Virus record (IMG/VR): IMGVR_UViG_3300043446_001588
Span: 1-38,201 of that record
DNA length: 38,201 nucleotides
Source: a virus
Reading direction: 5' to 3' (one strand)
Shown here: positions 1-38,201 of the stretch, piece by piece
How the letters are laid out: the number at the start of each line of letters is the position of its first letter
Numbering within the stretch: position 1 is the stretch's first letter
The notes under the pieces: generated by a model
Told to the model about the DNA's origin: nothing
The model's input: the letters and a program-made list of their open reading frames with translations, nothing else
Database searches by the model: none
Made by a program: the position numbers and the translations under genes

Positions 1-979
1 GGTCAGCCATTTGATCTTCTGTGAGTTGGATACCTTGGGTATTGAATACCGCAGCGTTTGGCCCCGTGCTAAGAGCCGGGTTCTGAACATATGGGGCGGG
101 AAACCCTGACTCCGTAGTCGTTGAGGGCGAATCGGTAAGCGCCGCCTGATCAACATCCACAAAGATTGCTTCGTACTGAAGATTCTCGTCGTATGGGATA
201 GTTGCTTCAAAGATGGACTCAGAGTTGAAGTCGCCGTAGTTGGGAATGGTGCTAACAGGACCGATGTAAAAAGCCTTCATGACAATAGAAATTGTCATTC
301 GGATAGGAACCATCTTGTGATTGAACTTCTCAAATCGGACAGATGAGTTATACGGGCGGCCATGTACGGCTAGATCGGGACCAAACACCACTGCGATATT
401 ACGGGGATTCATCATCATGATCCCGTTGTCAGGAATGGAGTTACCGTTGTTGTTAGCGTCGGGAACAACCCCACGCACCACAATGTCAAAGTAGTCATAG
501 TCCACTTTGGTGCCGACATGGTCGGGGTCGGTGGCGACTTCTAACTGGCGGTCAAACAGCAGGTCGAACGAAAAGTCCAAGATTCCCGGAGGGGCAGACA
601 TGTTGTTAGACCCAAACAAAGTGTTATACGGATCTAGAGCCTGCTGATCTAGGTAAGCCATGTAGTTACGCTGGATCTGCTCAGGGTTAAACATGAAGTA
701 AAGCCGATAAGAACTAGTCTCATCAGCAGCATCGATATCAGACCGACGGATATACCCACGAAGGATCTTGTTAGTAGGACTATCTACGTACCGGTTGACT
801 GGCTGAGAAAGTTTAAACGGAGGATTAGCCCTACCTGCCTTAGCATCAGCAAGTCTTTCAAGGGCGTATTGATACTCCGTAACTGTATCTACAGGAGTTC
901 TTGACTTCAGGGACTTAGATCCGAAGATCTTATTTACTTGGCCTTTATGGAAGTTATTGAACTCGGCGTACTCTTCCAC
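1..979 (-). CDS. LysM/hub-like baseplate protein, C-terminus cut by window edge
   Basis: This reading frame is open from a GTG at 979 to the left edge of the window (about 326 residues visible, no stop). The GTG overlaps the tape measure stop codon by one base (TAGTG). It has a strong GGAGG eight bases upstream, which decides the start. Around residues 91-106 it carries SYRLYFMFNPEQIQRNY. A strand of the type 'F-x-FNP-x-x-I' is typical of the LysM-containing baseplate/hub proteins that follow the tape measure gene in contractile-tail phages and contractile injection systems. The rest is a beta-rich, hydrophobic-patterned protein without catalytic motifs that I recognise. Position directly downstream of the tape measure supports a baseplate role. 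The exact family is an inference from motif and context. Confidence 0.75.
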   Translation of the reverse strand, partial: MEEYAEFNNFHKGQVNKIFGSKSLKSRTPVDTVTEYQYALERLADAKAGRANPPFKLSQPVNRYVDSPTNKILRGYIRRSDIDAADETSSYRLYFMFNPEQIQRNYMAYLDQQALDPYNTLFGSNNMSAPPGILDFSFDLLFDRQLEVATDPDHVGTKVDYDYFDIVVRGVVPDANNNGNSIPDNGIMMMNPRNIAVVFGPDLAVHGRPYNSSVRFEKFNHKMVPIRMTISIVMKAFYIGPVSTIPNYGDFNSESIFEATIPYDENLQYEAIFVDVDQAALTDSPSTTTESGFPAPYVQNPALSTGPNAAVFNTQGIQLTEDQMAD

Positions 980-3468
980 TACGACTTCCTCCACTCACGC
1001 CGTGCATACTCAGCCTCTAGGGCGTCAGCGATACGTGATGCTGCCTTTTGTGCATCAATCGGAGATTGTCCAGCAGCACCGCTCAAGTGAATCTGTGTTT
1101 GGAAGATAATTGGCGACTCAAATTTGGCCGATACAGTCGCAGGTTGATTAGAAGCCATTGAGATTGGATCACCAAAGATGGGAGCCGAATTTTTACCAGT
1201 GATGGCCGAGTTGGTAGTGGGAGTAAAACCGGCGTACTTACTGACGTTGACCTTAACGGTTGAGGGCTTATCAATTAGGTTATTAATTTCTTCCTCAGTG
1301 ATATTACGTGTACCAAAAGCCTTTGCTAGACCGCTTAAGGGCATAGTCATGATCTTGATGAACCAACTAATTGCCGTATCGATGAAACTGGACATGGTTC
1401 CACCGGTAATAAACTTGCCAATAAGGTCGGCAAGCGGACCACCGCCACCGGTAAGAGTGTTACCGATGAAGCCCCCTACGCTTCCCAATCCCGGCATGGC
1501 GATATTAAGACCGGTCTGAGCAACCGAACCTAAAGCGCCCTTAGCAATATCAAAGATGTTGTCACCGATAGGCATGGTGCCTTCGTGCTGAATATGCCAA
1601 GGCTCACCAGCATGTGAGGCAGTCTGTAGGCCGAACTTACCGGCATTAGCCTGTACCCATCCAAGTTCGCTGACGGGACCAATGTCAACTGCCCAACCAC
1701 GGGTGTGGGCACTCTTGGAAGCAGGCCCCACTCGCCCCACTCCATGCTTATGAAGACGATTCTGTGTAACCGTGTCTCGGTATCCTGAAGAGATCTTGAG
1801 ACGAGGGTTAGCCTTCATCATTGAGTCCACTTTTTTGGCAAGATCAGGACTCAGGTGGGCTGTAGATGTACTACCCCGAGGACCGTAATCGCCTACAGGG
1901 CTATGGGGGTCACCGATAGGCTCCGGGTCTCCCAACAGGCTAGTAAGACCTCCAATAAGGCTTCCAGCAGTGCCTACCGGAGAGGACGCTAACTTCATCA
2001 TCAATGGAAGAAGCATTTCCATGATAGGAGTCGGCAGCATCGCCATGGCGGCACCAGCGTTGGTGGTGCGTGCCAAGTTTCCGATAGTTAGATCGGCTGC
2101 CTGCATACCTACGTTAAAGCGCCTATCAGCGGCCTCACGGGCACCGTAGAGGCCGTACATCTGAGTACCCATGAGATAATCACGACGGGTGGCCTGCGTG
2201 GTGCTTCGAAGACGCTCGTATCCAAGGTCTTTCCTGCGGACACGATCAATGTTGGCTTGAAGAACTTCGGTCTGAGAGTCATCTCCTCCCGACATAAGTT
2301 CTTTAGTAAGAGGGTTAGGCTGACCGGCATTTGCTAGTGCGTATTGCCACCAGTAGTCAACCATGTCCTGAGGAACACCCATCATGCGGAACCATGCATT
2401 GATGTTCGATCCGGGGAAGTTCTGAGCCATGAGTTCGTCTTTACCGAACGTCGACCCTTGAGCCTTTCCGGGGCGTTGTTCAGAAAGAAACTTGAGAATG
2501 GATTCAGCCCACTCGGCAAGGCTCTTATATCGGCCACCCTTACCGACCATGGTGAATGCGCCTTGACCTAGGTACTGACCCATCTGTTGAGATTGAGTAT
2601 TACCAATGTAATTGGCAAGACTAGTAGCCATACTTCCGGCAGCCACACCGGGAGTAAGCAACTGCATTTGGCGAACTGATTCAAAGAATCCTGATCGTCC
2701 TTCGATACCAGTATTTGTGGCGGGATTACCGTTAGCGTCAGTAATGTATTTACTAGCGTTTTTACCGCTCATGAATGCGCCGACAGACTGACCGGCAAGA
2801 ATTGTGCCGATAATGTCTGCGTTAGATCCTAGAACTGGGGCACGCTGGGCAAGACCTGTAAACAGATCCTGTACACCCATGCCCATCATTCCGGCGTTAG
2901 GAGCAAGAGCCTGAGCAATCTGAAGGGCTGTATTACGGTTTCCGGTAGGACCTTCAATACGGTTATAGGCGAACTGAAGACCGCCAGCCGTAACGGCTCC
3001 ATAGATATCAGATGCCTTTTGCAGCATACCAATGCTGCTACTGAGCATCCCTCCCATACCGCCGCCACCGCCGCCGCCGTTAGAAGACGTTGGCGTTATA
3101 GAGGGTCCTGAAGAAGGAGCGGAAGGCCCTCCACCCATGGATCTGTAGCCTGATTGGACGGCTTGAGTCCATGTACCTCCGGCGCTTCGCACCTCGGATA
3201 CCGTGGCAGCACCTCCCACCACGTTCTTTGCAGAAGACCAAACAGTATTTGGCTGAGAAGGGGTAGGCAGTCCTTTACCAAAGGTGCTGGACGTTTGACC
3301 TGTTGTGGACTGATTGCCTGTCGCTAAAGAGGTCTTTACAGTATTAAGATTATTCTTAAACTGATTACTGGGAGTGCTGAACTCTCCAAGGAGTTTCTTT
3401 AGGTTCGCTAACTCCTTGTTGAGCGCCTTAGCCTCGGCTGTCAGTTCATTAAGATTTGGATCAGCCAT
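979..3468 (-). CDS. tape measure-like tail protein with embedded M15-type peptidase domain
   Basis: This 829-residue protein is encoded just after the tail chaperone pair and before the baseplate gene, the usual place of the tape measure. The N-terminus is helical and polar (residues 1-45). It is followed by Ser/Thr/Gly/Pro-rich linkers, a poly-Gly run near residue 135, and long Ala/Met-rich helical stretches. Around residues 540-630 there is an M15 (VanY-like D-Ala-D-Ala carboxypeptidase) signature. SGYRDTVTQN is followed by SAHTRGWAVDIG (zinc His and Asp) and EPWHIQ (catalytic Glu, zinc His). Such domains in tail proteins help cut peptidoglycan during DNA entry. A GTG six bases upstream (3474) is possible, but the GGAG site fits ATG 3468 better. 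It is short for a tape measure, so tail lysin/hub is an alternative. Confidence 0.75.
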   Translation of the reverse strand: MADPNLNELTAEAKALNKELANLKKLLGEFSTPSNQFKNNLNTVKTSLATGNQSTTGQTSSTFGKGLPTPSQPNTVWSSAKNVVGGAATVSEVRSAGGTWTQAVQSGYRSMGGGPSAPSSGPSITPTSSNGGGGGGGMGGMLSSSIGMLQKASDIYGAVTAGGLQFAYNRIEGPTGNRNTALQIAQALAPNAGMMGMGVQDLFTGLAQRAPVLGSNADIIGTILAGQSVGAFMSGKNASKYITDANGNPATNTGIEGRSGFFESVRQMQLLTPGVAAGSMATSLANYIGNTQSQQMGQYLGQGAFTMVGKGGRYKSLAEWAESILKFLSEQRPGKAQGSTFGKDELMAQNFPGSNINAWFRMMGVPQDMVDYWWQYALANAGQPNPLTKELMSGGDDSQTEVLQANIDRVRRKDLGYERLRSTTQATRRDYLMGTQMYGLYGAREAADRRFNVGMQAADLTIGNLARTTNAGAAMAMLPTPIMEMLLPLMMKLASSPVGTAGSLIGGLTSLLGDPEPIGDPHSPVGDYGPRGSTSTAHLSPDLAKKVDSMMKANPRLKISSGYRDTVTQNRLHKHGVGRVGPASKSAHTRGWAVDIGPVSELGWVQANAGKFGLQTASHAGEPWHIQHEGTMPIGDNIFDIAKGALGSVAQTGLNIAMPGLGSVGGFIGNTLTGGGGPLADLIGKFITGGTMSSFIDTAISWFIKIMTMPLSGLAKAFGTRNITEEEINNLIDKPSTVKVNVSKYAGFTPTTNSAITGKNSAPIFGDPISMASNQPATVSAKFESPIIFQTQIHLSGAAGQSPIDAQKAASRIADALEAEYARREWRKS

Positions 3469-3619
3469 GCTCACGTCTCCACTTCAGCAGATCAAGCCAG
3501 TACGACCTTTCTCTACGTGAGAGGTTCCTAATCTCGGTCAAACTCCAACCGGGATATTCTTTAGAGACAAGGTCATATTCAAGAAATAGGTACTTCGTAT
3601 TAAGGACGAAAAATGTCAC
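3461..3619 (-). CDS. tail assembly chaperone, second-frame C-terminal part
   Basis: A 52-codon frame runs in the +1 frame relative to the chaperone gene, overlaps its 3' end and fills the interval before the tape measure. Its peptide contains YLFLEYDLVSKEYPGW and ends LTEIRNLSRRERSYWLDLLK followed by WRREHG. An Arg/Trp-rich ending 'RERxxWxxxLxxWRxEHG' is typical of the downstream part of tail chaperones made by ribosomal frameshifting. A GTG at 3619 could start it independently, but I see no good Shine-Dalgarno. The upstream gene ends CGT CCT TAA. A +1 slip of the Pro codon CCT before the slow stop would join the frames, resembling the slip described for Listeria phage PSA. A -2 slip on the preceding T-run is the alternative. 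Its stop overlaps the tape measure ATG. Confidence 0.7.
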   Translation of the reverse strand: MTFFVLNTKYLFLEYDLVSKEYPGWSLTEIRNLSRRERSYWLDLLKWRREHG

Positions 3620-4427
3620 CCCACGAGAGGGGTAGAATCAGTTCAAATCCACAGTTCAGGCAGGGCATCTTGAGTGTCATGTCAGGACTCGGCTGGTCCT
3701 CAACAAGATGGTCAAGAAGCCTACGTCGATCACCCATGGACAATGACCGGGCCATACCAACAGGGTCTACGACCGGCTTGTCGTTCAGGTGAGTAACGCA
3801 CTCACTGATCATTAGTGTGCTCTGTTCGGCGGCGCTAGCGTTCTTACGCTTAATGATTGCCATCTGATCAGAGCCGATAGCCAACCGGTAAGTAAGGGTG
3901 TCCCCTTTAGTAGTCACCATGGTATGGGTGAGTTTGTAAGGGTTTTCCATCACAGGCATCTTGATGTCTTCGGAAAGAATGACAGTCGTTTCTGCCTCGT
4001 TACCGCAGGCCGGACAGTTGTGAGTAATGTCTTTCTTATCGCCATAGGTAAGCCTTGCGATATTGATAAACAATTGCTCACGTTCACCAATGAGAAGTGC
4101 AGCGAGAATTGATTGGCGTTCGGGAAAACTCAGGTCGGTCAGTTGGACTGAGCCGACCCGAGCAGTCCCGTACACCACGACCCCATCGAAGAAATCGGAG
4201 GGGTCATTGAACCGTGCTAGAGCCTCTTCATCGGCTCCAGTTAACTCACGCAGTTCGACTTCTGTCTCCCACTTTGCACCGTTGTGTCGGCCTCTCGGCA
4301 GGTCAAACAGATTCGGGGCCGGGTCCTCAATGAGAGGAATTTCTCCGGTAACAGCCTTATGGGCTTCCTGAATCTCTCTTTCCTTAACGAGAGGTGATTC
4401 TGAATCGTCAAGATCAATAAATGTCAC
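3600..4427 (-). CDS. tail assembly chaperone / T4 gp26-like baseplate protein with two CxxC knuckles
   Basis: A 275-residue protein between tail tube and tape measure. It starts at GTG 4427 with AGGAG upstream. It contains CPACG near residue 138 and CLNCG near residue 257, a split four-cysteine zinc site. This pattern and the gene order match the PF12322-type (T4 base plate/gp26-like) proteins found between tube and tape measure. The N-terminal half contains VELRELTGADEEAL, typical of tail chaperones that bind the tape measure. The frame ends CGT CCT TAA, and coding continues in the +1 frame for about 50 codons (separate entry). This gene may therefore encode both a short and a frameshifted long product. 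Family assignment is moderately sure; the structural/tail role is very likely from context. Confidence 0.75.
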   Translation of the reverse strand: MTFIDLDDSESPLVKEREIQEAHKAVTGEIPLIEDPAPNLFDLPRGRHNGAKWETEVELRELTGADEEALARFNDPSDFFDGVVVYGTARVGSVQLTDLSFPERQSILAALLIGEREQLFINIARLTYGDKKDITHNCPACGNEAETTVILSEDIKMPVMENPYKLTHTMVTTKGDTLTYRLAIGSDQMAIIKRKNASAAEQSTLMISECVTHLNDKPVVDPVGMARSLSMGDRRRLLDHLVEDQPSPDMTLKMPCLNCGFELILPLSWGDIFRP

Positions 4428-4463
4428 AGTTTGTTCTCCTGTTATGGGATAGCCGAAGTGCTA

Positions 4464-5048
4464 TCAGACGTGGACGAGGTTAGTCGTCTCGGTGGTTCCC
4501 CAAAAGACATCAAGACCTTCGTGATGAACCGTCATTTGGGATACAAGGATGGCGTTATCCATTGCATTGAGGCCCGAGAAAGCGACGTTCGCTACCCAAG
4601 CGTTATACAGTTGGAAGGCCAATACAGCGCCCTTGGTATCGCCGTTTACAGCCGCACCGTCACCCTTTGTTACCGGGTGATCGAATACACGGATAAGCAT
4701 GTCAAAGCGATAATCGCTGTTGAGATCAAGAGTGCCTTGACCCCACTGGACAGCGAAGATCTGCTTTGCGAGATTCCACATACCGGGCTTCTGATAGAAC
4801 ACACCCGATGAAAGGGTTACCGGCGAGAAGTCGGTCATACCTACCATCTTGTGTGGGTTGGTGTTCCATCCACCCTCACGGTAAGGAATCATTTCAGTTG
4901 ACATGTTCAAGCCATCAACCGACGTGAATCCCATGGCACCAATACCATTGCGGAGGTTGTCAGTGTAGTTGAAAATTTCAACCTGAAACTTGAAGTTACG
5001 AAGCGGATCAGCGTACTGCCGGGTCCGTTCTGAAAGTGATGTAGCCAT
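4464..5048 (-). CDS. tail tube protein (T4 gp19-like)
   Basis: 194 residues, lying 15 bases downstream of the sheath gene, with a clear AGGAAGG ribosome site. The sequence has the hallmarks of the gp19-type tube family: an early beta strand FKFQVEIFNY, then the conserved YREGGWNTNPHKMVG loop near residues 56-70. Strands such as SPVTLSSGVF and a C-terminal VSQMTVHHEGLDV follow. Family members stack as hexameric rings to form the inner tube through which DNA passes. Length is slightly above the T4 protein (163 residues). The sheath-tube-chaperone-tape measure order supports the call strongly. Confidence 0.92.
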   Translation of the reverse strand: MATSLSERTRQYADPLRNFKFQVEIFNYTDNLRNGIGAMGFTSVDGLNMSTEMIPYREGGWNTNPHKMVGMTDFSPVTLSSGVFYQKPGMWNLAKQIFAVQWGQGTLDLNSDYRFDMLIRVFDHPVTKGDGAAVNGDTKGAVLAFQLYNAWVANVAFSGLNAMDNAILVSQMTVHHEGLDVFWGTTETTNLVHV

Positions 5049-5063
5049 TTTCTATTACCTTCC

Positions 5064-6647
5064 TCAGCCTCGTGGCTGAACTTCGGCAGCGAAGCCACCG
5101 CTCTCAAACTGCGTGACACGGATCACAATGAATTCAGCGGGATACTCAAGAGCGACGCCGAGTTCCATACGAACCTCACCGGAAGCGATAACTGCCGGAG
5201 TGTTGATGGATGCATCGCACTTGATGTAGTACGCCTCTGCCGCATTTGCTCCACGGAGGCCTCCTGCTTCCCAAAGGGGGCGCAGTAGACGTTCAGCAGT
5301 CATGCGGAGTTGGGTCCACAAACGCTGATCATTGTTCTCAAAGAGAGCGAACTGCGTCGAACGCCGCATGCTTTCCTTGATGTAGATCAGGGTTCGGCGG
5401 GCCGAGATGTATCGATCAGCGCCGTATACCTTGCGGGTACGGGCACCCATGATCGCTACGCCAGCACCGGCAACTGGACGGATTACGTTGATGTTAGAGG
5501 TGTTGAGATCACCGAGTTCGGAATCGGTGAACTTGGTATCGACACCAACAGCGTTGGTGATGTTGGCGACAAGACCAGCGGGTGCACGGAATACACCAAC
5601 AGTGCTATCGATACGACTCATAACACCTGCAACAGCCCCGCCCGGAGGAATGGTGATCGTGGCACCAGCCTGCTTCGGGTTAGGAGTAATGATCCATGGG
5701 GTGAACGATGCGACGTACGAATCACCGCTGTACTGACTAAGAACCGAGTTGATCTGAGTCTTGTACTGGGTAGCGGTTTGGCCGTAGGTACGAGGTGGCA
5801 CATTGTCATTGATGATGAAAATGTCGCCTCGGTCGGAAAACGAAGTCGACGAAACGGTTCCCGGAGCAACGTATGCCTCGGTATCGTTCACGTCAGGCGT
5901 ATACCCAACGAGGTTAATAATGATCGGTCCCTCAATCTTCGATACGGCATCCTGAGTGATCGACGGGTAGTCGGCACTATCAGGAAGGGCCGGGTCGGTA
6001 CCGGTTTCCAAGGCGGTAGCAGTGGAGATTTCCGCTGGTACTACCGTCGTGACGAATCCGGTAAGTCGTACCAAGGTAGAACCTGAGTACGGATCGTTGA
6101 CTGCGGCATCGGCACGGCGGGTTCCCGGAACATCGCCGGTCATGGTGAGGTACTGGAAACGCTCTACCTCAACGCCGTCCTTGTAGACAACAAAGGTAAA
6201 CACGTCGTTTACTGCGTCTACAATTGCTAGAGCAACTGAGATGCTGTTGCCAGCGGTACCGACACTACGTGCTTCCACAGTGAAAGCAACTGCCGGGTCC
6301 TCTTCGTCGCCGTCAGTGACATCGAACGACGCAACGGAACCGGGATCGGAACCGATGGCTCGCTGGATGTAGCACGGACGCCCACCGTTTTGGAAATAGG
6401 AGTAGGCGGCGAAGGGAAGGTAAGACAGCACCGTTTGATCGCCGGTATCGGGATCGACAATGTTGTCAAAGTTTCCAAAGTTGAGAACGTAGTCCGACCA
6501 CGTTGAGCATCGGACTGGTCCATCGGTCGGACCGGTTCCGGCAGCGCCGACAAAGAGCGCAACCGAAGTGGCTGTGGCGGTGTCAGTAGTGTTTACGAGG
6601 AGTGATTCCTCAACATAGACACCGGGTTTCCGGTAATCAAAAGGCAT
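5064..6647 (-). CDS. contractile tail sheath protein
   Basis: 527 residues starting MPFDYRKPGVYVEE, the standard sheath N-terminus, which links subunits by strand exchange. GVYVEE is followed by SVALFVGAAGTGPTDGPVRCST, the typical 'x-FVG-x-a-x-G-P' segment. Then come a variable insertion domain and the conserved C-terminal core: VRPVAGAGVAIMGART, ADRYISARRTLIYIKESM, and PAEFIVIRVTQFESGG at the end. The family (PF04984) forms the contracting outer tube. An AGGAG site precedes the ATG by eight bases. A 59-base gap upstream separates it from the next gene and could hold a promoter (TATCGATACT on the minus strand), but this is unproven. This gene establishes that the virion has a contractile tail. 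Confidence 0.97.
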   Translation of the reverse strand: MPFDYRKPGVYVEESLLVNTTDTATATSVALFVGAAGTGPTDGPVRCSTWSDYVLNFGNFDNIVDPDTGDQTVLSYLPFAAYSYFQNGGRPCYIQRAIGSDPGSVASFDVTDGDEEDPAVAFTVEARSVGTAGNSISVALAIVDAVNDVFTFVVYKDGVEVERFQYLTMTGDVPGTRRADAAVNDPYSGSTLVRLTGFVTTVVPAEISTATALETGTDPALPDSADYPSITQDAVSKIEGPIIINLVGYTPDVNDTEAYVAPGTVSSTSFSDRGDIFIINDNVPPRTYGQTATQYKTQINSVLSQYSGDSYVASFTPWIITPNPKQAGATITIPPGGAVAGVMSRIDSTVGVFRAPAGLVANITNAVGVDTKFTDSELGDLNTSNINVIRPVAGAGVAIMGARTRKVYGADRYISARRTLIYIKESMRRSTQFALFENNDQRLWTQLRMTAERLLRPLWEAGGLRGANAAEAYYIKCDASINTPAVIASGEVRMELGVALEYPAEFIVIRVTQFESGGFAAEVQPRG

Positions 6648-6706
6648 TTTGGTCTCCTAAGAGTGTTTGCTGGTTAGTATCGATATCTGCGACGTGGGTA
6701 CTTCTA

Positions 6707-7501
6707 CTAGCCTGCTGGCGGTACTACAGTGACCGTTTCCGCATATTCATGGGGATCGTCATATGCGTGGGTGCCGGATTCACGCTGAGTCACGGTGTCG
6801 GGATAAATATCCACATGCACACGTTGGGCCTTGATGACCTCGTAGGCCCTGCTCTGCGGGATTTCGGCGTCCATAGAAATTGTATAAACTTTACGAAAGA
6901 TTCTCTTGTTTCCCGATTCCGTAGTTTCCATGGTGTCGGCCTGAGCCATCTCCTGTAACTCACATCGACGCCAAGTGTTATCGGCATCAACCCCGATCCA
7001 AAACGGGCGGGGAGGGAGGATGTCTGTCATGAAAAGGCTGAGTAGATAGCGGTCGTGAAGAGCAGAACGGCTATGTACGCTGACCTGATACATAAGGGTA
7101 TGCATCAGATATGGCTCGATATGATATCCGTTAGACTCGTCTTCCTTATCAGGAAGAGTTGGGGAGAAAGACGGAACGTACATACCGGTGCTTTGGACTT
7201 CGCCGGTAACCGGATCTAGGAACTCGCAGTAGTCTTCTGCTACCTGATGGTAACTAACCCATCGATCATAGGACGGGTTGATTGCTAGAAAGTCAATCGT
7301 GATAAAAGGATATTTGATCCTTCGTTCGCCCTCGGGATAGCGGAACCATACCGGTACTTCTTCCATTCCTTCCCGTCCGGGAACGGTGATACCGGTAAGG
7401 TACGTCTTGAGTGCCGCATCCTCAGCGAGGATCAGGCCGGTGTGCGCTGTGGCATCCAATTGGCCGTTAGCGAGGTCGTAGTCCCAGTCAGTAGTAGTCA
7501 T
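6707..7501 (-). CDS. putative tail terminator/completion protein
   Basis: 264 residues, overlapping the preceding gene by four bases (ATGA) and lying just upstream of the sheath gene. I do not recognise a named domain. Visible are a mixed alpha/beta N-terminus, a segment VPVWFRYPEGERRIKYPFIT with following DFLAINPSYDRW, and a Pro-rich C-terminus. In contractile phages the gene between the gp10-like completion protein and the sheath is usually the tail terminator (tail end-cap). The motif 'YPFI-x-I-x-F' around residues 75-85 is compatible with terminator folds that begin with a query of this type. The function is inferred from position only. Confidence 0.5.
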   Translation of the reverse strand: MTTTDWDYDLANGQLDATAHTGLILAEDAALKTYLTGITVPGREGMEEVPVWFRYPEGERRIKYPFITIDFLAINPSYDRWVSYHQVAEDYCEFLDPVTGEVQSTGMYVPSFSPTLPDKEDESNGYHIEPYLMHTLMYQVSVHSRSALHDRYLLSLFMTDILPPRPFWIGVDADNTWRRCELQEMAQADTMETTESGNKRIFRKVYTISMDAEIPQSRAYEVIKAQRVHVDIYPDTVTQRESGTHAYDDPHEYAETVTVVPPAG

Positions 7502-7815
7502 ACAGACTCTCCAAATTGGATAGACCGGATAAGAGGTACAGGAGGATGCTTCTCGTCCCCGTATTCTGCGGACATAGCATCGCTCATAACGTCAGCGTTT
7601 CTGACACCAATGACGTACTTGCCGTCCTGCGTCCATGTCTCAATATGCTCAGCAAGCGGCTGCCAGCGTTCACTACGCTTTGCTGCGGCCCGCAGATTGT
7701 CTTGAACGCTCACCATAGTGCGCTCAGCAGATTCTTGAGCAGCAAGATTTACTGCTTGGGCATATCTGTCCAAGGCAGCAAAGAAACCTGCACCGATGTG
7801 CAGAGTGTCTGCCAC
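7498..7815 (-). CDS. HK97 gp10-like tail completion protein
   Basis: 105 residues starting at GTG 7815, preceded by GGAGG at six bases. An N-terminal helix rich in Ala/Glu precedes RSERWQPLAEHIETW, a strand YVIGVRNADVMS, and near the C-terminus AEYGDEKHPPVPLIRSI. The pattern 'E-Y-G-x-x-x-x-P-P-x-P-x-x-R' is the end signature of HK97 gp10-type head-tail/tail completion proteins. The four-base overlap with the next gene suggests translational coupling. Confidence is moderate because the fold call rests on a short motif, but gene size and place before the putative terminator and sheath agree. Confidence 0.6.
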   Translation of the reverse strand: MADTLHIGAGFFAALDRYAQAVNLAAQESAERTMVSVQDNLRAAAKRSERWQPLAEHIETWTQDGKYVIGVRNADVMSDAMSAEYGDEKHPPVPLIRSIQFGESV

Positions 7816-7906
7816 TTCAAGCCTCCAAGGCGCTGTCTACTGGTGAATTGGCCGCTCAGCCAACACGCCCATAATCATACACCAAGTAAGCAATATGACC
7901 CTAGTA

Positions 7907-8914
7907 TCAGGCGTTGCTCACCGTATTAGCGCCTGCCGGATTGGTCCCAGTCCCTGTCTGCGTTACGTACTGGTATCCACCCGATACTTCGGCTGTGAGG
8001 ACTCGGTAATTACCATAGGCGCTTGGGTTATATCCGAGATTTGTGTAATAAATACGGTAATAATTAGTACTACCGTAAGGTATTTCTATATTGCAATCAA
8101 TGACCTGACCACCATAAACAGTGGTCCCAGTCCATGCTTTGCCGGTCCAGTTGAAATTGGCCCCGTCCCATTGGTCCAGTGAAACGGTCCCCGGAGCAGC
8201 ACCGGAGGGCCAACTGACTAGATTGACAATCTTTACGTTAGTAAATGGTGCTCCAATACTAAACCCAATCCATTCTTCCCCACCGGGCCATGCCCAACTT
8301 TGACCGGTCCAGTAAGTACCGAAATTGTTATCAAAGGCTTTACTACCGTGATAGGTGTAGTCGCCGTAAGGTTCACCGGGCCATCTAGATTGAGTCCAAT
8401 ATGCCGGAGTGAAAGCCTGCGTAGAACTCCACCCATAAATAGGATAGGTAGAAGATACCGATCCCGTAACTACCTGAAGACGTGTACCGCCAACAGTGTT
8501 CGTGGCAAATGTCTGAGATTCACCCGCTATACCATAGGATTTAAGTTTTACATAGTAGGTCGTATTGGCGGCAGGAAACTGAATCTGCGTAGTAGTTACG
8601 TTACCAACATCTAGTGGGTATCCCCCCAATAGATCCATGCTGGAGTTGTATACATACAGATAGTACTTAGTAACAGTTGCGCCCGATGTCGGAGCCGTCC
8701 ACGTAAACGTGACCTGACGGTTATCTCCATTACCACCGCTTCCGGTGAAAGAGGTAGGAGGATTAGGGTAGGCAACGTAACCACTATCTACCCATGCGCC
8801 ACCCTGCTTGACCTTTACCGATACAGCAGTTCTCCACGATCCACCGCTTCGAACCCGAATAGATCCAGCGGTAGGGGTCTCCCATGCTCCTGAGCGTCGT
8901 GACTTGATAGCCAT
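7907..8914 (-). CDS. tail fibre-like protein with FN3 and discoidin-like domains
   Basis: 335 residues if started at ATG 8914, which overlaps the previous stop by one base (TAATG). An in-frame ATG at 8926 lies inside the upstream gene and is less likely. The N-terminus contains three short related units (AIKSRRSGAW, SIRVRSGGSW, SVKVKQGGAW), probably a beta-strand attachment repeat. Residues about 50-140 look like a fibronectin type III domain (NPPTSFTGSG, VTFTWTAPTSGATVTKYYLYV). Residues about 150-310 look like an F5/8 type C (discoidin) jelly-roll: TQSRWPGEPYG, SKAFDNNFGTYWTG, EEWIGFSIG, YYRIYYTNLG. Discoidin domains bind glycans, which suggests a receptor or surface-sugar binder. No RNA or operator was noticed in the 91-base gap that follows, apart from a short hairpin with arms TTGGC and GCCAA. 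Confidence 0.75.
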   Translation of the reverse strand: MAIKSRRSGAWETPTAGSIRVRSGGSWRTAVSVKVKQGGAWVDSGYVAYPNPPTSFTGSGGNGDNRQVTFTWTAPTSGATVTKYYLYVYNSSMDLLGGYPLDVGNVTTTQIQFPAANTTYYVKLKSYGIAGESQTFATNTVGGTRLQVVTGSVSSTYPIYGWSSTQAFTPAYWTQSRWPGEPYGDYTYHGSKAFDNNFGTYWTGQSWAWPGGEEWIGFSIGAPFTNVKIVNLVSWPSGAAPGTVSLDQWDGANFNWTGKAWTGTTVYGGQVIDCNIEIPYGSTNYYRIYYTNLGYNPSAYGNYRVLTAEVSGGYQYVTQTGTGTNPAGANTVSNA

Positions 8915-9873
8915 TACGAGATCCAAATAGTGCCTTCAGGCACGTTTGCTACTCCGGGATCAGAACCATAGACAACCCAAGCATTACGTACCGACGTAGA
9001 TCCATAATAAATATTATTGGCGTAAGTATCGGTACTTGAGGCCGCAAGCAATCTAATAGCCTGAGCCGCAGGCACAGTGACTGTCAGGTCTTTTGCCGTA
9101 GCCGATTGAATAGTAGGCGTAGTACCTCCAACCGTGATGTTGGCATTTGCGGTGATAAGGCCACTGGCCGTAAGCGCCGCTGTAGAAGTGGCTCCGCTCA
9201 CAGTAAGCGTGCTACTGACAGTCGTAACACCAAGAGCGGAGGTGCCGGTGCTGACCGTAAGGCCATTGCCAGCAGTAATGCTTGTTGTAGTCGATAGAGC
9301 ACCGGTTACGACTACTGAACTGTTTACGCCAAGCCCGCTAGCGGAAGTCGTAAGTACGACGGCGTTAGATCCTGTTGTATTGATAGTAACGCCGGAGGAA
9401 GATGTGCTGATGGTTCCGGCAGTACCAGCAAGGGCTGACAGATACCCCGACAGGGTCGTTGTCCCAGTTACGGAGAGAGTGGAATTGAAGGTTGCTGGCC
9501 CAAACGAAAGAGCGCCAGTGGTGTTGTTGATAATGACACCGGTACCTGCTGACGCTGCTGTCGCCTTTAACTCAGATGTGGAGGCCCCATCAGAGATGCC
9601 CAAGTTGCTTGAAGCCGTTACTGTCTTGTAGGACGGGGCTGCACTAGTCGTTACTAGCAGTGATTTGCTGGTAGTGCTGTAGAAAACACGACCTTCATCT
9701 GCCGCAGATACGTTGCCGCTGACGCCGTCAAGAACACCAACGGTAGGAGTAGCCCCACTAACACGAACAATTGAACGCTCCTGCAACCACGTTGCATCAG
9801 CGTCTCGCCAGTTGTCTTGTAGGTCTACCCAATCGACATCACCGATGCCGCTGGAGGGAATTGTTGCAGACAT
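8914..9873 (-). CDS. Ser/Thr/Ala-rich fibre protein
   Basis: 319 residues. The N-terminal 100 residues look globular (VDWVDLQDNWRDADATWLQE, then VLDGVSGNVSAADEGRVFYS). The following 190 residues are low-complexity Ser/Thr/Ala/Gly/Val repeats of the type 'TLSVTGTTTLSG', 'VVVTGALSTTTSITAGNGL' and 'VSSTLTVSGATSTAALTASG', as in the beta-helical shafts of phage fibres that precede head or chaperone domains. The C-terminus ends AWVVYGSDPGVANVPEGTIW. No S74 chaperone domain is present. It is joined to the next fibre gene by a TAATG overlap, so the two are probably made together. Whether it belongs to tail or neck fibres is unknown. Confidence 0.65.
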   Translation of the reverse strand: MSATIPSSGIGDVDWVDLQDNWRDADATWLQERSIVRVSGATPTVGVLDGVSGNVSAADEGRVFYSTTSKSLLVTTSAAPSYKTVTASSNLGISDGASTSELKATAASAGTGVIINNTTGALSFGPATFNSTLSVTGTTTLSGYLSALAGTAGTISTSSSGVTINTTGSNAVVLTTSASGLGVNSSVVVTGALSTTTSITAGNGLTVSTGTSALGVTTVSSTLTVSGATSTAALTASGLITANANITVGGTTPTIQSATAKDLTVTVPAAQAIRLLAASSTDTYANNIYYGSTSVRNAWVVYGSDPGVANVPEGTIWIS

Positions 9874-9884
9874 TTAAAACTCCA

Positions 9885-10388
9885 TCACACCGTAGGGAAT
9901 AGGTCGAACACACGTTCATCAGAAGGTTGAGTCTCAATACCGGAGATCCCGATAATGATGTCCTGACGCATGCGGTCTTTAATTTGGAAATTACTAATTT
10001 CGTAGTACCGACCGTCGTAATAGATGATGTCATTAAGACGGTCATCCCACCAAGGTTTGCCATCGGGAGGGGTGTCCCATAGTCGCCCTCCATGTACTTC
10101 GGTGGCATCGATACCTGTTTCATTGATACTGCGAGCCGAGCAGGCAAACCTGATCCGCTGGGTGGGACGCCTACCTTCAGCAGAATATGTCTCTACGTCT
10201 TCGATCTGATCGACCCAAAGTACTGGGACGGCTACTCCGGGGAGATAGTTCTTACCACCCTCGTCGTATACGTCGTCGTAAGATGACTCAAGATCGAACT
10301 TGAACCAAATTACCGCTTCTCCAACCTTGTTCTGATAGCGGTTGAGTTCCTTGAAAATGTGCTGCGCTTCACGGCGAGTATCGATCAC
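9885..10388 (-). CDS. neck / head-tail connector-type protein
   Basis: 167 residues from GTG 10388. The start overlaps the upstream stop (GTGA), which favours it over an ATG at 10439 inside the preceding gene. The sequence begins VIDTRREAQHIFKELNRYQN. It continues with strands AVIWFKFDLESSYDDVYDEG, VPVLWVDQIEDVETYS and IIYYDGRYYEISNFQIK. It ends with a strand QDIIIGISGIET. The strand-rich pattern (YYDGRYYEISNF, 'required property of the input') resembles small neck/connector proteins that follow a head-tail adaptor, but I cannot name the family. It is tightly coupled to the gene before it, so both probably act together at the head-tail joint. Confidence 0.5.
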   Translation of the reverse strand: MIDTRREAQHIFKELNRYQNKVGEAVIWFKFDLESSYDDVYDEGGKNYLPGVAVPVLWVDQIEDVETYSAEGRRPTQRIRFACSARSINETGIDATEVHGGRLWDTPPDGKPWWDDRLNDIIYYDGRYYEISNFQIKDRMRQDIIIGISGIETQPSDERVFDLFPTV

Positions 10389-11197
10389 GGCGCACCGCCA
10401 GTACCGATGGTACCCCAGCCTCCATACCCGAAGTCCCATGATTCCGTGGTAACGCTCTGACCGTTAGAACTCCAAAAGGCTTCTTCGTCCTCAAACGGGG
10501 TGGCTTCTTCGGGGTCAATCATCGGTCGGATACGGATCGGCGGGCGTGGGTTATCGATTTCACGGCCACGATAAAGAGGTACGTAGCGGTTGGATAGTCG
10601 GGCGACACGGCGAAGCGTATGCATTTCAATCCGCTTGAGGCCGACGTTCAGCAGTGCAGCCTTATCGTCGTACCGCTTTTCCCAGTACTGGATAAGAGAT
10701 TGGACCTGCTGGAAACGCTGATGGGCCGGGATATTCATGCCTTCGGGAGAGGCTACGTCGATGTCCGTAGCGAACTCGGCAAGAAGGGACCACAGAGCCT
10801 GAACAAGAGCACCGATACCCATGACTTCCACTTCAGCGCCGACAATAGACTGAAGATCCACGCCGGGGCGATGATGCATGTGCTCAGTGATAATTATATT
10901 TGAAAAGAATTCAAGATCCGAGTCAAGGAACCACTGGTAATACAGACCTGAGACGTAGACGCCGTCTTCGTAATCTGAGGGGTTGGGGATCTTCAGCAAA
11001 CCATTACGGGCGTTGAGCACAAAGTCTGTAATTGCAGACTCATCGGTATTATTTACAACCGAAAGAGAATTAGGTTCTACAAAGGGATGCGGAAGGCGCA
11101 AAGTAGCGCCGACAGTAGCGAAATTGATCTCGAAAAAAGTTCCGAAATCTCTACTAAGTTGTCGGGCTACAGACGAGACTTCTGCCAGTGTGGTCAT
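10385..11197 (-). CDS. virion neck/structural protein, family unknown
   Basis: 270 residues starting MTTLAEVSSVARQLSRDFGT. Residues 20-90 are strand-rich (FFEINFATVGATLRLPHPFV). Residues 100-200 are mainly helical, including VMGIGALVQALWSLLAEFAT and QRFQQVQSLIQYWEKRYDDK. The C-terminal 60 residues are Pro/Arg- then acid- and Gly-rich. A helical bundle of this sort with 'L-I-x-Y-W-x-x-R-Y-D-D-K' often occurs in head-tail adaptor proteins that dock under the portal. It is placed between the appendage block and the next connector-like gene. The adaptor role is an inference; only coding and virion location are well supported. Confidence 0.5.
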   Translation of the reverse strand: MTTLAEVSSVARQLSRDFGTFFEINFATVGATLRLPHPFVEPNSLSVVNNTDESAITDFVLNARNGLLKIPNPSDYEDGVYVSGLYYQWFLDSDLEFFSNIIITEHMHHRPGVDLQSIVGAEVEVMGIGALVQALWSLLAEFATDIDVASPEGMNIPAHQRFQQVQSLIQYWEKRYDDKAALLNVGLKRIEMHTLRRVARLSNRYVPLYRGREIDNPRPPIRIRPMIDPEEATPFEDEEAFWSSNGQSVTTESWDFGYGGWGTIGTGGAP

Positions 11198-11201
11198 ACA
11201 C

Positions 11202-11360
11202 CTATAGTACCTTATGGTGCTCAGGTTCTTCGTAAGTATAAGGTTTAGCAGCCTGAACCTGCTCTAGGGCCTTCTTTAGAAGGATATTCTCAAGGTTTAG
11301 AGCCTTGTTCTGCTCCAGCAGTTCAGCGATTACGTCATTCAGATCTACGTTGATGTCCAT
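11202..11360 (-). CDS. small coiled-coil protein (52 aa)
   Basis: A 52-codon gene starting MDINVDLNDVIAELLEQNKA and ending EEPEHHKVL. The central part LEQNKALNLENILLKKALEQ has leucines at heptad spacing and should form a short coiled coil. The start lies inside the 3' end of the previous small gene, and its TAG is four bases before the next gene's ATG. It is read in the same direction as both neighbours and has their codon style. No function is recognisable; a short trimerising or chaperone-like helix for the adjacent collar/fibre products is conceivable. Confidence 0.65.
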   Translation of the reverse strand: MDINVDLNDVIAELLEQNKALNLENILLKKALEQVQAAKPYTYEEPEHHKVL

Positions 11361-11496
11361 CTTTATCCTCGTTTGCAACTGCCTTTAGGCAGGCCCAATA
11401 CATTGTCCAATAGTCGCCATCGTCATCCAAATTCTGCATGAGATAGGCAACCTTCTCTACCATGTCCTTTGGCAGATCCACTGAAATAGTATCCAT
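11335..11496 (-). CDS. small hypothetical protein (53 aa)
   Basis: A 53-codon gene starting MDTISVDLPKDMVEKVAYLM with an acidic middle QNLDDDGDYWTMYWACLKAV and a polar end. The ATG is two bases after the stop of the gene before it (TGATAATG). The 3' end overlaps the next small gene by 26 bases. The pattern 'VDLPKDMVEKVAYLM' resembles the helix start of small regulatory or accessory phage proteins, but nothing definite is recognised. Tight packing and strand consistency are the main evidence that it is real. Confidence 0.6.
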   Translation of the reverse strand: MDTISVDLPKDMVEKVAYLMQNLDDDGDYWTMYWACLKAVANEDKDGHQRRSE

Positions 11497-11498
11497 TA

Positions 11499-11834
11499 TC
11501 ACTGGTTGGCCTGCGCCTCTAAGGCGGCTAGACGACCGTTCAGTTCGTTGATACGTATTTCAAGCAGGTTTACGGCATCCACTAATTCATGGACTGCGTC
11601 TGCTGTCGCTACGTGACTTTCCATCCATGGGACGATCTCATTCTTTGACTTGTTGAAAGCAGCCTCAGCCGATTCCACGGACTGGGTATGGTTTGGATCT
11701 TTAGCGGCCTTCAATTCGGCGTAATTGGCGTACCCAAAGTTCTGAGCGTACCGGTCCTTGTCGAATTTTGACGCAGGCGTAAACCCTAGAATGTTAGGTG
11801 CCTGTCCCTTTTTGGGAAGTTTATTGAACTTCAT
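11499..11834 (-). CDS. hypothetical protein with C-terminal coiled coil (111 aa)
   Basis: 111 residues with a strong AGGAG site before the ATG. The N-terminal 45 residues are basic and aromatic (MKFNKLPKKGQAPNILGFTP, YAQNFGYANYAELKAAKDPN). The C-terminal 40 residues (VHELVDAVNLLEIRINELNG then RLAALEAQ) have a clean heptad pattern predicting a coiled coil, probably for oligomerisation. It follows the triple collar array by eight bases, so it could be a small structural or assembly partner of the collar proteins. No family is recognised. Confidence 0.65.
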   Translation of the reverse strand: MKFNKLPKKGQAPNILGFTPASKFDKDRYAQNFGYANYAELKAAKDPNHTQSVESAEAAFNKSKNEIVPWMESHVATADAVHELVDAVNLLEIRINELNGRLAALEAQANQ

Positions 11835-11842
11835 AACCTCTC

Positions 11843-12343
11843 CTAGGTTTTTATAATGAAATTAAGAACAATGTACGGCTGTAGGTTGTTGTGGGACTGG
11901 GAGGCGTTTGCCGATTGATAATCGGTAAACTCCGAAGCAGTGGTTTGGTTGAAGTTAGAACCGGCCCCTGATGCAGCATTACAGGTACCGCTTGAGGTGT
12001 CGTTGTAATAGTCGCCGTATGAGTGGGTGTGGTTTCTAGTAGCGCTTTGAGCCGCTGTAAGTGTTTCGGTAGCAGTACCGCCCGTTGTATTGAGTGGTCT
12101 CCCGGCGCTGGCTCCATAAGGTACTCGGTTTGAGAGATTGGGAACAAGAAATGTTGGGGAAGAACTACCGAATGTATTACCGATGGCGCTGTATAGGGCC
12201 GGATACTTAGCGATGTCGTAGGCAGTACCATCGCAGTTCAACCAGCCTGTGGGTATTGTGCTACTGGTCCAAAGAGTAATAGTACCGGGCGGTATCTGTG
12301 TATTAGATGTGGAAATTGGCGAACCTACTAGTGGTCTACGCAT
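11843..12343 (-). CDS. tail collar domain protein, third of three tandem copies
   Basis: 166 residues. After a 15-residue leader comes the tail-collar fold signature: PPGTITLWTSSTIPTGWLNC, DGTAYDIAKYPALYSAIG and FLVPNLSNRVPYG. It continues with a His-containing turn (RNHTHSYGDYYND), and ends SHNNLQPYIVLNFIIKT. The 'GW-x-x-C-D/N-G-x-x-Y-x-x-x-x-Y-P-x-L-y' motif is the PF07484-type collar element, found in phage whiskers and fibre tips. Start and the preceding gene's stop overlap as TGATG. It is paralogous to the next two genes, indicating tandem duplication. Confidence 0.85.
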   Translation of the reverse strand: MRRPLVGSPISTSNTQIPPGTITLWTSSTIPTGWLNCDGTAYDIAKYPALYSAIGNTFGSSSPTFLVPNLSNRVPYGASAGRPLNTTGGTATETLTAAQSATRNHTHSYGDYYNDTSSGTCNAASGAGSNFNQTTASEFTDYQSANASQSHNNLQPYIVLNFIIKT

Positions 12344-12813
12344 CAGAACGCCCTCACAATAAAATTTAATGTGATATACGGTTGCATATTGTTGTGGGAT
12401 TCAGCAGCGTTGGCTTCGGTGACCCCACCGGTTGTCTTACTATGATCTGCGAAACCGTTTAGAGACGAGTCAGTGCTGCCACTATTAGCAAGATTCGTGG
12501 CTTGAGCGTAATGGTCGGTGTAGTAGTGCCTATGTGAAGGTATACCGGTTTGGGCCGGTGTAAGGGTAACTGTCTCTGCCCCGCCTGTGGTGAATAGTGA
12601 GGAAGTTCCCCCAAGCGGTACACGGGATCTCATGTCAGGAAGATTCCCATAAGGATAAACGGCATAAAGGGCCGGATATGCCGCTTGTGTTATCGCAGTA
12701 CCATCACACAATAGCCACCCTTTAGGGATTGTAGAAGAACCCCAAAGGGTGACAGAACCAACGGGAAGGTCTTGGATCTCATATGAAATAGGGCCGGGAG
12801 TAACGTCAGGCAT
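12343..12813 (-). CDS. tail collar domain protein, second of three tandem copies
   Basis: 156 residues, overlapping both neighbours by single-base TGATG junctions. It has the same plan as its paralogues: LPVGSVTLWGSSTIPKGWLL, then CDGTAITQAAYPALYAVYPY, then NLPDMRSRVPLGG and IPSHRHYYTDHY. It ends SHNNMQPYITLNFIVRAF. The middle is shorter than in the other two, lacking the 'FGSSSPTFLVP' type insertion. The closing 'PYI-x-LNFI' strand and the collar motif define the family. These short collar proteins resemble the free collar domains of whiskers rather than full-length fibres. Confidence 0.85.
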   Translation of the reverse strand: MPDVTPGPISYEIQDLPVGSVTLWGSSTIPKGWLLCDGTAITQAAYPALYAVYPYGNLPDMRSRVPLGGTSSLFTTGGAETVTLTPAQTGIPSHRHYYTDHYAQATNLANSGSTDSSLNGFADHSKTTGGVTEANAAESHNNMQPYITLNFIVRAF

Positions 12814-13322
12814 CAGAACGCCTTAATGATGTAGTTAATAATTAAATACGGCATTCTGTTTTCATGGGAACTAGTGGCATCAGCACTTGTATAGCCTGTA
12901 TATCTACCGGCATCAGCGCCGTTGTAATCGGAATACACAGCGCTTCCTGCTTCAATTGCGGAAGATGTGGTGGCGTATACGTCAGTAGTAGAGTGCCTAT
13001 GAGAGGGCATACCTGACTGTGCTGCGGTAAGAGTTACTGAGTCGACTCCCCCTTTTAGCCCTAAGTCGGTTCCTACAGTCGCTCCGGGTCCTACAGGAAC
13101 CACATTTCGTAGATCGGGAACTGCGAAATTGGCACCAGTAGTACTTCCATAAGTAACGCTAACAACGGAAAACAGTGCCGGATACAAAGTTCTTGTGTAT
13201 GTACTGCCGTTACATAGTAGCCAGCCGGTAGGTGCTGTAGTCCCTAGGTACATGACGATTGTACCGACAGGAATACTGTCAGGAAGATTAGAAGCGTACT
13301 GACCTACTTGCAGACTGTCCAT
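12813..13322 (-). CDS. tail collar domain protein, first of three tandem copies
   Basis: 169 residues beginning MDSLQVGQYASNLPDSIPVG. The collar element is TIVMYLGTTAPTGWLLCNGS, TYTRTLYPALFSVVSVTYG and FAVPDLRNVVPVGPG. GMPSHRHSTTDVYATTSSAI and the C-terminal ENRMPYLIINYIIKAF follow. No strong Shine-Dalgarno is visible before the ATG, which sits only three bases after the TGA of the upstream 120-residue gene, so reinitiation is likely. Together with the two downstream copies and the larger collar fibre at 17394-18980, the window encodes four collar-domain proteins. Confidence 0.85.
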   Translation of the reverse strand: MDSLQVGQYASNLPDSIPVGTIVMYLGTTAPTGWLLCNGSTYTRTLYPALFSVVSVTYGSTTGANFAVPDLRNVVPVGPGATVGTDLGLKGGVDSVTLTAAQSGMPSHRHSTTDVYATTSSAIEAGSAVYSDYNGADAGRYTGYTSADATSSHENRMPYLIINYIIKAF

Positions 13323-13327
13323 AACTA

Positions 13328-13690
13328 TCAGGTAATCGTGTGAACATATCCGTGAATGGTGATGACGTTGGCGGTACCAGCAAAGGCCCGCACGACCAAC
13401 GGAGTGGCGTTGCCCTTGATTAGAAGGCCGGGGGCGACAAGGACAAGGCCCGATTCGGGCTGTACCGTCACTTCAATTTCATCGTCAGGAGACGTGGTCC
13501 CACCCCATTGGACTGTCAGTTTTACCGCCGCCGTAGCGGACGAGTTAACTGCATACAGCCAAATCTCATGAATATGAGCAGCCGTCGATGACCCGGTATG
13601 GATCGTCGTGCCAGCGCTAGCCGTAGCGGCGACCTTGATGCCTCGGCCATCAGTAGAGCCTGACAAGATTGTTTTAGCAAATGTAGCCAT
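13328..13690 (-). CDS. small beta-sandwich structural protein (120 aa)
   Basis: 120 residues, almost entirely beta-strand-forming and Ala/Thr/Val-rich: MATFAKTILSGSTDGRGIKV, then TTIHTGSSTAAHIHEIWLYA and VKLTVQWGGTTSPDDEIEVT. It ends LVVRAFAGTANVITIHGYVH. Sequences of this type occur beside collagen-like and fibre genes in phages and are usually listed as structural/decoration proteins. A GGAAGG site precedes the ATG. I cannot assign a named family. Position between the collagen-like gene and the collar genes suggests it is part of the same appendage. Confidence 0.6.
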   Translation of the reverse strand: MATFAKTILSGSTDGRGIKVAATASAGTTIHTGSSTAAHIHEIWLYAVNSSATAAVKLTVQWGGTTSPDDEIEVTVQPESGLVLVAPGLLIKGNATPLVVRAFAGTANVITIHGYVHTIT

Positions 13691-13692
13691 TT

Positions 13693-16600
13693 TTACCTTC
13701 CGAAGATTATGGCAGCCAAGATATTCTGATCGCTTTCAGTAATTATACCTTCGCCCTGATATCCCTGATATCCCTGAGTACCTTGAGTACCTTGAAAGCC
13801 CTGAGTACCTTGGTTGCCCTGAGTTCCCTGAAAACCTTGGTTGCCCTGAGAACCTTGATACCCCTGATTGCCTTGCGTTCCTTGGTTACCTTGTGAGCCT
13901 TGGACTCCTTGATACCCCTGATTACCTTGAGGTCCGGTATCACCTTGTGGTCCCTGTGCGCCAGTAGAGCCTTGGGTTCCCTGCGTACCTTGGTGACCTT
14001 GAACTCCTTGGGTTCCCTGAGTACCCTGATGTCCCTGCGGACCTTGGGCACCGGTATCGCCTTGTGTACCTTGAGCACCGGTACTACCCTGCGCCCCAGT
14101 AGCCCCTTGGTGACCTTGATTACCTTGTGCGCCAGTAGAGCCTTGTGGTCCGGCGAGACCTTGGGGACCGATATCTCCCTGAGGACCCTGAGCACCAGTT
14201 GATCCTTGAAAACCCTGTGGCCCTTGCGGCCCGGTATCACCCTGCGTACCCTGCGTACCCTGAGCGCCGGTATCTCCTTGAGTACCCTGATACCCTTGAA
14301 CGCCTTGGGTTCCCTGATTACCTTGGAAGCCCTGAGGACCTTGTGCACCGGTAGAACCTTGAGGACCATCGTCTCCTTGGGGGCCTTGTGCGCCGGTCGC
14401 ACCCGTAGCACCCTGCGGACCCTCATCACCTTGTGGGCCTTGGTCCCCCTGATTGCCTTGCGTTCCTTGCGGTCCCGAGTCCCCCTGAGATCCTTGTGCA
14501 CCAGTTGAACCTTGAGGACCCTGAACTCCGGTATCTCCTTGGAAACCTTGGGGACCATCGTCGCCCTGATGCCCTTGCGTGCCTTGATAGCCTTGATGAC
14601 CTTGTGACCCTTGTGCCCCAGTGAGGCCCTGTGGTCCGTCATCTCCTTGAGGACCCTGCGGACCTGTATAACCCTGAGGACCTTGTGCTCCTTCAGCGCC
14701 TTGGAATCCCTGAACACCATCAGAACCTTGTGGCCCTTGCGATCCCGTAGAACCCTGATGTCCTTGGAATCCCTGTGGTCCGTCGTTACCTTGGAAACCC
14801 TGAGGCCCCGTGTCACCCTGAGGACCAGTCTCACCTTGAGGACCAGTCTCACCCTGCGGTCCTTGTGAACCGGTACTGCCTTGCGGTCCTGTATTACCTT
14901 GTGATCCAGTGTCACCCTGAAAGCCCTGTGGACCGGTATCACCTTGGGACCCTTGGGGTCCTTGGGCACCTACATTTCCTTGCGCCCCGGTGTCGCCTTG
15001 ATAGCCCTGAGTACCTTGAGCGCCCTGTGGCCCTTCAATTGTGCCTACGTTGTCCCAGTTGGAGCCGTCCCATACATAGAGGTCGCCATCGACAAGATAC
15101 CCGTCACCGAGAGAGCCGGTCGGGTGGTCTGCGATAAGAGAGGCGTAATCGGGATACGAGCCGAGGATAGTTACAGAAGTACCGTCGTTACCTTGGTAGC
15201 CCTGAGGGCCTTGTACACCCTGCGTTCCTTGATCACCTTGGAACCCTTGAGGTCCTTGTGCTCCAGTATCACCTTGAAACCCCTGAGTACCTTGGGGTCC
15301 GGTGTCTCCTTGGTTTCCCTGAGTCCCCTGAACGCCTTGTGCTCCTTGTGCTCCTTGGTAACCCTGATTTCCTTGGGTTCCCTGTGGTCCTTGAGGACCG
15401 GTATCCCCGGTGCTTCCCTGTACACCTTGGTTACCCTGCGGACCACTTAGGCCCTGAGGTCCTTCGGAACCTTGAGCGCCGGTTACGCCTTGAAAACCCT
15501 GATGACCTTGGACGCCCTGAGGACCCTGTTCTCCGGTGTAGCCCTGATTGCCTTGGGAACCAGTGCTTCCCTGAACGCCTTGGTGTCCCTGATTTCCTTG
15601 GGCACCCTGAGGACCGGTATCACCTTGATACCCCTGAGGACCGATGTCACCGTCAACACCCTGATGACCTTGTACACCCTGAGCGCCTTGGAATCCTTGG
15701 TTACCTTGTGCACCGACAGATCCCTGTGAACCTTGCGAACCTGTGTCGCCCTGAAAACCTTGGTTTCCCTGAGGGCCTTGATATCCCTGATGGCCCTGAA
15801 AGCCTTGGGCACCAGTAGAACCAGTTAGACCCTGAACACCTTGATGTCCTTGGTTTCCCTGATATCCCTGTACACCCTGATTGCCTTGGTTGCCCTGAGG
15901 ACCGATCTCTCCTTGGAAACCTTGAAACCCTTGGTTGCCCTGAGGACCGGTATCACCTTGATACCCTTGTACTCCTTGGGGACCGGCATCTCCTTGGTTA
16001 CCTTGTGTTCCTTGAAACCCTTGGTAGCCCTGATTTCCTTGGTAGCCCTGCCAACCTTGGGGACCCGTTTCCCCCTGAAAACCTTGCGAACCAGTATTAC
16101 CTTGCGGACCCTGCTCGCCTTGTTCCCCCTGAACGCCTTGGACGCCCTGAGGACCTACGTCGCCTTGGAATCCCTGATGCCCTTGTACGCCATCAACGCC
16201 CTGATGGCCTTGAGCACCTTGAGCACCTACGTCGCCTTGTACGCCGGGTCCACCTTGTGAACCCTGAGCACCTACGATTCCTTGGTTGCCCTGATATCCC
16301 TGATATCCACGGCTTCCCTGTGGGCCTTGGGCACCAGTCGTTCCCTGCGATCCTTGGTTACCTTGAGCACCTTGGTTGCCGGTATAGCCACGAGGACCTT
16401 GGGTCCCCTGATTCCCTTGGAAACCTTGTGCTCCTTTTACGCCCTGATTACCTTGAGCGCCGTGCTGACCTGTGTCACCCTGATGTCCCTGAGGACCACG
16501 GGAACCCTGCTCACCCTGTTGACCTTCGGCCCCCTGCGCCCCCTGAGCACCTTGTGCCCCCTGATTGCCTTGAGGACCACGAGGACCCGACAGCGGGGCA

Positions 16601-16710
16601 GAGATCGTCCCAACGCTGCCGGTCTGAGGACCGGGTGTAATAATAATTTCAGCGGGCTGCTGTGGGTTGATCTGAGCCGGTGAGTTATTCGTTACCGGAA
16701 TGATTTCCAT
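13693..16710 (-). CDS. collagen-like fibre protein (1005 aa)
   Basis: Residues about 42-507 and 559-985 are uninterrupted Gly-X-Y triplets, roughly 155 and 142 of them. Gln is very common at Y (GPQGXQG, GNQG, GFQG). Other positions are Pro, Ala, Asn, Phe, Tyr, Thr and Asp. The two arms are separated by a globular 50-residue segment (TSVTILGSYPDYASLIADHP, DGYLVDGDLYVWDGSNW) that resembles a linker often found in phage collagen-like proteins and may nucleate the trimer. The N-terminal 41 residues and the last 20 (IITESDQNILAAIIFGR) are non-collagenous. A homotrimeric rod would be long: 900 residues at about 0.29 nm each gives roughly 260 nm if fully helical. Without prolyl hydroxylation its stability must come from Gln/charge contacts. 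Likely a head or neck whisker or side fibre. Confidence 0.93.
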   Translation of the reverse strand: MEIIPVTNNSPAQINPQQPAEIIITPGPQTGSVGTISAPLSGPRGPQGNQGAQGAQGAQGAEGQQGEQGSRGPQGHQGDTGQHGAQGNQGVKGAQGFQGNQGTQGPRGYTGNQGAQGNQGSQGTTGAQGPQGSRGYQGYQGNQGIVGAQGSQGGPGVQGDVGAQGAQGHQGVDGVQGHQGFQGDVGPQGVQGVQGEQGEQGPQGNTGSQGFQGETGPQGWQGYQGNQGYQGFQGTQGNQGDAGPQGVQGYQGDTGPQGNQGFQGFQGEIGPQGNQGNQGVQGYQGNQGHQGVQGLTGSTGAQGFQGHQGYQGPQGNQGFQGDTGSQGSQGSVGAQGNQGFQGAQGVQGHQGVDGDIGPQGYQGDTGPQGAQGNQGHQGVQGSTGSQGNQGYTGEQGPQGVQGHQGFQGVTGAQGSEGPQGLSGPQGNQGVQGSTGDTGPQGPQGTQGNQGYQGAQGAQGVQGTQGNQGDTGPQGTQGFQGDTGAQGPQGFQGDQGTQGVQGPQGYQGNDGTSVTILGSYPDYASLIADHPTGSLGDGYLVDGDLYVWDGSNWDNVGTIEGPQGAQGTQGYQGDTGAQGNVGAQGPQGSQGDTGPQGFQGDTGSQGNTGPQGSTGSQGPQGETGPQGETGPQGDTGPQGFQGNDGPQGFQGHQGSTGSQGPQGSDGVQGFQGAEGAQGPQGYTGPQGPQGDDGPQGLTGAQGSQGHQGYQGTQGHQGDDGPQGFQGDTGVQGPQGSTGAQGSQGDSGPQGTQGNQGDQGPQGDEGPQGATGATGAQGPQGDDGPQGSTGAQGPQGFQGNQGTQGVQGYQGTQGDTGAQGTQGTQGDTGPQGPQGFQGSTGAQGPQGDIGPQGLAGPQGSTGAQGNQGHQGATGAQGSTGAQGTQGDTGAQGPQGHQGTQGTQGVQGHQGTQGTQGSTGAQGPQGDTGPQGNQGYQGVQGSQGNQGTQGNQGYQGSQGNQGFQGTQGNQGTQGFQGTQGTQGYQGYQGEGIITESDQNILAAIIFGR

Positions 16711-16716
16711 GAGTTA

Positions 16717-17382
16717 CTACCTCACGGTCCACTCAGTAATGATCCTTGCCTTGCCCCGCAGGTGGGTCTTTACGACATCATCAACAGTACGTGTCTGTAG
16801 ATCCCACCGATACCAGTTGCCGGGAAGGATAAGAGAACTATCAGTAGCCGGAAGCGTAAGCGTTACACGGGTAGCCCAACGCTCAGCGTCATCGGCATCA
16901 AACCCCTGAATCAGTTCAGAAGTAGTATCGAATTCGGCAACTATGCTGTTGCCACGCCACCACTTGTATTGGTACCCGTAAGCGGGGACCCAATAGTCGG
17001 CAGCATATGTCGAATAGATATATGGGTTACGGACCTGAGCAGACCAAGTGGTCTCTACCCATTCCGGCTGGTCAACCTCTTCAGGGTTGACGTGGGTCCA
17101 GTTAACATCAGTAAATAGAAACTGGAATTCGGCAGTATCACCTTGAACCCACTCAAGGTTGTACGCCTCAGGTAGAAGGCTTGCGGTATTAGAAGAAGTA
17201 GAAGTTGTCATATCCGTAACTCCAGCGAACCCAGCGGGGGGCCAGTTAGACCCATCGGCAGCAGCAGATGCTCCCAAGGGGTAGGGAACAGTCTCATTCT
17301 GTTCAGCAAATACTTCTGCTGACGCAGTCACGGTGTTTGGTACGTATGACCCAACTCTATAAACGACGGGTACGGTCGCCAT
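16717..17382 (-). CDS. BppU-like N-terminal domain structural protein
   Basis: 221 residues with an AGGAGG site seven bases before the ATG. The middle contains NLEWVQGDTAEFQFLFTDVN followed later by WSAQVRNPYIYS. The central 'GDT-x-x-F-x-F' strand plus 'W-x-A-Q-V-R' is how BppU-type N-terminal domains of phage baseplates and fibre-docking proteins look. It then has WWRGNSIVAEFDTT, RWATRVTLTLPATDSS and a C-terminal GNWYRWDLQTRTVDDVVKTH. Such domains form the anchor by which fibres attach to a structural ring. Since the collagen-like gene follows at six bases, it may be the adaptor or partner for that fibre. Family call is tentative. Confidence 0.55.
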   Translation of the reverse strand: MATVPVVYRVGSYVPNTVTASAEVFAEQNETVPYPLGASAAADGSNWPPAGFAGVTDMTTSTSSNTASLLPEAYNLEWVQGDTAEFQFLFTDVNWTHVNPEEVDQPEWVETTWSAQVRNPYIYSTYAADYWVPAYGYQYKWWRGNSIVAEFDTTSELIQGFDADDAERWATRVTLTLPATDSSLILPGNWYRWDLQTRTVDDVVKTHLRGKARIITEWTVR

Positions 17383-17393
17383 TGTCTTTCCTC

Positions 17394-18980
17394 CTACATC
17401 TTAATGTAGAAGTAAAGACTCAAAGAAGGTGGCTTGAACGATACGGGTTGCCCGTCACCTACAGCCCTATGTTCAGGAAGGGTGTGGGTATGGCCGCTAT
17501 GGGTTGACGTAGCCGAAATGACGTGGGTGTGGTTAGACACAGACCCAATGGAGTGCTGATGTCCACCAGCAGCAGTGATTGAGACGTTTGCGTACCCCAC
17601 GGTTGAATGGGGGCTGGGGATGGTGTGATAGGTATGACTGGCATCAACAAAGATGATGTCCATACAACTATCCGCTGGCCCAAGGGTAGCGACCATCGGG
17701 AAGCCCTTATCCCAGTCGTGGATATGCCCATTATCAACAGCAGTATGGGTATGGGAACCAGCCGACCCAATAGAGTGGGTGTGACTACCACCGCCATCGG
17801 TAGACCCACTGTGACTATGACTTCCACCGCTCTCGGTAGAAGTTGCTGAGGCGTCCTGATGTCGGTGAGATGGGAGATTCGACGTTGAGATAGTTACATC
17901 GACGGAGCCGGTGTCGTCCAACCGAGTTCCATGCTCTACGTTCACGAAACCACCGAATGAATCGAAGTTTCCCGCTCCGATAGGGAAGCGTCCACGCATA
18001 TCAGGAAGGTAGATACGCCCAGTGTCTACCCAACTGGGGAACAGACCGGGAAGATTTCCAGCCTCTTCAGTTGCGTAGTCACCACCGAGCAGAGGAAGCC
18101 ATCCGTCCATCTTGTCGGGGGTAAGGAATGACGAAATGACGGAGCCTGCTGGAAGGTTCGGCTGTAGGGAAGTCCAAACATTTCCATCGTCATATGATCG
18201 GTAGACGCTTACATCGCCGTTAGAAGTGTTTACCCATACGTCACCGATATCGGGAGTAGTGGCGTCACGTTCGGCTCCGGTTCCCCATGCGATGGTTTCG
18301 GTCGTAATAACGTCCTTGCCAGCGACGGTAGCCCCGTCATTGGCCGTGAGAACATCGGCAACAAGTTCATTTTGAACAGTTACCTGACCGACTCCAGTGC
18401 GGGAAATGAAAGCGTCTGTAGCGGCTGAACCTGATCCCCAAGAGATAGTCCCATTGCCGCTGATGTTTACCTTGACGTTAGAACCATCGGAGGCGTAGTT
18501 GCGGAGGATATTCGCAACATTGTTACCGACGACACTCGTCTGAAGTAGGTTCCTCTTGTCAATGATATGGAGGTTTCCACTGCCCCCCGAAGCGGGAATG
18601 AATACCGCCGCCAGCACAGTCATGGTGCTGTTGATCTCCGGGTATACCGGGTTTGCGGACGGGGTTCCTGCTACAACACAGAACGGCTGAGCCTGTGCGG
18701 TATCAAAGACAATGAGATCAAAACGGGGGTTAGCACCTTCCGGTGCCACCGCCACGTTCTGATTTTCTGACATCGAATAAATAACACCGTTGACCACAAG
18801 GGTATGTGGACCAGCGCCAACGCTGGCAGTGGTTCCAACAAGCGTTACTTTACAACCCGTAATAACACCGTACTGACCGTTACCTAGGATCAGGAAATCG
18901 CCCTGATCAGGCTGTGCAGTCTGAAAATCAGGAGCGTACGTGGATGCGTTCGGGATGATAAAACCATCACGGAGCGCCAT
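17394..18980 (-). CDS. collar-domain fibre with HxH ladder tip
   Basis: 528 residues. The N-terminal 120 residues are a beta-rich attachment region (DQGDFLILGNGQYGVITGCK). A shaft-like middle follows, then a collar domain near residues 278-345 (PAGSVISSFLTPDKMDGWLP, TGRIYLPDMRGRFPIGAGNF). The C-terminal 160 residues contain at least eight HxH motifs spaced by Gly/Ser-rich segments: HRH, HSH, HTH, HTH, HIH, HQH, HTH and HTH. The protein ends VSFKPPSLSLYFYIKM, as in other collar fibres. In T4 gp37 the receptor-binding tip is a trimer whose HxH motifs bind seven irons; the same architecture is a reasonable inference here. It is probably the receptor-binding or distal fibre protein. Confidence 0.8.
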   Translation of the reverse strand: MALRDGFIIPNASTYAPDFQTAQPDQGDFLILGNGQYGVITGCKVTLVGTTASVGAGPHTLVVNGVIYSMSENQNVAVAPEGANPRFDLIVFDTAQAQPFCVVAGTPSANPVYPEINSTMTVLAAVFIPASGGSGNLHIIDKRNLLQTSVVGNNVANILRNYASDGSNVKVNISGNGTISWGSGSAATDAFISRTGVGQVTVQNELVADVLTANDGATVAGKDVITTETIAWGTGAERDATTPDIGDVWVNTSNGDVSVYRSYDDGNVWTSLQPNLPAGSVISSFLTPDKMDGWLPLLGGDYATEEAGNLPGLFPSWVDTGRIYLPDMRGRFPIGAGNFDSFGGFVNVEHGTRLDDTGSVDVTISTSNLPSHRHQDASATSTESGGSHSHSGSTDGGGSHTHSIGSAGSHTHTAVDNGHIHDWDKGFPMVATLGPADSCMDIIFVDASHTYHTIPSPHSTVGYANVSITAAGGHQHSIGSVSNHTHVISATSTHSGHTHTLPEHRAVGDGQPVSFKPPSLSLYFYIKM

Positions 18981-18999
18981 AGTTTTTTGCTCCTAACTA

Positions 19000-19302
19000 T
19001 CAGTCGACGGCGATTACTACAGTTTCCTGCGCTGCAATCTGCTCCGTATCTACACGAGTAACAGTGATCGTGTAGGTATCGGGATCAGCGTACGTATGGG
19101 TAGCGGTGTAGGCACCATCTACGTCCGTCGTGATCTCGTCGGTCGATTCATCGCCCCAGTCGATTACGTAATCAAGTTCAGGCTGAAGGCTGGTGAGTTC
19201 GTAGGTGTACTCAACATCCTCGTAATCGGTACCAGCATGGTCAAGAGCGACCTGACCGTCTCGCACGTTCATGGAGAGATAGTGAACAGTTGCAATACCC
19301 AT
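19000..19302 (-). CDS. PKD-domain protein (100 aa)
   Basis: 100 residues with a good AAGGAG ribosome site. It contains YVIDWGDESTDEITTDVDG followed by YTATHTYADPDTYTITVTRV, the PKD fold signature (strand, 'W-x-GDE-x-T', then 'H-x-Y-a-x-x-G/D-x-Y-x-I-x-V-x-V'). PKD modules are immunoglobulin-like beta-sandwiches used on surfaces and capsids. As a short single-domain protein directly after the capsid-region genes, it could be a decoration protein on the capsid surface, much as Ig-like domains decorate other phage heads. Function beyond the fold is inference. Confidence 0.75.
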   Translation of the reverse strand: MGIATVHYLSMNVRDGQVALDHAGTDYEDVEYTYELTSLQPELDYVIDWGDESTDEITTDVDGAYTATHTYADPDTYTITVTRVDTEQIAAQETVVIAVD

Positions 19303-19314
19303 TTGGATGGCTCC

Positions 19315-19626
19315 TTAGTGCCAAATCTTGCCGAGACCCTCAAGTTCTGCGGCAATGTAGATCGGGACCCGGTAGCGATTACCGGCTTCAAAGGTGTAGC
19401 GCTCCTTGCGGCCATTTGCGATGTACGACATCTCTTCGACGTTGTCGTTTACACGAATGACCACAGTCCTGACGCCACTCTGCTGAGGGGCTTCTGCGAC
19501 GATTGGATCTACCTCTACCTCGGGCACTGCTGGACCAGCAGTTACGCTAGAGAGAGTGGCGACCCCGCCCTCAACTTCTTCATTACGTTCCTCATTCTGA
19601 GGGTTAACACGCTTAGGTGCAGGCAC
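19315..19626 (-). CDS. small conserved capsid-region protein (103 aa)
   Basis: This frame is open far upstream into the capsid gene, but a GTG at 19626 with AGGAG eight bases before it is the likely start, giving 103 residues. The N-terminal half is acidic and Pro-rich (VPEVEVDPIVAEAPQQSG). The C-terminal half is compact: VRTVVIRVNDNVEEMSYIAN, then RKERYTFEAGNRYRVPIYIA, then LEGLGKIWH. The 'YTFE-x-G-x-x-YRVP-x-Y-x-A-x-x-L-x-x-LG-x-x-WH' ending looks conserved in phage genes placed after the major capsid protein. I do not know a function; a head accessory protein is a reasonable guess. A strong hairpin lies between it and the capsid gene. Confidence 0.7.
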   Translation of the reverse strand: MPAPKRVNPQNEERNEEVEGGVATLSSVTAGPAVPEVEVDPIVAEAPQQSGVRTVVIRVNDNVEEMSYIANGRKERYTFEAGNRYRVPIYIAAELEGLGKIWH

Positions 19627-19677
19627 GGTGGGTTCTCCTGTTAGTGGATTAATACTGCTTTTACAAGTATCGCACAC

Positions 19678-19704
19678 GGGGGTGGGCCATGACGACCCAC
19701 CCCC
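19678..19704 (-). terminator. G/C-rich hairpin after the major capsid gene
   Basis: On the minus strand a perfect 9-bp stem (GGGGGTGGG with CCCACCCCC, nine-base loop) lies 26 bases after the capsid gene stop. It is followed by GTGTGCGATACTTG, not a T-run, so it is not a classic intrinsic terminator. It may protect the 3' end of the abundant capsid transcript or cause partial termination. Confidence 0.5.
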
Positions 19705-19729
19705 GCATCCGAATGAATCAGTTGTCAGA

Positions 19730-21010
19730 TCAGCCGTTGGTACGGATCTTGACGACAGCCGAATCGGTGATGAGGCCGAAGCCCCAAATGCTGTACCACG
19801 CAAGGGCGTGCTCACGACCGAAGTCAAGAACACCACCGTCACGGAGTTCGACCGGCAGAGAGATCGCATGACCGAAGGCGTTGTCGCCAAGCATGAGAGC
19901 CTCAAACTGCTCGGTGTCCGGGGTGACAGTGAAGTCAGACGGCCAGTACTGATCCCAGCCCGGAGTTGCGACTGCACTCGGCTCGGAATCCGAGTCAAGG
20001 CCGTCAAGGGCGGGACCGTCTTCGATACCCTCGGTGAGGGCGTTTCCGTCCACAGCCGAGTCTCCTCCACGCCATGCGGCGGGGGTTCCATCGTCGTAGG
20101 CGGTGTTGATGTAGTCAGCCGGGTTTGCCAGCGGACGACCAACCTGAGTGGTTTCGATGAACACGACATCGTAGAGACGACCGATTTCACCGAGCATGAA
20201 GTTACCGGGAGCGGCGTACTTCGAAACTTCGATGAATTCCGGGGTGTCTCGGAGTTGACGGCTCTGCGACGGGTGGATGAAGCAGACGTAGGTCTCACCG
20301 AGCCGTGGGATGTTCTTGCTTGAGAGTTCAAGCACTGCATCCTTGACGGCGTGCGGGGTGAGGAAGTAGCCACCGTCACCAATGGTGCCGGAGTCAGCCT
20401 GCGTACCCTTGTTGTAGATACCGTAACCGGTGGTCAGGTCGGAAGGAGCGCTGTAGCCGTAAACCGTGCTGGAAGCCGACTGAAGCGTCTCACGAGCCTG
20501 CGTGTCCATGTAGAGCGCCATGTTGCGTCCAAGAAGACGTGAGGCCGAGGCCATAACGTCATCGAACGAGGCGTTCAGAAGGAGTTCCGAAACGGCGATT
20601 GCGAAGCCATGCTCTGCAACCGTGATTCGGTACTGCTGGGCGGTGATGCCGTAGGTCTTCATACGGATACCTTCAACCAGCGGACCCGAAGGGATCGGAA
20701 GGTTGTTGTAGCGCATGAAGTTGACGGTAAGACCCGGCATGACGCCAAGTTCCGTCTTCTTTACAGCAAACTGCTCAAAGCGGAGTACGGGCATGGCCTG
20801 AAAGAGAATCTCCTTCGACCACACGGTCTGAATCGCTGGACCCATAAGTGAGGTACCAGCGGTCACACCTGCGCCGTAGCCACCAGTGATGTTCGCACCT
20901 GCAAACGAGGTGTCGTAACCGGCAGGAGCGCTGAACGCTGTGCCGTTAATGCCACCAGCAACCCGGTTAGTACCGGTGATGGCAGATCCGTCGGGGATCT
21001 GAAAAGCCAT
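19730..21010 (-). CDS. major capsid protein (N4 gp56-like, HK97 fold)
   Basis: 426 residues with a perfect AGGAGG site. The N-terminus is Gly/Ala/Ser-rich (a disordered arm). It is followed by QTVWSKEILFQAMPVLRFEQ and KTELGVMPGLTVNFMRYNNL. This segment and the later VAEHGFAIAVSELLLNASFD, RLLGRNMALYMDTQARETLQ and PSQSRQLRDTPEFIEV are typical of the N4-gp56-like branch of HK97-fold capsid proteins. C-terminal strands include HALAWYSIWGFGLITDSAVV. The gene order scaffold then major capsid supports the call. The protein forms the icosahedral shell. The fold-branch name is from motif recognition and is less certain than the capsid role. Confidence 0.88.
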   Translation of the reverse strand: MAFQIPDGSAITGTNRVAGGINGTAFSAPAGYDTSFAGANITGGYGAGVTAGTSLMGPAIQTVWSKEILFQAMPVLRFEQFAVKKTELGVMPGLTVNFMRYNNLPIPSGPLVEGIRMKTYGITAQQYRITVAEHGFAIAVSELLLNASFDDVMASASRLLGRNMALYMDTQARETLQSASSTVYGYSAPSDLTTGYGIYNKGTQADSGTIGDGGYFLTPHAVKDAVLELSSKNIPRLGETYVCFIHPSQSRQLRDTPEFIEVSKYAAPGNFMLGEIGRLYDVVFIETTQVGRPLANPADYINTAYDDGTPAAWRGGDSAVDGNALTEGIEDGPALDGLDSDSEPSAVATPGWDQYWPSDFTVTPDTEQFEALMLGDNAFGHAISLPVELRDGGVLDFGREHALAWYSIWGFGLITDSAVVKIRTNG

Positions 21011-21061
21011 GGGATGTCCTCCTATGGACTGGCTTGATGGATAGGGAAGTTACTTCTGCCG

Positions 21062-21895
21062 TTAGCCTCGGTACTGACGGCCAGCAGCGTTGAGAAGGCT
21101 TGCCCGATAGCGCTTATACGTTTCCATGTCCATGGACCGGATATCATCCGGCGTAATCGATTCGTACGTCTCCATTTGTTCCATTGGCCCCACAGGAGGA
21201 GCAGTTGGTGCTGCTCCCCGCATAGCCTGCCGCTGGGAGGAAACCGAGGCTTCCATTTGTCCCATAATGGCGGCAGTCCGTGCCTTCATCTCTTCGATGG
21301 AGGCATCGATCTCTTCTTCCGAATTTCCACGAATCAAATCACGGAGTTCGGGAATGATGTATTCCGAGTCTTGGGCAACTCGTTCTTGGCGGTAAGACTC
21401 CAACTCATTGAATCGGCGCTCACGTTCAAAAACTGCCCGGTCCTGCTCGTAGCGTCCTTCCAGTTCGGTGAAGCGGCTTGCCCACTCCTCCTCCTTACGC
21501 TTAAGGAGGTCCCGTACCTTCATGGACTCTTCTTCTTCAATGCGAGCACGTTCAGCCTGTGCTTCAACCTCGGCTCGGCGGGCTGCCTCAGCGGCCTCTC
21601 GTTCCTTGGTAATGGCCTTCAGTTGATCGTCCATTGATTGAATTCGACCGTAAAGTTTGTCCTTCTCTTCACGTCGGACTCGCTCAAGGTCTTCATCGGT
21701 GTAAAAACGGGGGTTATCCTCAAAAGAGGATTCGGCCACAGCGACCTGCTCTACAGGCTGCTGAGTGGGAACAAGGATGTTCCCTGCCATGGTCTCTGCC
21801 TGTACCTCTGCCCAAGTAGCCGCCGTTCGGGGGGCTTCTTTAGGATCGGCACCGACGATGAAACCGTCATTCGTATCAGTAACTTCCTGCGTCAT
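21062..21895 (-). CDS. scaffolding protein
   Basis: 277 residues from ATG 21895, preceded by AAGGA. A longer frame upstream lacks a ribosome site and starts in the intergenic region. Residues about 70-200 are a long charged helix (RVRREEKDKLYGRIQSMDDQ, EAAEAARRAEVEAQAERARI, RKEEEWASRFTELEGRYEQD), predicted coiled coil, as expected of a scaffold. The C-terminal part (YESITPDDIRSMDMETYKRY, RASLLNAAGRQYRG) is a short basic helix, the usual place of coat-binding in scaffolds. No protease motif is seen, so capsid maturation cleavage, if any, needs another gene. It lies between portal and capsid as usual. Confidence 0.85.
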   Translation of the reverse strand: MTQEVTDTNDGFIVGADPKEAPRTAATWAEVQAETMAGNILVPTQQPVEQVAVAESSFEDNPRFYTDEDLERVRREEKDKLYGRIQSMDDQLKAITKEREAAEAARRAEVEAQAERARIEEEESMKVRDLLKRKEEEWASRFTELEGRYEQDRAVFERERRFNELESYRQERVAQDSEYIIPELRDLIRGNSEEEIDASIEEMKARTAAIMGQMEASVSSQRQAMRGAAPTAPPVGPMEQMETYESITPDDIRSMDMETYKRYRASLLNAAGRQYRG

Positions 21896-21981
21896 ATGGG
21901 TCTTGTCCTTTTCAACAATTGGTTTTCCGGTACATATAGATATACCACACTTTTGGGTATATCCAAGCAAACCCTTGACAT

Positions 21982-23625
21982 TTATTCGAAGGTTTCACGC
22001 TCAGGCGGGTCTACTTCATACGCCATCTGCATTATCTGCATCGCTAAGTTGGGGTCTACAACTGGTGCCATCTGTCCATCACCCATGTCCTGACCGGGGA
22101 GAATCAGAGGCTGACCGTCAGGCGTCATGCCCGTGGCCTGAATAATGAACTGAGAAGCCTGTGCCTGAATGAGATTGAGGGCAGCCTGTTCCTTAGTGTC
22201 TTCCATCATCTCATCGTTGATTTCAGCGATCTTCTGCTCAGCGAACATCTCACCAAGATCACGAAGAGCGCCACGCTTCGATTCAAGACCCATAGCCATG
22301 CGGGCCTGAATTTCATTGATCTTGATAAGTACATCGACCGGAAGAGGCTCGGGCCAGTGAACAGATGTTTGGTAGGTGACCGGGTCTCCCGGATCTAGCA
22401 TCTCGTACTGGCCCGGTCGGAGCGGGATAGTGGCGATATACGGGTTATAGGCCAGCGCCTGAGGCTCTTTTACAGCGGCATGAAGGATGATCAATTCGTT
22501 GATCCGCTTGAACAGACGGGTGTATTGAATCTTCTTCAGATTGTACTTCTGCATCAGGGGCTGGTACTGAACAGCAAGGGCGGTTCCGCTGGTATTGGAG
22601 ATCGGCTGCATCTGACCTAGGGCCTGAGCAGGAATGCCCGTCATTTCGTGCATGGCCTGCTTGATCAGTTCCATGTAGCCCATGATCCCCGCAAAGTTCG
22701 TGTCCATGGACAGGTTTTCGATTCGGGCATCCTTCGTGCCGATTGTCCATACCTTCTTGGGACCCTTCTCAAGATTCGATGCCTTGGCACCGATGATGAC
22801 CGTTACTGGAGATCCGTGGTAGTTGATGATGTCGCTGACTTCGGTCGCCTTCTCGTTGAACTCACGGTTGAGCGGGACGATGTCAGTAATATCAGCCAAG
22901 CCCCACGGGGACGACGCAACGGGGATGTTCTGCGTATAAGCAATTGGGATCTCCCCCAGCGGATTAGGACGCTGGTCGATGCGCTCATCATTGATGTATT
23001 CCTCAATGAAGTCCTCAGTCAGGATCTCTGTATAGGTAAATACCTGACGAGCACCGTCAGAGGCTGTGCCCCAAAACTTATACTTTAGTTTGAATCTAAT
23101 AAGGCGTGTACGGTCGTGCGGATGCCATTCAGGGAAACAGAACGCCGGATTCAGAGGTAGGATACGGAACTTGCCGGGACGAGTTCTCCCGGCAGCATCC
23201 ACAAAGGCTTCTTCGTAAGCGATCTTGACGAACACATCGCCGGATACGGAACCGAACTGTCCCATTTCCCAAAGAGTCGTCGCCTTGTCGTTGTCATGTT
23301 CCCATGCCCGCTTCAGAAGATAGGGAATAACACCTTGGGTGGCCTCAGGAGCACCGAATTCCACACCTTTTCCAAAGGTGAAGTTAGTCATGTAATCAGC
23401 AAACGCTTTTACATAATTAAAAGAAAGTTGAGATTCACCCAACTCCCTGCGATAGGCCCAGTGGTGACCTAGATACCACGCCCAGTTACTTGCGTACCTG
23501 TTTAGACGAGGTCCATGAACTTCGAACTCTTCGTCTGCCAACTCCACCAGACCGAGCGGCGAAATGGCAACGGTAAGATCGCTCGCTGCTGCTCGGTATG
23601 AGGGAGGATAGAAGTTTAGCGACAT
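21982..23625 (-). CDS. portal protein
   Basis: 547 residues. The mix of an N-terminal region, a clip/stem centre and a long helical C-terminus fits a portal of the SPP1 gp6 kind. Recognisable pieces are GHHWAYRRELGESQLSFNYV, IPVASSPWGLADITDIVPLN, FNEKATEVSDIINYHGSPVT and QPISNTSGTALAVQYQPLMQ, the last being a typical portal helix. RINELIILHAAVKEPQALAY and the GDPVTYQTSVHWPEPLPVDV segment follow. It ends with an acidic tail, PERETFE. It forms the dodecameric ring where DNA enters the head. There is no clear Shine-Dalgarno before the ATG. Confidence 0.9.
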   Translation of the reverse strand: MSLNFYPPSYRAAASDLTVAISPLGLVELADEEFEVHGPRLNRYASNWAWYLGHHWAYRRELGESQLSFNYVKAFADYMTNFTFGKGVEFGAPEATQGVIPYLLKRAWEHDNDKATTLWEMGQFGSVSGDVFVKIAYEEAFVDAAGRTRPGKFRILPLNPAFCFPEWHPHDRTRLIRFKLKYKFWGTASDGARQVFTYTEILTEDFIEEYINDERIDQRPNPLGEIPIAYTQNIPVASSPWGLADITDIVPLNREFNEKATEVSDIINYHGSPVTVIIGAKASNLEKGPKKVWTIGTKDARIENLSMDTNFAGIMGYMELIKQAMHEMTGIPAQALGQMQPISNTSGTALAVQYQPLMQKYNLKKIQYTRLFKRINELIILHAAVKEPQALAYNPYIATIPLRPGQYEMLDPGDPVTYQTSVHWPEPLPVDVLIKINEIQARMAMGLESKRGALRDLGEMFAEQKIAEINDEMMEDTKEQAALNLIQAQASQFIIQATGMTPDGQPLILPGQDMGDGQMAPVVDPNLAMQIMQMAYEVDPPERETFE

Positions 23626-23675
23626 ACTTTTACCACTTTATCAGAAAGGGTCTGAAAACTCTTGATGGAAATCTG

Positions 23676-23704
23676 TTGCAGTACAGGATTCGGTTTGCTA
23701 TGTT
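23676..23704 (+). promoter_or_regulatory. promoter, TTGCAG / 17 / TATGTT
   Basis: A -35 TTGCAG (23676-23681) is spaced 17 bases from -10 TATGTT (23699-23704). Seven bases later is the ATG at 23712, with no Shine-Dalgarno. An in-frame ATG at 23700 is part of the -10 itself. This predicts a leaderless transcript starting at or just before the start codon. Confidence 0.5.
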
Positions 23705-23711
23705 ACATCGC

Positions 23712-23903
23712 ATGAAGAGTAAGTACGATTTTAAGCGTCCTTTTTGTCAGATCTGTGGCCTGACCGGAGGGTGGTACACCCAAGATGGTTGGATTACATG
23801 TGAGGAACACTACAGCATTCCAAAGCCTGCGCTTCCTCTTTACGATTCAGTCACAGGTGATGTAATCATTCGTCGTGATAGTACAGCATCCCAATTGGGT
23901 TAA
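23712..23903 (+). CDS. small zinc-knuckle protein (63 aa)
   Basis: A rightward gene in a leftward block. It starts MKSKYDFKRPFCQICGLTGG and has FCQIC plus ITCEEH, a C2-CH type zinc site within 25 residues, followed by a polar tail ending STASQLG. ATG 23712 is chosen because the -10 hexamer TATGTT lies seven bases before it. An alternative in-frame ATG at 23700 overlaps the hexamer. The 3' end overlaps the convergent gene by 38 bases. The zinc site is directly visible; whether it binds nucleic acid or protein is unknown. Confidence 0.65.
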   Translation: MKSKYDFKRPFCQICGLTGGWYTQDGWITCEEHYSIPKPALPLYDSVTGDVIIRRDSTASQLG

Positions 23904-24339
23904 TTGTAGGAATCTCTCCTCCGTATTCGCCCTTCTCATTGAGGATTCCTATTGAGTCTTCAGGACGCTTGCCGCCGTAATACGCCTGCATCATGGGAAG
24001 AGCAAGACCTCCACTACGAGGAAACGCCTTCGACACGTCAAGCGATCCGGGGTTTTTACCTCGCTCGCCTTTAGCCGTATCGTTGAAGCCCCCAAGATAG
24101 TTGGCGTCTTCAGAAAGAGCATCTCCACGACTTTCAGCGAAGTCACTGATCTGCTGAGCAGTGATCGGTAAAGCCATGTTGTTCTGCCCGTGCTGAGCAA
24201 GTCCTACCATGTAGGAATCCTTGGCGGGCTGACCTACGTTTGGCCCGTGAGATTTCACAGTAAAACCACCGTAATCTTGATTGATCTGTTTTTCAAGATT
24301 CTCAAGAATGTGCGGACTTAGGTTGTGTGCTTGTCCCAT
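23866..24339 (-). CDS. hypothetical protein (157 aa)
   Basis: 157 residues starting MGQAHNLSPHILENLEKQIN. It has a Gly-rich region with QDYGGFTVKSHGPNVGQPAK, a central helix TAQQISDFAESRGDALSEDA, and a C-terminus GGEIPTINPIGMLYYHDE. No family is recognised. It shares an 8-base -10 spacing with the divergent gene at 24361 (see the shared promoter entry). It is placed between portal and terminase with other accessory genes. It may be a non-essential accessory or virion-associated protein. Confidence 0.6.
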   Translation of the reverse strand: MGQAHNLSPHILENLEKQINQDYGGFTVKSHGPNVGQPAKDSYMVGLAQHGQNNMALPITAQQISDFAESRGDALSEDANYLGGFNDTAKGERGKNPGSLDVSKAFPRSGGLALPMMQAYYGGKRPEDSIGILNEKGEYGGEIPTINPIGMLYYHDE

Positions 24340-24346
24340 TACTGCC

Positions 24347-24353
24347 TACCCTA
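24347..24353. promoter_or_regulatory. shared bidirectional -10 (TACCCTA)
   Basis: The 7-base TACCCTA reads TACCCT rightward and TAGGGT leftward. In each direction it lies exactly eight bases before the ATG of a divergent gene (24361 rightward, 24339 leftward). Neither start has a good Shine-Dalgarno. This would be one palindromic -10 serving both strands; -35 elements are weak. Confidence 0.35.
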
Positions 24354-24360
24354 ACCGAAT

Positions 24361-24531
24361 ATGATCGAACTTACAGAAGAAGAATTTAAAGTAATTCATG
24401 ACGCACTATGGTTAGTCAATGACCCGAGTGCTGATGAAGAAGAAAATGTTGAAGAGATAATCATTGCTGAGCGTCGTGCTTGGAATGTGATTAAGGCTGT
24501 TGCTGATCGGTATAACGCTGGCCTCTCCTAG
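24361..24531 (+). CDS. small acidic protein (56 aa)
   Basis: A 56-codon gene starting MIELTEEEFKVIHDALWLVN and ending ADRYNAGLS. It is rich in Glu and Asp (DPSADEEENVEEIIIAERRA) and predicted to be mostly helical. The start is eight bases after the TACCCT hexamer. Its 3' end overlaps the convergent gene on the opposite strand by 41 bases. Codon style matches the neighbours. No family is recognised; small acidic proteins of this kind may bind basic or DNA-binding host proteins, but this is only a guess. Confidence 0.6.
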   Translation: MIELTEEEFKVIHDALWLVNDPSADEEENVEEIIIAERRAWNVIKAVADRYNAGLS

Positions 24532-25330
24532 GGACTCCTATTTTCCTAGGCTCGCCGCTTTTAGTGGGCCAAGACCTTTCATGAGCCTTACCGCCCAACC
24601 AAGTGACCGCCTGTAGTCCCGAAGGACTGATGTCACGCATGGACCTAGGTCCTTCCTGACGAACGACGTTAGATGCTCTACGCATAATTTCTTCGTGAGC
24701 CTCATAACGAGTGGTCTTTCCGGTAGGTAGATCAGCGCTGCTAATACCTCTTCCACTCCATGTCCACGGACGATATCTATTGGCGATAATGTCTGCTTGG
24801 CGACCATCGATAGTGACCGGAACCGGATCGCTGGGATTAATGATGTTTCTAGCAAACCTGTTCCGTTTTGGTCCGGTACGTGGATTAAGTACGTCAAATA
24901 CATCTCTACCGCCATGATAAATATCATGAGCGTCCATCAAGTTGCGATCAGGGGCGTGACCTAAACTAGGTGCAACCTCCTTTAGCATTGCTGCAACTTC
25001 AGGATGTCGTTTAGATCCTCCGGCAGAGCGCTTGATCATGTTCCAGTGCTCGCCAGTAAGATTAGAAATCTCATCAAGAGCATTGATGTTTCGGGCGTCA
25101 AAATCCATGTTTGGTGAAACCGCTGACACGATTCCAGCACCCTGCGCTAGTGACAACCCTTGTTCTTTTGACTGCCGAACTGTTGCATCGTGGACAGATG
25201 GGTACCAATTAAGCCCTTCCTCAACTATATGCTCAGGGAGAGATAGAGCCATATTCGCTACTCGCTGAATAGACCTGCGAAACTGGGTGCTATTGATGGG
25301 GGCATTAAAAGGTCGGGGTGAATAAGCCAT
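24491..25330 (-). CDS. hypothetical phage protein with SPN...VTID pattern (279 aa)
   Basis: 279 residues, coupled to the previous gene (ATG two bases before its stop). Residues about 60-90 contain GIVSAVSPNMDFDARNINAL. Later come RNRFARNIINPSDPVPVTID and GRQADIIANRYRPW. I recall phage proteins with a similar order of elements: A-x-SP-x-x-x-x-x-x-N, K-x-x-x-F-x-x-N-I and V-T-[IV]-D. Their biochemical role is unknown to me. The C-terminus is Arg/Lys-rich with RKIGVPRRGQRYT. The region is between portal and terminase; the family placement is a tentative memory and no catalytic site is certain. Confidence 0.6.
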   Translation of the reverse strand: MAYSPRPFNAPINSTQFRRSIQRVANMALSLPEHIVEEGLNWYPSVHDATVRQSKEQGLSLAQGAGIVSAVSPNMDFDARNINALDEISNLTGEHWNMIKRSAGGSKRHPEVAAMLKEVAPSLGHAPDRNLMDAHDIYHGGRDVFDVLNPRTGPKRNRFARNIINPSDPVPVTIDGRQADIIANRYRPWTWSGRGISSADLPTGKTTRYEAHEEIMRRASNVVRQEGPRSMRDISPSGLQAVTWLGGKAHERSWPTKSGEPRKIGVPRRGQRYTDQQQP

Positions 25331-25331
25331 A

Positions 25332-25583
25332 TCAGTTTCCCTTTGTCATACCCTTTGAGATGTTCTTATTGATGCGGTTACGCATCCACCGAGGCTGAAG
25401 ACCGGACGGGAGTTCACTCGTACCGTAGGTCTTCATAAGATCTTTAGCGACCTTCATGTACTCAGGAGTAGTTTCCGAGTTCTCATGCAGGGCATACATC
25501 GGCTTAGGCCGTGTCGTACGGCCTTTAGGACGACCTGTAGCGTCGGGGCTTTTCAGCCCCGACGCCGGTACAAAGCCGTTCAT
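25332..25583 (-). CDS. small basic protein (83 aa)
   Basis: 83 residues starting MNGFVPASGLKSPDATGRPK. The N-terminal part is basic and Pro/Arg-rich (GRTTRPKPMYALHENSETTP). The C-terminus is Lys/Arg-rich (RWMRNRINKNISKGMTKGN), which suggests binding to nucleic acid. The start has no clear Shine-Dalgarno and lies nine bases after the previous stop. A later ATG at MYAL is possible. A perfect hairpin in the coding DNA spans codons for ASGLKSPDA (see separate entry). Confidence 0.55.
   Translation of the reverse strand: MNGFVPASGLKSPDATGRPKGRTTRPKPMYALHENSETTPEYMKVAKDLMKTYGTSELPSGLQPRWMRNRINKNISKGMTKGN
25541..25564. repeat. perfect 10-bp inverted repeat in coding DNA
   Basis: CGTCGGGGCT, loop TTTC, AGCCCCGACG. 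The palindrome lies inside the 83-residue gene near its start. It is strong and G/C-rich, with no T-run on either side, so not a standard terminator. It may be an RNA hairpin limiting or regulating read-through from the upstream 120-residue gene. Confidence 0.55.
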
Positions 25584-25592
25584 TGTCGACTA

Positions 25593-25955
25593 TCAGTCGT
25601 TGACGACAGTAGCGTTGAATCGCAGAATGCGGGTTTCGCTACCAGCGACACGCTCAAAAGTCGGATGGTCAGCCATTGCGCCCTGAACGAACTCCGAGAG
25701 TTCCATAGGGGCCTCAATCCACGTAGCAGAACCAACGTGAGCCCTCTCACGGAGGGTCTCCATCGGGGTCTTGAGCATGCCTGCCATGGTCTGACGACCA
25801 CGACCATCACCCTCAGTGTCGCCGTAAGCGCCACGACCGAATTCAAAAGGAATGTCGGTATCAGTAGCGACACCCTCTTCAAAGCGAAGGGGGCCACGAC
25901 GGGTGAGGTTCTCAGCGTAAGCGACCTCGTAACCAGTTTCGGGAGCGTAAGCCAT
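25593..25955 (-). CDS. hypothetical protein (120 aa)
   Basis: 120 residues starting MAYAPETGYEVAYAENLTRR and ending RFNATVVND. It has an AGGAG site before the ATG. It contains FEFGRGAYGDTEGDGRGRQT and a C-terminal beta/helix stretch MELSEFVQGAMADHPTFERV. No domain is recognised. It lies downstream of a TGTGCCATACT element that may be a promoter. Being well expressed by codon and ribosome site, it may be a structural or early accessory protein. Confidence 0.6.
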   Translation of the reverse strand: MAYAPETGYEVAYAENLTRRGPLRFEEGVATDTDIPFEFGRGAYGDTEGDGRGRQTMAGMLKTPMETLRERAHVGSATWIEAPMELSEFVQGAMADHPTFERVAGSETRILRFNATVVND

Positions 25956-26035
25956 TGAATTGTCTCCTAGAAAGGAATTGGGACGTAATCAGTATGGCAC
26001 AAGTATCGATATAGTCGAAACTTATGTTTGGACTA

Positions 26036-26554
26036 TCAATAGATCCAAGGAGCGTCTTTGTTCTGACTTGATCGTCCGGGAGGAGGAGATGGTTTATCCC
26101 AATCAGGAATATCCCAATCGGTGCTACCCGACTGATGACTTCCTGAACCGGGAATCTGAGCATCCCATGCTGGAACGCTTCCTGAACCGGGAATCTGAGC
26201 ATCCCATGCTGGAACGCTTCCTGAACCGGGAGGGGGAGGTAGATGACCAAACTGTCCACTGGGACCGGAACTGATGGCTCCAGCACCGCCACGGACTCCC
26301 TGCACAAGATCTCGTGCTGCTCTACCGGCACGTAATTTGTTTCTAACACCGGGAACTGCAAGTCCGGTTGCGATCTCTCCTACACGGGCACGCTGGTCAC
26401 GGTCCCTGATTACCCCCGAAACCACACCCCCAGCACGCCCACCGGCTCCTGAGGCATCAAGAGCGTCGGCAGCAGCCCCCGCTAGACCGTGTACGGCGTC
26501 GGAGTTAAGTACTTTACCGACACCCTTGCCAATTGCTCTCCCTAGTAAACCCAT
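26036..26554 (-). CDS. Gly/Pro-rich protein with 13-residue tandem repeat (172 aa)
   Basis: 172 residues from ATG 26554, with the -10 CATAAT six bases before it. A TTG six bases upstream is in frame but unlikely. The N-terminal half is Gly/Ala/Arg-rich with MGLLGRAIGKGVGKVLNSDA and GLAGAAADALDASGAGGRAG, an amphipathic helix type, possibly membrane- or DNA-associating. The C-terminal half is Pro/Gly/Ser/Trp-rich and carries PGSGSVPAWDAQI twice in tandem, then a partial third. It ends NKDAPWIY. No catalytic motif is seen. Low-complexity composition makes function uncertain; it could be an internal virion or host-interaction protein. Confidence 0.6.
   Translation of the reverse strand: MGLLGRAIGKGVGKVLNSDAVHGLAGAAADALDASGAGGRAGGVVSGVIRDRDQRARVGEIATGLAVPGVRNKLRAGRAARDLVQGVRGGAGAISSGPSGQFGHLPPPPGSGSVPAWDAQIPGSGSVPAWDAQIPGSGSHQSGSTDWDIPDWDKPSPPPGRSSQNKDAPWIY
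26139..26230. repeat. 39-bp tandem repeat (2.4 copies)
   Basis: Two exact 39-base units (26139-26177 and 26178-26216) plus a third partial copy (26217-26230). They encode PGSGSVPAWDAQI on the minus strand. Exact identity of the units indicates a recent duplication by slippage; copy number may vary between isolates. Confidence 0.9.
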
Positions 26555-26560
26555 GAGCAA

Positions 26561-26566
26561 ATTATG
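26561..26566 (-). promoter_or_regulatory. leaderless-type -10 (CATAAT), 6 bases before ATG
   Basis: On the minus strand TATGTCATAAT lies with CATAAT exactly six bases before the ATG at 26554, without a Shine-Dalgarno. The same TATGTCATAAT sequence and 6-base gap occur before the ATG at 35111. Confidence 0.45.
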
Positions 26567-26601
26567 ACATATGTATACTATTTTAAAGAAACTAGCGGTT
26601 A

Positions 26602-26823
26602 TCAGTGGCGGGCTAGATAATCCTCGCCATGTTCTTGGCTAGATACCCATTTAACTTTCTCATCCCCCGAAGCCATGATTGGAGTGGTCCATTCATCCAT
26701 GGGCATCTCGCTAAAGCAGTCCTCGCAGATACCACCCTCTACGGAATTGGACATACTGGATGTAGTTCCGCACCCCTCACAGATCTCAATCTGATCCCTA
26801 CTTATGTGGTCTGAAGCAGCCAT
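26602..26823 (-). CDS. small two-CxxC zinc protein (73 aa)
   Basis: 73 residues starting MAASDHISRDQIEICEGCGT. The paired ICEGC and ICEDC motifs about 20 residues apart form a four-cysteine zinc ribbon. The C-terminus is acidic and aromatic (SSQEHGEDYLARH). The first codons ATGGCTGCT resemble the start of the next gene upstream (Arr-like), and both share a 19-bp upstream repeat. Two -10-like elements precede it (TATAGT six bases away and TAGAAT further upstream). Function is unknown; zinc ribbons of this kind often act in transcription or protein binding. Confidence 0.6.
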   Translation of the reverse strand: MAASDHISRDQIEICEGCGTTSSMSNSVEGGICEDCFSEMPMDEWTTPIMASGDEKVKWVSSQEHGEDYLARH

Positions 26824-26829
26824 ATAATA

Positions 26830-26835
26830 ACTATA
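26830..26835 (-). promoter_or_regulatory. -10 TATAGT, 6 bases before ATG
   Basis: TATAGT on the minus strand, six bases before the ATG at 26823, no Shine-Dalgarno. A second -10, TAGAAT (26846-26851), lies within the direct repeat. Confidence 0.45.
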
Positions 26836-26841
26836 TCATGT

Positions 26842-26860
26842 AACTATTCTACCTGAACCA
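26842..26860. repeat. 19-bp direct repeat, left copy
   Basis: AACTATTCTACCTGAACCA. An exact second copy lies at 27206-27224. The two flank the Arr-like gene and its start. Confidence 0.85.
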
Positions 26861-26870
26861 AGGGGGATTT

Positions 26871-27203
26871 TTACTTGTGGCGTCTAGGACCCTTGTACTT
26901 AAGGCTCTTGATGGTTGCTGAAGTAGTTTGATATCCGGGCATCCCATCATTCTGAACAGGGTCAGTATGGGGGTCTACTTCGTAGACATATACAGTCTTT
27001 TTATTGTGCTTTCTAGCGGCGTCACTAGCCCACATATGCGCCCTGTGAGATGCATCAGTAAGGTGGACAAAAGTGTTGTCCCCAGCGGGTGGGAAATTTT
27101 GAATACCACGCTCAGAACCGGGTACAAGCACATCTCCTACGTTTAGTTCTTCATACGTACCGTGGAAGAATTGCTTCAAATTTAGGGCGTCTTCAGCAGC
27201 CAT
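26871..27203 (-). CDS. Arr-like ADP-ribosyltransferase (rifampin ART family), 110 aa
   Basis: 110 residues starting MAAEDALNLKQFFHGTYEEL. It matches the Arr fold order: FFHGT (His14, NAD-binding His) and NVGDVLVPGS. Then NTFVHLTDASHRAHMWAS corresponds to 'VYFTATLDAATWGAE' of Arr. KTVYVYEVDPHTDPVQND and GYQTTSATIKSLKY correspond to 'RIYVVEPTGP...D' and 'SYRSRDPLRIVGEV'. Where Arr has Tyr (VYFT) this protein has His48, which could alter activity. Known Arr enzymes ADP-ribosylate rifampin. Here the substrate is unknown and could be a host protein. It lies directly downstream of the terminase, with a TAGAAT -10 overlapping the terminase stop. Exact 19-bp direct repeats flank it. Confidence 0.7.
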   Translation of the reverse strand: MAAEDALNLKQFFHGTYEELNVGDVLVPGSERGIQNFPPAGDNTFVHLTDASHRAHMWASDAARKHNKKTVYVYEVDPHTDPVQNDGMPGYQTTSATIKSLKYKGPRRHK

Positions 27204-27205
27204 AC

Positions 27206-27224
27206 AACTATTCTACCTGAACCA
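27206..27224. repeat. 19-bp direct repeat, right copy
   Basis: AACTATTCTACCTGAACCA. Identical to 26842-26860. It covers the terminase 3' end and the -10 (TAGAAT) of the Arr-like gene. Confidence 0.85.
27210..27215 (-). promoter_or_regulatory. -10 TAGAAT overlapping the terminase stop
   Basis: On the minus strand the terminase TAG is the first half of TAGAAT, which lies six bases before the ATG at 27203. No Shine-Dalgarno. -35 is only weak (TTTGAA at a 15-base spacing). Confidence 0.4.
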
Positions 27225-28799
27225 CGGGGCTTCAAATGTCTCAACATATGGGGTTGTATCCGAAAGGGACATGGCGCAGGCGATAGCAAGTGAGTCCACA
27301 TAGTCATCATGGGAGTCACGCTCGTCAGGCGGGGCCTGAATGAGCATGTAGTTGCCCTTGATGACCTTCTCGGCATCTTCCATCTGCTGACGGAACCGTT
27401 TCCACGCCCTCGTACGTCGGGCCTTGGAGTGACCGGGATAAACGATCATTCGGCGCTGGAGAAGGGCGATCAGGTGCTTCCATCGTTCGCTCTGAGTCTT
27501 GATGTCTGACGATACGGGTACAACCTCGCATCGGTGCTCCAGTAGTCGCTGGAGGCGCTCAGCGACCGCTGAACCCATACCCTGAGCATCCACACCCACA
27601 TAGGCGATGTTGTAGTTCTCCAAGAAGTCCACGATTTGGAAGTACTGCTCTTCCCACTCGGTGTTGTGGATTTCCAACCAATTCAGGATTCGGTGTTCTC
27701 GGAATCCAGCGGGATCAGGATAATCCCAATCTACCCAACAGACTGTGACGACAGTAGAGTCCTTCACACGGGCGGGATCGATACCTACCACTACAGGCGT
27801 TCGATGCCACGACTTCACCAAAGGCATGGACGGGTCAGCCAAGAAGTCCAAGTCGTCCTCGGCTACCAGCATTCCTCGGTCAAGCATCCACTTTAGGTTG
27901 TAGGACATTTGGAACTCGTCCGAGTCCTCACCTAAACGCAACTTCTCTTGCTGAATGAACTTGGCGTAGTAGGGATTGTACTTTCCTACGGTTTTGTAAT
28001 CATATTCAAAGTGATTTGTTCTACTTCGGCGCTTCGTTGAACGCCTCTTGTTCAACTGGATCGCTTTGTAGAAATCGCCTTTGTGGAATGACGGGGTCCC
28101 GATCTTCACCATGGTTCCTGCGTAGGCGGCGAGCATGGGGTGGATCGACTTACGCACCATAGTGTCGTCGGCCTCTTGGGCCTCATCAATAACAACTAGG
28201 TGATACGAGGCACCTTCGATCTTGGCCCGAGGGTTAGCGGTCGACCGACGGCAGAGAGATCCTGATCGGAGGCGAATGACCTTGGATTTACCATCCACCC
28301 GTTCGTCTAGTTCGGGATCGCTCAAGAACTCCAGCGCATGCTCTGAAGTCAGTTTGTCCACAATACGGCCATGGAGGAAGTCCGACTGGCTATCGACTGG
28401 GGCAAAGATACCCACCCACAGACCTCGCTTGAACCGCTCAAGCATTTCAAAGGACATTGCCAACTTGGGAAGGATGACCATGCATCCTGAGACGATGACA
28501 GACAGGGTCTCAGATTTACCGCTCTGACGTGACCACAGGGCTGTGATCTCCTCGCCGTCCACCATCACGAGCGATTCAACGATCCGATAGGCAAGTTGCC
28601 TTTGGTAGGGACGAAGTTCTAGACCGGAGAATTCTTCACAAAACAGAATAATTCTTTTGATCAATTCGTCTACAAAGTTGGCAGTATCCTCATCAAGCCC
28701 GTAGTTGTCAAACTCTTCCTCGTCGTAGTCGTCCCTATCATCGTCGGGAATAAATGGTTCTTCGTCGTCGGGATTACCGAGGTTCTCGTAAGTTGGCAC
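27213..28799 (-). CDS. terminase large subunit
   Basis: 528 residues from GTG 28799, which lies seven bases after TATAGT with no Shine-Dalgarno (leaderless type). An upstream ATG at 28832 lies in the terminator hairpin and is rejected. The N-terminus is very acidic. The packaging ATPase has a Walker A-like WSRQSGKSET near residue 88 (deviant, with RQ instead of GxxG) and Walker B LVVIDEAQE near 200. The RNase H-like nuclease has VGIDPARVKDS near 338, VGVDAQGMG near 398 and HDDYVDSLA near 496, supplying the metal-binding Asps. It ends EAPWFR. It cuts and packages DNA into the procapsid through the portal. No separate small terminase is recognised. Confidence 0.95.
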   Translation of the reverse strand: MPTYENLGNPDDEEPFIPDDDRDDYDEEEFDNYGLDEDTANFVDELIKRIILFCEEFSGLELRPYQRQLAYRIVESLVMVDGEEITALWSRQSGKSETLSVIVSGCMVILPKLAMSFEMLERFKRGLWVGIFAPVDSQSDFLHGRIVDKLTSEHALEFLSDPELDERVDGKSKVIRLRSGSLCRRSTANPRAKIEGASYHLVVIDEAQEADDTMVRKSIHPMLAAYAGTMVKIGTPSFHKGDFYKAIQLNKRRSTKRRSRTNHFEYDYKTVGKYNPYYAKFIQQEKLRLGEDSDEFQMSYNLKWMLDRGMLVAEDDLDFLADPSMPLVKSWHRTPVVVGIDPARVKDSTVVTVCWVDWDYPDPAGFREHRILNWLEIHNTEWEEQYFQIVDFLENYNIAYVGVDAQGMGSAVAERLQRLLEHRCEVVPVSSDIKTQSERWKHLIALLQRRMIVYPGHSKARRTRAWKRFRQQMEDAEKVIKGNYMLIQAPPDERDSHDDYVDSLAIACAMSLSDTTPYVETFEAPWFR

Positions 28800-28806
28800 G
28801 GAAGTA

Positions 28807-28812
28807 ACTATA
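28807..28812 (-). promoter_or_regulatory. -10 TATAGT, 7 bases before terminase GTG
   Basis: Minus-strand TATAGT seven bases before the terminase GTG, without Shine-Dalgarno. It lies right after the T-rich tail of a hairpin, so terminator and promoter are back to back. Confidence 0.5.
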
Positions 28813-28852
28813 ACAAGGAAAGGCCGCCGCAAGCATTAAACCTGCGACGGCC
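28813..28852 (-). terminator. intrinsic terminator upstream of terminase
   Basis: Minus-strand stem GGCCGTCGCA / TGCGGCGGCC (nine pairs plus one G-T pair, 11-base loop), followed by TTTCCTTGTT. It would end transcripts from the leftward small-gene operon (29262 and beyond) just before the terminase promoter. Confidence 0.7.
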
Positions 28853-28959
28853 CCTCCCTGTCTGATCAACCCGACCTCCTAGAGGAGTAGCCGGATTGAA
28901 ACCTTTAGTATTACTGGCAAGTAAGTATAATTAGTCCCGAGCCGCTTTCACCGGAGTTA

Positions 28960-29262
28960 CTAACGAGTGGGACTTAAATCTGTATCTTTCACATCTTTGG
29001 CAGACTTCTTCTTCGCCCTGTAATCGGCGTAATACTCACGATTGATCTGCACGCATTTGTCTCCCTGACAACCCTGTTGGTAGCGGTAAATACTAGCGTC
29101 AGAACAGGTCTTGGAGTCGCAATCGGGATTGATTCCGCAAACTCCGGGCTGTGATGTGACATTCGGACGCATACGTCGTCCGGGGCGCTCCTTCTCAAGG
29201 AAAGAGACTCGCTGCTCAAGAGCGACAATTCGCTCTTCAAGTGAAATGGGGGTATCACTCAT
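28960..29262 (-). CDS. coiled-coil plus cysteine-cluster protein (100 aa)
   Basis: 100 residues. The N-terminal 30 residues form a coiled coil (SLEERIVALEQRVSFLEKER). Then comes GVCGINPDCDSKTCSDAS. The C-terminal region YRYQQGCQGDKCVQINREYY continues with ADYRAKKK. The pattern 'Y-x-x-GC-x-x-x-x-C-x-x-x-N-x-x-Y-x-x-x-x-R' resembles a short basic zinc-knuckle element common in actinobacteriophage small proteins and may bind DNA. Its start overlaps the end of the upstream gene by eight bases. It could be a DNA-binding regulator or small-terminase-like protein, but this is speculation. Confidence 0.6.
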   Translation of the reverse strand: MSDTPISLEERIVALEQRVSFLEKERPGRRMRPNVTSQPGVCGINPDCDSKTCSDASIYRYQQGCQGDKCVQINREYYADYRAKKKSAKDVKDTDLSPTR

Positions 29263-29551
29263 CGTTGGTAACTCCTGAATCTAGTTCTACGGTTAGGTGG
29301 AAAATATGGGCTGGATTAGGGGTGCTGGTGTTACGTACCTTCAATCCATACCATCCGGTCGCTCGTGGCTCTTCTTCCCAGTCAATGTCAGAAATAGGAG
29401 ACCTACGAAGTACTTCTGCTAGCGCTCTGCGTTTGTAATAAGCCGACGCCTTGACATCAGGCGTGGACTCTGCAATTCGGATGTTGTCTTTGTAAAGTTT
29501 GATCTTGAACAGTGATGTAGTCGGTGGAAATGTAAACGATAGTTGCTCCAT
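29255..29551 (-). CDS. hypothetical protein (98 aa), leaderless start
   Basis: 98 residues starting MEQLSFTFPPTTSLFKIKLY and ending HLTVELDSGVTNDE. Strand-rich ends flank a helical centre DVKASAYYKRRALAEVLRRS. The ATG lies eight bases after TATAGT, which is itself 16 bases from a perfect TTGACA, so this is the best promoter in the region. No family is recognised. Confidence 0.65.
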   Translation of the reverse strand: MEQLSFTFPPTTSLFKIKLYKDNIRIAESTPDVKASAYYKRRALAEVLRRSPISDIDWEEEPRATGWYGLKVRNTSTPNPAHIFHLTVELDSGVTNDE

Positions 29552-29559
29552 GTGCGGAG

Positions 29560-29587
29560 ACTATATGGAGCCATTTATCCGTGTCAA
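29560..29587 (-). promoter_or_regulatory. strong sigma-70-type promoter TTGACA / 16 / TATAGT
   Basis: On the minus strand, perfect TTGACA (29582-29587), a 16-base spacer, and TATAGT (29560-29565). The ATG at 29551 is eight bases downstream, without Shine-Dalgarno. The -35 overlaps the stop region of the preceding gene. Confidence 0.7.
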
Positions 29588-29829
29588 GTATTCCGACTGA
29601 TAAGTTCCTGACATGCTGTGCGGGCAGTGATGAGTCCCGTATCTAGCCACTTCAGGATTCCAGCCCGCATATCTCCGTCACGAGAAGTCTTACGGTACTC
29701 GCTTAGAGCGTACTGAGTTTCCATGAGAGCGGTCTCAAAAGCCATGTAGACCTCTTCGTCAGACATCTTGCTGAACCGTGTAGGTTCGATAGGAGTCGGA
29801 TCGGTCACTTTCCGCTTCAATATACCCAT
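29584..29829 (-). CDS. small helical protein (81 aa)
   Basis: 81 residues beginning MGILKRKVTDPTPIEPTRFS, then DEEVYMAFETALMETQYALS and a helix ILKWLDTGLITARTACQELI. The start overlaps the previous gene by 13 bases. It is predicted almost wholly helical in the middle. No domain is recognised. It belongs to the leftward operon headed by the Rpf-like gene. Confidence 0.6.
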   Translation of the reverse strand: MGILKRKVTDPTPIEPTRFSKMSDEEVYMAFETALMETQYALSEYRKTSRDGDMRAGILKWLDTGLITARTACQELISRNT

Positions 29830-30059
29830 TTGCCAATCTCCTCCGGCGTCTTATCGGTATCTCGCACGATAGGTTTCTTACTCTTCCAACAAACGCCCAA
29901 GTGGAAGGCTCTAGAACCAAATCTGATCCGTAGAGCCTTCCCTGAGCGAAACGGTGGTGACGTTTCATGCATCCATGCCGTATCTACTACCCGACCTTCG
30001 GCGTCGTATTCTCTTGCCCAGTAGACGTTCCCTTTGCCCTTGATCTTTACTAGAGCCAT
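29817..30059 (-). CDS. small beta-rich protein (80 aa)
   Basis: 80 residues starting MALVKIKGKGNVYWAREYDA and ending PEEIGKWVY. It alternates short strands (VKIKGKGNVYW, DAEGRVVDTAWMHE, ALRIRFGSRAFHLGV), a compact beta-barrel-like pattern. It overlaps the upstream gene by one base (TAATG) and the downstream gene by 13. No family is recognised. Confidence 0.6.
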   Translation of the reverse strand: MALVKIKGKGNVYWAREYDAEGRVVDTAWMHETSPPFRSGKALRIRFGSRAFHLGVCWKSKKPIVRDTDKTPEEIGKWVY

Positions 30060-30409
30060 TAGTTAGTCATCCTTGACGTGAGTCCTCGGCGCTTGGAGTT
30101 GGACGGAAGAGTCTCTTCCCCCTGCATCGGATAGTAGTTCTTAATGTTCAGATGAGTGTTCACACGTCGACCACGAGAAGCCGCTCGGGCGAATGAGCGG
30201 TACTCCTCGTAGTTGACGTTGTCGTAGATATACCCGTCATTCTTGTTGTTCTGCCACTGAACCTGTACCTGCTTTGCGGCGTGGTCGTAGCGGAATGCGG
30301 AGACTCGGCTTGATCCGGGTCCGCTGGATGGGTACGGCTTGTACGAAACATGTACCCATGGCGAAAGATCGTGCTGCTCTTTGTCTCCGGGATGTGGAAT
30401 TCGGGGCAT
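30059..30409 (-). CDS. KTSC-domain protein (116 aa)
   Basis: 116 residues with GAGGAG before the ATG. Residues 33-88 contain SRVSAFRYDHAAKQVQVQWQ, NKNDGYIYDNVNYEEYRSFA and RAASRGRRVNTHL. That is the KTSC pattern 'S-x-V-x-x-F-x-Y-D-x-x-x-x-x-L-x-V-x-F-x-x-G-x-x-Y-x-Y-x-x-V-x-x-x-x-Y-x-x-F-x-x-A-x-S-x-G'. KTSC domains occur next to lysyl-tRNA synthetase and in phages; they are thought to bind nucleic acid. It is encoded just downstream of the Rpf-like gene. Confidence 0.7.
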   Translation of the reverse strand: MPRIPHPGDKEQHDLSPWVHVSYKPYPSSGPGSSRVSAFRYDHAAKQVQVQWQNNKNDGYIYDNVNYEEYRSFARAASRGRRVNTHLNIKNYYPMQGEETLPSNSKRRGLTSRMTN

Positions 30410-30444
30410 TGGATTCTCCTCTAGTCAGATGTTAGGAGACAATT

Positions 30445-30990
30445 CTACAACCAGCCGAACTTTCGGCTACACCCCGGCCAAGCCCTCCACCCGGATGCGG
30501 CGAGGACTCGTTCAGCGACAATGATCTGCTGTTCTCGGGTCGCAAGATAAGCGTCGGGAGCAAACTCAAGGCCGCCATTTGATCGCCACGTTCCAATGTG
30601 GAACATGATTCCTCCGCTGAAACCTCCTGCAACTGGTGGGTACGCCCAGTTACCGCCCGACTCACAGATTGCCAATTGATCCCAACGGCTTCCGTCACCG
30701 GGATCATAATTCGGAGCAACTGATTGCCGTGCCGCAGCCTCTGCCGCCCTTTGTTTTTTAGCCTTTTCGGCTTCAATACGGGCCTGCTCAGCGAGAAACT
30801 TATCCAGTTCTTCTGCAACTAGCGCATACGCTTCGTATTGATCAACAATTCGTGGAGGCTGCTCTACTACTGATTCAACTACGACAGGTTGCGCTGTCTG
30901 ATGTGACTCGTCTGCAAGAGCGACAGAGCCGACGATTACCACTAGGAAGGAGAAGACTCCGACTCCAAGTAGTTTCATTCCGTTTGTCAT
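30445..30990 (-). CDS. secreted Rpf-like transglycosylase (181 aa)
   Basis: 181 residues. The signal peptide is MTNGMKLLGVGVFSFLVVIV plus GSVALA, with likely cleavage after Ala26. An Ala/Glu/Lys-rich helical spacer follows. From residue 102 there is a resuscitation-promoting-factor domain: SRWDQLAICESGGNWAYPPV, GGIMFHIGTWRSNGG, YLATREQQIIVAERVLAASG and WRAWPGCSR. Glu110 in CESGGNW is the catalytic Glu of Rpf/lysozyme-type transglycosylases. Such enzymes cut peptidoglycan glycan strands and are typical of Actinobacteria. A leader of 80-90 bases with several small hairpins and an AAGGA site precedes it. Possible roles are lysis aid, host wake-up, or wall remodelling during infection. Confidence 0.88.
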   Translation of the reverse strand: MTNGMKLLGVGVFSFLVVIVGSVALADESHQTAQPVVVESVVEQPPRIVDQYEAYALVAEELDKFLAEQARIEAEKAKKQRAAEAAARQSVAPNYDPGDGSRWDQLAICESGGNWAYPPVAGGFSGGIMFHIGTWRSNGGLEFAPDAYLATREQQIIVAERVLAASGWRAWPGCSRKFGWL

Positions 30991-31078
30991 GTGTTCCTTT
31001 CCCGAAGGCTCCGTTGGTGGAGATCCGTGTTGATCTTCACCGGAGTGATCTTCGTATTGGTTTCCGCAGACAAAGCGG

Positions 31079-31106
31079 TCTATAAAGCGTAACGTAATCT
31101 CAACAA
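31079..31106 (-). promoter_or_regulatory. promoter for the Rpf-like operon, TTGTTG / 16 / TATAGA
   Basis: On the minus strand, TTGTTG (31101-31106), a 16-base spacer and TATAGA (31079-31084) precede a leader of about 80 bases to the Rpf-like ATG. Unlike most accessory promoters here, this leader contains a Shine-Dalgarno. Confidence 0.45.
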
Positions 31107-31166
31107 AGAAACAAATACGAAAACACTTTACTCACCAATAGTTCGATAACTTGATAGAACACCGTG

Positions 31167-31172
31167 TAATGT
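31167..31172 (+). promoter_or_regulatory. -10 TAATGT, 6 bases before ATG 31179
   Basis: Rightward TAATGT exactly six bases before the ATG, with no Shine-Dalgarno. -35 is weak (TCGATA at an 18-base spacing). Confidence 0.35.
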
Positions 31173-31178
31173 TTACGC

Positions 31179-31487
31179 ATGGACGATTTCGATTTAGAAG
31201 ACGGGTTCAATGGGGACATCCTCATCATCGCAGTAGCAGCGGACCCGGAGGAATGGCTCCCTCAAATCGTCATTGGTATTCCTGTTGAAAACGAAGATGG
31301 CGAAGTAGATAGCGTTGCTCCCGTATCTCTGACGCCGGAAGAGGCTTATCAGATTGGTGCGTATCTAATCCAAGCAGCGGGTACTGTTTCGTCTATCTAC
31401 TCAGAGTTGGTTGAGAAAACTGTAGAAGAGCGTAAAGAAATTCTTTCGCTTGAGGCTCAGTTCTTAGACTCGCCAAACCCCTTCTGA
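31179..31487 (+). CDS. acidic hypothetical protein (102 aa)
   Basis: 102 residues starting MDDFDLEDGFNGDILIIAVA. It is strongly acidic, with strands (EWLPQIVIGIPVENEDGE), a helix (LTPEEAYQIGAYLIQAAG) and a charged C-terminus (VEKTVEERKEILSLEAQFLD). No family is recognised. The 3' end overlaps the convergent 79-residue gene by 31 bases. It is divergent from the Rpf-like operon. Confidence 0.6.
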   Translation: MDDFDLEDGFNGDILIIAVAADPEEWLPQIVIGIPVENEDGEVDSVAPVSLTPEEAYQIGAYLIQAAGTVSSIYSELVEKTVEERKEILSLEAQFLDSPNPF

Positions 31488-31696
31488 GCACCTGCAATCG
31501 CTACGGCCCTTACTGCGTAAGGCATGCCAATAAATACAGCCTTGTCCAACAACGTAGATTCTTTGCCTGAGATAACTTCGGCAAACACTGCGTTGGCAAT
31601 AAGACTGTTCTTCAGGGAAAGACCGTCGTCGTTCTGTTCACGAACAGTCACCGTCGGCGTAAGCAGGTTGTTAACAAATTCCGTAAACCACTTCAT
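31457..31696 (-). CDS. hypothetical protein (79 aa), leaderless start
   Basis: 79 residues from ATG 31696, chosen because TTGACA and TATGGT lie ideally before it. A longer frame upstream would run through that promoter. The sequence is MKWFTEFVNNLLTPTVTVRE followed by helical segments SLIANAVFAEVISGKESTLL and FIGMPYAVRAVAIAGAQ. No transmembrane helix strong enough for a holin is seen, so a lysis role is not claimed. It is convergent with the gene at 31179. Confidence 0.6.
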   Translation of the reverse strand: MKWFTEFVNNLLTPTVTVREQNDDGLSLKNSLIANAVFAEVISGKESTLLDKAVFIGMPYAVRAVAIAGAQKGFGESKN

Positions 31697-31702
31697 GTAC
31701 AC

Positions 31703-31731
31703 ACCATAAGCCTGCTCATAAAGAATGTCAA
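31703..31731 (-). promoter_or_regulatory. strong promoter TTGACA / 17 / TATGGT
   Basis: On the minus strand, TTGACA (31726-31731), 17 bases and TATGGT (31703-31708), then six bases to the ATG at 31696. No Shine-Dalgarno. A textbook sigma-70 arrangement with a leaderless start. Confidence 0.7.
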
Positions 31732-31760
31732 GTCTTTTGAATCTTTTCCTTCTCAGGCTG

Positions 31761-31769
31761 TGATATTCT
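31761..31769 (+). promoter_or_regulatory. extended -10 TGATATTCT, 6 bases before ATG 31776
   Basis: Rightward extended -10 (TGA then TATTCT 31764-31769), six bases before the ATG. No Shine-Dalgarno. It stands back to back with the leftward promoter at 31703-31731. Confidence 0.45.
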
Positions 31770-31775
31770 TGGCCT

Positions 31776-32006
31776 ATGGGAAAGAAGGCATTAGCCTTCC
31801 AAGTGAAGGCCACTAGTGTTACTGGTTTTGAACTTGCCTGTAGCCGCTGTCCTGTTGTTCTTCAAATAACTCATGAGCGATATGAACCTCTACCCAAGCA
31901 CCGTTGCGGAGGCAAGGCACAAGAGTTTGACATCGTTTTAGAGTTAGATGAGTTAGTGTTGCGACCCAGTCGTATCGACTGTTTTTGGCCTATTAGTTTT
32001 TATTAG
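31776..32006 (+). CDS. small cysteine-rich protein (76 aa)
   Basis: 76 residues starting MGKKALAFQVKATSVTGFEL. It has CSRCPVVLQITHERYEPLPK and HRCGGKAQEF, a partial zinc-ribbon pattern (CxxC ... C), then an acidic strand IVLELDELVLRPSRIDCFWP. The ATG is six bases after the -10 TATTCT, so the mRNA is probably leaderless. It is 10 bases upstream of the endolysin gene and co-directional, so both may be cotranscribed. No holin-like segment is visible. Confidence 0.6.
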   Translation: MGKKALAFQVKATSVTGFELACSRCPVVLQITHERYEPLPKHRCGGKAQEFDIVLELDELVLRPSRIDCFWPISFY

Positions 32007-32016
32007 GAAAGAGAAT

Positions 32017-33081
32017 ATGGGTTATTACCTTCTAGACAATCCTCCTGCCTCACGCCAGTTCTACCCGTCCCGTCAGAATGGGATTTCCGGTGGAGTAGTT
32101 ATCCACACTACTGAGGGCGCTGGTGGGGAAAACTCTGCCGAGAATACAGCGGGCTTTATCTCCCGCCGTTCTGACCCCGGCTCCTACCACTGCATCGTGG
32201 ACTCTGAGCCAAACGCCGCCGTCATGCTTATGCCGGACGACTATGTTGCGTTTGGTGTAGCAGCCTCCGGGTTCAATAGTCGGTGCTGGATGATCGCCAT
32301 TGCAGCCCCGTCGGCAGCACTCAATGCTGAGTCTCCGTATACACAGATTGAAATCGACAATATGGCCCGAGAGATTGTCGGGTTTTGGCGTCGTAACGGT
32401 ATTGACATCGCTTCGGCGTCTCAGTTCATTGGTGAAGGCGTGAAAGACCGCCCCGGACTCGCACATCATGGGGATGTCCAGCCTTGGGATCGGAGCGACG
32501 CTTGGAGCCGTCGTGAAGACCGTTGGGTATTTGATTCCCTACTTCTTCAGGCAATTGAGCGCCATGCTGGCGTTGCTCCCGTAGCGCCTCCTACGCCCAC
32601 TGAACCGGTCCCTGTAGCCCCTGATACCGTTTGGGGACCCGGATCAACCGGAGACAAGGTCCGTGAGATTCAGAAGATCGTCGGTGTCGCCCAAGACGGT
32701 GTCTACGGTCCACAGACCCAAGCAGCCGTTCGCCAATGGCAGATCAACCTTCAGATCCCCGCAGACGGCGTTTGGGGTCCTCAGACTGAGCAGGCCACGC
32801 ACGATCTGTTCGTATTCCTGTCCAATCTCCAAGCCGTGTCTCCCAGCAACCCGTTCTTCGATGCTCTGAACGATGCTCGTAGTCAGGTTCTCCGTCAGGG
32901 ATCTAACGGCGGTGCCGTCAAGATCCTTCAACTGACGCTGAACTCAAAGGGGTACGCCCTTGTTGGAGATGGAATCTTTGGACCGGCTACAGACCGTGCA
33001 GTACGACAGTTCCAGTCAAACAGCGGACTTCAGGCCGATGGCATTGTTGGTCCACAGACGTGGAACGCTCTGTTTGCCTAA
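32017..33081 (+). CDS. endolysin: amidase with two PG-binding domains (354 aa)
   Basis: 354 residues. The N-terminal 165 residues form an N-acetylmuramoyl-L-alanine amidase (amidase_2/T7 lysozyme type). GGVVIHTTEGAGG has His30, LAHHGDVQPWD has His149/150, and QPWDRSD supplies the further metal or catalytic residues. A Pro-rich linker (APVAPPTPTEPVPVAP) follows, then two peptidoglycan-binding domains. The first, at about 210-265, contains VREIQKIVGVAQDGVYGPQT. The second, at about 290-354, contains VKILQLTLNSKGYALVGDGI and LQADGIVGPQTWNALFA. It degrades the cell wall for lysis. The start is set by an AGGAAAG site. An intrinsic terminator lies 50 bases after the stop. No holin is recognised nearby. 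Confidence 0.92.
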   Translation: MGYYLLDNPPASRQFYPSRQNGISGGVVIHTTEGAGGENSAENTAGFISRRSDPGSYHCIVDSEPNAAVMLMPDDYVAFGVAASGFNSRCWMIAIAAPSAALNAESPYTQIEIDNMAREIVGFWRRNGIDIASASQFIGEGVKDRPGLAHHGDVQPWDRSDAWSRREDRWVFDSLLLQAIERHAGVAPVAPPTPTEPVPVAPDTVWGPGSTGDKVREIQKIVGVAQDGVYGPQTQAAVRQWQINLQIPADGVWGPQTEQATHDLFVFLSNLQAVSPSNPFFDALNDARSQVLRQGSNGGAVKILQLTLNSKGYALVGDGIFGPATDRAVRQFQSNSGLQADGIVGPQTWNALFA

Positions 33082-33254
33082 ATAAGTTTCAGGCTTATAA
33101 CTGATTCAACAGGAATCTCAATAGCAACAAGACCGCTGCTGGAATACTCGGTAACGAGTTGAAGGCAGCGGTTTTTTGCTTCCGTGAGCCAGCCGATTGA
33201 GTTGGTGGGATCACCGTTATTGTCCCAAAGAACGTCTACTGCTACGTCGTACAT
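33078..33254 (-). CDS. small protein (58 aa) with embedded antisense terminator
   Basis: 58 codons starting MYDVAVDVLWDNNGDPTNSI and ending IPVESVISLKLI. The ATG overlaps the stop of the phosphoesterase gene (TAATG). The 3' end overlaps the endolysin stop by four bases. It is beta-alpha-beta in look. The codons for TEAKNRC through SSGL contain the rightward terminator of the endolysin gene, so one DNA stretch serves both. No family is recognised. Confidence 0.7.
   Translation of the reverse strand: MYDVAVDVLWDNNGDPTNSIGWLTEAKNRCLQLVTEYSSSGLVAIEIPVESVISLKLI
33132..33177 (+). terminator. intrinsic terminator after endolysin
   Basis: Rightward stem ACCGCTGC / GCAGCGGT with a 25-base loop (itself holding ACTCG-GTAA-CGAGT), then TTTTTT. 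It is 51 bases after the endolysin stop and lies inside an opposite-strand gene. Confidence 0.8.
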
Positions 33255-34066
33255 TAGAACTTCTTCGCCTTGAACTTCGCCAGCGACACACCCTCATACT
33301 TACGACATAAGTAATCAAGACTCACAAACATGGGATCGTATGCTCCGCTCCTTACTTCATGCTTGACGACAACACCCCGCCAATGAGCGTTGCCCTGCGG
33401 ACCTAGATAGTCCTCATCATGAAGATAACAAGCCCCGGCGATAAGACCACACATCTGTTGGCCGTTTGAAAGGAATCTCGTAGCCCAATCAAGGGTTTGC
33501 TGGTGGCCCATAGTGAACGAATGACCGATGGTCTTCAGGCGGGTAGTAGCCGCTCCACCGTACGGTCTCCCGTTCATAGGGTTTGCCCAGTAATGAGCGT
33601 AGTAGACACCATCTAGTTCCAACGGCTCTAGGAACGGGTGTACTTCCCATTCGTGGTCAGCATAGTTGAGATCGCTGAGTCCGATGGTTCCTTCTAGTTT
33701 GGCGTCCCCGCTGACGGCCCGCTCAATGCGGTATTCATGGTTGCCGATCAGGATGTGGCGTTCCGGTGAGTACACTCCTTTACGCCACTTCTTCTTAGGC
33801 TCGTTGTATGTGTTCAATGCCTCATTCAAGATGTCGAAAGCGTGATTCGCTGCTTCGATATCTTTGACATACCTACGGCCTTCAAACTCTTTCTTACCGA
33901 TGTCGTAACTGGACAAACTGGGCATATCCGCATGATCTCCAACGTGTACGATCACGTCGGGCTTGCGTTCAACGATATACTCACCAATCCAATACAAGTG
34001 GTCTAGAGGGACATCAGCCTTAGCCTGCGTGTCGGGGATGACTAGATGTGTCCGAGGCTGAGCCAT
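33254..34066 (-). CDS. calcineurin-like metallophosphoesterase (270 aa)
   Basis: 270 residues from ATG 34066, with GGAGG six bases upstream. A longer frame starts in the deaminase promoter region and is rejected. Metallophosphoesterase motifs are IPDTQ (residues 10-14), HVGDHADMPS (GDHAD 43-47), LIGNHE (108-111) and GHSFTMGHQ near residue 200. The metal-binding 'D-x-Q/H', 'GD-x-x-D', 'GNHE' and His pairs are present. Phage enzymes of this class act on nucleotides, DNA ends or proteins; the substrate is not deducible. It precedes a 58-residue gene that overlaps its stop. It is divergent from the dCMP deaminase. Confidence 0.85.
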   Translation of the reverse strand: MAQPRTHLVIPDTQAKADVPLDHLYWIGEYIVERKPDVIVHVGDHADMPSLSSYDIGKKEFEGRRYVKDIEAANHAFDILNEALNTYNEPKKKWRKGVYSPERHILIGNHEYRIERAVSGDAKLEGTIGLSDLNYADHEWEVHPFLEPLELDGVYYAHYWANPMNGRPYGGAATTRLKTIGHSFTMGHQQTLDWATRFLSNGQQMCGLIAGACYLHDEDYLGPQGNAHWRGVVVKHEVRSGAYDPMFVSLDYLCRKYEGVSLAKFKAKKF

Positions 34067-34098
34067 TGACGACCTCCACGAGGATTCTCGGAAGCAAG

Positions 34099-34104
34099 TA
34101 TGAT
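34099..34104 (+). promoter_or_regulatory. -10 TATGAT, 7 bases before ATG 34112
   Basis: Rightward TATGAT, then seven bases to the ATG at 34112, without Shine-Dalgarno. The other candidate ATG at 34100 is part of the hexamer. The layout matches that before 23712. Confidence 0.45.
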
Positions 34105-34111
34105 ACACGCC

Positions 34112-34579
34112 ATGCCTGATCCTGTGAAGAACCACGAAACTAAATGGCTTACATCCTGCGAAATGCTTGCGCCACTATTCTCAACGTGTGCTAAACGTCA
34201 ATACTTCGCTGTAGTTCTTTCACCTAATAAAAGAGTCGTTGGCATAGGCTACAACGGCAGCCCTCCCGGCATGGAGCATTGCGTAGATGGAGCGTGCCCA
34301 CGCCTACATGAGAACAGCGCTAACGGATCTTCATACGACAACTGCATCGCACAGCATGCAGAGCAGGGGGCGTTGTTATGGAGCGATCCGGCGTTACGTA
34401 TCGGGGGGACGCTAATCGTCAACGGCCCGCCGTGTATGGGATGTGCAAAACTGATCGCATCGTCGGGAATTGTAAGGCTCGTATATAAGCCTGATACTGC
34501 CTACAAAGGCTGGCATGCGGTAGAAGATTTCCTAAATTCCGCAGGAATAACTTGCGTAAAAGCAACACCAATTACGTAG
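34112..34579 (+). CDS. dCMP deaminase (155 aa)
   Basis: 155 residues from ATG 34112 (159 if ATG 34100 is used). The zinc-dependent cytidine/deoxycytidylate deaminase motifs are QHAEQGALL (His and Glu of HAE, near residue 82) and GPPCMGCAK (PCxxC, near residue 108). A preceding GYNGSPPGMEHC also matches dCMP deaminases. The enzyme turns dCMP into dUMP, feeding thymidylate synthesis. The start is chosen by the -10 to ATG distance. It lies opposite the phosphoesterase with only 45 bases between their starts. Confidence 0.93.
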   Translation: MPDPVKNHETKWLTSCEMLAPLFSTCAKRQYFAVVLSPNKRVVGIGYNGSPPGMEHCVDGACPRLHENSANGSSYDNCIAQHAEQGALLWSDPALRIGGTLIVNGPPCMGCAKLIASSGIVRLVYKPDTAYKGWHAVEDFLNSAGITCVKATPIT

Positions 34580-34589
34580 TAATAAGAAA

Positions 34590-34612
34590 AAGTATGGCAT
34601 ATGCCGATACTT
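34590..34612. repeat. imperfect inverted repeat AAGTAT-GGCATATGCC-ATACTT
   Basis: Almost perfect palindrome with one extra base, lying between convergent genes (deaminase and ParB-like). Its left half, AAAGTATGGCATA, recurs exactly at 35334-35346, over the -10 of another gene. It may be an operator or a 3' end structure. Confidence 0.55.
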
Positions 34613-34631
34613 AGATTCATATATTTTATTA

Positions 34632-35111
34632 CTACCGAGACTTAGGCTCTTCTTGACCTTCAGTCACTGCATTCAGGAACGGATGCACTTTGCCGCCCTC
34701 CGTGCTTGTACGGTCAAAGTTCTGCACCGGAATAAGCATGCTTGGGTCCACAAGAGCCGCTGAGGCCACCCGATGGTGCCCGTGGGCAATAGTCGTGGGA
34801 GACAGGCTCCCTGTAACGTCTCTGCCGGTTTCGGCGTCATAGTCAAGCACCACCGTAGGATCTTCATTCTCTCCTAAGTGGTAAATGTTCACAGGAGTGT
34901 GTACGCCAGTGCTGCGAATGCTCTCCTCTAGACCCGAACGAGAAGCCTCATCGATCTTCTCTTCCCAAACGGCGTCATGGGGGCGTTGTTGACCAGTCTC
35001 AGAGTGCTGAGCGTCGTAAGGACTGATACCCATCTGACGCAACTCACCTGCTGGGATGAACATGCGTAATTGCTTGGGGTTTACATGCCGGGAGGCATTT
35101 CGTCTGCCCAT
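34632..35111 (-). CDS. ParB-fold-like protein, paralogue C (159 aa)
   Basis: 159 residues starting MGRRNASRHVNPKQLRMFIP. It shares the layout of the two genes near 37.5 kb: 'N-P-K-Q-L-x-x-F' at 11-18, AVWEEKIDEASRSGLEESIR and STGVHTPV (helix, 'I-x-x-x-G-V-x-x-P-V'), then AHGHHRVASAAL (GHHRV 111-115). The order matches the ParB N-terminal/sulphiredoxin fold, where G-x-R-R/H-R-x-x-A binds nucleotide. The C-terminus has an extra 45 residues. ParB-like phage proteins can be CTP-binding regulators or nucleases; activity cannot be told. ATG 35111 lies six bases after CATAAT, without Shine-Dalgarno. Confidence 0.7.
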   Translation of the reverse strand: MGRRNASRHVNPKQLRMFIPAGELRQMGISPYDAQHSETGQQRPHDAVWEEKIDEASRSGLEESIRSTGVHTPVNIYHLGENEDPTVVLDYDAETGRDVTGSLSPTTIAHGHHRVASAALVDPSMLIPVQNFDRTSTEGGKVHPFLNAVTEGQEEPKSR

Positions 35112-35117
35112 AATTCA

Positions 35118-35123
35118 ATTATG
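35118..35123 (-). promoter_or_regulatory. -10 CATAAT, 6 bases before ATG 35111
   Basis: Within TATGTCATAAT on the minus strand; the same 11-mer occurs before the gene at 26554. Gap of six bases to the ATG, no Shine-Dalgarno. Confidence 0.45.
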
Positions 35124-35128
35124 ACATA

Positions 35129-35329
35129 CTAAACAGCGTCTTCGTAATCGTCCTCAAACGGTACGCAGACGTACTCACCACAGTCTTCGCAATGGTAAAC
35201 AGCCCCATCGTCCTCCCAGTATCCGGGGAGACGCTCGGCAAACCACTGAGCATTGACATGAGTGGCACCACAGTTGGTACAGACGAAGTCCCCGTTTCCG
35301 GTGAACTTTTCGATTCCTAATTCACTCAT
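35129..35329 (-). CDS. small double zinc-ribbon-like protein (66 aa)
   Basis: 66 residues starting MSELGIEKFTGNGDFVCTNC. It has VCTNC and HCEDC, 28 residues apart, then YVCVPFEDDYEDAV, an acidic tail. The four cysteines should bind one zinc. The ATG lies six bases after CATACT, without Shine-Dalgarno. It resembles short phage zinc ribbons of unknown function. Confidence 0.6.
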   Translation of the reverse strand: MSELGIEKFTGNGDFVCTNCGATHVNAQWFAERLPGYWEDDGAVYHCEDCGEYVCVPFEDDYEDAV

Positions 35330-35333
35330 GTAT

Positions 35334-35346
35334 AAAGTATGGCATA
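35334..35346 (-). promoter_or_regulatory. TATGCCATACT promoter/operator element
   Basis: AAAGTATGGCATA on the plus strand, the same 13-mer as at 34589-34601. On the minus strand its CATACT is six bases before the ATG at 35329. It is partly palindromic, so it could bind a regulator over the -10. Confidence 0.4.
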
Positions 35347-35365
35347 ACTATTGTTATGCACAAAC

Positions 35366-35665
35366 TCAAAGGCGTACGTCTCGCTCGTACGGATCGATAC
35401 CCTTATCCCGGTACTGAGCCATAGCAGAGTCGTGCATGCCTTGGAGATCTTCCTCTGAGAGGTTCTCGTTGACGTGCACCGTTCCCCACTGATTGTGCTC
35501 CTCAAGGCCGTCGGCCATGTTCATAGGAGGCTCATTTTCGGGGTGGCTCATGAAGCCTGCATGGGCCTCAAACGGAGCAATGAGAATGCTCCTGAGGGTA
35601 TTCTCCAGATCCATACGCCCGACCTTACGGCGGGGGTGGTCTCCGGTGTCGATTCCTCTAGCCAT
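35366..35665 (-). CDS. DTGDHP-tag protein 1 (99 aa)
   Basis: 99 residues. The N-terminus MARGIDTGDHPRRKVGR is nearly identical to those of two neighbours. After it comes an unrelated acidic/Met-rich helical domain (LENTLRSILIAPFEAHAGFM, HENLSEEDLQGMHDSAM type). It ends IDPYERDVRL. Start AAAAATGGCTAGAGG is shared in DNA with the next gene upstream. No domain is recognised in the C-terminal part. Shared N-terminus plus different body is the key feature. Confidence 0.65.
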   Translation of the reverse strand: MARGIDTGDHPRRKVGRMDLENTLRSILIAPFEAHAGFMSHPENEPPMNMADGLEEHNQWGTVHVNENLSEEDLQGMHDSAMAQYRDKGIDPYERDVRL

Positions 35666-35668
35666 TTT

Positions 35669-35935
35669 TCAGCCCATCCCAAACATGCTTTGTAGACCTT
35701 CAGGACCGGGGGAACCTTCAGAGGGACGGGGAGGGTTGCTGGTATGACCGCAATCATAGCAATCGTGTCCCCCCGCCGAAGATTCTTCGGTATTGTAGGA
35801 ACCGCAGTTATTGCACCGGGGGCCTTCGAACCCGCCCATCTCGGACCGCGACGTTGGGGTTACGGGGGCACCTGAGAAGGTATCCCTCCCCACCTTGCGT
35901 CCGGGGTGGTCTCCAGTATCTTTTCCTCTAGCCAT
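35669..35935 (-). CDS. DTGDHP-tag zinc-ribbon protein 2 (88 aa)
   Basis: 88 residues starting MARGKDTGDHPGRKVGRDTF. After the shared tag there is a Pro/Ser linker and a zinc-ribbon: RCNNCGSYNTEESSAGGHDC and YDCGHTSNPPRPSEG. Four cysteines (CNNC, CYDC) form the site. It ends GLQSMFGMG. The gene starts two bases after the stop of the 49-residue gene before it. Confidence 0.7.
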   Translation of the reverse strand: MARGKDTGDHPGRKVGRDTFSGAPVTPTSRSEMGGFEGPRCNNCGSYNTEESSAGGHDCYDCGHTSNPPRPSEGSPGPEGLQSMFGMG

Positions 35936-35937
35936 TT

Positions 35938-36087
35938 TTACTTATCCTTACTGTGCTTAGAGGCTTCAATAGCCTGAATCTGCTTTACTGCCTCGGCCTT
36001 CGTGTCGTGATGACCTAGGACTTTCCCAGTCCTCTTTAAGACAAGGTCAAACTGACCTTCTCCGCTTTTGCGGATTGAGTACGGCAT
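35938..36087 (-). CDS. small DUF2188-like protein (49 aa)
   Basis: 49 codons: MPYSIRKSGEGQFDLVLKRT, GKVLGHHDTKAEAVKQIQAI and EASKHSKDK. The pattern 'strand, strand, HDTKAEA, helix' is a beta-beta-alpha fold seen in DUF2188-type proteins and in small phage proteins with 'HDTxxEAxxQLxAI'. Its ATG is two bases after the previous stop; its TAA is two bases before the next ATG. Function is unknown. Confidence 0.7.
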   Translation of the reverse strand: MPYSIRKSGEGQFDLVLKRTGKVLGHHDTKAEAVKQIQAIEASKHSKDK

Positions 36088-36088
36088 T

Positions 36089-36355
36089 TCAATAGTCGTC
36101 GTCTTCAGGATCGTGGTACCAGTTGGTCAAGTCGCCAATAGTACGATCCCAGTCAGGATGGTCGGCCTCCATACCTAGATGCTGGTTTGCAAAAAGTGCC
36201 GCAGCATCTTCAATGGCGAACGAAGAATCGTCAGGAGTTACACCAGCCTTACGAACCGCATAATCAGCGAATTCGTCAGCATGACGAGGGGCGCTAAACC
36301 GTCCACGATCTACCCGACGATGAGGGTGATCGCCGGTATCGTGTCCACGAGACAT
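36089..36355 (-). CDS. DTGDHP-tag protein 3 (88 aa)
   Basis: 88 residues. The N-terminus MSRGHDTGDHPHRRVDRGRF is the third copy of the shared module. The rest (DEFADYAVRKAGVTPDDSSF, AIEDAAALFANQHLGMEADH and an acidic end DPEDDDY) is a helical, acidic domain unlike the other two. An AGGG site precedes the ATG. It is part of the leftward small-gene operon. Confidence 0.65.
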   Translation of the reverse strand: MSRGHDTGDHPHRRVDRGRFSAPRHADEFADYAVRKAGVTPDDSSFAIEDAAALFANQHLGMEADHPDWDRTIGDLTNWYHDPEDDDY

Positions 36356-36366
36356 ACGATTTACCC

Positions 36367-36603
36367 TCAGTCCTCGTCGTAGTTGTACGGGTACTTGGGG
36401 CTGTTACCCACGCCAAATCGACCGGTATTGAAGTGGTCATTTCGGTTACGCTTGGCAACCTCACGCATGCCGACACGGTTTTCCTGCTCTTCGGTCATGT
36501 CGTTTTCTTTGCCACGAATTTCTTCTTCGGGAGCCTCAGCGCCACGATACTGCTTCGCTCGCTTTGGGTCCTTCTTCTGCTGGCGGCGATTACCGATGCC
36601 CAT
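36367..36603 (-). CDS. small basic then acidic protein (78 aa)
   Basis: 78 residues from ATG 36603, preceded by GGAAGG; an upstream in-frame start lacks a ribosome site. It begins MGIGNRRQQKKDPKRAKQYR (strongly basic) and continues EEEIRGKENDMTEEQENRVG. It ends KYPYNYDED. It has no predicted fold beyond helix and disorder. It is the first gene of the run of four leftward genes with short gaps. Confidence 0.6.
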   Translation of the reverse strand: MGIGNRRQQKKDPKRAKQYRGAEAPEEEIRGKENDMTEEQENRVGMREVAKRNRNDHFNTGRFGVGNSPKYPYNYDED

Positions 36604-36672
36604 CGTTTCAAACCTTCCTAAGGAATGAGTAATATTCCTATGTAGTATCTCATACTCTGATGAATCTACCAA

Positions 36673-36873
36673 TCAATAGAAAATGCCGAGACTGAGATAC
36701 GAGGCACGTTGGCTGTACTCAGTGACCATTTCCATCAATCGCTTGACGGCGGGGTCAGAAACCTCGTAGCCACGCTTGAGCAGTTCATCAAGATGCTGCT
36801 GATACTCATAGGACATGCCGTATAAGGCTTCGACAGTGTCGAATTGGGCGTTGCTATCATCGGTGATATGCAT
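36673..36873 (-). CDS. small helical protein (66 aa)
   Basis: 66 residues from ATG 36873 (or 68 from GTG 36879): MHITDDSNAQFDTVEALYGM, then SYEYQQHLDELLKRGYEVSD and PAVKRLMEMVTEYSQRASYL. It is mostly helical and amphipathic. CACAAT lies six bases before the ATG, matching the leaderless layout weakly. No family is recognised. Confidence 0.55.
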   Translation of the reverse strand: MHITDDSNAQFDTVEALYGMSYEYQQHLDELLKRGYEVSDPAVKRLMEMVTEYSQRASYLSLGIFY

Positions 36874-36879
36874 ATACAC

Positions 36880-37159
36880 ATTGTGTCACACAAGTGATAC
36901 ATATACTAAACTAGTGTTAAATATGTCACAGATGATTCATATAACAATGTTCAGTATTTCACCGAAAATTTAGAAAAAAAGTTCTAAATATGCTTTACAT
37001 GCAGGGCTGCTCCGCAGCAGTGCAGTATTACTGCATTACCGCAATGCGGGGCCGAGAAGAGACATAGCGTGTCCCCCTATAGGACCAAGAGGATGCCTAT
37101 CTATCCCTACAGTAGGAGGAGGGTCATTCTCAGGGCTAGCGCTCCTCTAGGAGGCCCGC
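36880..37159. other. 280-bp non-coding stretch with clustered palindromes
   Basis: No credible gene is seen in either strand. The left part (36880-36998) is A/T-rich. It includes ATTTAGAA-AAAAAG-TTCTAAAT (36968-36989). The centre has three consecutive palindromes: CTGCT/AGCAG (37007-37020), TGCAGTA/TACTGCA (37021-37035) and CCGCA/TGCGG (37039-37049). The right part has CTCCTCTAGGAGG (37142-37154), repeated on the opposite strand in the intergenic region near 28,873-28,885. It could be an origin, attachment site, terminator cluster or small RNA; none is proven. Confidence 0.5.
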
Positions 37160-37525
37160 CTAGTCCCACTCAACAGGAATATAGGTATCAGGATTGATGT
37201 CGGCTTGAGAGAACACCCTATGATGTCCTTCCATCAGTACCTTGTCGGGATCGCCCTTCGGACGCTTCGATCCATATAGGTCATCACTGTGTACCAGCGT
37301 CACAGGCTGCTTCACACCGTGCTTCTTGATGTCCTCATACAGCGAGTCATCTCCGTACTTCGACTCCCATAGTTTGTTGGAGCGGAACTCATCGAACGTC
37401 ATTGAGTCGCCCTCATCGGGATATTCTTCGAAGTCGATGTGACCGGTCTTTGCAGGGTCCGCTAGATCCCCCGCCCGTTCGAACAGGGTCAACTGGTTGG
37501 GGTTGATGACGTGTTCTGCGCCCAT
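37160..37525 (-). CDS. ParB-fold-like protein, paralogue B (121 aa)
   Basis: 121 residues from ATG 37525, overlapping the upstream stop (TGATG). It starts MGAEHVINPNQLTLFERAGD. It shares GDDSLYEDIKKHGVKQPVTL and LMEGHHRVFSQADINPDTYI with paralogue A. GHHRV lies at 100-104. The order of elements is that of the ParB N-terminal/sulphiredoxin fold. The end 'IPVEWD' is a conserved last strand. It was probably copied from its neighbour by tandem duplication. Confidence 0.72.
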   Translation of the reverse strand: MGAEHVINPNQLTLFERAGDLADPAKTGHIDFEEYPDEGDSMTFDEFRSNKLWESKYGDDSLYEDIKKHGVKQPVTLVHSDDLYGSKRPKGDPDKVLMEGHHRVFSQADINPDTYIPVEWD

Positions 37526-37941
37526 CACTTATCCGACCATTTCACTGGTACCCACGCCTTGGGGTTGATATCGGCCTGTGCGTAGACCCGGTGATGACCG
37601 TTATACAGCATCCCCCGACTGGGAACGTATCCGTTCTCCCTGTATAGAGAATCCTGTACCCTAGAATAACCTTTACCACGAAGAGTATTTACCTCTACAG
37701 GCTCTTTAACGCCCCGCTTGGCAATGTCGTTGTAGAGGGTGTCTTCCCCATGGAGGCCCTCCATGTGGTTCTCATCCATCTTCTGATTCCAAGTGTGCTC
37801 TTGGGCTTCCTCGGGCCAGTATCCGTACTCCAACTGAGTCGCATAAGCGTCGTTGGGATAGAACTTACCGGGATCGGCCAAGTCTTCAGCCCGCTCAAAT
37901 AGCGTCAGTTGGTCGGGGTTTATTACATGCTTTGCACCCAT
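37525..37941 (-). CDS. ParB-fold-like protein, paralogue A (138 aa)
   Basis: 138 residues starting MGAKHVINPDQLTLFERAED. It has the shared TLYNDIAKRGVKEPVEV and MLYNGHHRVYAQADINPKAW (GHHRV 115-119). It carries a 20-residue insertion (YATQLEYGYWPEEAQEHTWN) compared with paralogue B. An AGGGG site is placed before the ATG. The match to the ParB/Srx fold is by motif order. Whether it binds CTP, cuts DNA or simply binds DNA cannot be decided from sequence alone. Confidence 0.72.
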   Translation of the reverse strand: MGAKHVINPDQLTLFERAEDLADPGKFYPNDAYATQLEYGYWPEEAQEHTWNQKMDENHMEGLHGEDTLYNDIAKRGVKEPVEVNTLRGKGYSRVQDSLYRENGYVPSRGMLYNGHHRVYAQADINPKAWVPVKWSDK

Positions 37942-37950
37942 TACAGACCC

Positions 37951-38172
37951 CTACTGCGTTAAGGGTGGGGATTTAGGAAGTTCTACTTCCTTAGCAAGCA
38001 CACGGGCCGAGAAGATAGCGAGGTCGATATCACCGTTACACCCGCCGACAACCTTGTCGTTCTCGTTCAGGATGTGCCAGTCCTCGCTATCAAGGCGGTC
38101 AGAGACAATGGCGTACTGACCATTAGTCGATTCGTAGCGCTTGTCGTTGATCTTGGTAAATTCAAGAGCCAT
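37951..38172 (-). CDS. small beta-rich protein (73 aa)
   Basis: 73 residues starting MALEFTKINDKRYESTNGQY. It has strands AIVSDRLDSEDWHILNENDK and a helix IDLAIFSARVLAKEVELPKS. The start overlaps an upstream stop as TGATG. A GGAAG site precedes it. The layout (two strand pairs, then a helix) is similar in outline to the 49-residue DUF2188-like protein, but no family is recognised. Confidence 0.6.
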   Translation of the reverse strand: MALEFTKINDKRYESTNGQYAIVSDRLDSEDWHILNENDKVVGGCNGDIDLAIFSARVLAKEVELPKSPPLTQ

Positions 38173-38201
38173 CAGTCTTCCATCCCCGGTAGTTGCGGGT
38201 C
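38172..38201 (-). CDS. partial C-terminus of an upstream gene
   Basis: The last nine codons of a frame cut by the window edge: DPQLPGMED then TGA. The stop overlaps the ATG of the next gene (TGATG). Short, so identity cannot be judged. Confidence 0.4.
   Translation of the reverse strand, partial: DPQLPGMED

Follow-up and report, generated by a model that had tools for sequence, protein, structure and literature searches.

A peptide of 17 residues (consensus M-[AP]-R-G-x-D-T-x-x-H-P-x-R-x-V-x-R) forms the N-terminus of 107 different small proteins that are encoded in public viral contigs of one lineage of contractile-tailed phages. To judge from the sequences, this leader moves between proteins as a peptide module of its own, on which selection acts at the protein level; it is not a part of one folded domain. 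We base this verdict on its sharp border, the reversed controls, the variation of its codons, the existence of homologous bodies without it, and gene-swap junctions that fall within the leader codons. Very probably, the leader acts as a sorting or docking signal of the protein. Literature searches found no published description of it.

Leader genes of the window

The window, by which we mean the whole 38.2-kb stretch of DNA analysed (an IMG/VR virus record), carries contractile-tail genes, with sheath, baseplate hub, major head protein, portal and terminase. Three of its small genes, A, B and C (Table 1), share the N-terminus M[AS]RGxDTGDHPxR[KR]V[GD]R, while their bodies are unrelated. An earlier note on this DNA had described these 17 shared residues on three unrelated bodies, and this observation extends far beyond the window, to the full set of 107 proteins. 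The note was also right that two of the three starts have the surrounding DNA in common (AAAAATGGCTAGAGGA). A search for degenerate codons that spell DTGDHP gave three occurrences in the window and none in 100 dinucleotide-preserving shuffles. The four-Cys zinc ribbon that had been proposed for gene B stands only in part: the CxxC...CxxC arrangement is present, but the match to a zinc ribbon is weak (E 0.0028, under Pfam's cutoff).

Table 1. Positions of the leader genes and other features discussed in the text, and patterns of the leader classes. Positions without a prefix refer to the window.
Feature	Position or loci	Strand	Description
Gene A	35366..35665	(-)	99 aa; leader MARGIDTGDHPRRKVGR followed by an acidic body
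Leader of gene A	35615..35665	(-)	17 codons
Gene B	35669..35935	(-)	88 aa; leader MARGKDTGDHPGRKVGR followed by a four-Cys zinc-ribbon-like body
Leader of gene B	35885..35935	(-)	
Untagged gene within the run of genes A to C	35938..36087	(-)	49 aa; PHROG 3684/6742, function unknown
Gene C	36089..36355	(-)	88 aa; leader MSRGHDTGDHPHRRVDR followed by an acidic body
Leader of gene C	36305..36355	(-)	
Terminase large subunit	27213..28832	(-)	47-49% identity to BRock/GiJojo-type phages
Conserved gene in the terminase-portal interval	25593..25955	(-)	120 aa; lineage marker
Carriers of the NPxQLxLF / QLxMF module	34632-35111, 37160-37528, 37525-37941; L086 18646-18855, 18958-19794; L339 8330-8803, 9921-10403		
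Leader class T1			RGxDTxxHPxRxVGR
Leader class T2	L177-L256		RRDHFxxGxG
Leader class T3	L177-L256		NHRGNxVG / HDHRMNPVGEPHLNK; 33 proteins
Leader class T6	L177-L256		GHRDDGTxxEDKAHHPGRxVSR
Leader class T7	L177-L256		FRGxRxT

The tagged genes of the window look real, because both the body and the tag of gene B and the body of gene A recur in the sister virus G005. Gene B has a tagged orthologue there with 65% identity, in which body and tag are conserved (L087 5460-5747); the homologue of the gene A body (L086 18023-18298) is untagged. Genes A, B and C matched no PHROG, and the PHROG and domain searches found no known relatives of the gene C body. The untagged gene within their run was suspected by eye to be homologous to the body of a tagged protein of locus L083; tblastn gave no match between the two.

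Elsewhere in the window, three tandem tail-collar-type genes (11843-12343, 12343-12813 and 12813-13322) match the same PHROG families and adjoin the gene of a 1005-aa collagen-like tail fibre (13693-16710). A second N-terminal module, roughly NPxQLxLF or QLxMF, occurs on small ParB-like and other proteins with different bodies (Table 1); by eye, it resembles the beta-clamp-binding pentapeptide of bacteria.

Distribution within one phage lineage

The leader was sought by degenerate-codon scans of viral contigs and then by scoring all start codons of 36 records with a profile of 17 positions. The profile gave 67 matches above 20 bits in these metagenomic fragments, whose start sites are inferred, against none in reversed sequence. 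This amounted to 62 tagged genes in 33 viral records, with bodies in 32 clusters. The profile was trained on the same matches that it then counts; the risk of circularity is countered by the empty reversed control and by a second sample, for which a neighbouring gene was the only criterion.

The neighbouring gene encodes a strongly conserved protein of 163 aa, named GVHK for its motif (e.g., L168:6896-7393 and relatives). It is encoded in at least 585 viral contig stretches and adjoins a SpoVS-family gene (PF04232, E 9e-20). GVHK itself had no database match, and its AlphaFold2 model is disordered (pTM 0.17). Tagged genes usually lie just downstream of GVHK and upstream of p101, a gene of 101 aa, in a wider locus that runs from SpoVS- and RusA-like genes to the genes p155 and p160. 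Among the best 80 of the at least 585 GVHK loci, picked regardless of the leader, 42 had one to five tagged genes and the others had none. This sample contained 102 starts above 20 bits, compared with none in reversed sequence, and all matches above 14 bits were on GVHK's own strand. The terminase-portal interval is a second, rarer site, with tagged genes in three of 80 loci that were selected through a marker gene of the head module.

Nearly all tagged records have markers of one phage lineage, whether terminase, portal, head protein or the neighbour genes of the GVHK locus. The terminase of the window is 47-49% identical to those of the Streptomyces phages BRock, GiJojo, LuckySocke, Alone3 and pSt2308, with BRock and GiJojo as the nearest named phages, and an actinobacterial host is therefore likely for the window phage. 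These five phages belong to the same lineage by terminase and have the GVHK and p101 genes; in GiJojo, the GVHK locus encodes gp164-171. They differ, however, in that the scanned parts of four of their genomes (GiJojo, LuckySocke, BRock and pSt2308) contain no leader of the type described above, hereafter T1. Nor did the strict pattern find T1 in two long relatives, which measure 107 and 117 kb. Because of these absences, gene content marks T1 as a common but accessory trait.

A tblastn search of named phages with a tagged protein or a 22-residue leader as query gave no matches, and in 257 Gb of bacterial genomes, nothing matched a stricter leader pattern. The sole stretch matched in these genomes, from Pseudonocardia (L144), was a chance match and not a leader. 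A looser pattern, M.R..D.G.HP.R.V, produced many chance matches (most of L034-L049).

The leader as a module and its exchange between bodies

Conservation ends where the leader ends. In a comparison of 43 body clusters, residue 17 still carries 2.7 bits of information, whereas no position from residue 18 on reaches 0.9 bits. Among the cluster representatives, residues 1, 4 and 13 are invariant, and H10 and P11 are invariant or nearly so. Leaders have an average charge of +2, and bodies a median of -2. In the AlphaFold2 model of one tagged family, which is of modest quality, residues 1-41 have a pLDDT below 50 and are followed by a beta body at roughly 67-82. The leader is N-terminal almost without exception. 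One of the two exceptions is a small protein of virus G010, encoded just downstream of a tagged gene (L100:19452-19622), of which the C-terminus is a half-leader (ENDPNRQVGRERFGG, where DPNRQVGRERF corresponds to the second half of the leader). The other is a homologue in locus L183 (at about 8100), the sole case of an internal leader, which seems to lie ~20 residues past the first Met (RPKGTDTRNHPNRRVGR).

The search for further unrelated C-termini, as the earlier note had suggested, yielded 43-49 clusters of bodies that carry the tag, a number that varies with the threshold from 28 to 55. The bodies are mostly 40-120 residues long and conserved between species, have no core residues in common, and include zinc-ribbon-like and beta-rich kinds as well as one protein of 537 aa. 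They matched no known family with confidence when 42 representative tagged proteins were compared with Pfam, PHROGs and NCBIfam, and Foldseek compared a tagged body with the PDB without finding a match below E 0.1. The alternative that the tag is a conserved regulatory peptide finds no support, since the bodies are coding sequences that differ in kind and are conserved.

The 537-aa protein (L157:17543-19156) is of low complexity, rich in Lys, Arg and Ala, and without a confident family match; nearly all other tagged proteins are small. Some bodies share short motifs. The PRP-type motif DxxPxxGIPRP is found in 23 proteins of loci L177-L256, and the C-terminal motifs DSGFSExE and DPWDPED in six and four proteins of these loci, respectively; the carriers are mostly tagged proteins, and none of the three motifs occurred in antisense or reversed sequence. 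The bodies themselves thus seem partly modular.

Homologous bodies were also found without a leader or with other short leaders, and no fixed body was always paired with the leader. One body starts with MTTDHRGNSVGGNHRSTPR, of class T3, in G013, G020 and G022 and with MPNGEDTRFHSGRLVGR in G027 and G035; another starts with MPNNHRGAYIAPNHR in G033 and with MARGEDTRNHPGRRIYR in G029, and further such pairs exist. Hence the idea of a short tag on unrelated cargo, from which the earlier note had concluded a targeting or docking signal, survives the possibility that the tag belongs to a single fixed domain. In the GVHK loci, the number of unique proteins was 104 for T1, 33 for T3, seven for T2, and five each for T6 and T7, while none of these classes appeared in antisense or reversed sequence. 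Several T6 members end in HHPGRxVSR, which equals the second half of T1; T1 therefore looks bipartite.

The locus is plastic, and bodies are gained and lost between close relatives. The genomes G027 and G035 differ by a gene replacement, next to which they are 94% identical; at either end of the replaced segment, their alignment breaks no further than 15-20 bases into the leader codons. In G029, the upstream DNA and the leader are duplicated and common to two different bodies. These two cases indicate that the leader codons act as recombination joints. T4-type mobile promoter cassettes, short repeated segments at gene starts, likewise serve as joints for the exchange of small genes. In contrast to these non-coding promoters, the joint described here is coding and is kept as a peptide rather than as DNA. 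At residues kept in 70-100% of the clusters, codons differ in 36-74% of pairs, where 50-79% would be expected from the codon usage of the bodies. As judged from this comparison, in which synonymous codons vary almost freely at retained residues, selection acts on the leader peptide. The leader did not show the conservation of DNA sequence that marks a shuffling cassette.

What the leader may do

We propose that the leader of 17 residues is an independent unit at the N-terminus: an address peptide that is short, basic and probably unfolded. The phage would fuse it to many unrelated small accessory proteins, all of which would then be taken to one phage-made place. By analogy with the internal proteins of T4, this place would most likely be the assembling head, where the tagged proteins could be packaged with the DNA, to be injected and to act on the next host, for instance as inhibitors of its defences. 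Turnover of the bodies with retention of the leader would then arise because injected cargo acts on the next host. We infer that the cargo consists of effectors. The explanation as a whole, from autonomous address leader to a shared phage-made destination, likely the head, and injected cargo, stands in our judgement in even balance.

The internal proteins of T-even phages are diverse, with only a packaging leader common to all; they are injected and inhibit restriction enzymes (PMC3012670; PMC9391042; PMC12373910). Those of T4 are diverse defence inhibitors that have only the leader in common (PMC3012670; PMC12373910). The phages described here resemble T4 and its IpI-III in that a short N-terminal leader is all that non-homologous small proteins share, and in that hypervariable loci outside the head module gain and lose bodies. 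With SpoVS/GVHK on one side and p101 on the other, the main locus is outside the head module, which counts against the virion as destination. However, the T4 genes ipII and ipIII adjoin the lysozyme gene, also outside the head module, and this position is therefore not a strong argument against packaging.

The two systems also differ. The T4 leader (MKTYQEF...) is unrelated to T1, and the T1 profile scores -45.5, -35.5 and -45.8 bits on the N-termini of ipI, ipII and ipIII. T4 has one leader, whereas here several classes alternate on the same bodies and a locus can have up to five T1-tagged genes. Packaging, for the phages described here, would follow by analogy. Furthermore, no maturation protease was recognised: the tested head proteins of the window had no match to a prohead protease, none is annotated in the GiJojo head module, and the 43 body clusters showed no conserved cleavage-like site past residue 17. 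The papers searched yielded no virion proteome for any phage of the lineage. In view of the dissimilar leader and of the negative searches for a protease and a proteome, we give the virion, which the T4 analogy suggests as the destination, slightly less than an even chance.

The main rival explanation is that the leader docks small proteins to some machinery of the phage or the host within the infected cell, such as the nucleoid, RNA polymerase, or a replication or lysis complex, and that these proteins never enter the virion. This would suit a main locus that adjoins SpoVS-family and RusA-like resolvase genes away from the head genes, a basic leader that could bind nucleic acid, and several interchangeable leader classes. 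Yet, no partner was identified. The similarity of leaders within a genome is not above chance (it is reached by 223 of 2000 shuffles) and thus does not point to a co-evolution of the leaders of each genome with a single partner. Moreover, a fixed leader with variable cargo in a hotspot of gain and loss fits delivery at least equally well. We consider intracellular docking rather unlikely.

Alternatively, the tagged proteins might descend from a single ancestral small protein, with bodies that diverged past recognition and the leader as the conserved part of one family. Many bodies are indeed short and acidic, some have the PRP-type motif, and as few as 28 clusters remain under permissive single linkage (E up to 0.1). 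However, the abrupt end of conservation at residue 17, homologous bodies with other leaders or none, the range from zinc-ribbon-like and beta-rich bodies to the 537-aa protein, and gene swaps that break within the leader all disfavour a common ancestor, which we regard as improbable. Another alternative is that the leader codons are mainly a DNA-level joint for the exchange of small genes, in which case the peptide itself would do nothing. The G027/G035 breakpoints and the G029 duplication would agree with this, but in a selfish DNA joint the amino acids would not survive codon change, whereas here the residues are kept with synonymous positions near saturation; such a joint is very improbable. 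Finally, as in RiPP precursors, the leader might be recognised by an enzyme that modifies or cleaves the body as its substrate. This would agree with a conserved leader and a variable C-terminal part, but is hardly credible for bodies of this length, conserved between species and without common core residues, in neighbourhoods where those that were read held no leader-binding or modifying enzyme.

Returning to the address peptide, we tentatively suggest a broader scheme, in which T1, T3, T6 and T7 are interchangeable addresses that sort dozens of small effectors to one phage structure, and in which the address codons double as joints for cargo swaps, in a code independent of that of T4.

Should the leader indeed serve for packaging or docking, a simple profile would list more than 100 candidate accessory effectors in a lineage of phages that is widespread, as the number of GVHK stretches attests, yet nearly unstudied. 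In that case, these phages would also represent a second, independently evolved case of the internal-protein strategy of T4, and their injected or host-takeover proteins could be found by their label. The leader also shows that modules can be exchanged at the protein level with a residue-precise border.
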